A stretch of 64,000 nt of DNA from Patiria pectinifera. Its lineage: Eukaryota > Echinodermata > Asteroidea > Valvatida > Asterinidae. Under the pieces are notes generated by a model, which worked only from the letters and a program-made list of their open reading frames with translations, ran no database searches and was not told the DNA's origin. Shown here piece after piece: positions 1 to 64,000 of this stretch. The position numbers and the translations under genes are program-made. How positions within the stretch are numbered: position 1 is the first letter of the stretch; each line of letters begins with the position of its first letter. The stretch spans positions 10,779,430 to 10,843,429 of the forward strand of contig CM057129.1 of assembly GCA_029964075.1 (NCBI GenBank), read 5' to 3'.

Positions 1-1503
1 TTGACTGCATTTCTTTCACATTTTCTGCTAATTTACGAATAGTTTAAAATTTATTATGGTTCCTGGTGATTGAAATTTGCGCACAGTCGTTCTTTCACAT
101 GTAATAAAACATTGTTTTGGGATAAGCTCGCCCCTGTATATTTCGACCCGTCAAATCAAGCATCACTGTATATTCAACCTCTTTTTTTCTGTTGATTCAA
201 ACCACACTCTACCTGTTTTCCTTAGGAATCTTCGGCAATTACTTTTCTCAGACAACTGATTTCATTATCCTCATTAGTTAATTCATATACTTGTATCCGG
301 ACCCCTAACACGTGGCTGTCTTATTGGTGTTATGAATGAGTCGGATCGCAATATACCTTTTGCACTTTTGAATTGTGTCAGTTTGCTAGTTCACAGTTAG
401 TCTTGGTTCCAAGACCTTCGTTGTATATTTTTTTCTCCGCGCGAAAATTATATTGCACTATAGGCCCGCGATAAAAAACTGTTATCGATTCTGCAATGTA
501 TTCGATTCTTATTCACTGTGTTTATTCAACATATTTATTCAATGAGTATCGATTCTAGAGCGATTGATCCTGTACTTCCACTTCTGTAATGAATTGAAGT
601 GCGCCCTCTGTTGATTGAAAACAATTGTTTTGCAAAAGCGTTCATTAGTAGTATGATTACACACGTACACAAACGCAGCTGGTAGTAACGTCTTGGAACA
701 AAGACTAGTTCACAGTGCTCAATTCCGGCTTTTTATTATTAGGCTACTTTTATAAGCAATGTATAATAAGAGAGTCACCGGTTAGGAAATAGAATAAACT
801 GGACCTTGATGATTGGATGATGATGCACAACGAATTATTCAAGTTCAAATTGCTTTAGCTATCTGGAATGTAGAAATCCTGAATAGATATGATGTTTGCA
901 GAAATTATATGGCCCTTCTGCTCCGCTGTCCGCTTTAAACGTTTCAAGCACAAGCTCTTTGGTTATTATTTGAATGTGGGGCACAGTATCTGGGATGAAT
1001 TTTTTTTTGTATGTAAGTTTTCACCCAGCATGCCCCCTAGATTCGAAACAACCATGGCTTGATATTTTGAAAATCATGTTTTCTTTCACAGTTGGAACAG
1101 ATATTCACAAATCCTACAGATTTTCCAAGACTCGATCTGTTATGAAACAGATAGCAGTTGATGCTAATAGCAAAACTGATCAGCGATGATTTCTGATTAC
1201 GTTTGGATTAGACATTAAACAAAATAAAGCACCTGCATTTAGGAAAATGAATTTCGTTCAGTGAGATCGTTAAATAGAAGCTTTCCAAATTAGATTAGTT
1301 TTGACTAAGCATACAAAATGTTAACATCCATAATTATTCATTTCTTTTTCAAACGACGGCAACTTTTCGTAAGTCTTACTTAGGCCAAGATGTGATTCCC
1401 CAGTTTGTCTGCATGACTTAAATATTTTTTCTCTCATAGATCATTTTCCCGGCATTTAATTTGTTCTCATGTTTACGTATTTTATTGTTATTTTTCTTTA
1501 CAG
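1..1503 (+). other. Last-intron sequence upstream of C1q-1
   Basis: This stretch matches, with divergence, the intron that precedes the coding exon of the downstream copies. Around 820-960 and 1150-1180 it shares phrases such as ttcaagttcaaattgctttA and GATGCTAATAGC with 31310-31450 and 31620. It ends in a pyrimidine-rich tract and a CAG acceptor at 1501-1503. No promoter or leader exon like those of genes 2-6 is visible, so they probably lie left of the window. The short ORFs here are not supported. Confidence 0.6.
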
Positions 1504-2319
1504 ATGAAGATCTGTGTGGCCATTTTATCAATCGCCCTACTTCTAGGTAACTCTGTCAAGCTCCGAGCTTCCGTTACTGGGCCGGTTCCCTCGGACGGTG
1601 ATGGTCCTGCGTCTCATGTGTGTCAGCAGTGCTGCCAGGGACCTGCTGCTATACCCGGCATACCAGGTCTGCCTGGACCTGTAGGGCCGATGGGGCCGTA
1701 TGGTCAGCCGGGGTCAAAGGGCGAGCCAGGTCATGAGGGTGAGATTGGACCACGTGGCCCTATGGGTGAGCGGGGAACACCTGGGAACCCTGGGGACGAC
1801 GGGATAGGGTCGCCCGGCAAGGTAGGTCCGAGGGGTACACCAGGGTTAGTTGGAGCAACCGGTCAGACTGGCGTCAAAGGTCAAAAGGGTGAGCCAGGGG
1901 AGACACCAGACGACTCCAATCAGCGGGTAGCATTCACCGTGACGAGGTCGAGTGTTTCAGATGTGTCTACGGACATTAACACCCGTTTGCCCTTCCAGCA
2001 GACCGCGACGCTACTGCCGGGTACCAGGTTCGATCTCGAGACTGGCACATTCACGTGTAGTGTGCCGGGCACCTACGTGTTCATGTTTTCTGTGAGCAAA
2101 TTTTCTTCCACCAGCGAACTGTACGTCCAGCTCCGGAAGAACGGCGACATGGTTGTTTCTGGCTATAACACTGATTCAAGTCACTGGGAGTCGCTGTCTA
2201 GGAGCGCGGTGCTGGTTCTGCAGCAAGGAGACGCGGTGTATCTTACCATGCGCGGTAGAGCAGGTGGTGGTTCCAGTCACGGCACCTCATTCAGTGGCTT
2301 CCTCCTTTACCCCGAATAA
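1504..2319 (+). CDS. C1q-1: secreted collagen-like C1q-domain protein, 271 aa
   Basis: Likely secreted, oligomeric pattern-recognition or complement C1q-like protein. Residues 1 to about 22 form a signal peptide (MKIC then a hydrophobic run). Cys40, Cys43 and Cys44 form a CQQCC cluster suited to inter-chain disulfides. A collagen stem runs from about 52 to 134 (27 Gly-X-Y triplets with one Gly-Ile-Gly break), then a C1q domain from about 140 to 271 with the FDLETGTFTC..PGTY.F core and terminal TSFSGFLLY strand. The start is the ATG immediately after a splice acceptor, as in all paralogs. It is the most divergent copy: it lacks one triplet in the stem, and the C1q segment reads SELYVQLRKNG where the others have YIHLVKND. 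The stop TAA overlaps an AATAAA hexamer (2315-2320). Family assignment is firm; ligand and exact role are unknown. Confidence 0.93.
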   Translation: MKICVAILSIALLLGNSVKLRASVTGPVPSDGDGPASHVCQQCCQGPAAIPGIPGLPGPVGPMGPYGQPGSKGEPGHEGEIGPRGPMGERGTPGNPGDDGIGSPGKVGPRGTPGLVGATGQTGVKGQKGEPGETPDDSNQRVAFTVTRSSVSDVSTDINTRLPFQQTATLLPGTRFDLETGTFTCSVPGTYVFMFSVSKFSSTSELYVQLRKNGDMVVSGYNTDSSHWESLSRSAVLVLQQGDAVYLTMRGRAGGGSSHGTSFSGFLLYPE

Positions 2320-3146
2320 ATGAAATATCACCACACATGAATATATACGAGCATCGTGTTGCTGAATATTTAAAAATTGCATTCCATTTTGCGGAAACAG
2401 TAACCACTGAATTAAAAGAAATAGTAGTTGAATGTCTCAAAATTATACTGTAATTATTTGTTTTGCGTTACCCACACGCACATCTTGTGTACAATAGATA
2501 TATTATTGATAGACATTAAAAATAATACTTACACTTGTTGACAACGGTTTTGTATACACTGTGGAATAAAATATTTCTGATGAAAATATCTTTAATATTT
2601 CATTTATACTATCTTCGTACAATTATGAACATGCCTAATAATAATAACGACTGTCAAACGGACATTGATACTGGCGGTTAATACAGATAATTTCAATCGA
2701 TTTTCTCGTCCTTTTGTCCATGAAGATATTTCTTTGCAAATTTGCTTCTTAACTGTACACAACATTAACGTGAAACTTAGAACAAACCTCAAACCTGATC
2801 CCAGGCGTGTGATATTACTCTGACGTCATGATGTCGTCATTGGCTATCAAATTACAAGCGATTTTTGTATAAAATACATGTATTACTATTTTCTATCATT
2901 TTATAACTCGTGAACAAAATGAACAGCACTTTGTGATCATATTTGATTCACATTTTGATTACCAAATGCAAAGTCGGGGGAAATGGAAGGTAAAAGTCAT
3001 TTGAATATAAAATGCACAGAGAAGCCTACAAAACAACCAACTAGTTTCTACGTAATGGATCAATGGAGGATGAATCCTGGTACGAATTTGAACTTTAGTC
3101 AACTGTGTAAAATATGTGGACGTTTTTTGCCGTCATCATGATGTCA
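2320..3146. other. 3' flank of C1q-1
   Basis: Presumed 3' UTR and intergenic DNA. AATAAA hexamers occur at 2315-2320 (overlapping the stop) and 2565-2570. The first perfect TGACGTCA of a later cluster is at 2821-2828. No gene is seen. Confidence 0.5.
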
Positions 3147-3390
3147 TTCACTCACTCACTCACTCGTCTGCATAGACATCAGAGGTCCGTCGCGCCGATC
3201 TCCTGTGTCCACGTCCTACAGCCTCATTCCACATGCAGTCAATCTGGCTAGGCCGTCCGAGTTGCTCCAACCATGATGATCTTGGACGGCCACGGGGTCG
3301 TCTCCAGCCTGGAGTTGGTCGTTGATCTCTCCTGGAGTTGATGGAGTTTACAAGCTTTTGTGACGTCATCACGATGTCCTTGCACATCAA
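3147..3390 (-). mobile_element. LINE 3'-end fragment (reverse transcriptase C-terminal tail)
   Basis: The minus strand reads a basic peptide containing GWRRPRGRPRSSWLEQLGR, a motif typical of the region after the reverse transcriptase in APE-type non-LTR retrotransposons. The element ends in a (TCAC)n simple repeat at 3148-3165, like the 3' tails of such LINEs. Nothing upstream of the motif survives, so this is a 5'-truncated dead copy. The clade is not resolved. Confidence 0.65.
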
Positions 3391-4597
3391 ATGATATGTT
3401 TAAAATTTGACAAAATAGTTTGAACTATATCGTTTGAACTGCACTGACATGCTAAATAGCACCTTGTTCATTTCACTGTGGATGTACATGATGCCTTGGG
3501 AAACATGTCTCATTCCCGAACACATTCAATCGCTTGGTATTTACTTCCGGTGTTACTGGAAGTGCATTGAGAATTAAATGTAATTTGAAATCGGAAGCGT
3601 TTTACTAAAATCAAATGATGGAAATGTTTAGTGAGGGATGCTAAACACCAAAAAACGCCACGATGACGTCATCCTCACAAAGGACGCCCTCTAGAGGCAC
3701 GTAAAAGACATTTGTTTTAATCACTGGTTTCAAGGTTTCAAAATCCGACCGGAAGTTGTTGTAGAAAGAATTTGAAGTAATCGAGTTTCGGCTTTTTTAT
3801 GCCAGTCAATTATTTGATCAGTATCCATGACTATGTACGTAACAAAATAACGATTTGCTGTACAAATTTGGGCTTCGGCTGCCAAATGCTGTGACGTCAT
3901 TTAACCAGAAGTCACATGTTATTAATACATACACTTCTTCATTCATTGTCATGTTTTGTATTGTAGAAGTTCTCCTCACGTCATGAAGCAGTAGCAGTAG
4001 GTATCGTCCCTGAAACAAATCAATATTCAGCTTTTTTTTTACTGTGGACATCATTAAACCGGAAGTAATGTGTGCGTATACATACATGTAATTTTTTCAC
4101 CGTTTTTTACGAAGAGCCACATATGTCAAAAATGACCATTTTTGATTTCGAGGTTTTTTTTCACTACTTTACTTTAAAATATTGTACCGTAAACCATTTT
4201 GACATGCTTCTGTAAGTAAAACATCATTAAATTCTTGATTTCATTAATGATGCAAAGGACAGGCATCTCAATTAGTGCATTTTGTGTTATCACGTAGCGA
4301 CACGGACGTGTCTTGAACGCGTACAAAACGTATCAGTTGGACGGAAAGGCATAGAAGCAGGTTAAGTGAGACTTTCGTTTTGACGAGGAGCCACACATTC
4401 TTTATTACATTATCAGTTGCGCGTGTAATACGCGCGCCTCTTGCCTGTGGAAAATCACGTTGAACAGAGAGGGCCTAAATGTAGGAAACGTGGATATTTG
4501 TTTTTACGAAGGGACACGCATCTTTACTAATTGGTGTTGGCTAATTAACTGTGTTGAATCTAATTTATGGGTTTACATAAACGTTTACCGTTCAAAG
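3391..4597. other. Non-coding region with repeated CRE-like and ETS-like words
   Basis: No gene is supported. Perfect TGACGTCA palindromes lie at 3361-3368, 3664-3671 and 3892-3899 (plus 2821-2828). CCGGAAGT or its complement is at 3543-3550, 3749-3756 and 4059-4066. Part of this comes from a diverged repeat: 3892-3935 and 4045-4088 align as acgtcattaaaCCgGAAGT followed by ATACATACA-like sequence. Confidence 0.45.
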
Positions 4598-4755
4598 AAT
4601 CATGTGAATGTTCAAATGAATCATGTGAATGTTCAAATGAATCATGTGAATGTTCAAATGAATCATGTGAATGTTCAAATGAATCATGTGAATGTTCAAA
4701 TGAATCATGTGAATGTTCAAATGAATCATGTGAATGTTCAAATGAATCATGTGAA
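4598..4755. repeat. 21-bp minisatellite, 7.5 copies
   Basis: Seven identical tandem copies of a 21-bp unit beginning AATCATGTGAATGTTCAAAT, followed by a half copy. The unit is a multiple of three, so two reading frames stay open through it (heptads NHVNVQM and ESCECSN). The flanks show no gene features, so these are open by arithmetic, not coding. Identity of all copies indicates recent expansion. Confidence 0.95.
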
Positions 4756-5431
4756 ATGTGTTCAGCAGCAGTTGTTGCAGTTTTACATTTGAGGAACTTC
4801 TTTTACGATTATCTCAAAAACGCTTTTTCTTCAAAATCCACAGGTGTGGCTCTTTGTGACATCGATGACGATTTGACAGGCCAAAATGTGCATTTTCTTA
4901 AAAAAAAAAAAATTATACAAATGGTTCTTCTGAATAAAAGCTAAATTTCGTGACTCTTGTTCTGTTTCAATATAAATCTGTTCACAACTAAACTGGGCAA
5001 TATCCAATGACATGCTTGTCTACCAATTACTCCGCGTTTATAACTCAACAATCGTTACAATGTAATTTTTGAACATTTATTTGTCAAAATACAACCACAC
5101 TGATTACACTTAATAATGTCACGAAGCACAATGCGACAAATACGCATATAACAGTGCGGACGGTGCGGGAGCGGTGGGATTGCTTATTCTTTTGGTTATA
5201 ATGTTATAGGATCACGGCCTCCGGATCCACCCGTGCTTAACAATGCCGGCATATTGTCATTAGAAGCTTGTCTTCAGACACATAAACATTGACTTATCGA
5301 GATTTCACTGTACACTTCATGTTTTGCCTCAAAAATTTTAATTGGAATTCAGACGTTTTAGTATGTGGTTTTTTAATAAAAGTTAGGCCAAATTGACTTT
5401 GAGAGTTTAATTCTTATCAAATACCCGTTTA

Positions 5432-5813
5432 GGCCAAAAAAAAGTCTCCTGTTTCTAGTATGGAGCTTGCCCCGAAAAGTGGTGCGGCGACGCGGCTTTT
5501 TTTTTTTTTGTACCTGTTTTGTTTTGCTTCAAATGTCGGCTGATGACTGCAAATGGTGCCCGACTAAACTTAGTGCAAATATTATTGGACTCAGACCAGT
5601 GAGGCCACATAAAGCTTAATCTCGATCACAACCCCATCTAAAAACACGTTAAAATTGTGCAGCAGCAGGATTTCAGTCAAACCAGTGAGTTTGGCGGTTT
5701 TGAGACATCAGCTTTCATTGAAAAAATGATTTATTTATTTTTCATTTTGCCGACGCGCATGGCTACGGCGACGCGCGCGCATACCAGAAACCGGAGACTT
5801 TTTTGTTTTGGCC
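5432..5813. mobile_element. PIF/Harbinger-like MITE, copy 1
   Basis: Terminal inverted repeats start GGCCAAAAAAAAGTCTCC and close with the complement (GGAGACTTTTTTG..TTTTGGCC), with about 40 bp of pairable ends. It is flanked by a 3-bp TTA duplication (5429-5431 and 5814-5816), the TWA signature of PIF/Harbinger elements. There is no coding capacity. Relatives are at 12070, 37272, 47734 and 57614. Confidence 0.88.
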
Positions 5814-5816
5814 TTA

Positions 5817-7171
5817 TGATTTTACGCCAATATTTGTTGGAAAAATACGACACTATCAAGTTATAAAATGTAGCGCTTGTCAGTTACAATACACAAACTG
5901 GTTGTAAGAAAAGTGTTTACAACACGAAGTAATCATAATGTCATATGTATCGAATATAACTACTTAGAAAAAGTAACTTAATATTATTCAAAACTCTATA
6001 GCTTTTGATGATTTAATAAACTACCTGCCGTATTTTAAACTCCGATCCTACTGTTACACTTTATTTCCAGTGTTTCAAACACTTTTGCAAACAAAACCTT
6101 TTGTTTGGAAGAAGTCAATCGATTTTTCAGGGAAGTAAAAACAAAAAACCACTTTGATTATATACTCCCGGTTGGAATCATATTTTGACGTTTATGGCAC
6201 ACAACCTGTCTGACTCTCGTCAGCAATTTCTTCCAAATTCTTATATTAAAGCTGTAATTAACTGTAATCATAATTGCTTTGATATTAAATTTATTTCAGA
6301 CTGAAGTAATTTACTTTGGAATGTTTCGTATGTTTTGATTTCTTTTATTTATTTCGTTTGAATGGGTTGGTGATGGGTGGGATTTGAGGGTCGGGTGAGG
6401 GTCGAGGGTGGATGAAATTTAAGATGAAGGAAGATGTTGGAGATTGATGGTTGTTCAGTTTTGGGACAGCAGTTTCGGGAAAGCTGGGGTAGGGTAAGGG
6501 CTAAGGGTAGGTAGGTGTTGAAGAAGGGAGGGGGGGCGAGCTCACGTCCCCTATATAAACAAACGGTTTTGGTTGTCTATATAAACCCTCAAACGAATTA
6601 TATTTCCCAAACTGGAAAAGTAGCCATTTTAAAAAAAGAATCCATCTGCAACATGGCTAAATAGCGCCACTTTTGGACTCAATTGCATCCAAAATGCTCA
6701 GAATTGGAAGCCCCAAGTCCAGACCAGTGGTGCAATGTCATATGTCTTCAATCCACTAATTCCATGGCTCTCAAAAGTCTCTAATATAGAATAATTTGAA
6801 TGTGTAACTTTTATTCATGAGCTCAGCGGACGGATCTTTGGCCTATTTACTTGGGTACCCTCAGAAGGTTATTTGCTAAATATTTTCAGGAGAACACTCA
6901 CAATTTGCGACAGGGTAGCACAGCAGTTTAGCAATCGTGATTAGTGCACAACGCTGTAGATGAAAGAGGTGAGAAAATGGATCTCAGAGCTACTAAATAA
7001 TGGGGTCTCAATGTCTTAGGATGATCGGGGCGGTGAGGAGGATTGAGCCACTCCTCTTCCATGAAATGTCCCATAATTATGATCAACGTATGAATAGCCT
7101 CTCCTAATTCAAACATCAACTGCCCGGCTTCACTTGACGATCTCCGTTTAGAAATGAGGGCTTGAGGTCTG
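5817..7171. other. Intergenic, with a G-quadruplex candidate
   Basis: No gene is seen. 6361-6540 is G-rich. 6388-6408 reads GGGTCGGGTGAGGGTCGAGG plus one G, which satisfies the four-run G-quadruplex pattern. The rest is AT-rich and unremarkable. Confidence 0.4.
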
Positions 7172-7540
7172 AAGGCAGGTTTCTTGCGCCTTAAAACCAG
7201 TTTGCTCCGGGCAGGTGGAGACAGCTACTTCGATTTCAAACACTTATCGAGCAGCCATCGATCAGTGCTACTGTATGGATGCGCAACATTGACTCTAACT
7301 CCTACGAGTCTGAGACAAAATCGCAGCCGGTCGGATGCAGTTAGCAGGCCACTGTTACCAGCACTCGCAGCTGGAGGCACACAAAGTCATTCTCTGGAAA
7401 CCAACCCACGGATACAGGAGGCGAGGAAGACCGAAAATATCTTACACCGGGGTGTTGCAAAAGGACACCGGTGTAGAATCGACAGTCGAACTGGCCACCC
7501 TCGTGCGGGACATAGGCCTACTCGAGCCCGCCTGTGTAAA
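7172..7540 (+). mobile_element. LINE fragment: reverse transcriptase C-terminal region, decayed
   Basis: Plus-strand frames read LLYGCATLTLTPTS, then in a shifted frame MQLAGHCYQHSQLEAHKVIL, PTHGYRRRGRPKISYTGVL and KDTGVESTVELATLVRD. These are the conserved tail blocks of an APE-type non-LTR retrotransposon polyprotein, after the thumb. At least one frameshift separates them, so the copy is dead. Clade not determined. Confidence 0.7.
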
Positions 7541-7626
7541 AACGAGTTTTGACTTTTGAACCGAAAAGTTTTCATTTTTTTTGACCGAAAGGTTATTTAT
7601 GAATGGGAATAGATATGTGCTAGGTC

Positions 7627-7749
7627 GGTATTAAACACCATCTTTAAGACTGGTTGGAGTCTGGAATGCTGATAATTGCCCTCTGCTTCGCCTTGGGTAA
7701 TTATCAGCATTCCAGACTCCAATCAGTCTTAAACATAGTGTTTAACACC
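7627..7749. mobile_element. Foldback (hairpin) element
   Basis: Two 55-nt arms (7627-7681 and 7695-7749) are inverted copies with five mismatches, separated by a 13-nt loop. The core AGTCTGGAATGCTGATAATT is perfectly paired. It is most simply a foldback MITE. A transcribed hairpin RNA is an alternative that sequence alone cannot settle. Confidence 0.8.
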
Positions 7750-9092
7750 TCGCAAGCACACATTTTTCCCCCTTATTATTCTATATTTTTATCATTGACT
7801 ATTAACATTTAATTCTCTGCACCTCTCATATTCACATTTAGTATTGCCTATTTAATACATTACCGTATTAATTGACTGTTTCTCTTATCTGACAGCCATA
7901 AACATATTGTTTTGTTTATTTTCGCATTACAAGAGTTTTAGTTTCAATTGTGTGTGTATTTCATCAACTTTTTGTTTCAAGTATTAACAATCAACGCACG
8001 CGTGTATGCTACAACATGTAAATATATTCTAGAGCAATGCCCTCAATAGCTACGTAGCTTCCATTTCCACTCGACATCCTCTCCATCCCCAGATCTTCAC
8101 CAGTTCCAAGTTGACGGTTCCCAAATAATAACAAGGAATTAACTCTGCTGGACAAAATAATGGCCTAACTGTAGCCATTTCAAAAGGTCAACCTGACTCT
8201 CACCGGTATATGACCGAGTGGCTAAAGAGCAAGGCGTTTTGATCGGAGACTATATAATACACGAGCCAAAGTGACTTGCGAGGTTTTCCAAGTCCCGGCT
8301 TCATTCCATATATACAGCTGCAGCTCCATTGCAAAACCGCATGCCCGAAGCCTAAAACGGAACGAAGCCGCAGTTTAGAAAACACCTTACTACAGTAGGC
8401 CTTAATTTGACTTCGGGCGTTTTGTAAGTTTAGGCTTTGTCTCCGGCTTCGGAACATGACCATTAATGTTATAAAGCCCCCTTAACACATCAGTGGCTTT
8501 TTTTCACGGGGTTTGGGAGGAGGGGGGGGGTGGGGCTTGCGGTCGTTCAACGACCGCATCCCACACTAATATCGGCGCTACGCCATTGCTTAAGAGATTA
8601 TTAATTGTCGAGATGATTAACTTGAATGACACCTTCTGGTGTGATTAATTTGTCCGGATATCACCAAGGCTAAAGTTCAGGATGACTCGTTATGCGGAAG
8701 CCATTAAATAACAAACACAGGAAATCTGGTCATGCAAAACATGCCTATCTTGTTTATATGGAGGGATATTTATCTTAATTTATTTTGCGTTCTATTGTTG
8801 AACTGTGTCATTAGTTTAGCTAATTAATTGTGCTTTGTAGGTCCATCATAGCACTTCCTACAGTCCTGCATTTCTGGGAATGTTCATTCGGACTGGGTTT
8901 TACACAATTCTAAAAACGCACGTCCAACAATACAAGGCTGCCAAAATATGATACAAGGCTGACAGCAAAGTTCATAGAAGTTCACTTAACTTTCTTCCAA
9001 CTTGTATGTAATGTATCTTAGTCTTTAAAATGCCCAATAATAAATAGCAATGCCTTACCCATGGCACGACTAAAGACACGGGGTACATGGGC
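7750..9092. other. Intergenic, no gene seen
   Basis: Nothing coding is supported. A short perfect hairpin lies at 8538-8558 (ten-base arms TGCGGTCGTT around a single C), beside a G10 run at 8522-8530. Confidence 0.4.
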
Positions 9093-9198
9093 CGCCCCTT
9101 TCTCCTTGCCCCTTTCACCCCCTTGCCCTTCCCCCTTCTCCCCCTTCCCACCTCACTGCTTCCCCCTCCCCCTTCCCGCCTCACTGCCTCCCCCCTGC
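9093..9198. repeat. Polypyrimidine tract (C/T-rich)
   Basis: About 105 bases almost entirely C and T on the + strand with repeated CCCCCTTCCC words. This is low-complexity DNA of a type that can adopt triplex structure. The ORFs read across it are proline-rich artefacts. Confidence 0.8.
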
Positions 9199-9439
9199 CA
9201 GTGGAGGACCTTAGCCCCTCTCCTCTTCCCTTGTTCTCTAATTTGAGAACCTGACTGGAACAAAATGCACTCTTGTATAATAGTACGTTTCATTTGAGTT
9301 AAGTGCATCCATATGATGCACCCAGGTGCTCTCGGAATTAAGTTAATTCCTACTTTGGCCGCCGTCTTGACTACGATTTAATTCATCATACATGCCTACT
9401 ACATACATAAATCGACACAATTCAATGGACTGAAGTGCC

Positions 9440-9816
9440 AACTGCACATTTAATGAATCATGGCCAGTGTACGTCAATTTTCAATCCACCAATCAAAGTA
9501 AATCACCCAACAAGTCGGTGATCACCAGTGAGTGGTTTGTGATTGACAGGCTGTACGTGTCAATCACAAATCGCGTGCTTTTAGATGTACGTGTCACCGA
9601 CATCCATATCCACCAATAAGATGCGGCCATTTCAGTGTCGGTGACACAAGTTTTGATTCTGACTGTATAGCCGCAACCACATTGACATCACTTCCGTCTT
9701 ATTAACATGAAGCGAGTCGGTGATGTCTGAGTGACAGCGACCGGGGGCCAATCACAAACCGGGCCAGTCACTGCTCGGGAAATCTAAGGCAATATTTAAG
9801 CCACGAGCGGGCTCTT
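9440..9816 (+). promoter_or_regulatory. Promoter of C1q-2
   Basis: Homologous to the promoters at 29.8, 38.5, 47.1 and 57.0 kb. It holds several CCAAT boxes (first at 9489-9493), the inverted words GTCACCGACATCC and GTGTCGGTGA, and a TATA-like AATATTTAAG at 9791-9800 followed by an initiator-like CACTCCTCAC about 25 bases on. This copy is the most diverged of the five. Confidence 0.7.
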
Positions 9817-9896
9817 CACTCCTCACAAGACCGCAGCACCTCTTCACCCTTAGACGACAACCCGAGCGAACTGATTGCAAGAACGACATTTGCTTT
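9817..9896 (+). other. C1q-2 leader exon 1 (non-coding)
   Basis: Start estimated from the TATA-like box. The end is set by the donor TTT|GTGAGTGTTTGAAACAAT, a context shared by genes 2-4 (and nearly so by 5 and 6). It lacks the ATG found in exon 1 of genes 3, 4 and 6. Transcript evidence would be needed for exact ends. Confidence 0.6.
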
Positions 9897-11825
9897 GTGA
9901 GTGTTTGAAACAATTAATTGTTTGTTTTTCCTTTTCTTTTTTTTGCACATAGTGCTGTTTCAATAAGCTTGGGATTATTCTTAAGATTATTGCTGAGCGC
10001 GGTAGTCGTCTTGAAATTTCCCCTTTCTCTAACTGTACTTGCTTGAGGACTGAAACAACACGATTTTTCTGAACAAAACTTCAATTGAAACTGATATTGC
10101 GTGACTACTGATACACGGATGTTCACAGCCAAGCGCGCTAATATTCGATCCGCGCCATTTTCTGTCAGTGATTTATAATTACATTCAAACATTGCTAATA
10201 ACAGTGTGGCTAGTCGGAAACAAACGCTCTATGGTTTCACTATTAGAAGGCGCAAATGTGAACGGACCGGTGATCATGCAAACAGTTTTATTCTAGTTCA
10301 AATTGCTTTAAATAACTGGATTCATTTTGGATCATGTTTAGAGTTGATATTTGTAGACATTATTTGGCCCTGCTGCATGCTCTGCTCTCAGCCTTAAAAA
10401 TTCGAAACACATGAATTTGAATTTAGTGATGTTTGCATGTAAAGGGTTCCACTCAACATGCCCCTATATGTATTAAGATTCTGTTGAATATTTTTTTTAT
10501 GAAACACCGATAGTGGTATTCACGAGTCGGCCATATTGTATTGAGAGTGAGGTAAAATCTTGATTTCTGGAACTTGTGTAGAGAAATGAAAGCACGTTAA
10601 TTACTAATGAAGTCCATTTTGCTTCAGTGAACAATTTCAAACTTGTAACTTAACGTTCCCTAATGTGTAAAGCCAGTTAAAAAAAACTGACAGTAAAGTA
10701 AGGCTGCATTATGCCTGCATAAAAAGTCTGGCGCCACCCCATTCAACAGTTAACAATTAATGAAATTCATTCAGGGAACTCGACAAAAATGGCCAAGTCG
10801 TGAATAAGGCCCATTTGGCTTCATGCATGTATATGAACACTAAATTATTGTGCAGTAAATCTGACATATTTTCTGGGACATACTTTGTTGAGAAACAGAT
10901 GGTGGCTGATGCTAATAGCCAATCCGGTGTTCTAATTTCCCACCCGGTTAAATAGTTAATCTTTTTGTAACAACTGTTAACTTGAATGCCACCTGTAACA
11001 TTTTCGCCACTATTTCCTTGGTATCAGATCATTTTCCGTTATTAATGCAGAAATTGTAAGCTCACTGTAATTCTCACAACCACAAATTCAAGCACATTTT
11101 GAGCCAATGAATTAAAGAAACATAGGATCATCTACTTTTGGTGCATTTTGTTTGTTAGAAGCAACATAATTTCTTAATATCTTTAGTAAGGTCCTCAACA
11201 TCTATTTAACCTGTTGAAGTTTCAGCTCAGTAGATACGTACATTTTGAGGAACCTGTTGAAGATTCAGCTCAGAAAAAAGATGTGTACATTTTTAGGGAA
11301 ATGTAAGCGAAATGCTTTGATTCTCGTAATGGAATTCCGTCTCCAACAACGTACAACAGCGTGACGTGAACATGGGGTCACTTTTTAAACCAAATCAATA
11401 CAAGGGTTTTTCGAACGATTTAAGGGAATTAGAAACCGGTCATATCTTCACTTATGACATTGCAAAGTTTCTGTCATGGTATAGGTACTTGTCCGGACAT
11501 TGCGATATGATCTCACGTGACTTTAACTTGATTTTGGTGACATATTTCGACAAAATTCTCATTTTGTGATTAATTCGTTCGATTCCAAACTAGTAAATCC
11601 TCAAACAAAATTGATTGTTGCTCAAACGAGAGTCCAGTCAGAGCCGTTGGAGAACACAATTCGCTTGAAATAAAAAATAAAAGAGAAAATAACTCAATCT
11701 GCAATCACAGAGATTTGTTGGGGTGTTTTCGTGTGAAATTAAGCTATGCCTCCCCTACCAGTCCCCAAGTCATCTCCGAGTGAATTTTGAGTGACTATTT
11801 TTTTTTGGGTATTATTTTCAGCTAG

Positions 11826-11884
11826 CAATCTGTTCCAGTGTCGAGGATTCCTGTCCTTATAGAATTCCAAAACGTTACTTCAAG
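11826..11884 (+). other. C1q-2 putative leader exon 2
   Basis: Begins CAATCTGTTCC after a TAG acceptor (or five bases earlier after TTTTCAG) and ends TTACTTCAAG before the canonical donor GTAAGTG. It aligns with 31827-31884 in gene 3 and 59318-59375 in gene 6. Non-coding 5' UTR exon by inference. Confidence 0.5.
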
Positions 11885-12069
11885 GTAAGTGAATATTATT
11901 TAATAATTACCTCAATTAAGCATCTCAATAGAGAGATGATTTGGTAGAAGAATTATCTTTTCATATGCATTGATACATTTTGAGTCAAAACTATAACAGA
12001 TTGTGTTTAGTGTGTCATATTGAATCAGTTGGAGAGCCCCTCGACAGAAACCATGTTTCTTTACGGTAA

Positions 12070-12434
12070 GGCCAAAAAAAAAAGTCGGTCTCTGGTCAGC
12101 GCGCGCGTCGATTTTAATCATGCGCGTCGATCTTTTTTTTTCCAAAATGTTCCGCGGTAGCTCCAACAGCGCCCTCTATTTCCGCACCTCCTCAATTTTT
12201 TTTTACCAAAGAGCACCAAGGAATGGGAAATTGCACCAAGGCAAATGATCGAAAGCACCAAGGCAAATTATGGAGGACAACAATGTGCATGAGGACACCA
12301 AAAAAGCAAAATAGTACCCACCTTGTCTGTACAATCCAAGCTTGAAGAAAAAAAGAAAAAAAAAAAAAGCCGCGTGGCCGCGTCAATTCCGGAACTTTGG
12401 TCTGACCAGAGACCGAATATATTTTTTTTGGGCC
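12070..12434. mobile_element. PIF/Harbinger-like MITE, divergent copy
   Basis: TIRs begin GGCC(C)AAAAAAAA and include TCGGTCTCTGGTCAG at both ends. Flanked by a TAA duplication (12067-12069 and 12435-12437). Same architecture as the MITE at 5432 but a different subfamily. Lies in the last intron of C1q-2. No coding capacity. Confidence 0.85.
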
Positions 12435-13362
12435 TAATCCAGCGGGAGCTGCTTAAATATTATAATGTGTATGTTTTGTCTAAAATGTTTATGTGTGTTT
12501 CTAAGTATTTAATTTGGTTGTTTGTTGTAACGAAATGTATCCCGAAAAATGAAATAAATGAAAATGTAAAAACTGGCCATTATCCTAAAGTCCTTTTAAA
12601 TTTAAGGAATATCCATCATCACGTAAAATAAAAAGGAGGAACCAGAGGCGGATTCAGGATTTAAGGCCGGGGGGGGGGTTCCATCAGCAAATCAATGCTG
12701 AAATGTAGACAGGTTTTATTTTGGCCAGACACTTGACTCCATAAAATCAAGGGGGGGGGGGGCTCGTACCTTACTTCAATTGTTGGCGCCTTCAAATCCG
12801 ACTATTATTAACATTATATTACAGAATAGTGTACAACTACCCCCTAACAACTGGCTCAGAAGCTGGCTCTGTACGTATTTTGTGCAGAGGCATATTACCA
12901 GCATAATTATGTTTGGGTGTCAGAGCTGGGAGGCCGGTTTTTTCATTATTTTTAAGGAATTTCTGTAAAAAGAAAAAGAAAACAGACCTGCGGGGGGGGG
13001 GGGGGGTTGAACCCCCCCCCCACGATCCCGGCGACTGGGAACACAATGTTATCCCATTGCAGTGCTGAGAAGACAAAATAACCCCCTCGTATGGACTGAG
13101 TGATATTCATAAATCATGTTCCTCATAATTCATGATCAGAATAAAAGAAGTTTTGATTTAGATTTAGACTTCAATTTAGACAAAGAGCGGATTTTCGTCT
13201 TAAATAATTCAGCGATGCTCGCCAAACTGTTAGCTTCATTTTCGTTTCGGGAAATGAATTCCCTTTAATGAGAATGTTTAAAGAGTAGCTTTTCGAACTT
13301 GATCAGTGATGTTTGAGAAAATCTTCACATTTTTCACATGTTAATAATGTATGAACTTATTT
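12435..13362. other. C1q-2 last intron, with degraded repeats
   Basis: Contains phrases (GGCGGATTCAGG; GAAATGTAGACAGG) of a hAT-like repeat also seen at 19023 and 53333, and long G and C runs (for example 12999-13009). The right end before the gap resembles the intron 5' of C1q-1. No gene. Confidence 0.4.
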
Positions 13363-13862
13363 NNNNNNNNNNNNNNNNNNNNNNNNNNNNNNNNNNNNNN
13401 NNNNNNNNNNNNNNNNNNNNNNNNNNNNNNNNNNNNNNNNNNNNNNNNNNNNNNNNNNNNNNNNNNNNNNNNNNNNNNNNNNNNNNNNNNNNNNNNNNNN
13501 NNNNNNNNNNNNNNNNNNNNNNNNNNNNNNNNNNNNNNNNNNNNNNNNNNNNNNNNNNNNNNNNNNNNNNNNNNNNNNNNNNNNNNNNNNNNNNNNNNNN
13601 NNNNNNNNNNNNNNNNNNNNNNNNNNNNNNNNNNNNNNNNNNNNNNNNNNNNNNNNNNNNNNNNNNNNNNNNNNNNNNNNNNNNNNNNNNNNNNNNNNNN
13701 NNNNNNNNNNNNNNNNNNNNNNNNNNNNNNNNNNNNNNNNNNNNNNNNNNNNNNNNNNNNNNNNNNNNNNNNNNNNNNNNNNNNNNNNNNNNNNNNNNNN
13801 NNNNNNNNNNNNNNNNNNNNNNNNNNNNNNNNNNNNNNNNNNNNNNNNNNNNNNNNNNNNNN
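13363..13862. other. Assembly gap, exactly 500 N
   Basis: 500 undetermined bases, probably a fixed-size placeholder. It swallows the 5' part of the C1q-2 coding exon (signal peptide, cysteine cluster and nearly all of the collagen stem, roughly 390 bases by comparison with C1q-6) and the region where an X-box would be expected. Confidence 0.97.
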
Positions 13863-13863
13863 A

Positions 13864-14304
13864 GGTCAGAAGGGTGAGCCAGGGGAGACACCAGACGACT
13901 CCAACCAGCGGGTGGCATTCACCGTAGTGAGGACGAGCAGCTCGGATACCTCTACGAGTCACGACACCCGTTTGCCCTTCCAGCAGGCCGAAACCCTTCT
14001 GCCGGGTACCCGCTTCGATCTCGAGACCGGCACGTTCACCTGTAGTGTGCCGGGCACCTACGTATTTACGTTCTCTGTTCTTAAGTATAGCAACAGCGGT
14101 TATCTTTACATCCATCTTGTTAAAAACGACTACAAGGTGATCACTACCTACGGTGCATCAAATCAACTTGGTCAGTTGTCTGGAAGCGCTGTGCTGGTCC
14201 TGCAGCGAGGAGACACGGTGTATGTTACCATGCGCGGTAGATCGCAGAGTCATCCCAAGGATCACTACACCTCATTCAGTGGCTTTCTCCTTTTCTCCGA
14301 ATAA
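13864..14304 (+). CDS. C1q-2: C1q-domain protein, 3' part only
   Basis: The sequenced part encodes 146 residues from GQKGEPGE, the last collagen triplets, through a complete C1q domain ending TSFSGFLLFSE. The C1q core matches C1q-5 and C1q-6 closely (TSSSDTSTS, YSNSGYLYIHLVKNDYKV). The distinguishing segments are RSQSHPKDHYTS near the C-terminus and TTYGASNQLGQ. The frame is intact from the gap to the stop, so nothing suggests a pseudogene. The missing N-terminus is presumably like the other copies. The stop lies in AATAAATAAATAA, overlapping a poly(A)-like hexamer. Confidence 0.9.
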   Translation, partial: GQKGEPGETPDDSNQRVAFTVVRTSSSDTSTSHDTRLPFQQAETLLPGTRFDLETGTFTCSVPGTYVFTFSVLKYSNSGYLYIHLVKNDYKVITTYGASNQLGQLSGSAVLVLQRGDTVYVTMRGRSQSHPKDHYTSFSGFLLFSE

Positions 14305-14346
14305 ATAAATAATTAAATAAACATTATTAAATCACAACGCATAAAT

Positions 14347-14973
14347 CGTCACCGACACCACGAACTGACATCCGTTGGTCAGCGTTGCAGAAATACAAAT
14401 CGGAGAAAAACTTTTAAAGGTTTGACAAAAATTTACTCAGTAAAATAATCCATCTATCTTAGAGGTTTTAGTATCACTGAACGTGAAAATGCTTTAACTA
14501 CTCAATTATAAACGTTAAATTGTGAAAATATGCTTAGTTAATTAGCAATTAAGTGATTAAGATGGGTGTCAGTTCGTGAAAACTAAAATTGACCTAATTT
14601 GGGAGAGTGCCCGCACACACTGCGCATGCGTGCGCGCACTCTCCAAAAGCACGTCAATTTTCGTTTTCACGAACTGACACTCTCTAACGCTATTGCATGC
14701 GCGCACTATCCGAAAATACGCAAATTTTGGTTTTCACGAACTTATACCCTGTGCAGAGCCACTTCGTGTAACAAAAACACAAGAATTGACCAATATCTTA
14801 AATATTCATTATTACAATTTGCTTATTTTAGATGATTTTAGCCATTTTAGCATCGTCATGTTAAACTTCATGATACAAACTGCTAATATCGGCAGAAAAA
14901 AAGAAAAAAATTGAATTTTTATTTTTTTGTACACATGTGATGCAGAGGGTGTCAGTTCGTAGTGTTGGTGACG
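14347..14973. mobile_element. 627-bp MITE in the 3' flank of C1q-2
   Basis: TIRs of about 27 bp (CGTCACCGACACCACGAACT on the left; three mismatches on the right), flanked by AAAT on both sides (14343-14346, 14974-14977). Genes 4, 5 and 6 have the uninterrupted empty site (ATAAATATACAGG-like), which fixes the boundaries. Inside are further inverted copies of GTGTCAGTTCGTG (14566-14610 against 14630-14682), suggesting a foldback nested in or derived from the same family. No coding capacity. Superfamily not assigned. Confidence 0.85.
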
Positions 14974-16303
14974 AAATATACAGGAGCAGTGCTGCAATGG
15001 TTTCGCTTTCCATTTCGCCAAAACAGTAACCAATGAATTAAAAGAAAAATGTTCAATGTCATGATAATAAGAAAGACCAATGAATTAAAAGAAAAAATGT
15101 TCAATGTCATGATAATAAGAAAGATAATTGATTCTTAATACAAAGCATTTTACATTCAAGTATCAAAACTGCATGAAACCAGTTAATTAAAAAAAAGTTA
15201 AATAGATGACTTTTGAAAAAGAAGGTTTTAGCTGCGATTGAAAAACCATTCAAATTCGTTATATTTTGCTCAAATAACGTGGAAGTCTGCATGGTCACTA
15301 TATGCCTTGCCAGGCTTTGGACGAACTTTAGGAAGGTTAAACTGAACCCTATCACAGCTTTTAGTACGAATGTTAAACGCATGAACTGATATTTACTCTG
15401 TGAAGTACCGTAGCGCTGCCTCACCATGGCGGATAAGTTTGAAAAGTACCGAAGTATCTTGAATTCATACCGCACCGTAACCGAGAGCCAACGTAGTTCC
15501 TGAAGTATGGGCGTACGACCCTTCCTTCTGCATATATGTTGTTATTTCTTAAACTTGTAATCGTACGAAAAAAAAACATAAACCGTTACAATAGTATGTC
15601 TGGGAAGTAACAAATGCATGTTTTTTTTTTGGTTTTTTTTCATTGGCATTTCGCATACCGTATACGGCCAGAGATTAAATGATGTCTGGTGATATCATTT
15701 ATTTATCCTCGGAAACTTTTGTTCTTGAAAAAAACAAGAGTTTCAAATTGCGCCACAGTGAACCAAGAACTCTCGACTTTTGTTAAATACTTTATTTTGT
15801 ATCCCATGTTATACATGTATAATTGACTTTTTGTTTCATGTTAAACGTTGAGTTTTAGAGCTTTCACTTTGATGAAATTGTTTACGATTTAATGTAATTT
15901 GAGTTGATAATGTGACACTATATCAGCAGATTACGCAATTATGATTCTATAGTAAATTTTTGATTTTTAGAAACATTTTTTTCCAAGTATACATTTGACG
16001 ATGTGCTCTGTTTAACAGCTTAACTAATTTAAGCACAGAAATTAATCATATAACATGTAATCAGTATGGAATATAAATACTCAAAAACTGTATTTTGAAC
16101 ATTACTTTAATTGAACATTTAGCTTTTAACAATGTGAAAACCTTGTCCCACTCGTAATACATTCCATCCAATTCCTCTCAGGAAAGTAAAATTACAGAGA
16201 AAATTTGACCGTTTACTGAAGAGAGTCAATAAAATCGTTTGTCGTTGAAATGAACGAGCAAATCCCAGTCTGAATCTTACGAACAAAATAATTTCTTATT
16301 AAG
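14974..16303. other. Type I 3' flank of C1q-2
   Basis: Homologous to 51350-52623 and 62340-63561. It contains no supported gene; the minus-strand ORF at 15107-15475 is not conserved as an ORF in the other two copies. It ends at the Penelope-like insertion. Confidence 0.6.
15029..15123. repeat. 47/48-bp tandem duplication
   Basis: ACCAATGAATTAAAAGAAAA..AATAAGAAAG occurs twice in direct succession (15029-15075, 15076-15123). The unit is single-copy in the homologous flanks of genes 5 and 6, so the duplication is private to this copy. Confidence 0.9.
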
Positions 16304-17936
16304 TTGTCCAAGAAAGCTCACACATTTCTTTCTCCCTGTGATTGTAGGACTGCCAGATTTTACCTTCTACCCAAGATTCACAAGGCTGGCAACCCCGGTA
16401 GACCCATCATCTCCGGTAATGGCTCACCCATGGAACGCATCTCCCTGTTCATTGACAGTTTTCTCAAACCCCTTGTCCCACAGATTTCGTCATACATTCA
16501 CGACACCCCAGACTTCCTACGCAAGCTTGAAGGAATCAAGGACCAGATTCCCAGCACAGCCATCATTGGGACTTTTGACGTCTCATCTCTGTACACCAAC
16601 ATCCCACATGAGGAGGGTGTTTGTGCTTGCTCCTTGGCTCTGGCCAAGGCAGGACACACGACTCCTCCCATCAGTGATGTTGGCACCCTCATGAGACTTA
16701 TACTAACGAAGAACATTTTTTCCTTCCTTGGTGAACACTATCTACAGGTACACGGCACTGCAATGGGCACTCGCATGGCCCCTTCCATGGCTTGCCTCTT
16801 CATGGGTGACCTCGAAGAACGCATGCTTGCCTCGGCCCCATGTCGCCCTTGGATCTGGTGGAGATATATTGATGATGTTTTTTTCATCTGGACCAGTGAA
16901 CAGATGAGGACAGTCTCTTGACCTTCACTAACCACATCAATTCCTTCCACAGAACCATCAAATTCACGTCGGAGTTCTCGGCTCACCAAACCCACTTTCT
17001 GGATGTCACCGTCCGCAAGCAAGGCAACTCACTAACCACTGACCTGTATTCCAAACCCACAGACACCCACCAGTACCTCCACTCCTCCAGCTGTCACCAC
17101 AGGCACTGCAAAACTGGCATAGCGTTTAGCCAGGCACTCAGACTCAGAAGAATTTCTCCCGCCATACACAGATACTGAGGAACAACTTGGTGGCCAGGGG
17201 TCACAGCTCTCGCCAAGTTCATCGTGCCATTGCCAGAGCTAAAGCTATCCCCAGAAATCTAGCTCTCACGGGAAAGGCCCCTGATGCCATGGCCAAACCC
17301 ATGATTCCCTTGGTTACCACGTTTCACCCCAATCTCCCTCCCCTTCGCAAAATCACTAATGACAATCATCATATCCTCCATACTTCAGATCGCCTTGCCC
17401 GCGCCATCCCCAACGGCCCCACATTGGCTTACAGGCGTCCTCGAAATCTACGGGACCTGATTGTTCGAGCTGAAGTCCCATCCTTAGATGCATCCCCTCC
17501 CACCCAGCATGGTACTTTCAAGTGCAGTTCCAGATGTGTTGTCTGCCAGATTCATATCCAGGAGTCTGACTCCTTTTCTGGCCACTCTTCTGTCACTACC
17601 CACAGAACCATTGGTAACATCACTTGTAACACCTCTAATGTCATATATCTCATTTCTTGCAGGGTCTGTGGAGTGCAGTATGTAGGTGAGACTAAGAATA
17701 CGCTCAAGAAGCGTTTCTATGCCCACCGGTCAACGGTCAACACCAAGAAACTAGACACCCCTGTTGGTCATCACTTCAACCTGCCTAACCACTCCATTTC
17801 TGATATGATTTTGCAGGGCATTGAATCTCTTGGCCATCGCAAGGACTCAGTTCGCCTCAGCAGAGAGAAAGTGTGGATGAATCGTCTTCGAACTATTCAA
17901 CCACATGGTCTCAACATCCAACTTGGAAATGATTAA
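16304..17936 (+). pseudogene. Penelope-like RT plus GIY-YIG endonuclease, broken
   Basis: Three frame-shifted pieces. 16304-16921 holds reverse transcriptase blocks: FYLLPKIHK, GRPIIS, TFDVSSLYTNIPHEEG, GTAMGTRMAPSMA and the catalytic YIDDVFFIW. A frameshift just before 16918 leads to FTNHINSFHRTIKFT..HFLDVTV (16918-17178). A second break, with apparent loss of some codons near 17150, leads to 17187-17936: a linker, a Cys-rich segment (CSSRCVVC), then a GIY-YIG module (VIYLISCRVCGVQYVGET, KRFYAHR, FNLPNHS). RT followed by GIY-YIG is diagnostic for endonuclease-bearing Penelope-like elements. The N-terminal domain is missing. Not functional as it stands. Confidence 0.93.
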
Positions 17937-18335
17937 TCCTTTTCTTCCTCCATTGTCTTCTGTTACAGATAATCCATCTGGTCTTCCTTGTTTGTGTTTA
18001 CCCATCTTCCCCCATCTTTCATCCCTTTCCACTCTCACACTCTTTTGTCCGTTCCCACTCCCTGTGACCTTTGATCCTTCCCCTTTCTGGTCCCTCCCCT
18101 GTTTACACCAGACCCCTTGTGGTTTGCCATCTCCCTTTGTTCCTTTGTTCTCTCATCCACCCTCCCCTGCATCTTTCCACACCTTTCCCACCTAATCCTC
18201 CTTTTGTGTTTCTTCTTTCAGCCCTGCATGTTTGTGTGCACCCCCATGTTAATGTACGTACCTCTGTCCTTTCTGTTTTAGCCTCTGAAGAAGAACTTGC
18301 TAAGTTCGCAACGTCAGGCCACATTAATTTTTAGA
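16304..18335 (+). mobile_element. Penelope-like retroelement, 5'-truncated
   Basis: Boundaries are exact: an 11-bp direct repeat TTCTTATTAAG flanks it (16293-16303, 18336-18346), and the same word occurs once, uninterrupted, in the duplicated segments at 52613-52623 and 63551-63561. The left end starts inside the reverse transcriptase domain. The right end carries a C/T-rich 3' region and a terminal stem-loop near 18290-18320. No long repeats flank it. Confidence 0.95.
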
Positions 18336-18346
18336 TTCTTATTAAG

Positions 18347-20483
18347 TACTTAAATCTGCGATTATAGTTAACAATTCTAATCTCTTTGATATTACAAATT
18401 ATTGCAAACAAAGTCAGTTAATTACCTGTATTTTTGTAAATTTTTATTTGTTTTGATTTCTAGATTTGGGGATCGTGTTAATGAAAGGCCGGGTTAACAT
18501 TGGTTGAGGATGGTTGGGGTGGAGGATGAATGATTAGTGGTGTCGAGGGGGTTAGGGATTGAAGATGAGGGGCGGGGAGCAAAATATGATGCCGACTGTT
18601 ACTTCATTAAAAACAATGAATGGCACTAAGACGATGGTGTAGTCTACTTATCCCATTTACCCCACGGATTCTTAATATGCTAAAACATATAGACATAACA
18701 AAATGAGAAATTAAAAATGCTGGATGTCAGGCCCATGTATCTTTGCCCCCTCTCCCCCAACACAACCGGAAGCCCACCGACAGTGTTGTTCTGCATCCGC
18801 CTGTGAAGGGCAGGGTGTCCAGGTTGGCTTTGGTTTGAAGGGTGATAGAGATAAGGTGGTTGCGTTTCGCAGATTAATGGGAGATGGGTGAGAATGAGAG
18901 AGAGAGCATTGGTGAGAGAGGCTGAATAGGGTGAAAGCTGTACGATTTCCTCACACGCTCATCTTACAAACGCCGGGTATGTTAGGGCCAGGGTCATCGC
19001 CACGTGCATGGGGGAGGTGGGTGTGTGCAGGGGCGGAACCAGGAATTTTCGCAGGAGGGAGGGATTCATCGGCAAAACAAATCTGAAATGCAGACAGGTT
19101 TTTTTTTTCTCCGGACACTTGGCCGCCAAAAGGCGGACATTACTATTGTTACCAGTAAAACATGTTCTTCCGCAATTTTTAAATTTCTGTTGGCAGATTT
19201 ATTTCAGTAAAAATAGTTTTGCTGTACGTTCCCATCGTGGTAAACCATGGCCCCGGATGCGAATTTTCTTTTCCTAAACTACACCCACATACATGGTTGC
19301 TTAGCGCCCTCTACGATACTTTTATGATACGTACGCAGGTATATAATTATATTTTCCCCCACATTTTGGCGAGCAGTGCGATAGCTCAGTCGATAGGGTT
19401 GTGATTTTGCATTGCAAGGTTGCAGGTTCGATTCACCTTTGTTTTGTCCCCGATTTTTTTTCTTTTCTAACTTTTCGCTTCAGGAGATATTTTGTTAAAG
19501 GGAAATTGAGTCCGAATTTAATTACGTTCGAATTCATTTCTTTTTTTCAAATTTATATTTTCTTCTCACGTTTTTAGAAAAGTAAATTCCAAAACGCCAT
19601 AGCGTGCAACCATTATGCGGATGACGTTCGGGAGAAAAAAATCACGCCCAAGCAGGATGGTAAAGGGTGTATACCGGTAAATAGGCCTAAACCCATCCGC
19701 CGAGTGCATGAAAGAAAGTTAAACCCTCAAAATGTTCTATATTAGAGAGTTTTGAGAGCCATACAATTGGGGATTTGAAGAGATAAGGCAATGAACCCTC
19801 TGGCCTGGACTTGGGCCTTCCAATTCTGAGCATTTTGGATGCGATTGGCCTCGAAAGTGGCGCTATTGTGTCATGTTGTGTAGGGATAGTTTTTGAAGAT
19901 GGCGACTGTTCCACTTTGGGAAAAAAGTAGGGGTCGCCTTCTTTGGGTGAGAATATTTCGAAAAGTCAATGGTCAACCCCCCCCCCCCCACAAAAAAATG
20001 AAAATAAAATAAAAGATGACATGTTGATTACCTTGTTTTCTGTGCAGCTATACCCGTGAGAGTTCTGAGTATTTTTACAAGAATTGTGAAGTATGGGCAT
20101 TTAGCACTGGTGTCTATGGGAATTTTAATACTGGGCAGCACCCCAATACATGTAAATCGACTCCCAAAAACATGTGATAATTAGGCCTACACGTACTTCC
20201 CGATTTTAATTTAGTAATACTCATGACTGTAGATCTCAAACGCATGGTGTTTGACATAGAGTATTTCTTGAGTTGTTGCCCCCAAAACGAGTTAATTCTG
20301 TATTTCAAAATTAAAATTTCGTCTAGTGATTTGTCATGATGACTGCGCAACATTATGAGATTTAATATTATGGGGAAACTGTCAAACAATGAAAACAATA
20401 ATACATATATGACCGAAACAAATATAGTATCTTAAACTCGGAAAATACAAATCGAATGGAAACAGAAAGCCAGCGTCCAAGAA
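18347..20483. other. Duplicated intergenic block A1
   Basis: Homologous over its length to 52624-54981 (AGGCCGGGTTAACATTGG, TGCTGGATGTCAGGCCCATG and so on) and, at its start, to 63562-64000. No gene. Contains a repeat with CAGGGGCGGAACCAGG (19027) and a SINE-like head. It ends where copy B carries a deletion. Confidence 0.65.
19372..19446 (+). mobile_element. tRNA-derived SINE-like head
   Basis: Box A-like TAGCTCAGTCGATAGG (19382-19397) and box B-like GGTTCGATTCA (19435-19445) are correctly spaced for a tRNA promoter. The flanks do not form an acceptor stem and a T-run follows. A mutated duplicate lies at 53671-53736. A tRNA gene is unlikely. Confidence 0.55.
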
Positions 20484-22689
20484 ATATGACACACTCGTTG
20501 TTTGGGGCCGGGCAATAACCCGAGCCTACCAGGCCAAGATGTTTTAAGTTGTAAGTTCGGCCAATGATCGGGCTTGATGTATTACTCATCAGGATAGTCT
20601 ATTTTGCGAGCAACCGTCAAACAACTAATGAAAGTTTCTTTCGAGAAAGGGCGCGCTAAATAAAAGTTTCCATCAATAGAGGGGGCGCTTCATAAATAGT
20701 GGTCTCCACAAAGCCAGCATCTGCCAAGTTCCCATCGGCAAAAACCATAAGCCTAAAAACATTATCTTCAATCGTGTGTTTTCTGGTGGTGTGCCCCCAA
20801 ACTGGTAATGTGGCCCCTCTCCCTCCCCCATGCCCCCAGCTGCCAATGGTGCTGCTCCTCGGACACTCCGGTTGAGACTGATTCCCGATAAATAATTCTC
20901 TCATCCAAACTTCATTTAAGAAAAAAAGACCCTGGTTTCACCTCAACGACATCTGGCTCCCACTACTCCAGACTGATGGGTCTCCTATACCCTAGGTCCT
21001 TAGCTACACCTAGACTGATGGTCTCCTGTACTCTATGTCCTTCCTCTACTGAGACTGCAACCCTACTGTTCCACTTCATTGGGCACACCAAGGTTGCTCT
21101 AGGATCCTACCTACTTGGTATCCACACAGGATGCAACTTCACACTTCATCGATTTCGCTTTTGCTACACTTAAGTGTTTACTTTCTTACTGAGCATACTG
21201 ACCGGAATGTCGAGTTTTTACGTCTGGTTCTTTTTCAGAACCATTCACTTAGTTGAAAAATTATACGCGCACGGTGTTTCCACAAACCTTTAAACGTATT
21301 TACCAAAATTGAATTTAATGTACTAGTTACCTAGATTGCACACTTGTTATGCGGGTAATGAAGATACCCTGAAACATTTTTATATTTTCGCTAAACTCAA
21401 CCGGGTGTGGAAACCCTTGCCAGCTAAACTCAACCGGGTGTGAAAACGCTTGTTCGTATTTAAATACATTTGAAAGAAAGTATTGCATTTTTGAATAAGC
21501 GAGGGTGAGAATTTGACTAAAATTTGAATGAAGAATTTGCTGCTTTAAAACTCACATAATTATGTCTTCTACAGACATTTACGTAATTGACTTACTAGCA
21601 CCCTATTATTGGTTAAACTCTCTCGCGTGAGCGGTCACTCTACTAATTATCACCAGCGAGACACGCACTATAATATTCATGAGTCTGTAATTCATAGGGT
21701 CCTAAATTCACGCTACGCCGGATAAGAGACACCCCGGCGGAGACAGGCTCGATGCAGTATTATTTATTAATCCTCGGAAGGATTTGGTCTTTTTCTAAAA
21801 GACCAAACAAAGAAAACAAAGAAATGAGTTTGAATTGCACCATAGTGGACCACTGACTCTTAAATGTCATTATTATTTTTGTTTTGTTCTTGTGTGCCAA
21901 ATTATTTTCATTGGATTTTTAACGTGTTAAAAGTTTGGTCTTAGAGTTTAATTCTGATGAAATGATTTTTTACGATTGAATGAAATTTTAGTTGTTAATT
22001 TGACACTATCAGAGCATTGTTAAAATGCAGTTATAATTCTATTGCAAATTATTGTTTTAGTGTACACAAGGTGTTGTTTATTTTTAAGTGCATTTACATT
22101 AAATAATATCTCTTTGTTTAACTAAATTTAGTAATATGTGATAAGATATAGAATATAAATTCTAAAAAACAAGGTTTTTGAAAACTCTAGTTTTTGATAA
22201 TGTGGGACAACATGCCCCTTGCAATACACTCTGGACGAATGAAATCGAATTCTCCAGAAAGTAGAATTGCAAAGACATTTTGAATATTTACTAAAAAAAA
22301 GGTACAGAAATCGTTTGTCGTCGAAATGAACGAGCAAATACCAATCTGGCTCTTATGAACAAATGTCTTATTAAGTACTTAAATCAGTGATTATTATTAA
22401 CAATTCTAGTCAATTTGATATTAAAATATTTGCACTAATTCGGTGAATTACTTTGTATTTCTGTATAGTTATTTCGCTGTTTTGTAGTCTTGAATTTGGG
22501 GTTCGTGTTCAAGGCCCGGTACAGATGTGTGTCGAGGGGGTTAGGGGTTGAAAATGGGAGGGGGCAACAAAACTGATCCCAATAGTTATTTATCTTTCAA
22601 TAATTGAACAAAAGCTGTAAATATTTGACGATGTTGTGGTCCACTCGTTTCATTTCCCCCACGGATTCTTGAAATATAATAATTAATCA
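20484..22689. other. Block present in copy A but deleted from copy B
   Basis: Has no counterpart between 54979 and 54984. 21184-21291 carries a retroelement 3'-tail (ACTGACCGGAATGTCGAGTT) also found at 53984. 21700-22560 is an older, diverged repeat of the type I flank (compare 15690-16300 and 18347-18580), including the PLE target region near 22360. No gene is supported. Confidence 0.55.
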
Positions 22690-23009
22690 TTTGGGGGCTA
22701 ATCACCCTTACTCGCAGCTGGGATGCTGAATTGCGAAGGACGCGGCTACAACGTGGTCAGACCGCTGGCACGTAAAGGCGTTATGGCTGCCGACCACATC
22801 GACCCATTATGACCACGGAGCACAGCCTGAGATCGAAAGTGTTTGATTTTTCCGGAGGGAGGAAAACCGAAGGGCCCGGAGAAAAACCCTCGTGGCACTG
22901 GACAGAACTAACGCACAACTCTACTCATACGTGATCCGCGGCCTGGATTCGAACCATAGTCACCTTGGTGAAAGGCGAGCGCTTTACGGACAAGCCACCC
23001 ACGCCGCCC
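22690..23009 (-). mobile_element. tRNA-derived SINE, apparently full length
   Basis: On the minus strand the head reads GTGGGTGGCTTGTCCGTAAA (box A region) and GGTTCGAATCC (box B, 22945-22955), followed by a body with GAGGGTTTTTCTCCGGGCCC and a unique tail ending near 22690. A head-only copy at 54984-55126 is its segmental duplicate, cut by a deletion. Confidence 0.75.
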
Positions 23010-23799
23010 AAAATGCTAGTATAGTGTAGTCAGGAAAAATAATGAAGGAAAAATGAAAGGCATCCCCACGCCTTTCGATTCTGTAACAACCAGCTTGCCG
23101 GGTATCGGGCCCTTTTACCCGCCTCCTTCCCCTCCACTCACCGCCTAACATAGCTGGAAGCACATTGACAATTTGGTTCTGTATCCGCCGTGAAGGGGCA
23201 GGGTGTTTAGGCCGTTTGGGTCTGAAGGTTGTAAGACAGTAATTAGGTGGTTGCGTCCGCAGATTGATGGTAGATGGGTGAGATGGGGGAATGGAAAAGC
23301 CCTAGTGAGAGAGACTGGACAGGGTGAAAGTTGAACCCACGTCAGCTTACGGGCAGGTGTGTTAGGGGCAGGGTCGTTGCCAAGTGCAGCGGTGAGGTAT
23401 GAGTACCCGATTTAGTTAAAATGTTCTGCGCATTAAACACGAGGCCAGCTCCTACTGCCAGACGGCGTAGTATGGACGTTATGTCCTCTTTGCCCCTTTT
23501 GCCACTGGTTATAGATTTTCAAATATCCCGTGGCAGATTTATTCCAAAAGAAAATAGTATTGCTGTTCGTCCCCATCGTGGTCAAACTCATGGTCCCGGC
23601 CGGATGTTGACATACGATACGTCACTTCAAACTCAGTGGCGTAACCCGGAAAGCTAGGGAGGGCGTGCCTCACCATTCAGCCTGCCTGGGATTCGGGGGA
23701 GGCGCTTAACTCTTTTGAATGCTTCCTCCAGAAAATGAGGAGTCTTAATTAAGGTCCCTTTAATGAACCACGCCAATGAGTAATACTTCGCAGCATATA
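23010..23799. other. Duplicated intergenic block A2
   Basis: Homologous to 55127-55928. 23160-23400 also resembles 18770-18990, an internal older repeat (CATCCGCCGTGAAGGGGCAG). Contains GTGGCGTAACCCGG, a hAT-like terminal word, at about 23636. No gene. Confidence 0.55.
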
Positions 23800-24711
23800 G
23801 AGTGGGAGCCCAGAACATTTATTCATGGGAAAAGCGCCAAAGCAGTCGACCTCATAGGGTGAAAGGGTATCATGGGGACATCACAAAAATGCATTGCTGC
23901 CGGGTCTAGGGCGTGGCCTAAGGTCTGAAATGACGTAATAAAGCACCGCCATTACCGAAAATCCCTCTTTTGACAATATCTCAAAAACTATGCATGATAA
24001 TATCACAAATGTGGTCTCTACACCTATGTTTTTATGGTCAATCTTTACGTTGAACACCATTGTAGTGCCTGAAGATGTGTGGTTTATCATATATCATCTC
24101 AATTCGCCCAACCATTACCGAAAAACTCATTGTTTGTGCGATATAACGAAAACTATACCAACAAAGGCATGTCTACACCTATGTTTTTGTGGTCAAATAT
24201 TATGTGTATACCTTATTAACCTTGATGCATGCTGTATTCCCAGCTCCGCATAGATTACTTCTAACAGACTGGAGACAAACGAACAAACAGTACAAGCTAA
24301 AACTTTCATAAGTTTAGACCATGTAGTCGATGTAAGTATCGGTTTATTAAAATATGGCCATTATCTATTTTCCTAATTAGTAATAATTGTTCTTATGATT
24401 AAAATCAATAATATGCCATGTTATTAGATATAATGGTTGGGAATCAAACTACTGAAGGTACATGTATATCGGTGTCTCTAAACTGGCAGCCAATCTTGAG
24501 AAGAAACAGCCTGGTTTCACTGAAGCAAAAGTCGGGCTTCATGCCCTGGCAGGTTGTGATTTTCATCATACTTCTTCAGAAAGGGAAAAGTTAACCCCTT
24601 AAAGCGTCTAGAATCAGATCAATCCCATGTTCTTGCGATGCGATCTCTGACAACTGACAAAGTAGACATCTCAGCTGCTACTTTGTCTGTTCGCTAAGTG
24701 GGTTCAAAACT

Positions 24712-27480
24712 CACTCACTCACTGCTGCACTTGACCATCAGTGGGTCGTAGTGACCTCCAACCTCCCCGGTCAAGGGCAAGGGACCAGCGCTCAATTGGT
24801 GACAGCTGCACAGCATCTGAAACCTGCTTAAGCCAGGTATAAAGCCGGGGACGACTATGAGGCCTCGTCCAGGTGGCAGGCCGTTGCCCAAGGTGGAACT
24901 GGACGGCAGCATCAAGGGCAAGAAGAGCAGGGGCAGGAGCTTGGAGGCGCCGAACATGACCACAAAGGGTGTCACCTCCCTGACGTCTCAGACAAAATGC
25001 TACCAAGCCCCCTATGCTGCTATGCGACGTATGCGACGTATGTGATGCTGACACCGAACGTGGAAGGCTTGAATGCGTTCTTGTTCTTTCTTGCGTAGTG
25101 TCCAGGTTTCGGACCCATAAAGGAGGGCGGAGAGCAAACACGCATGGTAAAACCGAAGTTTTACCAAAAGACGGGCCATGCTCCTTCAGAGACAATCAAA
25201 TTGGCCCATGATGGCATTGGCGATGCTAATTCTGTGTAGTATGTCCCTACTGCAGAAACCTGATGGGTCGATAGCGCACCCAAGAAAGCAAAAGAACTCA
25301 ACGGATTCGACAACATCGGAATCGAGGGAAATTTGAACAGCTGCTGGACTGCATAGTAACTGAACTTTGTTTTTTTGTCCATGATGGTTGAAGGCCTATG
25401 TAATTGGCCTCACGCTCAAAGATTTCGAGAAGTTCCCCCATCTTGTTGGAGTGAAGAGGGTGGCATCATCTGCATACAGGAGGTCGGTAACCTGTGATCA
25501 CCTACACCAATTTCCAGCGAATCATCACACCGTGACAGGATTGTGTCCATGGCTGAGCAGAACAAGGTAGGTGCCAGCACACAACTCTGCCAAACTCCGA
25601 AGGAAGTCAGGAAGGAGGGAAAGCCTGGGCTACTTATGGGCATCTCGGCAGATTTGAGATACTCAGGGAAGAGTACGACCTGGCTTTAACTTGCAAATAG
25701 GCGATAACACTTCACCCAGAGATGGGGTATCACAGTCGACATCAGAGACCACAGATTCGGGAGGTAGGACTACGTGTGGTCTGGGCTTTGATGGTGGAAA
25801 GTTCAGAGACTTGTTGAAGTGGTTTTTCTAGCGGGACTGTGTTTCATCCACCGAGTTGCAGGGAGAACCATCCGCCTTGGAGATCGAAAATGGAGCTGAA
25901 TGCTTGCTGCATCCGCGACGACACTTGCCTGCCTTGAAGGCGGGGTGGAGATTATTTTGTCTCAGGCCGACCTCGGCCTCAGAGACAACGAAGTCGTACT
26001 TAGTATCAAGGCCCTACTTTGCTTTGGCCTTGTATATCCTCGCCAGACAGCCACTTTTGGCATAGTTGCAGCTCCGACGTGCAGCTCGTTTCTGCTCAAT
26101 GAGCCAAGGGCGACGCTTAGAACGACATGTAGGTACAGCAGCCTCAGCGGCATCAAGAACTACATCACGAAAAGAGACCCACGAGTCTTCAACAGAGTCG
26201 GGCAGTTCACCAAGAGCATCAAAGCGGTTCCGAACCTCAACCGAGTAGTTGGAGGCCACCAGAGGGTCTGTTAGAAGAAGATGGTGGTCTGGACGGGGCT
26301 TGGGCAAAGTCTTCTTGGTGATGGGATTCATACGAACTTGTGCTGCAACATATTGGTGGTCTGTATTGGCAGGAGCGTTGGCACCACGGTAAACCCGGTA
26401 AGACTTCAGACAACTACGGTCACTGACATGTATATGGTCAAGTTCTTTAACTGTATGGCCGTCATTCGATAGCCAGGTGAGTCTTTGAATGAGTATCACT
26501 GTCAATGAGACAGAAAGATACCATCCGAATGGACTTGTCATTTAAAGTACCATAACCGGAATTGCCGGAGACATCTTCAAAGCCCGACCTGTCAGAGCCC
26601 AAGACTGCATTGAAGTCGTCGATGACAAACAGCTTGTCATGGGGTGGAACAGAGGAGACACAAGCAGAAAGTTCACCATAAAAGTTGTCCTTGTCTGAAG
26701 TGCAGGCGACCTCAGTGGGAGCCTACGCAACAATGATGGTACTGGCTCCATGCTGGTGCTTGGGTCTGACAGTCAGCAGACGGTCAGATATGGTTTGCCA
26801 TGACAAAATACAGCTGCTGGTCTTCTTGTCAAGAAAAAGAGCGATACCATTGGTGTGAGCAGATCCACCAGTGAAGATGATGGAACATTCACCAATATTC
26901 ATTGTGCCATTACCCAGAATACGGGTCTCAGTCAGCCCAGCAATTGCGATCTTGAGTCTACGCAGCTTTTTGATTAGAGCCTCAGGGATTCCTGCATGGG
27001 CCAGACTATAAGCACATTCCAGATGGCAATTCTCGTAAAATTTCGAAAAGTAAGATCCTGAGCTCCGGCACAAGCCGCAGTTGGTGAGCGACCTTCCCGA
27101 GGGCTTTAAGTTGTCCACGTCACAGATACTGTACCAGCAGGGACAGGTGAACGGACACCAGAAATAGCAGGGGCTCTAACCCTGGTGCTATAGTATTGAC
27201 TTGGTCCATAAGAAGAAGAGGTATACCCAACAAATAATACCAAGTCCTTGGGAGGGGGCAAGAGCCTCTCCATCCGGAACAGACTTGGTGCCACCTCCTA
27301 GTCAAACACACCATTGGCAATAAGGAGCTCGATCCGCTGGTGCAAGTTAAAGCAGTGCTGCTGCCCACTGCCAGGATGGACTACCAACCAAGGCTAACGA
27401 GCTCCACCCGCCCGGGTTTAAAATCAGAGTTATCCTTCTCCTAGGCAGACCAGCAACCAAGGCTAACAAGTTCCACCTAC
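24712..27480 (-). mobile_element. APE-type LINE nested in the DNA transposon, decayed
   Basis: Read on the minus strand, pieces follow the order of an APE-type non-LTR retrotransposon. 27118-26723 holds endonuclease blocks (IAIAGLTETRILGNG, SAHTNGIALFLDKK). 26751-26541 is a frame-shifted middle. 26541-26014 holds ELDHIHVSDRS and NTDHQYVAAQVRM. 25643-25416 holds the RT block FGVWQSCVLAPTLFC and a shifted YADD region. 25195-24719 holds the C-terminal tail ending SLALDRGGWRSLRPTDGQVQ. Most of the RT palm is missing. It ends in ACTCACTCACT at 24712-24722, like the fragment at 3147. Dead copy; clade unassigned. Confidence 0.85.
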
Positions 27481-27729
27481 CCTGAGCAACCTTGTTATAG
27501 TACCAACCACTCGCTGACACCCCCTACAATTCTGTAGAAACTGAAGTTGGCACGAGAAGCAAGGCAGGATTTGGATAGGAGAGGCTAATGTTGACACGCA
27601 GAGCTATAAGATAGGGTACTTCAATGGAAATGGAGCTGCTCAATTCTCCATACCACCCCAGCACTTCCTGACCATTTAACCCCCAAAACATCAGACATAA
27701 ATGAAGCAAGATACAAGGTATTCCTGAGC

Positions 27730-28056
27730 ATGAGTGGTGGTGATGAGAAGGAACCCCTTGCCAGGATAAAGATAACATGTGCATCTCTTCCACCATGCAG
27801 CAAGACATTTGGAAATCATATCAAAAGGGCCCAGTATGTGGCAAGAATCTGGAAGAGGGCTGACCAGGCGCCGATCCATCATCCAACTGGTGGGGTAAGT
27901 CCCGCAGACTACGGCTGGAAATTAATTAAAAACAGCTTTGAACCCATAGAACTATATTTAATTCAATATAGCTCTATGTTTGAACCAGACTGGTACCGAG
28001 GAACTTCGGTACCACAGACTCTCACGGATCTACCTACAGATGACAGTGACATATAG
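27730..28056 (+). pseudogene. C-terminal part of the DNA transposon's protein
   Basis: A 108-residue frame reads CASLPPCSKTFGNHIKRAQY, IWKRADQ and PADYGWKL. The preceding bases also translate sensibly (NEARYKVFLS), although a stop separates them from sequence further left. The pattern, a Cys/Pro block then HIKRAxYxxxIW then GW, is one I associate with multicopy transposon-like ORFs in animals, but I cannot name the family. Beyond the stop, 28056-28143 would encode an acidic tail. This is the only trace of the element's own coding capacity; the rest was displaced or deleted around the LINE. Confidence 0.5.
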
Positions 28057-28720
28057 TGGAACCTGCATCCATAGATGACGAGGACTCGGATGACAGTGCT
28101 TGGAGTGAGGAAAGTGAAGATGAGAGTGATGGAGAAGACGTGTAATGCAATGGTGACAGAACAAGTACAAAGGGCCATTATACATGTAGGACTGCGCGTC
28201 GCATATAGGTACATACATGTACTTATAATCTGCATGGAAATACCATCAGTAAATAAATTTACCAAGATTTATGGTTAAGTATACAGTTTATACATAAGAA
28301 CTTTTATCAATGTAATATTTGATCAAAATATCTTGTGTAGACATCCCTGTTGTAGAATTGTCGTACAATTTTTGAGATATGGGAAAAAAATAAGGTTTTT
28401 GGTAATTATGTCGTGAATAGAGATGCTACATGATAAACTACACATCTTCAGACACTACAATGGCAGTCATCGTATAGATTGACCATGAAAACATAGGTGT
28501 AGAGACCACATTTGTGATATTACCATGTATAGTTTTTGAGATATTGTCAAAATAGGGATTTTCGGTAATGGCGGTGCTTTATTACGTCATTTCGGACCTT
28601 AGGCCACGCCCTAGACCCGGCAGCAAAGCATTTTTGTGATGTCCCCATGATACCCTTTCACCCTATGAGGTCGACTGCTTTGGCGCTTTTCCCATGAATA
28701 AATGTTCTGGGCTCCTGGTC

Positions 28721-29789
28721 TAATAATATCTATCGAAAATACTAGGTTTGAAAACGACACATCCTAGATAGGTAAAAGAACACGTACTGTCTGGAATTGT
28801 GGGAAGTGTTGTTCCGCTAGAAATCAGGGGCACAATTAGTGATTATTTTGGTCTTTTGGTAGAATATGGCCCACCGTCTTTTCAAATTTTCTCAGTAGGT
28901 ATTCTTATAGGCCGGCCTATTTGAGCGGGGAAAACTGTTAGTTGTCATCAGCAGAAAATTGATGAGTGAAAAACTGAAAAAAAGAGTGGCACTCGATAGG
29001 TTACCCAACGAAAAACAAATGTCACGACACGACTGTTAATGCTGTAAAACAGATTTACTCTTCCTCTTCCTTTCGACGAAACTATTAATAGAAAGGGGAA
29101 CAACAGCACTCAAGCATTAAATAAGCACCCCTTTCTCCGCCTCAGCATATTGGTTCGGGATCCGTCGTTGGCTGCCCAGGGTGGTTAGGAGGAGGAAGGG
29201 CTGGTGGGGGCAGGGGATCAATATGGGGATTCGTGCTTGGCTTGGAGATCAGGCTATTGAAGTCTAGTGTTTTCTAAGAAAAGAAGTTTGTTGCACATGG
29301 TAGGATCCAAACAGTTGGGGTAAGTTTGGGATTAGGTTTGATTAGGCGAGGGTCAAGATCGGAGTTGGCATAATTATGTGTTTGGTTTTAGGTAGGTTGG
29401 GCTCAATAAGCAGAGATGGGAGTGCCTCAATAAGCGGGGAGGGGGTTCTGCAGGTGCAAGGTCGATTGCATGTCAAGAAGTTGCCGAGCCGAGCGCCCGT
29501 TTGACTAGTGGATGGGGATAGATGAATGGTTGTAATTAAGTTGCCTTTGGGAACGGTTGGGTTCTGCAAAATAAGTATACTTCACCGTAAGAAGGCGGCA
29601 ACTGTACATGGAATGGATATTATGTACACAATAAATTGAATTTCTTATTACCTTTTCTTTTCAATCTAGATTGTTACGCCTTCGTTTTTGAATCAAAAAT
29701 GTAGACTGCATAACCTGACTACAAAATACTAGCCACCAAATGCGTGGCTCCATTAAATAACACGAAGCGCAAAACAAACACTGATTGAA
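28721..29789. other. Intergenic DNA before C1q-3
   Basis: Homologous to 55929-56970 before C1q-6, and from about 29040 also to 37740-38440 and 46340-47080. No gene is supported. Confidence 0.6.
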
Positions 29790-30156
29790 TCACGTATGGC
29801 CGATGTACGTCATTATTCTATCCACCAATCGGAGTTAGTCACCCAACAAGTCGGTGACCACAAGTGAGTGGTCTGTGATTGACAGGTGCCAATCACAATC
29901 CACGTGTTTGAATAAGTCACCGACATCCATACAATCATTCCACCAATTAGATGCGTCTATTTGAGTGTCGGCGATACAAGTTTAGGGTTTAACGTGTGAC
30001 AATGTAACAGTAACATCATTTCCGTCTCATCAATATGTAGCGAGTCAGTGATGTGTGGTTGACAGCGCACAGGGGCCAATCACAAACCGGGCATGCAAGT
30101 TCCTCAGTCACTGCTCGGGAAATCGACGTCAATATTTAAGCCACAAGCTGCCGGCT
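29790..30156 (+). promoter_or_regulatory. Promoter of C1q-3
   Basis: Four CCAAT boxes (29825-29829, 29889-29893, 29943-29947, 30076-30080), an E-box CACGTG (29901-29906), GTCACCGACATCC facing GTGTCGGCGA as an inverted pair, a GACGTC core (30125-30130) and a TATA-like AATATTTAAG (30131-30140). The initiator-like CACTCCTCAC follows. The architecture is shared by five gene copies. Confidence 0.8.
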
Positions 30157-30241
30157 CACTCCTCACAACGACCGCAGCTCATGTCCACGTTCAGACGACA
30201 ACCCGAGAGAACTGTTTGCAAGATCGAACAAGAATTGCACG
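30157..30241 (+). other. C1q-3 leader exon 1 (contains uORF start)
   Basis: The 3' end is set by the donor CACG|GTGAGTGTTTGAAACAATC. It contains an ATG at 30181 opening 20 codons plus one base (begins MSTFRRQPERTVC). Joined to leader exon 2 and the coding exon, this frame stops on the main ATG; it is not the N-terminus of the C1q protein. Confidence 0.7.
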
Positions 30242-31826
30242 GTGAGTGTTTGAAACAATCTTTTACGATAATTCTGCTAACTTTGGGATTGATTTTTTTT
30301 AAATATGATATTGACACAAATGTGCTTATAGCCAAAACGGCGAGATATAAATATTTCCGACCATGATGATCCCGTTTCCATACGGTAACTCGATAACTTA
30401 TCGATATTGGTGCTTGAATAATCACCCTGGTATTATATTGTGTAGACTATAGCTGAATTAGCTCTTAGTCTGAACAGTTGATGAGGATTATTACCAACAT
30501 TTTGTGAGGCCAAAGTTTCAGGCAATGAAAGCTAAGAGCAAACTAATCAGGGTTTTCATTTCGTTTGTTCGGAATAAGGAATTCCTGTCGGACAATCGCT
30601 GCTACTTCCATGGTGCACTCCCAAAAAACAATTGTCCAAAATTCTGACTGATTCCTCTAGCTTTTAGAAACTTACTTGAATTCTTGTCGCTACCGATAGC
30701 ACACTTTAAATTCATGGAAGTTTTATACTTTTTATTGCCATTCAGGTTCGCGAAATTTCTAGTCTTACTTGGCTGAAGATTTTCAAAAGCATATTACATC
30801 AAGTTGCATATTGTTATTGAGGTTTACGCACTTACACAATATTTCAGATGATAAATTAAACCTTTTTTCTTGTTAAAAGAAAGAAATATTGCGAAAGCTC
30901 GACACTTGACCCATAACATCAGTATAATCAATCACCCCCTATATGTTGTCGCTAGTTTTCCCTGTTTATTGCCAAACATAAAATCCCGATGCGATGCGCT
31001 CACCTTCTTTTCCGGCAATCACTCTTTCTAGTTCAGGATAAAAGTTTATGCGGAAGTTGGCCACGGAAGAACGTATAAAGGAAATCGTGCCATCTCAATT
31101 ATCCTGTCCTCTGTTGTGTTATTTAAAATTGGGATAATCTCAATACCCTCTGCGCTTTGTTTTCAAACTGTGTCATTTCAATAGTTCACAGTGCGCCATT
31201 CCGGTTTGATCACAATACACATATAGGCCGAAGCGTTACTTTTAAGCATTGCGTGATAAAAGTGTCACTGGACCAGAGGGCGCACATTGTTACGAACGGA
31301 CCGGATCATGATCAAACTTTATTCAAGTTCAAATTGCTTTATCTAGCTGGATTCATTTCTAGGAAACATGTAAAGCGTTGATGTTTGTACGAATTATTCG
31401 GGCCGTCTGTTCTGCTGTCCGTCTTCAACGTTTGAAGCACCAGCTTTCAGATGAGTTCAGCCATGTTTGCATGCAGGGTTCCACTGAGAATGTCACGTAG
31501 ATTCTGTAAAATATCTTGTTGAAAAAAAAACAATATGTTCAGTGTTTAGGGTTTCCAATAATGGAACAGATTTTCATAAACAGATTTTCTAGACACATTC
31601 GTGGTTGACAAACAGATGGTGGCTGATGCTAATAGCCAAAGAGGTGCGCTGATTTCCCACCACCGGGGAAACAATTCTTTTTGTAACGACTGTAACTTAA
31701 CTGCGGTGGTCCACCTGTAATATTTCCGCCACTATACTTCACTGGTATGAGATCGGTTTCCCATATCAATGAAGAAAATAACACAATAACTCATTTTAAA
31801 AAAAAAATGGTATTATTTTCTGCCAG

Positions 31827-31884
31827 CAATCTGCTCACGTGTTGATGATTTCTTTCGTGATAAAATTCAAGAACATTACATCAA
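31827..31884 (+). other. C1q-3 putative leader exon 2
   Basis: 58 bases between a CTGCCAG acceptor and the donor CATCAA|GTGAGTAG. Aligned copies: gene 2 (11826-11884), gene 5 (acceptor changed to CGG) and gene 6 (intact). It keeps the exon 1 uORF frame open. Confidence 0.6.
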
Positions 31885-33525
31885 GTGAGTAGTTCTTATT
31901 GTACATTCGTTGCTTAGAAATCCTGTTTGATGCATAAAGACCATCATTAATGTAGGATTTCCGGCTGAATTCGTTCAATTCAAATTTAATTGTGCGCTTT
32001 TAGATAAAAACAGTTTCGCTAATTCCAAAAATCACTTAATGTCGTTCTCAGACATGCAATTTTGTATATAAAGACTGTCAATTAAGATTTTGCATCTTTC
32101 TTTTTAGAAAGGCAGATTACTCGTCATATCGTCACCAGGTTCACCGAAAAAAAAATAGTTTCATTTTTGTGTATGCCTACATGCAATTTACAAACTAAAA
32201 AAAAATAATAATCAGAGAACTAAAAGAAATAAAAGAAAAATACAGATACCAAAGATTAAATACTTCGTTAACCGTCAATCGTATTGGCAAAAAGAAATTG
32301 GATTGATTTTCAGTATTTGTTTCCATTATCTTTTTATTTCCACATGGTGATTGCAAAAATTAACTGGTCAATATAAAGAAATAATACACACTTAACAATA
32401 AATTGTTACTGATATGAACGTTTCATGATTCCTTCTCTGACATTTGAAAAAACAGAAATTCAAAACATCATGTCATTGTATACTTTGTTATAACACTGCC
32501 ACATAATATCTTCAAGGGCGGATCCAGAGAGTTTATTGCCGGGCCAAGTTTGTGCCAGGAGAATGGCTGAGGGTGGAAGGGCTCTCTCAATCGAAATTTG
32601 CCTTTTTTGATAAATATTCGGCCACTGCCAGGGGAAGGGCGCCCCCTCCTGATCTGGCTAAACTGCCGAATTTTATTAAACATGAATGTCTTTTGTGAAC
32701 GTAAGCATGAAACTGAATTCCCGAGCTGAAGTGAAATCCAAATCAAAATAAATTCAATGCAAATACGTCAATTGTCTCCTTTTTATGCGTATAGTGGAGA
32801 TACCCTTAAATATGCTAACGCGTTTGTATGCGAATTTGAAAGAAAGTGTTCACACATTGAATGAGCAAAGTGTGAAATTGGAAGGGAAAAACATATTTAA
32901 ATGAAGAATATGCTGTTTTAAAAACTCAGATAATTATGCCTTCAAAAATGATTCAATGACTTACTAGTGCCTCAAAATTACACAGATTTGTTTGTGTTTA
33001 ATGAATTTGAATAAATTGTATAATGAATTAGAATAAAGGCTTTAATGTTGATTTCAGGGAGCATTTAGGTTCCAGAGAAAAATGTCCAAAAGCGTCATTA
33101 AAACATGTTGCTTCTTTCTGGGCGTATTCGGTCACGAAAATGCAAATAAACTTTGACCCTTGTTTTTATTTGTGAATAATTGTTCCTGGTTTCGAATGAT
33201 TATTGATCAAAGTGCAAAAAAACCCTCAAAATTGTATTAACATCAATGATTAAAGTATTTTTTCTTTACTCAAGCATAAACGTTACCAGTTTTCTTTGTT
33301 TATTATTTTTCAGCCTACAGTGAACTCCTTTTGATGTATTCTTGGACCTGATCTTCAAGACTTTAAGACCGAACCATTGAGGTCGGTGTGATGATGTTTA
33401 ATTGATTCTATCATGACCATGAAAAAGGCGTGCCGTCACATAAGAAAAATAATGTAATTCGGTCTCCTTTCCAAACTTTTATCTTCGGGCAAAACAATAA
33501 TACTAAAAAGTGTGGATTGCCGGTA

Positions 33526-33539
33526 GTTGCCATGGCAAC
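33526..33539. promoter_or_regulatory. Perfect X-box (RFX-type site), C1q-3
   Basis: GTTGCCATGGCAAC is a perfect 14-bp palindrome matching the RFX X-box consensus. It is followed within 10 bases by a TATA-like ATATTTAAAAAG and then by an ATG at 33622. Confidence 0.75.
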
Positions 33540-33714
33540 ATATTTAAAAAGAACCCACCTTTTTATTTACACGTTATCCCCTTGCTTTCGGATAGGCCAC
33601 TGCCGACACATTCTCTGAATAATGATTCCTCCAAATTATGTCTCGTATACAAATTCTTCAGTTTATGTAGTGATTGTGTTTGTAATTTTAGGCACTGTAT
33701 TGTTTTCCTTTCAG

Positions 33715-34551
33715 ATGAAAATCTGCTTTGCCACCATTTTGTCAATCGCCCTTCTTCTGAGTAACTCTGTCAAGCTCCGAGCCTCCGTTACTGGGCCGGT
33801 TCCCTCGGACGGCGATGGTCCTGTGTCTCAGGTGTGTCAGCAGTGCTGCCAGGGACCTGCTGCAATACCCGGCATACCAGGTCTGCCTGGCCCAGTAGGG
33901 CCGATGGGGCCGTACGGTCAGTTGGGGTCAAAGGGCGATACAGGTCAGGAAGGTGAGATTGGCCCTACTGGACCTATGGGTGAGCGGGGAGCACCTGGGA
34001 ACACTGGGTCTAAAGGTGATGATGGGATTGGTCTGCCCGGCAAGATAGGTCCGAGAGGGCTACCTGGTTTTGTTGGAGGAACTGGGGAAACTGGTGTCAA
34101 AGGTCAGAAGGGTGAGCCAGGGGAGACACCAGACGATTCAAACCAGCGGGTAGCATTCACCGTGGTGAGGACGAGCGACTCGGGTGATTCTTCGAGTCAC
34201 GACACCCGTTTGCCCTTCCAGCAGACCGAGATGCTTCTGCCGGGTACCAGCTTCGATCTCGAGACCGGTACGTTTACCTGTAGTGTGCCGGGCACTTACG
34301 TATTTTCATTTTCTGTTCTTAAGAATAGCAACAACGGTAATTTTAACATCCATCTTGTTAAAAACAACTACTGGGTGATTAGTACCTATAGTACAACAAA
34401 TCAACGTGATCAGTTGTCTGGGAGCGCGGTTCTGGTTCTGCAGCGAGGAGACACAGTGTATTTGACTGTGTTCGGTCGGACGTATAGTCAGTCCAACCAT
34501 CACTACACCTCATTCAGTGGCTTCCTCCTTTACCCGGAGTCAATTAATTAA
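33715..34551 (+). CDS. C1q-3: secreted collagen-like C1q-domain protein, 278 aa
   Basis: Signal peptide (about 1-23), Cys41/44/45 cluster, collagen stem about 53-138 (28 triplets with one Gly-Ile-Gly break), C1q domain about 142-275. The start chosen is the ATG directly after TTTCAG; the frame is open to an ATG at 33622, discussed separately. The C1q domain shows FDLETGTFTC, NIHLVKNNYWVI and terminal TSFSGFLLYPE. The stop seen in gene 1 (GAA TAA) has become GAG TCA, giving a three-residue SIN extension shared with C1q-4. Private loops: SYSTTNQRDQ-type and FGRTYSQSNHHY. Likely secreted lectin-like or complement-like immune protein; ligand unknown. Confidence 0.94.
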   Translation: MKICFATILSIALLLSNSVKLRASVTGPVPSDGDGPVSQVCQQCCQGPAAIPGIPGLPGPVGPMGPYGQLGSKGDTGQEGEIGPTGPMGERGAPGNTGSKGDDGIGLPGKIGPRGLPGFVGGTGETGVKGQKGEPGETPDDSNQRVAFTVVRTSDSGDSSSHDTRLPFQQTEMLLPGTSFDLETGTFTCSVPGTYVFSFSVLKNSNNGNFNIHLVKNNYWVISTYSTTNQRDQLSGSAVLVLQRGDTVYLTVFGRTYSQSNHHYTSFSGFLLYPESIN

Positions 34552-37162
34552 TTAGAAATAATCACCTCGCGTAAATATAGGACCAGTGCTGACCCCCCCC
34601 CCCCAACAAAATGTTCGGTTTCTGTATTTTGCCGAAATATTAACTAAATCAAATATTAAATGATTTAACAAAAATAATGTTCAATGTAATACTAATAAAC
34701 AAAATGTCTCCTATGGGTACCATTAACAGGTATGATAAAAATGATTAATTTTAAATACACGTTTAGCATTGATATATCAAAACGGTTTACAGAACATCAA
34801 CACTACTTTTTTTTTAAATCATTAAAAATAAGATAAAAGTAAAACTCTCATTTTTAGAAGGAAATATTTTACGCCGTGATTGAAAATTTCTAAATTCATA
34901 AATATTTCTCACTGAAGCTGAAAATCTGTTCCCTAGATGTATACATGGTACAAGCACAATCCCTGTATGCCTTGGTAGGCTTCGGACAAACTTTAGCGTG
35001 GCTGAACTTAACCCCGTGGCAGCTTTTAGTGCGAATGTTTAAACTCATGAACTGAACTCAACTCGACGGATAAGTCTGAAAACTAACAAAAGATCTTGAA
35101 TTCAACCCTTACCGTATTTATAACTGGGAGCCAATGTAGTTCCTGAAGTATGGATGCATGTCCGCTTGACGATCTATCCTTCTTGAGATGACCAGTCGGA
35201 CAGCAGCATTATAAATATAATTGTCATTTCTTAAGCTGGTAATCATATGAACCAATAAATAAGAAATAATCTGTTCCTATAATCTAATCGGGCAATTAGA
35301 TTCATGGTTGAATAAATTATGTACTTTTTTACATTTGCACCGCATAGTTCCGTATAGGCAATACATTTACAACTTTGAGTGCTCGTGATAATAAGCTTTT
35401 CGTAAAAAAAATGTTTTGAGAGATATGAAACAAGAATGCATTAAAATTGTTGACAACAATTATATTTGTATCCACTGGGGCATGAAATATTGTTAATAGA
35501 GTTTTAATAACAATATGAACAAGTACAATATTTAAGAAATTATGTTATTTGTTCACTTTGTTATGTGAACATGCATAATAAGTAAAACCTACATATTTCT
35601 GCACCGGTTGGGTTATTCTTAGGTGGTTGAAGACTCGCCCCGATATCATTAATCCTCGGAATTCTTTGTTTCTTGTTGGAAAAAATGTATGAATTTCAAT
35701 TGCACCATAAAATCTAATGTATTTTATAAAAAAATGAGTAAATGGGTGACGTTACGTATTTTTTTACTTACTATGAACCACGGTCTGTATCGATGTGTAT
35801 CCCTATGTGATACAAAATGCGTTATTTCTGAAAAAAAATGTTTGTAAACACTATTTTTAATTAGAGTTTAGTTCAAACTCGGCAAATTTTGAGTTTGAAC
35901 TTTATTGTTGCTTTATTAATAGTTTTTTTGAAGTGGCTCATGATTTGATGTTACTTTGTAGAGATATTTGGCTATTTCCGACTCTGCTTTTCAGATGTTT
36001 GTGCACCCAATTTTTACAATCAGAATATGCAATTATCAAAGAAAAGTTATGAAAGTATTGTATTTTTTAATGTTTTTACAGATGTTTAAACAGTTTTAAA
36101 AGAGTACGATACAAAGAAGTATAAGAACCAAAAATTCCTTCAATTTTAAATTTGTGCAGTGTTCACAAAATAACATCTATATAAACAGCTGAAATTCCCA
36201 CTGCATCTAACCATTTTGTAGTATTTGTTTTTAAAGACCTCTTCTTAGCAGTATTTAAAAAGACTCAACGTGTGCCTTCTGGAAAAAGTATTTACATTAA
36301 GAATGCTGAACCTGACATGTCCAAGGGTGTAGACCTGTGTGTAATGAATGGTTTGTTTTAATAGCACCGTGAAGCTTTGGTAATCGACCGATAGGGCTAC
36401 ATCACTTTCGATATTAGCGATTTGTAATGCATTTTCGACTTAGTTCCTCACTGAAGTAATGTGCAGAGAAAGTTATCGTGATGGATTGTCAAATATTTAG
36501 GCCATCCCATCATGTTTGTGAAGCTTGAGCTTGCACGTTGTTATACAGCTAATTATCTATGTCTTTTTCCATTTTTTTTTTTACTTTATTAGTAACGAAT
36601 AAAAAAATTAAGATTTATGTTGATAATCAGGCTATTTTGTTGAGACGTGTCCTGTCATCAAAGGAAAAGCCCATTGCAACGACTACAAAGAAGAAAAATA
36701 GGCGGGGTTTGTTGTCATGATTTGAGACAACAAAACGGCCCCTACTCACTGTAGCGAACAAGAAGTAGAGAAACTTTAATAAAATCGACCAAGAAAATCA
36801 ACCCAAAACACGTTAATGTGTTAAATACTTAGTTTATTACAGCCCCATCGTTTTTTTCTCGTGTTTTGCATGCTCCGAGGAATAGATTTGTTTCAAGGCT
36901 ACAAAGGTTATTCACTTGTGCATGAGACGCCGACCAAAACAATCAGCCGTTTTGAATGCTCCGAGGAATAAAATAGAGTAGATAACAAACGTTAATTCTT
37001 TTGTTTGTGAAATATGCTTCATAACCCGGTACTGCAGACATTTTGTAGCTTTTATTTATTTAATTTATTTGTGGCCTGACATTTATTCGTTCCTTGCGTC
37101 GTTGCCTGCATGGGTCCCCACCTCCGTTTTTTAGACTCCATAATACAGGAAACCGGAACCGG
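34552..37162. other. Type II 3' flank of C1q-3
   Basis: Homologous to 43308-46000 after C1q-4 and more distantly to the type I flanks (for example TGTATGCCTTGGTAGGCTTC at 34970). No gene is supported. Lacks an insert of about 150 bp seen at 44870-45030 in the gene 4 flank. Confidence 0.6.
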
Positions 37163-37170
37163 TCTACCAG

Positions 37171-37629
37171 CAGCAGTGAAGCCAGGGGTCTCACCATTCG
37201 GGGGGGGGGGGGGATGGAGTTGCAAGACGTCACATTGGGAGGGAGGGAGGAGCAATTTCTGTTATACCTAAGGCCAAAAAAAAAGTATCCGGTTTCTGGT
37301 ATGGAGCTTGCCCCAAAAAGTGGTGCGGCAACGCGGCTTTTTTTTTTTACGTTTTTTTTATATGCTCGATCAGCAGGATTTCAGTCAAACCAGTGAGTTT
37401 GGCGGTTTTGAGACATCATTTTGCCGACACGCACGGCTACGGTAACGCTCGCGCGTACCAGAAACCGGAGACTTGTTTGGGGGGGGGGCCTAATAACCGC
37501 ATGGTCAATAATGGGAATTATGTTTTTCCGGGGGGCAACTGCGGGACAATTTTTTTCTATTTGTGCGTGAAAGCCCAACCCCCTAAACCCCCACCCACCC
37601 CTCCCCCACCCCACCTGGCTACGCCGCTG
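37171..37629. mobile_element. hAT-like MITE carrying a nested Harbinger MITE
   Basis: Ends CAGCAGTGAAGCCAGG and CCTGGCTACGCCGCTG are inverted (CAGNGGCGTAGCCAGG type). An 8-bp duplication TCTACCAG flanks it (37163-37170, 37630-37637), as expected for hAT. The duplicate at 46011-46240 lacks the nested insert. No coding capacity. Confidence 0.85.
37272..37490. mobile_element. PIF/Harbinger-like MITE, internally deleted, nested
   Basis: GGCC termini with TAA duplications (37269-37271, 37491-37493). The empty site is visible in the duplicate at about 46110 (ATACCTTATATCCGC). It is about 160 bp shorter than the copies at 5432, 47734 and 57614. Confidence 0.88.
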
Positions 37630-37637
37630 TCTACCAG

Positions 37638-38439
37638 TAAGGCGGATAGATACATCTTTACAGCGAATTAAAGCAGCCACGTCAATTGGAGAAAAAATAT
37701 ATTATTTTACAAGAGCAACGCGAACGACAGACGACATGACTGGTGTAAAATCGACTTACTCATCCTCTTCCTCTTAATGGAAATATTAATGGAAAGGAAA
37801 ACAACAGCACCCTGGCATTAAATAAACACCCCCCCCCCCCCGCTTTCGAGCCGCCTTAGCATACATTTGGGGTTCGGGATCCGCCGTGGGCTGCCCTAGG
37901 CTGGTTAGGAGGTGAAAGAGATGATGAGAGCGGGGGTTCCTAGGTGGATTCGTGCTTAGGCTATTGAAGGTTGGGGTTTTGTTAAGGAAAGAAGACTGTT
38001 TCAAATGGTTGGATCGAAACAGTTAAGTTTGGGAATGGATTTGGTTGGGCGAGGGTCAAGAATGGGTTGGCATATGTCTGTGTTTGGTTTTGGTATAGAT
38101 TGGGCTCAATAAGCGTGGAGGGGGTTCTGCAGGTGCAATGTCAATTGCATGCTGAGGAGTTGGTCTGGCCGAGCGCGCGTTTGACTTGTGGATAGGGATA
38201 GATGAATGGTTATAATTAAGTTGCCTTAGGGAACGGCTGGATTCACCGTTAGAGGGCGGCAATTGTAAATGGACCGAATAATGCACACAATATATTCAAG
38301 TTCTTATTACTTTTTTGAAAAGCTGAATTCATTTCATCTTCGTTTTTTTTTTTTTTACCACAAATATAGACTGCATAAGAATACTAGCCACCAAATGCGT
38401 GGCTCCATTTAATAACACAAAGCGCAAAACAAACACTGA
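37638..38439. other. Intergenic DNA before C1q-4
   Basis: Homologous to 46249-47080 and 29040-29790. AT-rich with C and T runs. No gene. Confidence 0.55.
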
Positions 38440-38812
38440 TTGATCACGTATGGCTGGTGTACGTCATTATTCTATCCACCAATCAGAGTTAGTCACCCAA
38501 CAAGTCGGTGACCACAAGTGTGTGGTCTGTGATTGGCAGGTGCCAATCACAATCCACGTGTTTGAATGTGTCACCGACATCCATGCGATCATTCCACCAA
38601 TTAGATGCGTCTATTTGAGTGTCGGTGATACAAGCTTCGGGTTTAACGCGTGGCAAGGTAACATTAACATCATTTTCCGTCTCACAAATATGGAGCGAGT
38701 CAGTGGTTTTTGTATTGACAGCACGAAGGGGCCAATCACAAACCAGGCATGCAAGTTCCTCAGTCACTGCTCGGGAAATCGACGTCAATATTTAAGTCAC
38801 AAGCTGCCGGCT
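38440..38812 (+). promoter_or_regulatory. Promoter of C1q-4
   Basis: Same architecture as C1q-3: CCAAT boxes (first 38479-38483), CACGTG, GTCACCGACATCC and GTGTCGGTGA inverted words, TATA-like AATATTTAAG at 38787-38796. Confidence 0.78.
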
Positions 38813-38897
38813 CACTCCTCACAACGACCGCAGCTCATGTCCACGTCCAGACGACAACCCGAGAGAACTGTTTGCAAGATCGAAGAAGAATTGCACG
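38813..38897 (+). other. C1q-4 leader exon 1
   Basis: Ends at CACG|GTGAGTGTTTG. Retains the ATG at 38837 (MSTSRRQPERTVC). Because leader exon 2 is deleted in this gene, the frame would run past the main ATG and stop inside the signal-peptide codons. Confidence 0.65.
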
Positions 38898-41214
38898 GTG
38901 AGTGTTTGAAACAATCTTTTACGATAATTATGCAAACTTTGGGATAAATCTTTTGTGATATATGATATAGACACAAAGTGCTTATAGCCAAAAAAGTGCG
39001 CTGTAACTATTTCCGACCATGATGATTCCATTCCCGTACGGTTATTCGATAACTTATCATGCGATATTGGTGCTTGAATCATAACCAGGTATTATGATGC
39101 ATAGACTACACCTGAATATGCTCTAGTCTGAAAAGTTGATGCGGATTCCGACCAAAAATGTGTGATGCCAAAATCAGGCAATAATATAGCTAAGAGATAA
39201 TACATGTATATAGTCACGAATTTTTTGTATTTGTTCGGGATTCCTGTCTGACAATATTTCAGCTCCTACTTACATAGTGCACCCTCGACGCATTTTAGTT
39301 GCCCTAAATACTGAATAGTGAGAAAAAAAAACACTATACATTTCTGGAAGTTTTATAGTTTTTATTGCCATTCAGATTCGCCGGTTTTCCAGTCAAACAT
39401 GGCCGTAGCTTTTTCAAGAGTGTATTACATCAAGTTCCTTATCGTTATTGAAGTTCATGCACTTTCACAATTGTGTCAGATGATGAATTTAAACCTTTTC
39501 GTGTTTAACGAAAGAAATCTTGCGAAAGGTCGACCGCCCATAATATCAGTATGATCAATCACCTCCTTTATTTTCTCGCTAGTTTTCCCTGTTTATTGTC
39601 AAACCTGAAATCCCGATGCGGAAATCACTCTAGCTAATACAGGATAAAAGGTTATGCGGAAGTTGGCCACGTAAAAACGTTTACTTTAAAGGAAACCGTG
39701 ACATCTGAAACATCCTGTCCTATGTTGTGTTATGGAAAATTCGGATAATCTCAATACCTTTTGCGTAATGTGTTTTTTAAACTGTGTCTTTAAACCATGT
39801 CTGTTTATGGGTGTAGGCCAGCAAATCAGTCCGAAATTGCCTTCACCGGCAAAAGCACGATCTGCATGCCCTCAAATTCTTCAGAATTAGAGCATTTCAA
39901 AGGCCGTGAACTTGATTTTTTTTTAAAAGAAGGTTTAAAGCCGTGTAGAGGACTATGAGCTCGTATTTCTATGAAATGTGGATGATGATTTGGCCCTAAA
40001 ATGCCTCTATTTTGCAGTGGGGCGTAGGCGTCCATTTTGAAAATGGCGATGGGCTTCAGGCCTGCTTTTAGGGTGATCATCTTTGATCACCTAGATGATT
40101 GAACCCCAGAAAATTGAACAGAAAATGAATGATGATGAAATAATCTTTAATTTGATGCACGTCTTGTACAGTCCTCAAAGAGTTATGTGTATTTTACCTG
40201 AATTTTTAAAGTGGGGACATAAAACTTTTAACAGTGGGGTCTATTGAAATGTATTACTGGTCTGCAACGATAGGTCTAAGCGTTACTTTCAAGCGTTGCA
40301 GGATAAAAGTGTCAGTTGTCAGAATAGACTTTAGGGCGCAACGAACAAATCGGATCATGATCACACACATTTTATTCATTTTTAAATTGCCCCCGGACAT
40401 GCAAACAAAACAGAAACAGGAGGAAAAAAAGGGATCAAAATAAAAAGAAGAAAGAGGTGCGAATATCATATTGTTGTTAATTTAATTGGTTGGGGTGTAA
40501 ATGTCCCTGGACACCCTCAAAAATGTATCAATCTCGAAAATGATATTTGGGGGGGGGGGGGAAATGTGCTTTGTCCTCCTCTACACACACACAAAAAATC
40601 CTGGCGACGCCCATGGCTGGATATATACATTTGTAGAATCATGTTAAGAGTTGAGGTTTGCACAAATTATTCGAGCGTCAATTTAGATTTTGCATCTTCC
40701 CTTTAAAAAAAAGCAGATTTCTTTTACCCGGTTCTTCATATTGGTTAATGACGAAACACGCACGAGATTTTTTTCTTCCATGTTTACGTACATACAATCA
40801 GTTTCGTAAAACAATCCCCAAAAAATAAGAGAACTAAAAGAGAGATATGCATGCAAACTATAGAAAAAGATTGAAGACTGCTTTAACCGTTTATCGTGTT
40901 AGCGATAACAAAATAAATTTGATTGATTTTGAGTATTTCTTTAATTATCTTTTTATTTCCACAGAGTGATTACCACAATTAACAATCTGGTTAATATGGT
41001 CTCAATATGAAAACAAGTATATTTTTTGCGCAATAAACCTCATTTTGGTCGAGTGCTAAAAATGTCATTCTTTCTATAATCTAGCCACCTAACAATGTTC
41101 CTGTCATGTTTCCTTCCCTGACAATTAAAAAAAAAATGTGTAAATTGCTTCATGAAATTTTATCAAAAGTCATGTCATTTTATCATTTGTTTTAACTCTG
41201 CCAAATAATATTTT

Positions 41215-41371
41215 CAATGGCGGATCCAGAGAGTTTATTGCCGGGCGAAGTTTGTGCTGGGAGAAAGGGTGAGGGTGGAAGGGCTCTCTCAATCGAAATT
41301 GCCTTATTTTGATAAATATTCGGTCACTGCCGGGGGAGGGCGCCCCCTCCGCATCCCTAGATCCGCCACTG
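41215..41371. mobile_element. hAT-like MITE (GGCGGATCCAG family)
   Basis: 157 bp with inverted ends CAATGGCGGATCCAG and CTAGATCCGCCACTG. The same insertion is present but right-truncated in gene 3 (from 32512) and left-truncated in gene 6 (to about 60393), so it predates the duplications. Duplication not resolved. Confidence 0.7.
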
Positions 41372-42290
41372 ATCTTGCTAAACTGCATGAATGACTTTTG
41401 TGAACGTAAGCATGAAGTTGAATTCCCGAGCTGGACTGAAATCCAAAGCAAAATAAATTCAATGCAAATACGTCAACTGCCTACTTTTTTATGCGTATAG
41501 TGGAGATACCCTTAAATAATTTGATCGTTCACTAATATCAACTGGGTTTGAGAATGCTAACGGGTTTGTATGCGAATTTGAAAGAAAGTGTTCACACATT
41601 GAATGAGCAAGGTGTGAAATTGGACGGGAAAAACATATTTAAATGAAGAATATGCTGTTTTAAAAACTCAGATAATTATGCTTTCAAAAATGATTCAATG
41701 ACTTACTAGTGCCTCAAAAATACACATATTTTTTTGTATAATGAATTTGAATAAATTGTATAGTGAATTTGAATAAAGGCTTTCAGGAAAGCGTTTGAAT
41801 CAATTTAATGTTGATTTCAGGAAGCATTCAGGTTCCGGAGAAAAAATGTCACGAAGCGTCATTAACACATGTTGCTTTTTCTGGGCGTATCCGGTCACGA
41901 AAATGCAAATAATATTTTAACCATTGTTTTTATTTGTGAATAATTGTTCCTTTTTTTCGAATGATTATTGATCACAGTGAAAACAAACCTTAAAGTTGTA
42001 TTAAAATCAATGATTAAAGTATTTCTTTCTTTACTCAAGCATACACGTTACCAGATGTCTTTGTTTATTATTTTTCAGCCTCCAGTGAACTCCTTTTGAT
42101 CTCTTCTTGGACCTGAACTTCAAGACTTCAAGACCGAACCATCGAGGTCGGTGTGATGATGTTTAATTGATTCTATCATGACCGTGGAAAGGGCGTGCCG
42201 TCACATAAGAAACAAAATGTAATTCGGTCTCCTTTACAAACTTTTATCGGCGGGCAAAACAATAATACTAACAAGTGTGGATTGCCCTTA

Positions 42291-42304
42291 GTTGCCATGG
42301 CAAC
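42291..42304. promoter_or_regulatory. Perfect X-box, C1q-4
   Basis: GTTGCCATGGCAAC, followed by AGATTTAAAAAG. Position relative to the coding exon is the same as in genes 3, 5 and 6. Confidence 0.75.
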
Positions 42305-42479
42305 AGATTTAAAAAGAACCCTCCTTTTTATCTACATGTTATCCCCTTGCTCTCGGATAGGCCACTGCTGACACATTCTCTGAATAATGATTCTTCTAAA
42401 TTATGTTTCGTATACAAATTCTTCAGTTTATGTAGTGATTTTGTTTGTAATTTTAGGCCCTGTACTGTTTTCCTTTCAG

Positions 42480-43307
42480 ATGAAGAACTGCGTGGCCACC
42501 ATTCTGTCAATCGCCCTCCTTCTGGGTAACTCTGTCAAGCTCCGAGCTTCCGTTACTGGGCCGGTTCCCTCGGATGGCGATGGTCCTGCGACTCAGGTGT
42601 GTCAGCAGTGCTGCCAGGGACCTGCTGCAATACCCGGCATACCAGGTCTGCCTGGTCCAGTAGGACCGATGGGGCCGTACGGTCAGCCGGGGTCAAAGGG
42701 CGATGCTGGTCAGCAAGGTGAGATTGGCCCTATTGGACCTATGGGTGATCGGGGAGCACCTGGGAACACTGGGTCTAAAGGTGCTAATGGGATTGGTCTG
42801 CCCGGCAAGATAGGTCCGAGAGGGCTACCTGGTGTTGTCGGAGGAACCGGGGAAACTGGTGTCAAAGGTCAGAAGGGTGAGCCAGGGGAGACACCAGACG
42901 ATTCCAACCAGCGGGTGGCATTCACCGTGGTGAAGACGAGCAGCTCGGATGAATCTACGAGTCACGGCACCCGTTTGCCCTTCCAGCAGACCGAGACCCT
43001 TCTGCCGGGTACCAGCTTCGATCTCGAGACCGGTTCGTTCACCTGTAGTGTGCCGGGCACCTACGTATTTACGTTTTCTGTTCTGAAGTATAGCAACAGC
43101 GGTAGCCTTTACATCCATCTTGTTAAAAACGACTACAAGGTGATCAGTACCCATGATACATCAAATCAACGTGGTCAGTTGTCTGGAAGCGCGGTGCTGG
43201 TTCTGCAGCGTGGAGACACGGTGTATCTTACCATGTACGGTAGGGCGAATGGTGGTAAATACACCTCATTCAGCGGCTTCCTCCTTTACCCGGAGTCAAT
43301 CAATTAA
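42480..43307 (+). CDS. C1q-4: secreted collagen-like C1q-domain protein, 275 aa
   Basis: Signal peptide starting MKNC, CQQCC cluster at 41-45, collagen stem about 53-138 with the shared Gly-Ile-Gly break, C1q domain about 142-272 and the SIN tail shared with C1q-3. Start is the ATG directly after TTTCAG. C1q loops differ from its neighbours: STHDTSNQRGQ, and a short YGRANGGKYTS that loses three residues compared with C1q-3, 5 and 6. Frame intact, so presumably functional. Role as for the family: secreted oligomeric recognition protein, inferred. Confidence 0.94.
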   Translation: MKNCVATILSIALLLGNSVKLRASVTGPVPSDGDGPATQVCQQCCQGPAAIPGIPGLPGPVGPMGPYGQPGSKGDAGQQGEIGPIGPMGDRGAPGNTGSKGANGIGLPGKIGPRGLPGVVGGTGETGVKGQKGEPGETPDDSNQRVAFTVVKTSSSDESTSHGTRLPFQQTETLLPGTSFDLETGSFTCSVPGTYVFTFSVLKYSNSGSLYIHLVKNDYKVISTHDTSNQRGQLSGSAVLVLQRGDTVYLTMYGRANGGKYTSFSGFLLYPESIN

Positions 43308-46010
43308 TTAATAAATAATAACCACGCATAAATATACAGGAGTTGTGTTCCCCCCCCCCCCTCAACAAAATGGTTGTTTTTTTATTTTGACGAAACACAA
43401 TGACCAATTATTTAACAGAAATAATGTTCAATGTAATAATAATAAACAAAACGTCTGCTATTGGTACCATTAACAGGCATGATAAGAATGATTAATTTTA
43501 AATATATGTTTAGCGTTGATATATCAAAACAGTTTACAAAACATCAACACTCCTTTTTCTTAAATCATTAAAAATAAGATAGAAATAAAACTCTCATTTT
43601 TAGAAAGAAATATTTTAAGCTGTTATTGAAAAAATCCAAATTCATAAATATTTCTCAATTAAGCTGGAAGTCTGTTCCACAGATGTGTACATGGTAAAAG
43701 CACAATCCCTGTATGCCTTGGTAGGCTTTGGACAAACTTTAGGGTGGCTGAACTTAACCCCGTCGCAGCTTTTAGTGCGAATGTTAAACTCATGAACTGA
43801 TCTCAACTCGACGGATAAGTCTGAAAACTAACAAAAGATCTTGAATTCAACCCTTACCGTATTTATAACCGGGAGCCAATGTAGTTCCTGAAGTATGGAT
43901 TCATGTCCGCTTGACGATCTATCCTTCTTGAGATGACCAGTCGGACAGCAGCATTATAAATATAATTGTCATTTCTTAAGCTGGTAATGATATGAACCAA
44001 TTAATAAGAAATAATCTGTTCCTATAATCTAATCGGGAATTTAGATGCATGGTTGAATAAATAATGTATTTGTTTACATTTTCCCCGCACAGTTCCGTAT
44101 AGTCAATAAATTTATAACTTTGAGTACTCGTTAATGATTAGCTTTTCGTAGAAAAGTTTTGAGAGATATTAAACAAGTATTGATTGAAATTGTTGACAAC
44201 AATTATATTTGTATCCACTGTGGGGCTGAAATATTGTTAATAGAGTGTTAGTAACAATGTAAACAAATAAAATATTTAAGAAAATATGTTATTTGTTCAC
44301 TTTGTATGTGAACATGCATAATAAGTAATGACCATTGAAAAACATACATATTTCGGCACCGGTTGGGTCATTCTTAGGTGGGTGGAGACTCGCCCTGAGT
44401 CATTATGTAATCCTCGGAAAGATTTTGTTTAGTGCTAAAAAAAATTGTATTAAATTGAATTGCATCGCAGAAGCGAATGTATCTCATATAAATGGGTGAC
44501 GTTACGTACCTTTTTCATATTTCGAACCACGGCGTGTATTAAAGTGTATCCCTTTGTTATATAAAATGCTTTGTTTCTGAAAAACTGTATGCATACGCTT
44601 TTTTTTAAATTACAGTTTAGTTCAAGCTCGAACAAGCTTTTTGTATGAACTGTATTGTTGCTATATTAATAGTTTTTGGAGTGGTTTACGATCTGATGTC
44701 ACTTTGTAGAGACATTTGGCTATTTCCGACTCTGTTTTTAGTGCACCCAATTTTCACAATCAGATAACACAATTATTAAAGTGAAGTTATGAATGTATTG
44801 TATTTTTTTAAAGGTTTTACAGATGTTTGGAAAGTTTAAAAAGAGTACTGTTGTGTTTATAGGTCCTTTCAAATCAGTAAATAATGGAACGAACTCACCG
44901 AGTCTTCACACGAGCTTGTGGCATGGGCGCCCTCATTTTAATACACACTGTAACTCATGGAACGTGTAGTTGGTGTCTCTCACAGAACGTATCATAAATG
45001 CATGGACATACGACAAGTGCGTGACAAAATTCCTTTAGTTTTAAATTTGTGCAAAGTCCACAAAATAACAGTTTTATAATAAATAGCTCAAATTCGCACT
45101 GCATTAAAGCATTTTTTGCTGTATATTTTTTAAAGACCTCTTTGATAATTTGATCTTAGCAGTATTTAAAAAAAATATAGCAAAGTCAACATGTGCCTTC
45201 TGAAAGTAGCATAAATATTTAGATGAACGATGCTGCACCTAATAGTCAAAAATGTAGAATAGTGTGCATTGAATGGTTTGTTTTAATAACACTGTAGCTT
45301 TGGTACATCGATCGATAGGAATACATTACACCTAAGCAACTTTTGATATAAATTTTCAACTGAGCTGATCACTGAATTAAGGACTGTAACGTGCAAAAAA
45401 AAATCGTGATGGATTGTCAAATCCCACCCCATCATTTTAAAAGCTTATTCAAAAATAAATAAACCCTGTCTTTTATTGCTTCATTGATTACAAAATAAAA
45501 GCTCAAGATTTATAATGATAATCAGGTTATTTTGTTGAGACGCATCCTGTCATCAAATAAAAGTCCACCACAAAGGAGAAAAATAGGCGGCGTTTGTCGT
45601 CATGATTTGAGACAACAAAACGGCCCCTTCTCACTTTAAAGAACAAGAAGTAATGAAATTTAAATGAAATCGACCTAGAAAATCAACCCAAAACACGTAC
45701 ACGTAGTGAATATTTAGTTTATTACAGGCCCATCTTTTTTCCCCTGGAGTTTAGATAAAGAATAGATTGCTTTACAGGCTACAAAAGTTATTCACTTGTG
45801 AATAAGCCGCCGACCAAAACAATCGGCCCACGTTTAGTCTTTTGTTTGTAAAATAGGCTTCATAACCTGGAACTTTAGACATTTCTAGTTTATATTTATT
45901 TAATTTGTGGCCTGACATTTATTCGTTTCTTGCGGTGTAGACTGCATGGGTCCCCACCTCCGTTTTTAGACTCGATGATATAGGAAACCGGAACCGGTCT
46001 ACTAGACCAG
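43308..46010. other. Type II 3' flank of C1q-4
   Basis: Homologous to the C1q-3 flank. AATAAA at 43310-43315 is a possible poly(A) signal. A private segment at about 44870-45030 may be an insertion; its ends show no clear duplication. No gene. Confidence 0.6.
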
Positions 46011-46240
46011 CAGCAGTGTAGCCAGAGTTCCCACCATGGGGGATTGGTGGAGGTGCAACATATTACTACAGTGGGAGGGAAAGGGGGGAACTCTGTTATA
46101 CCTTATATCCGCATGGTCATGTATGGGAATTATTATTTCCGGGGGGGGGGGCGACTGCGGGACATTATTTTCTTTTAGTGCGTGTAAGTCCAAGCCCCCT
46201 ACACCCCACCCCTCCCCCACCCCACCTGGCTACGCCGCTG
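46011..46240. mobile_element. hAT-like MITE, duplicate without the nested insert
   Basis: CAGCAGTGTAGCCAGAG and CCTGGCTACGCCGCTG ends; followed by TCTACCAG. It provides the empty site for the Harbinger MITE at 37272. Confidence 0.82.
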
Positions 46241-46248
46241 TCTACCAG

Positions 46249-47079
46249 CAAGGCGGATTTGATACGTCTTTACAGCGAATTAAAACGGGCACATTAATGG
46301 GAAACAATTTATCATTTTAAAAGAGCTACGATAGACATGACATGACTTTTGTGAAATCGATTTACTCATCCTCTTCCTCTTGGTGGAAATTTTAATGGAG
46401 AGGAGAACAACAGCACCCTGGGATTAACAAACACCCCCAACCTCAAACCGCCTTAGCATACATTTAGTGGTTCAGGATCCGCCGTGGGCTGCCCAGGGTG
46501 GTTAGGAGGTGGACAGGATGATGAGAGTGGGGGTTCCAGGGGATGCGTCCTTAGGCTATTGGAGGTTGGGGATTTGTTAAGGAAAGAAATCGGTTTCACA
46601 TGGTTGGATCGAAACAGATGGGTGAGTTTGAGATTGGGTTTAGTTGGGCGAGGTCAAGATTGGGTCGGCATATTTCTGTGTTTGGTTTTGGTATGCATGT
46701 AGGCTGGGCTCAATAAGCGGAGGTGGGAGGACCTCAATTAGCGAGAGGGGGGGGGGGGGGTCTGCAGGTGCGAGTTCGATTGTTTGCCGAAAAGGTGGCC
46801 TGGCTGAGCACGCGTTTGACCGTGGTCGGGTATAGATTAATGGTTATTTTTGCGCAAAATAAGTATACTATCACCGTTAGAGGGCGGCAACTGTACATGG
46901 ACCGGATATTATGCCCACGTTATATTCAAGTTCTTAGTACTTTTTGTTTTCAAGCTAAACTCATTTCACCTTTGTTTTTCTATCAAAATGTAGACTGCAT
47001 AACCTGATGACAATTTACTAGCCACCAAATGCGTGGCTCCTTTAAATAACACGAAGCACAAAACAAACACTGATTGAAT
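46249..47079. other. Intergenic DNA before C1q-5
   Basis: Homologous to 37638-38440. No gene is supported. Contains a G13 run near 46747. Confidence 0.5.
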
Positions 47080-47445
47080 CACGTATGGCCGATGTACGTC
47101 ATTATTCTATCCACCAATCAGAGTTAGTCACCCAACAAGTCGGTGACCACAAGTGAGTGGTCTGTGATTGACAGGTGCCAATCACAATCCACGCGTTTGA
47201 ATGTGTCACCAACATCCATACGATCATTCCACCAATTAGATGCGTCTATTTGAGTGTCGGTGATACAAGCTTCAGGTTTAACGTGTGGCAATGTAGCATT
47301 AACATAATTTCCGTCTCACAAATATGGAGCGAGTCGGTGATGTGTGATTGACAGCGCGCAGGGGCCAATCACAAACCGGGCATGCAAGTTCCTCAGTCAC
47401 TTTTCGGGAAATCGACGTCAATATTTAAGTCACAAGCTGCCGGCT
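47080..47445 (+). promoter_or_regulatory. Promoter of C1q-5
   Basis: Same CCAAT-rich architecture with TATA-like AATATTTAAG at 47420-47429. Two differences: the E-box reads CACGCG and the repeated word reads GTCACCAACATCC, so two putative sites are damaged here. Confidence 0.75.
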
Positions 47446-47530
47446 CACTCCTCACAACGACTGCAGCTCAGGTTCACGTCCAGACGACAACCCGAGAGCA
47501 CTGTTTGCAAGATCGAACAAGAATTGCACG
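47446..47530 (+). other. C1q-5 leader exon 1
   Basis: Ends CACG|GTGAGTGTTTG. The uORF ATG of genes 3, 4 and 6 is AGG here, so no upstream start remains in this exon. Confidence 0.65.
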
Positions 47531-47733
47531 GTGAGTGTTTGAAACAATCTTTTACGATAATTCTTCCAACTTTGGGATTGATCTTATTGATTTATGATAT
47601 TGACAAAAATGTGCTTATAGCCAAAACAGTGCGCTGTAAATATTTCCGACCATGATGATCCCGTTTCCATACGTTAACTCGATAACTTATCGATAGGTGC
47701 TTGAATAATCACCAGATATTATAATGTATATAA

Positions 47734-48101
47734 GGCCAACAAAAAAAGTCTCGGGTTTCTGGTATGGAGCTTGCCCAAAAAGTGGTGCGGCGAGGTTTTT
47801 TTTTTTATACCTGGTTTTTGTTTTGCTTCAAATGTCGGCAGATGACTGCAAATGGTGCCCGACTAAATTTCGTGCAAATATTATGGGAGACTAGAGAGGC
47901 CACATAAAGCTCATTCTCGATCATAACCTCATCTAAAAAAAAAAGTTAAAATTGTGCAGCAGCAGGATTCCAGTCGAACCAGTGAGCTTGGGGGTTTTGA
48001 GACATCATCTTTCATTGATTTTTTTTTTTTCATTTTGCCGACGCGCATGGCTACGGCGACGCGAGCGCATACAAGAAATCGGAGACTTTTTTTGTTTGGC
48101 C
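47734..48101. mobile_element. PIF/Harbinger-like MITE in C1q-5 intron
   Basis: GGCC termini with TAA duplications (47731-47733, 48102-48104). The same insertion is present in gene 6 (57614) and absent from gene 3 (empty site near 30445) and gene 4, so it arose in the ancestor of the 5/6 upstream segment. Confidence 0.9.
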
Positions 48102-50296
48102 TAACATAGCTGAATTAGCTCTTAGTCTGAACAGTTGCTGCAGATTCATACCAACATTTTGTGAGGCCAAAGTTTCATGCAATAAAAGCTAAGAGCAAAC
48201 TAATCAGGGTTTTTATTTTATTTGTTCGGAATAAGGAATTCCTGTCTGACGATATTATCGCTGCTATACTTCCATGGTGCACTCTCAACAAACAATTGTC
48301 CAAAATTCTGACTGGTTTCTCTAGCTCTTAGAAACTTACTTGAATTCTTGTCGCTAATGATAGCACACTACAAATTCATGGAAGTTTTATAGTTGTTATT
48401 GCCATTTAGGTTCGCCAGTTTTCCAGTCATACTCAGCTGAAGGTTTTCAAGAGCGTATTACATGAAGTTGCATATTGTTATTGAGGTTTACACACTTACA
48501 CAATATTTCAGATGATAAATAAAACTCTCTTTTTTTCTGAAAAGAAAGATATCTTGCGAAAGTTGGACGCTTCACCAATAATATCAGTACGACCATTCAG
48601 CCCCTGTATTATTTTGTTAGTTTCCCCTGTTTACTGTATCAAACATAAAATCCCGATGCAATGCGCTCACCTTTTTTCCGGCAATCACTCTAAATAGTTC
48701 AGGATAAAAGGTTATGCGGAAGTTGGCCACGGAAGAACGTATAAAGGAAATCGTGCCATCTCAAACATCCTCTCCTATATTGTGTTATTTAAAATTGGGA
48801 TAATCTCAATACCCTCTGTGCTTTGTTTTTAAACTGTGTCATTTCACTAGTTCACAGTGTGCTATTCCGGTTTGATCACTATACACGTATAGGTCTAAGC
48901 TTCACGTTTAAGTATTGCGTTATAAAAGTGTCACTGGTCAGAATAGACTAGAGGGCGCACATACGAACGGACCGGATCATGATCACACACTTTATCTAAG
49001 TTCAAATCGCTTTATCTAGATGGATTCATGTCTAGGAATCATGTAAAGAGTTTAATTTTGTACAAATTCTGGGGTCCGTCTGTTCTGCTGTTCGACTTCA
49101 ACGTTTGAAGCACCATCTTTCAGATGAAGTAGGCCATGTTTGCGTGCAGGTTCTACTGAGAATGTCACGTGGATTCTGTTAAATATCTTTTTGAAAAAGC
49201 AACATTTTCAGTGTTTAAGGTTTGCAATAATAGTACATATTTTCTTAAACCTTAAAGATTTTCCTAGACACATGCATGGCTGACAAACAGATGGTGGTTG
49301 ATGCTAATAGCCAAACCGGTGCGCTGATCTCCCACCACCGGGGAAATAATTCTTTTTGTAACGACTGTAGCTTAACTGCGGTGGCCCACCTGTAATATTT
49401 CCGCCACTATACTTCACTGGTATGAGCTCGGTTTCCCATATCAATGCAGAAAATAACTCAATAACTCATTTTTAAAAACTGGTACTATTACCACCGGCAA
49501 TCTGCTCACGTGTTGAAGATTTCTGTCATGATAAAATTCAAGAACATTACATAAAGTGAGCAGTTCTTAATACATTTTCCGTCAATTTAGCGTTTCAATA
49601 GCATAGTATTGTGGCGAAAGACTGTGTTTGTTTATGCACCGATAACGTTTTGGTCACCATTGCAAACAGAAAACGTCATTCGATTCAAAACACAGGTGCG
49701 AAAGTGATATTTAAAGAAGTGAGGGATCCCCAAAATACACAGATTTTTTTTGTATAATGAATTTGAATAAATTGTATAATGAATTTGAATAAAGGCTTTA
49801 ACGAAAGCGTTTGAATAAATTTAATGTTGATTTCAGGGAGAATTCAGGTTCCTGAGAAAATTATCACAAAGCGTCATTAACACATGTTGCCTTTTCTGGG
49901 AGTATTCGGTCACGAAAATACAAATAATCTTTGACCATTGTTTTTATTAGTGAATAATTGTTCCTGGTTTTGAATGATTATTGATCAAGGTGAAAAAACC
50001 TAATAAATAAAAACAATGATTAAAGTATTTCTTTCTTTACTCAAGCATAAACGTTACCAGTTTTCTTTGTCTATTATTTTTCAGCCTACAGTGAATTCCT
50101 TATGATTTCTTCTTGGACCTGATCTTCAGGACTTCAAGACCGAACCATCGAGGTCGGTGTGGTGTTGTTTAATTGATTCTATCATGACCGTGGAAAGGGC
50201 GTGCCGTCACATAAGAAAAATAATGTAATTCGGTCTCCTTTCCAAACTTTTATCGGCGGACAAAACAATAATACTAACAAGTGTGGATTGCCCGTA

Positions 50297-50310
50297 GTTG
50301 CCATGGCAAC
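50297..50310. promoter_or_regulatory. Perfect X-box, C1q-5
   Basis: GTTGCCATGGCAAC, then AGATTTAAAA. Unlike genes 3, 4 and 6, the downstream ATG is ACG and the extension frame has a TAA. Confidence 0.72.
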
Positions 50311-50485
50311 AGATTTAAAACGAACCCACCTTTGTATTTACATGTTATCCCCTTGCTCTCGGATAGGCCACTGCCGACACATTTTCTGAATAACGATTCC
50401 TCCAAATTATGTCTCGTATACAAATTCTTAATTTTATGTAGTGATTTTGTTTGTAATTTTAGGCCCTGTATTGTTTTCCTTTCAG

Positions 50486-51313
50486 ATGAAAAACTGCGTG
50501 GCCACCATTCTGGCAATCGCCCTCCTTCTGGGTAACTCTGTCAAGCTCCGAGCTTCCGTCACTGGGCCGGTTCCCTCGGACGGTGATGGTCCTGCGTCTC
50601 AGGTGTGTCAGCAGTGCTGCCAGGGACCTGCTGCAATACCCGGCATACCAGGTCTGCCTGGGCCAGTAGGACCGATGGGGCCGTACGGTCAGCCGGGGTC
50701 AAAGGGCGATGCAGGTCAGCAAGGTGAGATTGGCCCTATTGGACCTATGGGTGAGCGGGGAGCACCTGGGAACACTGGGTCTAAAGGTGACGATGGGATT
50801 GGTCTGCCCGGAAAGATAGGTCCGAGAGGCCCACCGGGTCTTGTTGGAGCAGCCGGTCAGGCTGGTGTCAAAGGTCAGAAGGGTGAGCCAGGGGAGACAC
50901 CAGACGACTCCAACCAGCGGGTGGCATTCACTGTGGTGAGGACGAGCAGCTCGGATACCTCTACGAGTGACGACACCCGTTTGCCCTTCCAGCAGACCGA
51001 AACCCTTCTGCCGGGTACCAACTTCGATCTCGAGACCGGCACGTTCACATGTAGTGTGCCGGGCACCTACGTATTTACGTTTTCTGTACTTAAGTATAGC
51101 AACAGCGGTACCCTTTACATCCATCTTGTTAAAAACGACTACAAGGTGATCAGTACCTATGGTACATCAAATCAACGAGGTCAGTTGTCTGGTAGCGCAG
51201 TGCTGGTTCTGCAGCGAGGAGACACGGTGTATCTTACCATGTACGGTAGGGTGCATAGTGATTCCACCTATCACTGGACCTCATTCAGTGGCTTTCTCCT
51301 TTTCTCCGAATAA
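50486..51313 (+). CDS. C1q-5: secreted collagen-like C1q-domain protein, 275 aa
   Basis: Signal peptide (MKNC..), CQQCC at 41-45, collagen stem about 53-138 with the shared break, C1q domain about 142-275 ending TSFSGFLLFSE. Start is the ATG directly after TTTCAG. The stem segment GPPGLVGAAGQAG resembles C1q-1 (GLVGATGQTG), whereas genes 3, 4 and 6 have G(F/V)VGGTGETG-type sequence. The C1q half resembles C1q-2 and C1q-6. This mosaic suggests gene conversion. Distinct loops: STYGTSNQRGQ and YGRVHSDSTYHW. The stop lies in AATAAATAAATAA. Confidence 0.94.
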   Translation: MKNCVATILAIALLLGNSVKLRASVTGPVPSDGDGPASQVCQQCCQGPAAIPGIPGLPGPVGPMGPYGQPGSKGDAGQQGEIGPIGPMGERGAPGNTGSKGDDGIGLPGKIGPRGPPGLVGAAGQAGVKGQKGEPGETPDDSNQRVAFTVVRTSSSDTSTSDDTRLPFQQTETLLPGTNFDLETGTFTCSVPGTYVFTFSVLKYSNSGTLYIHLVKNDYKVISTYGTSNQRGQLSGSAVLVLQRGDTVYLTMYGRVHSDSTYHWTSFSGFLLFSE

Positions 51314-53670
51314 ATAAATAAATAATAAATAAAATTAAATCACAACGCATAAATTTACAGGAGCAGTGCTGCATTTTTTTTGGTTTCGCTTTCCATTTTG
51401 CCAAAACAGTATAAACCAATGAATTAAAAGAAAGATGTTCAATGTCATGATAATAAGAAAGATTAGTGATTCTTAATACAAAGCATTTTACAGTCAAGTA
51501 TCAAAACTGCATACAAACAGTTAATTAAAAAGAAGTCAAATATATGACTTTTGAAAAAGAAGGTTTTAGCTGCTGTTGAAAAACCCTTCAAAGTCATTAT
51601 TTGTTGCGCTCAAATAACGTGGAAATCTGCAAGGGTCACTGTATGCCTTGCCAGGCTTTGGACGAACTTTAGGAAGGTTAAATTGAACCCCATCACATCT
51701 TTTAGTGCAAATGTTAAACGCATGAACTGATGTTTACTCTGTGAAGTACCGTAGCGCTGCCTCACCATGGCGGATATGTTTGAAAAGTACCGGAGAATCT
51801 TGAATTCATTCCGCACCGTAACCGAGAGCCCACGTAGTTCCTGAAGTATGGGAGTACGACCCTTCCTTCTGCATATATGTTGTTATTTCTTAAACTGGTA
51901 ATCGTATGAAAAAACATAAACCGTTACAATAGTCTGTCTGGCAAGTAACAAATGTATGTAAATATTGTTGTTGTTAAAATATATATATTTTTTTCATTTG
52001 CATTTCGCATTACCGTGTACAGCCAGAGATTAAATGAAGCCTGGTGGTATCATTTATTTATCCTCGGAAACTTTTTTCTTGAAAAAAACAAGGGTTTCAA
52101 AATGCGCCACAGTGAACCAAGAACTCTCAACTGTTGTTAAACATTTTATTGTGTATCCCATTTTATACATGTATAATTGAGTTTTTGTTTCATGTTAAAA
52201 GTTTAGTTTTAGAGCTTTCACTTTGATGAAATTGTTTACAATTTAATGTAATTTTAGTTGATAATGTGACACTATATCAGCAGATTACGCAATCATGATT
52301 CTATAGTATATATTTGATTCTAAGAAACATTTTTTTCCAAGTATACATTTGAGGATGTGCTCTTGAAAGCAGCTAAACCAATTTAAGCACGGTCATTAAT
52401 CATATAACATGTAATCAGTATCGAATATAAATACTCGAAAACTGTATTTTGAACATTACTTTATTGAACATTTAGCTTTTAACAATGTTGGAAACTTTTT
52501 CCCAATCGTAATACATTCCATCGAATTCCTATCAAGAAAGTACAATTACAGAGAAATATTGTCGTTGAAATGAACGAGCAAATCACAGTCTGACTTTTAC
52601 GAACAAAATAATTTCTTATTAAGTACTTAAATATGTGGTTATAGATAACAATTTTAATCCCTTTGATATTACAAATTATTGCAAACAAAGTCAGTTAATT
52701 ACCTGTATTTTTGTCCATTTTTGTTTGTTTTGACCACTAGATTTGGGGATCAGTGTTAATGGAAGGCCGGGTTAACATTGGTTGAGGATGGATGGGGTGG
52801 AGGATGAATGATTAGTGGTGTCGAGGGGGTTAGGGATTGAAGATGAGGGGCGGGGGAGCAAAATATGATGCCGATTGTTACTTATCTTTCAATAATTCAT
52901 CAAGAACAATGAATGGCACTAAGACGATGGTGTAGTATACTTATCCCATTTACCCCACGGATTCTTAAAATGCTAAAACATTTAGACAGAACAAAATGAG
53001 AAAAGAAAAATGCTGGATGTCAGGCCCATGTATCTTTGCCCCCCCCACCCCCCCCTCCCCCAACACAACCGGAAGCCCACCGACAGTGTTGTTCTGCATC
53101 CGCCTGTGAAGGGCAGGGTGTTCAGGTTGGCTTGGGTTTGAAGGGTGATAGAGATAAGGTGGTTGCGTTTCGCAGATTAATGGGATATGGGTGAGAATGA
53201 GAGAGAGAGCATTGGTGAGAGAGGCTGAATAGGGTGAAAGCTGTACGATTTCCTCACACGCTCATCTTACAAACGCCGGGTATGTTAGGGCCAGGGTCAT
53301 CGCCACGTGCATGGGGGAGGTGGGTGTGTGCAGGGGCGGATCCAGGAATGTTCGCAGGAGGGAGGGGTTCATCGGCAAAACAAATCTGACATGCAGACAG
53401 GTTTTTTCTCCTGACACTTGACCTCCAAAAGGCGGACATTATAATTATTACCAGTAAAAGATGTTCTTTTGCAATTTTTAAATATCCGTTGGCAGATTTA
53501 TTTCAGTAAATATAGCTTCGCTGTACGTTCCCATCGTGGTAAACCATGGCCCGGGACGCACATTTTCTTTTCTTAAACGACACCAACAAACAGGGTTGTT
53601 TAGCGCCCTCTACGATCCTTTTATGATACGTACGCAGGTATATAATTATATTTTCCCCCACATTTTGGCG
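51314..53670. other. Type I 3' flank of C1q-5 (copy B)
   Basis: Homologous to the C1q-2 and C1q-6 flanks. It carries the empty site for the 627-bp MITE (about 51350) and for the Penelope-like element (TTCTTATTAAG at 52613-52623). 53333 begins a CAGGGGCGGATCCAGG repeat. No gene. Confidence 0.65.
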
Positions 53671-53736
53671 AGCAGTGCGATAGCTCAGTCGACAGGGTTG
53701 TGATTTTGCATTGCGAGTTTGCAGGTTCCACTCACC
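53671..53736 (+). mobile_element. tRNA-derived SINE-like head, decayed duplicate
   Basis: Duplicate of 19372-19446 with box A-like TAGCTCAGTCGACAGG and a box B mutated to GGTTCCACTCA. Confidence 0.5.
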
Positions 53737-53898
53737 GTTGTTTTGTCCCCGATTTTTTTTTTCTAACCTTCGACTTCAGAGGATATTTTGTTAAAGGGAA
53801 ATAAAGTCCGAATTTCATTACGTTCGAATTCATTTCTATTTTTCTAATTTATATTTTGTTGTCACGTTTTTAGAAAAGTAAATTCCAAAACGCCATAG

Positions 53899-54084
53899 TA
53901 AGATTTGAGGCTTTGCATGGTGGAGATACTAAATAATGAGAGGTTTGCGGACATACTATGCGTCTTCTCTCCTGAAGACGGTAAGAGCATACTGACTGGA
54001 ACGTCGAGTTTATACCTCTGGTTCTTTTCAGAGCCATTCTCTTAGTTGAGAAATTATTCGCACATGGTGTGTCTGCAAACCTCT
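53899..54084. mobile_element. 186-bp retroelement-like insertion with 13-bp duplication
   Basis: Flanked by CAAAACGCCATAG (53886-53898) and CAAAACACCATAG (54085-54097). Copy A at about 19586-19600 has the single uninterrupted word. Its right half (ACTGACTGGAACGTCGAGTT, then GGTTCTTTTCAGAGCC) is also found at 21184-21291, so it belongs to a dispersed family whose body was not identified. Confidence 0.75.
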
Positions 54085-54097
54085 CAAAACACCATAG

Positions 54098-54983
54098 CGT
54101 ACACGCATTACGCGGATGACGTTTAGGAGAAAAAAATCGCGCCCATGCAGGATGGTAAAGGGTGCACACCTGTAAATAGGCTTAAACCCATCCGCCGAGT
54201 GCATGAAAGAAAGTTAAACCCTCAACATATTCTATATATTAGAGAGTTCTGAGAGCCATAAAATTGGGGATTTGAAGAGTTAAGGCAATGAACCCTCTGG
54301 CCCGGACTTGGGGCTTCCAATTCTGAGCATTTGGGATGCAATTGGGTTCGAAAGTGGCGCTATTGTGTCATGTAGTGGAGAGATCGTTTTTGAAGATGGC
54401 TACTGTTTCACCTATGGAAGAAACAGGGGTCGCCTTCTTTGGGTGAGAATATCTCGAAAAGTCAATGGTCAACCCACAAAAAAATAAAAATGTAATGAAA
54501 GATGAAATGTTGATTACCTTTCTTTCTGTGCAGCTATACCCGTGAGAGTTCTGAGTATTTTTTTCCAGGTATTTTGAAGTATGGGCATTTAGCACTGGTG
54601 TCTATAGGAATTTTAATACATGGCTGCACCCCAAGACCTGTAAATCGACTCCCAAAGACTTAAGTGATAACTACACGTACTTCCCATTTTTGTTAAGTAA
54701 TACTCATGACTGTAGATCTCCAATGCATGGTGTTTCAAATTGTAATTGAATACATGTAGTATTTCTTGCGTTGTTGCCACCAAAACGAGTTATTACTGTA
54801 TTTCAAAGTTAGAATTTCGTCCAGGGATTTGTCATGATGACTGCGTAACATTATGAGATATAACATTATGGGGAAACTGTCAAACAATGAAATAATAATA
54901 CATGTTTGACCGAAACAAATATAGTATCTTAAACGCGAAAAATACAAAGCAAATGAAAACAGAAAGTCAACGTTCAAGAAAAA
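54098..54983. other. Intergenic block of copy B
   Basis: Homologous to 19600-20483 in copy A. No gene. Confidence 0.55.
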
Positions 54984-55126
54984 CCGGAGGGCCCGGAGAA
55001 AAACCCTCGTGGCCCTGGAGAGACCCAACACACAACTCTACCCACACGTGATCCGCGGCCAGGATTCGAACCGTAGTCACCTTGGTGAGAGGCGAGCCCT
55101 TTACGCACAAGCCACCCACGCCACCC
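54984..55126 (-). mobile_element. SINE head truncated by a deletion
   Basis: Matches the head of the SINE at 22690-23009, with box B GGTTCGAATCC on the minus strand (55062-55072). Its body is missing at the junction near 54981. Confidence 0.75.
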
Positions 55127-56949
55127 AAAATGCTAGTATAATGTAGTCAGGAAAAATAATGAAGGAAAAATGAAAGGCATCCCCACGCCTTTCGTTTCTG
55201 TAACGGCCAGCTTACCGGGTTTCAGGCCCTTTTACCTGCCCCCTTCCCCTCCACTCACCGCCCAACATAACAGGAAGCACATGGACAATTTGGTTCTGTA
55301 TCCGCCGTGAAGGGGCAAGGTGTGTAGGCCGTTTCGGTCTGAAGATTGTAAAGCATTAATTAGGTGGTTGCGTCCCGAAGATTGATGGTAGATGGGTGAG
55401 ATGGGGGTGGGGGTGGCAAAGCCTCTGTGAGAGAGGCTGGATAGGGTGAAAGTTGAACCCACGTCAGCTTACGGGCAGGTATGTTAGGAGCAGGGTCGTT
55501 GCAAAGTGCAGCGGTGAAGGCTGAGTGCCCGATTTAGGAAACATGGTGTGCGCATTAAACAGACGGCCAGCTCCACAGGCCAGACGACGTAGTGCGGACG
55601 TCCTGTCCTCTTTGCCCTGGTTATAGCTGTTCCAACAATCCCACCCGTGATTTTCAAATATCCGATGGCAGATTCATTTCAGTTAAAATATTAGTGTTGT
55701 TCGTTCCCATCGTGGTCAAACTCATGGTCCAAGCCGGATGTTGAGATACAATACGTCACTTCAAACTCAGTGGTGTAACCCGGAAAGCTAGGGTGGGCGT
55801 GCCTCACCACTCGGCCAGCCTGGGATTCGGGGGAGGCGCTTAACTCTTTGAATGCTTCCTCCCGAAAATGAGGAGTCTTAAATAAGGTCCCTTTAAATGA
55901 ACACGCCAATGAGTAATACTTCGCGGCGTAATATCTCTCGGAAATACTAGGTTTGAAAACTACACACCCTAAATAGGCATAAGTATAAGTACTGTTTGGA
56001 TTGTGGGCAGTATTGTTCCGCTAGAAATCAGGCACACTCAGGGGCACACTTATTGATTATTTTGGACTTTCGGTAGAATATGGGCCATCGTCTTTTTAAA
56101 TTTTCTCAGTAGGTATTCTTATAGGCCGGCCTATTTGAGCGGGGACAACTGTAAGTTGTCATCAGCAGAAAATTGATGATTGAATTACCAAAAACAGTGA
56201 CACTCGATAGGTTACCCAACGAAAAACAAATGTCACGACACGACTGTTAATGCTGAAAAAAGTAGATTTATTCTTCCTCTTCCTGTCGACGAAACTATTA
56301 ATAGAAAGGGGAACAACAGCACTGTAGCATTAAATAAGCACCCCCCCCCCCTCTCCACTTCAGCATATTGGTTAGGGGTCCGCCGTTAGCTGCCCAGGGT
56401 GGTTAGGAGGGGGAAGGGATGGTGGGGCAGGGGCTCAATATGGAAATTCGTGCTTGGCTTGGAGATCAGGCTATTAAAGGCTTAGTGTTTTCTAAGAAAA
56501 GAAGTTTGTTGCACATGGTAGGATCCAAACAGTTGGGGTAAGTTTGGGATAAGGTTTGATGAGGCGAGGGTCAAGATCGGGGTTGACCTAATTATGTGTT
56601 TGGTTTTTGGTATAGGTTGGGCTCAATAAGCGGAGGTGGGAGGGCCTCAATTAGCGAGGAGGGGGTTCTGCAGGTGCAAGGTCGATTGCATGCCGAGAAG
56701 TTGGCCGGGCCCACAAGTTTGACAAGTGGATGGGGATAGATGAATGGTTATAATTAAGTTGCCTTTGGAAACGGCTGCAATCTGCAAAATAAGTATACTT
56801 CATCGTAAGAGGGCGGCAACTGTACATGCACCTGATAAATTACTACGCTTTCGTTTTTCCATCTAAAAAGTAGACTGCATAACCTGACTACAAAATATCA
56901 GCCACCAAATGCGTGGCTCCATTAAATAACACGAAGCGCAAAACAAGCA
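55127..56949. other. Intergenic DNA before C1q-6
   Basis: Homologous to 23010-23799 and then, after the empty site at about 55929, to 28721-29790. No gene. Confidence 0.6.
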
Positions 56950-57326
56950 CTAATTGAAACACGTATGGCCGATGTACGTCATTATTTTATCCACCAATCG
57001 GAGTTAGTCAGACAACAAGTCGGTGACCACAAGTGAGTGGTCTGTGATTGACAGGTGCCAATCACAATCCACGTGTTTGATTGTGTCACCGACATCCATA
57101 AAGTCATTCCACCAATTAGATGCGTCTGTTGAAGTGTCGGTGATACAAGCTTCAGGGTTTAACTGTGGTAATGTAACATCAACATCATTTCCCTCTCATC
57201 AATATGAAGCGAGTCAGTGATGTGTGATTGACAGCACGCAAGGGGCCAATCACAAAACAGGCTCGCAAGTTCCTCAGTCACTGCTCGGGAAATCGACTTC
57301 AATATTTAAGTCACAAGCTGCCGGCT
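56950..57326 (+). promoter_or_regulatory. Promoter of C1q-6
   Basis: CCAAT boxes, CACGTG, GTCACCGACATCC with GTGTCGGTGA, and TATA-like AATATTTAAG at 57301-57310. Confidence 0.78.
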
Positions 57327-57411
57327 CACTCCTCACAACGACTGCAGCTCATGTTCATGTCCAGACGACAACCCGAGAGAACTGTTTGCAAGAGCGAACA
57401 AGAATTGCACG
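57327..57411 (+). other. C1q-6 leader exon 1 (contains uORF start)
   Basis: Ends CACG|GTGAGTTTTTG. ATG at 57351 opens 20 codons (MFMSRRQPERTVC..) in the same frame as gene 3. Confidence 0.68.
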
Positions 57412-57613
57412 GTGAGTTTTTGATACAATCTTTGACGATAATTCTTCCAACTTTGGGATTGATCTTTTGATTTATGATATTGACAAAAATGTGCTTATAG
57501 CCAAAACAGTGCGCTGTAAATATTTCCGACCATGATGATCCCGTTTCCATACGTTAACTCGATAACTTATCGATAGGTGTTTGAATAATCACCAGATATT
57601 ATAATGTATATAA

Positions 57614-57986
57614 GGCCCCCAAAAAAGTCTCGGGTTTCTGGTATGGAGCTTGCCCAAAAAGTGGTGCGGCGAGTTTTGTTTTTGTTTTTTTGTTACCGGT
57701 TTGTTTTTTTGCTTCAAATGTCGGCTGATGACTGCAAATGGTGCCCGACTAAACTTAGTGCAAATATTATGGGAGACTAGAGAGGCCACATAAAGCTTTT
57801 TCTCGATCATAACCCCATCTAAAAACACGTTTAATTGTGCAGCAGCAGGATTCTAGTCGAACCAGTGAATTTGGCGGTTTTGAGACATCATCTTTCATTG
57901 AAAAAAAAAATCATTTTGCCGACGCGCATGGCTACAGCGACGCGAGCGCATACCAGAAACCGGAGACTTTTGTTTGGGGGGGGGCC
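57614..57986. mobile_element. PIF/Harbinger-like MITE in C1q-6 intron
   Basis: GGCC termini with TAA duplications (57611-57613, 57987-57989). Orthologous to the insertion at 47734. Confidence 0.9.
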
Positions 57987-59317
57987 TAATGTAGCTGAAT
58001 TAGTTCTTAGCCTGAACAGTTGCTGCAGATTCACACCAACATTTTGTGAGGCCAAAGTTTCAGGCAATAAAAGCTAAGAGCAAACTAATAAGGGTTTTAT
58101 TTTATTTGTTCGGAATAAGGAATTCCTGTCTGACGATATTATTGCTGCTTCTTCCATGGTGCACTCTCAATTGTCCAAAATTCTGACTGCTATAGCTCTG
58201 ACGAACTTACTTGAATTCTTGTCGCTAGCGATAGCTCACTATAAATTCATGAAAGTTTTATAGTTTTTATTGCCATTTAGGTTCGCCAGTTTTCCAGTCA
58301 TACCTGGCTGAAGGTTTTCAAGAGCATATTACATGAAGTTCCATATATATTGTTATTCAGGTTCACACACTTGCACAATATTCAGATGATAAATTAAAAC
58401 CTTTTTTTCTTGTTAAAAGAAAGAAATCTTGCAAAAGTTCGACACTTGACCCATAATATCAGTATGACCATTCAGCCCCTTGATTTCTTGCTAGTTTTCC
58501 CTGTTTATTGTGTCAAACATATAATCCCGATGCTCTGCGCTCACCTTTTTTTCCGGCAATCACTCTGACTGATTCAGGATAAAAGGTTATGCGGAAGTTG
58601 GCCACGGAAGAACGTATAAAGGAAATCGGGACATCTTAAACATCCTGTCCTATGTTGTGTCATTTAAAATTGGGATAATCTCAATACCTTTTGAGCTTCG
58701 TTTTTAAACTGTGTCATTTAAGTAGTTCACAGTGCGTCATTCCGGTTTGATCACTATATTAGACGTTTTACTTTCAAACATTGCACGATAAAAGTGTCAC
58801 TGGTCAGATTAGACTAGAGGGCGCAAATACGAACGGACTGGATCATTATTACACACTCAGTTTTATTCAAGTCCAAATTGCTTTATCTGCCTGGACTCAT
58901 TTTTTGAAATCATGTTAACACTTGATGTTTGTACAAATTATTCGGGCCGTCTGTTCTGCTGTCCGACTTCAACGTTTAAAGCACCAGCTTTCATATGAAT
59001 TCAGCCATGTAATTAAGCAATATTTTCAGTGTTTAAGGTTTTCAATAATAGTACATATTTCCTTCAACCTTAAAGATTTTCCGAGAGACAGTCATGGTTG
59101 ACAAACAGATGGTGGTTGATGCTAATAGCCAAACAGGTGCGCTAATTTCCCACCATCAGGGAAACAATTCTTTTTTTAACGACTGTAACTTAACTGCGGT
59201 GGTCCACCTGTAATATTTCCGCCACTATACTTCACTGGTATGAGATCGGTTGTCCATATCATTGGAGAAAATAACTCAATAACTCATTTTCAAAAAAGTT
59301 GTATTATTTTCCGCCAG

Positions 59318-59375
59318 CAATCTGCTCATGTATTGATTATTTCCTTCGTGATAAAATTCAAGAACATTACATCAA
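59318..59375 (+). other. C1q-6 putative leader exon 2
   Basis: 58 bases between acceptor CCGCCAG and donor CATCAA|GTGAGTAG; same length and phase as gene 3. Four differences from gene 3 in its first half would all change amino acids of the uORF. Confidence 0.6.
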
Positions 59376-61286
59376 GTGAGTAGTTCTTATTGTACATTTT
59401 CTCTCAATTTAGCGTAATAGCATAGTATTTTGGTGGAAGACTGTGTTTGTTTATTCACTGATAACGTTTTGGTCACCATTATAAACAGAAAACGTCATGC
59501 GACAGTGATATTTAAAGAAGTGAGGGATCCCCCTCCCCTACAACCACCGTCAAGCCGTGACAAATGGCCAATCGTTGCTTAGAAATCCTGTTTGAGGCAT
59601 AAAGATTATTTAAAGACCATCATTAATGTAGGATTTCCGGCTGAATTCGTTTAATTCAAATTTAATTGTGTGCTTTCAAATAAAAACAGTTTGCTAATTC
59701 CTAAATCACTTAAAGTCATTCTCAGACTTGCAATGTTGTATATGAAGCCTGTCAATTTAGATTTTGCATCTTTCTTTTTAGAAAGGCAGATTACTCGACA
59801 TATCGTCACCGGGTTCACCGGAAAAAAATCTTTTCATTCTTGTGTGTGCTTACATACAATTTACAAACTAAATACAACCCAAAAAATCAGAGAACTAAAT
59901 GAAATAAAACCGAGATACAGATAGCAGAGATTGAAGACTGCGTTAACCGTCAATCGTATTGGTGAAGAAAACTTGATTGATTTTCATTATTTTTTTTCAT
60001 TATTTTTTTATGTCCACATAGTAATTACAAAAACTAACTGGTCAATATAAAAAAAAATCTGTTTTTTTTCGTAAGAGGCCGATGTTTGGGCGAGTACTAA
60101 AAAGTTCATTCTTTCTGTCACTTAATAGACACTTAATATTTAACTGTTAAGTTCTGATATGCACGTTTCCTGTTTCCTTCCCTGACATTTTAAATTGTCT
60201 TTGTACATTCCTTAATACAATTTCATCAAAACCTCATGTCATTTTTTACCTTGTTTTCACACTGCCACATAATATCTTCAAGAGAAAGGGTGAGGGTGGA
60301 AGGGCTCTGTGAATTAAAATTTGCCTTTTTTGATACATTTTCGGTCACTGCCGGGGGAGGGCGCCACCTCCGCACCCCTGGATTCGCCACAGATCTTGCT
60401 AAACTGCCGCATTTGGTTAAACATGTTCTACTTTGGTAAACGTATGCATGCATGTGAATTCCCGAGCAGAACTGAAATCAAAAGCACAATAATGGCAATG
60501 CAAATACCTAAATTGCCTACTTTTTTACGCGTATAGTGAAGATACCCTTTAATATTTTGATCGTTCGCTAAATTCGACTGGGTTTGAAAATGCTTGCGCG
60601 TTTATATTCGAATTTGAAAGAAAGTGTTCGAATATTGAACGGGCAAGTTGTGCAATTGGACGGGAATAAAGCTATTGGAATGCAGAATTATTAAAAACTT
60701 GCATTATGCTTTCAAAAACTCATCAGTTGCTTGATAGTGCCTTAAAAATGCATACATTTGTGGGAGGAAGGAATTTTAATAACTTTAATGAATGTGTTTG
60801 AATAAATTGAACGGTGATTTCAGGCAGCATTTAGTTTCCCGAAAATTTCACATAGCCGCATTAAAACATGTTGTTTTTCTGGAGGTATTCGGCCAGGAAA
60901 ATACTGGTCAAATAATAATTTGTCCATTATTTACAGGTGTGTAATTGTTCCTGTTTTCGAATGATGATTTATAAAACTGAAACAAAAAAAACCTCACAAT
61001 TTCATTCAAACTAATAATAACATTATTTCACTCCTTAACTCAAGTATAAACATTACCGGTTTTCTTTGTTCGTTTTTTCAGCCTACAGTGAACTCCTTGT
61101 GATCTCTTCTTGGACCTGTTCTTTAAGTCTTCAAGAGCAAACCATCGAGGTCGGTGTGATGATGTTTAATTGATTCTATCATGATCGTGGAAAGGGCGTG
61201 CCGTCACATAAGAAAAATAATGTAATTCGGTCTCCTTTCCAAACTTTTATCGGCGGGCAAAACAATACAAGTGTGGATTGCCCATA

Positions 61287-61300
61287 GTTGCCATGGCAAC
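61287..61300. promoter_or_regulatory. Perfect X-box, C1q-6
   Basis: GTTGCCATGGCAAC followed by AGATTTAAAAAG; ATG of the open extension at 61383. Confidence 0.75.
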
Positions 61301-61475
61301 AGATTTAAAAAGAACCCATCTTTTTATTTACATGTTATCCCCTTGCTCTCGGATAGGCCACTGCCGACACATTCTCTGAATAATGATTCCTCCAAATTAT
61401 GTCTCGTATACAAATTCCTCAGTTTATGTAGCGATTTTGTTTGTAATTTTAGGCCCTGTATTGTTTTCCTTTCAG

Positions 61476-62303
61476 ATGAAGATCTGCGTGGCCACCATTC
61501 TGTCAATCGCCCTCCTTCTGGGTAACTCTGTCAAGCTCCGAGCTTCCGTTACTGGGCCGGTTCCCTCGGATGGCGATGGTCCTGCGTCTCAGGTGTGTCA
61601 GCAGTGCTGCCAGGGACCTGCTGCAATACCCGGCATACCAGGTCTGCCTGGGCCAGTAGGACCGATGGGGCCGTACGGTCAGCCGGGGTCAAAGGGCGAT
61701 GCAGGTCACGAAGGTGAGATTGGCCCTATTGGACCTATGGGTGAGCGGGGAGCTCCTGGGGACACTGGGTCTAAAGGTGATGATGGGATTGGTCTGCCCG
61801 GAAAGATAGGTCCGAGAGGGCTACCTGGTTTTGCTGGAGGAACTGGGGAAACTGGTGTCAAAGGTGAGAAGGGTGAGCCAGGGGAGACACCAGACGACTC
61901 CAACCAGCGGGTGGCATTCACCGTGGTGAGGACGAGCGACTCGGATACCTCTTCGAGTCACGACACCCGTTTGCCATTCCAGCAGGCCGAGACCCTTCTG
62001 CCGGGTACAAGTTTCGATCTCGAGACCGGCGCTTTCACATGTAGTGTGCCGGGCACCTACGTATTTACGTTTTCTGTTCTGAAGTATAGCAACAGCGGTT
62101 ATCTTTACATCCATCTTGTTAAAAACGACTACAAGGTGATCAGTACCAATGGTCAAGCAAATCAGCGTGGTCAGTTGTCTGGTAGCGCGGTGCTGGTTCT
62201 GCATCGAGGAGACACGGTGTATCTTACGATGGCCGGTAGGGTGCATAGTGGTTCCACCCATCACTGGACCTCATTCAGTGGCTTTCTCCTTTTCTCCGAA
62301 TAA
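61476..62303 (+). CDS. C1q-6: secreted collagen-like C1q-domain protein, 275 aa
   Basis: Signal peptide (MKIC..), CQQCC at 41-45, collagen stem about 53-138 with 17 triplets, a Gly-Ile-Gly break, then 11 triplets. The C1q domain is about 142-275 with FDLETGAFTC, the PGTYVFTFSV core and TSFSGFLLFSE end. Start is the ATG directly after TTTCAG. Stem is type GFAGGTGETGVKGEKG (as genes 3 and 4), the C1q half is type 2/5. Private loop STNGQANQRGQ and AGRVHSGSTHHW. Stop within AATAAATAAATAA. Frame intact. Confidence 0.94.
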   Translation: MKICVATILSIALLLGNSVKLRASVTGPVPSDGDGPASQVCQQCCQGPAAIPGIPGLPGPVGPMGPYGQPGSKGDAGHEGEIGPIGPMGERGAPGDTGSKGDDGIGLPGKIGPRGLPGFAGGTGETGVKGEKGEPGETPDDSNQRVAFTVVRTSDSDTSSSHDTRLPFQQAETLLPGTSFDLETGAFTCSVPGTYVFTFSVLKYSNSGYLYIHLVKNDYKVISTNGQANQRGQLSGSAVLVLHRGDTVYLTMAGRVHSGSTHHWTSFSGFLLFSE

Positions 62304-64000
62304 ATAAATAAATAATAAATAAAATTAAATCACAACGCACAAATATACAGGAGTAGTGCTGCAGTTTTTTTGTTTTCGCTTTCCATTTTGCCAAAAAAGT
62401 AACCAATGAATTAAAAGAAAAATGTTCAATGTCATGATAATAAGAAAGATGATTGATTCTTAATACAAAGCATTTTACATTCAAGTATCTAAACTGCGTA
62501 AAAACAGTTCATTAAAAAGAAGTTAAATGACTTTTGAAAAAGAAGGTTTTAGCTGCGATTGAAAAAACATTCAAATTCGTTATTTTTTGCTCAAATAACG
62601 TGGAATCTGCACGGTCACCGTATGCCTTGCCAGGCTTTGGACGAACTTTAGGAAGGTTGAACTGAACCCCATCACAGCTTTTAGTGCGAATGTTAAACGC
62701 ATGAACTGATAAGTTTGTACCGAAGAATCTTGAATTCATTCTGCACCGTAACCGACATCCAACTTAGTTCCTGAATTATGGGCGTACGACCCTTCCTTCT
62801 GCATATATGTTATTATTTTTAAACTGGTAATCGTATGAAAAGACATAAACCGTTACAATAGTCTGTCTGGGAAGTAACAAATGCATGTATTAAAATATAT
62901 TGTTATTGTTTTTTTTTTCATTTGCATTTCGCATACCGTATACAGCCAGCGATTAAATGAAGTATGGTGATATCATTAATTTATTCATCCTCGGAAACTT
63001 TTTTTTCTTGAAAATACAAGAGTTTCAAAAAGCGCCACAGTGAACCAAGAACTCTCAACTTTTGTTAAACACTTTATTGTATCCCAGGTTAAACATGTAC
63101 AATTGAGTTTTTGTTTCATGTTAAAAGTTGAGATTTAGAGCTTTCACTTTGATGAAATTGTTTACGATTTAATGTAAGTTTAGTTGATAATGTGACACTA
63201 TATCAGAAGATTACGCAATTATGATTCTATAGTATCAATTTGATTGTAAGAATTTTTTCTCTAAGTATATATTTGAGGATGTGCTCTTGTAAGCAGCTAA
63301 ACCAATTAAAGCACAGAAATTAATCCTATTAAACATGTGATCAGTATCGAATATAAATACTCATAAACTGTGTTTGAACATTACTTTAACTGAACATTTA
63401 GCTTTAAACAATATGGAAAACCTTGTCCCACTCGTAATACATTCCGTCGAATTCCTCTCAAGAAAGTACAATTACAGAGTAAATTACAGAGTAACATTGT
63501 CGTTGAAATGAACGAGCAAATCCCAGTCTGACTTTTACAAACAAATTAATTTCTTATTAAGTACTTAAATCTGTGATTATAGATAACAATTCTAATCCCT
63601 TTGATATTACAAATTATTGCAAACAGAGTCAGTTAATGACCTGTATTTTTGTCCATATTTGTTTGTTTTGACTTGTAGATTTGGGGATCGGTGTTAATGA
63701 AAGGCCGGGTTAACATTGGTTGAGGATGGATGGGGTGGAGGATGAATGATTAGTGGTGTCGAGAGGGTTAGAAATTGAGGACGAAGGGCGGGGGAAACAA
63801 TGAATGGCACTAAGACGATGGTGTAGTCTACTTATCCCATTCACCCCACGGATTCTTAAAATGCTAAAACATGTAGACAGAACAAAATGAAAAATGAAAA
63901 ATGCTGGATGTCAGGCCCATGTATCTTTGCCCCCCCCCCTTCCCTCCCCCAACACAACCGGAAGCCCACCGACATTGTTGTTCTGCATCCGCCTGTGAAG
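62304..64000. other. Type I 3' flank of C1q-6
   Basis: Third copy of the type I flank, close to 51314-53090 and 14978-18800. Carries the second empty Penelope target (TTCTTATTAAG at 63551-63561). No gene; the window ends within the block. Confidence 0.65.

Follow-up and report, generated by a model that had tools for sequence, protein, structure and literature searches.

A perfect X-box lies in the last intron of genes 3-6 of a C1q gene cluster in Patiria pectinifera, and it raises the question of whether this site marks a second promoter giving an N-terminally extended C1q protein, as a preliminary description had proposed, or an element of another kind. The window (the whole stretch of 64,000 nucleotides that was analyzed, C1:10779430-10843429) is a slice of a C1q tandem array. 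This very large array, with copies on both strands, spans C1:9.98-10.89 Mb; a leader-exon search recovered at least 40 copies (92-100% identity), and 35 among the 40 matches listed fall within that interval. Since the window is part of the array, the tests suggested in the preliminary description could be run on further copies. The positions of all features are collected in Table 1.

Table 1. Positions, in window coordinates, of the features of gene 3 and of their counterparts in the other genes
Feature	Gene	Position	Strand	Remarks
Ordinary promoter	3	30076-30165	+	From alignment of genes 2-6 and 24 array copies
CCAAT box	3	30076
TATA (TATTTAAG)	3	30133-30140
TATA	2; 4, 5, 6	9793; 38789, 47422, 57303
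Predicted transcription start	3	~30158-30165	+
Leader exon 1, non-coding	3	30158-30241	+	Ends CACG/GTGAGT at 30241; placed by conservation
Leader exon 1, end	4, 5, 6	38897, 47530, 57411
Leader exon 2, non-coding	3	33314-33381	+	Preceded by TTTTTCAG, then GAG/GTCGGT; 23-copy alignment
Leader exon 2	4, 5, 6	42079-42146, 50085-50152, 61082-61149
Last leader intron	3	33382-33714	+	333 nt; acceptor CAG at 33712-33714
X-box, palindromic, GTTGCCATGGCAAC	3	33526-33539		Perfect match
X-box, perfect	4, 5, 6	42291-42304, 50297-50310, 61287-61300
TTTAAAA beside the X-box	3	33543-33549	+
Second element, CATTCTCTGAATAATGATT	3	33609-33627	+	Holds the proposed upstream ATG (33622)
Second element	4, 6	42374-42392, 61370-61388
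Second element, changed copy	5	50380-50398
31-codon open frame	3	33622-33714	+	Proposed N-terminal extension; drifts neutrally
Coding exon	3	33715-34551	+	Signal-peptide-like start, collagen repeats, C1q domain
Coding exon, start	1; 4, 5, 6	1504; 42480, 50486, 61476

Genes 1 and 3 encode collagen-containing C1q proteins. The gene 3 product scored 88.5 bits against PF00386 (cut-off 23.7) and 49.4 bits against PF01391 (cut-off 27.2), and the gene 1 product scored 83.9 and 51.2 bits against the same profiles, both above the curated cut-offs. Signal-peptide-like start, collagen repeats and C-terminal C1q domain are those of known collagen-containing C1q-domain proteins; the protein itself is ordinary, and the genome is remarkable for having two such families in so many copies. 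A conserved block of CCAAT boxes, TATA and a short exon lies ~3.5 kb upstream of genes 3-6 (3.1-4.2 kb) and is also found before gene 2. Across 24 array copies the TATA is exact in 23 and the leader exon 1 donor pattern is present in 20; the block is best conserved at -60 to +120 around the TATA (mean deviation 0.019-0.029), compared with 0.071-0.148 in its remaining 60-nt rows. Leader exon 2 became visible only after more copies were aligned, and its donors are more canonical in the distant copies L001 and L028; with this exon in place, the last intron is 333 nt long. From this layout, we infer that the ordinary transcript would start at the TATA/CCAAT promoter ~3.5 kb upstream and be spliced via two non-coding leader exons onto CAG/ATG.

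The last intron was aligned from 38 copies: 25 of type I (our own label for the four window copies and 21 others sharing their pattern), 10 diverged copies (type II), the intermediate L027, and the distant L028 and L001. All except L028 and L001 (36 copies) were also recovered via the leader exon or the coding exon, although the coding-exon query started 20 nt before the X-box and that sample is therefore not wholly blind to it; L028 and L001 came from an X-box pattern search and are ascertained for the motif. Copies on the small contigs C106, C118 and C210 may be allelic to others. Early stops interrupt the coding exon in 8 of 37 C1q sequences (L006, L011, L021, L022, L050, L051, L053 and L054). 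A scan of the viral contigs for relatives found none.

The exact X-box reported for genes 3-6 is present in each of them at the listed positions, and its location inside the last intron was borne out, with the leader exons upstream of it. Elsewhere in the window the motif is matched at two places only, each with 3 mismatches; gene 1 has the acceptor and, in the window sequence, no X-box, and gene 2 is not assessable, as the first part of its coding exon and the sequence before it lie under 500 N. This palindromic 14-mer is given as the consensus of RFX targets in Drosophila (PMC3414849) and for HEATR2/Dync2li1 (PMC4168999). The putative C1q-intron site thus has the same 14-mer as the RFX X-boxes of ciliary genes, and it differs from them in lying in a C1q leader intron, ~3.4 kb downstream of the ordinary promoter. 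No link between an X-box and C1q was found among the literature matches listed. Genome-wide, the exact motif occurs at 125 sites in 613.5 Mb (reversed-pattern control, 0; expectation from the window base composition, ~1.2), a ~100-fold excess that does not consist entirely of independent sites because some are repeats (L002 and L003 share flanks); with up to 1 mismatch there were 1450 sites, against 23. At least 18 exact sites, among the matches listed, lie at C1:9.99-10.89 Mb. A separate cluster of perfect X-boxes, including three pairs spaced 24 nt, was observed at C7:23.65-23.94 Mb.

That the X-box is unchanged in genes 3-6 while its surroundings drift is true as a description and weak as evidence from four copies, given that, of the 337 14-mers in the last 350 nt ahead of the coding exon, 39 show no change among them either. 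Gene 6 carries 41 private changes in the 323 columns before -350 and 6 in the 343 after it, relative to the other window copies, a recombination-like switch at ~-350, and some of the low divergence near the coding exon is, judging by this pattern, recombination. Because the fall in divergence is for the most part peculiar to gene 6 and consistent with recombination, constraint over the final 350 nt ahead of the exon was no longer argued from genes 3-6 alone; we take the four window X-boxes to stand for one ancestral site. Gene 5 also looks recombinant, its 5' side being near genes 3 and 4 and its 3' flank near gene 6 (positions 50277-51500 and 61267-62500 compared).

Further copies were scored for a match to GTTGCCATGGCAAC or to the relaxed published consensus RYYNYY N(1-3) RRNRAC. 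Of the 25 type I copies, 20 have the exact X-box and 23 a form that fits the relaxed consensus; among the 10 type II copies none was exact and five fitted, four of them as GTTGCCATGGAAAC. No literature match was found for the type II motif. For comparison, the same tolerance was applied to every 14-nt segment of the intron in both orientations (584 segments). The X-box was broken in none of the 18 copies with an intact coding exon (17 type I and L027; segment mean, 4.58), and 26 of the 584 segments did as well. The corresponding figures were 2 of 8 in disrupted or incomplete copies (mean, 2.72; 298 segments as good), 2 of 26 for both sets pooled (53 segments) and 5 of 10 in type II (136 segments), which, for segments that overlap, gives fractions of 0.045 in intact copies, 0.091 in all 26 and 0.23 in type II. 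The forward segments that do equally well in the 18 intact copies fall at two sites and nowhere else, one at -199 to -181, around the X-box, and the other at -112 to -100. IQ-TREE site rates, computed without L001 and L028, barely vary and place the X-box at rank 34 of 291, and when distinct changes are counted across the 25 type I copies, the X-box is equalled by 50 of 292 segments. The X-box is thus unbroken in intact-coding copies, but the motif decays in type II and its rates are not distinctive. These comparisons suggest modest constraint on the X-box in intact-coding copies and lend weak support to it as a constrained element.

The segments at -112 to -100 belong to the second element CATTCTCTGAATAATGATT, which is as unbroken as the X-box in the 18 intact-coding copies and would share its modest constraint. 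This element occurs genome-wide at 60 sites with up to 1 mismatch, 38 of them exact (reversed-pattern control, 1). The proposed upstream ATG lies inside it and is often kept for that reason. A reading of the element as a STAT-like TTCNNNGAA, a motif form we assume here, was set aside, as L028 is without it.

The upstream ATGs at 33622, 42387 and 61383, 82 nt downstream of the X-box in genes 3, 4 and 6, do open 31 codons through the CAG into the coding exon, with the hydrophobic run that had been described (VIVFVILGTVLFSF in gene 3, VILFVILGPVLFSF in gene 4 and AILFVILGPVLFSF in gene 6), and gene 5 has indeed lost the frame through ACG in place of ATG and an in-frame TAA. The substitution test proposed for these codons, run on the 25 type I copies, gave a pattern of random placement: the 45 distinct substitutions (30 nonsynonymous, 11 synonymous, 2 stop and 2 start) compare with 29.9, 11.8, 1.8 and 1.45 expected at the same transition share (P = 0.69 for so few protein-changing events). 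In the 17 type I copies with an intact coding exon the counts were 23, 7, 2 and 2 against 22.8, 8.7, 1.4 and 1.1 expected (P = 0.82). Six of the 25 type I copies no longer have the extension (gene 5, L014, L025, L045, L050 and L053), and the frame is intact about equally often in disrupted-coding copies (5 of 7) and in intact-coding copies (14 of 18, L027 included in the copies counted). It was found in none of the 10 type II copies, nor in L027, and L001 has no ATG-led extension; 6 of the 10 type II copies have another in-frame upstream ATG (5-38 codons), with mostly different residues.

The preliminary description read this arrangement as a source of transcripts, begun at the X-box, that encode C1q with 31 extra N-terminal residues in a membrane-anchored or differently processed form. 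The frame being intact in 19 of 25 close copies agrees with this, as does the context of the upstream ATG: read by eye, its -3 position is A, and that of the ordinary ATG, if left unspliced, would be C. The hydrophobic stretch is also unusual, since of 67 comparable open frames that precede acceptor-like sites elsewhere only 2 reach the cut-off used, and the same count argues against the pyrimidine tract alone as a general cause of such runs, an explanation that was dropped. Against these points stand the lack of protein-level constraint on the 31 codons, the survival of the frame irrespective of the state of the coding exon and its absence from all diverged copies, L027 and L001; moreover, an ATG-led frame as long as this one or longer occurs before 18 of 138 other acceptor-like site-frames in the window and in 6% of simulated introns. 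We regard this reading as very improbable: the extended protein is probably not real, and the upstream frame is most likely a chance reading frame, in keeping with the caveat, already given in the preliminary description, that it could be open by chance. RFX at the X-box might still act on a second start site in the last intron, immediately 3' of TTTAAAA, whose transcripts would encode the ordinary C1q protein or yield a mixture. The reported TTTAAAA is there, starting 3 nt past the end of the box in genes 3-6; in all four window copies the distance to the coding ATG is 189 nt from the X-box and 172 nt from the TATA-like stretch, and the ordinary promoter likewise uses a TATTTAAG box. However, a TATA-like hexamer occurs in 6% of 24-nt stretches here (the exact 7-mer in 0.8%), TTTAAAA is altered in several array copies (e.g. 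L004, L006 and L051) and in most of type II, and the ordinary promoter is far better conserved, so that we consider such a promoter unlikely. We hold equally little expectation that X-box and CATTCTCTGAATAATGATT form an RFX-responsive intron switch, that is, a second promoter giving one C1q branch its own expression programme and lost in diverged branches.

The reading we favor, with a confidence poised about midway between belief and doubt, is that the X-box and CATTCTCTGAATAATGATT, ~80 nt downstream, would form a small intronic regulatory module on a TATA-driven C1q gene that has been amplified in tandem. In this view the X-box is a candidate site for RFX within the last leader intron (333 nt), and the 31-codon frame is a product of chance. 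RFX binding and regulatory action are here deduced from the motif and its conservation. The main rival is that the X-box is a relic without present function, a site already present in the founder copy, multiplied as the array grew and still there owing to the youth of the copies and to recombination among them. This is a real though distinctly lesser possibility; it accords with site rates that do not single out the X-box, with the many equally invariant 14-mers in the four window copies, with the switch in gene 6 and with decay of the motif in type II and in a second C1q family. What it does not readily account for is the unbroken X-box in all 18 intact-coding copies, where the average segment is broken in 4.58.

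In its order of motif, TATA-like stretch and in-frame ATG, the locus resembles alternative intronic promoters that yield N-terminal isoforms, and it differs from them in that the additional codons show neutral evolution. The case illustrates how the copies of a gene family can serve to judge an eye-catching open frame next to a perfect motif: here the claim for a longer protein falls, and the X-box is left as a regulatory candidate of modest standing. A functional X-box would link an expanded innate-immune C1q array to RFX control, and a change in expression could be traced copy by copy within one genome.

The perfect X-boxes of L001 and L028 were not retained as proof of deep conservation, both copies having been found by searching for that motif. 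For L001 the coding exon has at least 40 matches in the genome at 89-100% identity (L001 included), 29 of those listed lying on C1:0-4.4 Mb, but only 5 L001-related sites keep the 31-nt X-box stretch within 3 mismatches; the family as a whole thus does not share its X-box, and this was a further reason not to take it as a sign of deep conservation. The four sites that differ from L001 are changed at X-box position 1 or 2 and nowhere in the 17-nt flank. This second C1q expansion, related to L001, is located at C1:0-4.4 Mb and also on C20, C415 and small contigs.

Two further features of the window were observed. Positions 16292-17936 hold a reverse-transcriptase-like frame (PF00078, 28.2 bits, just under the cut-off of 29.6) and, after it, a GIY-YIG frame (PF01541, 25.5 bits; cut-off 22.6), which we take to resemble a Penelope-type element. 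A short tandem repeat at 4564-4800 is open in two reading frames, with CECSNES and MNHVNVQ units.
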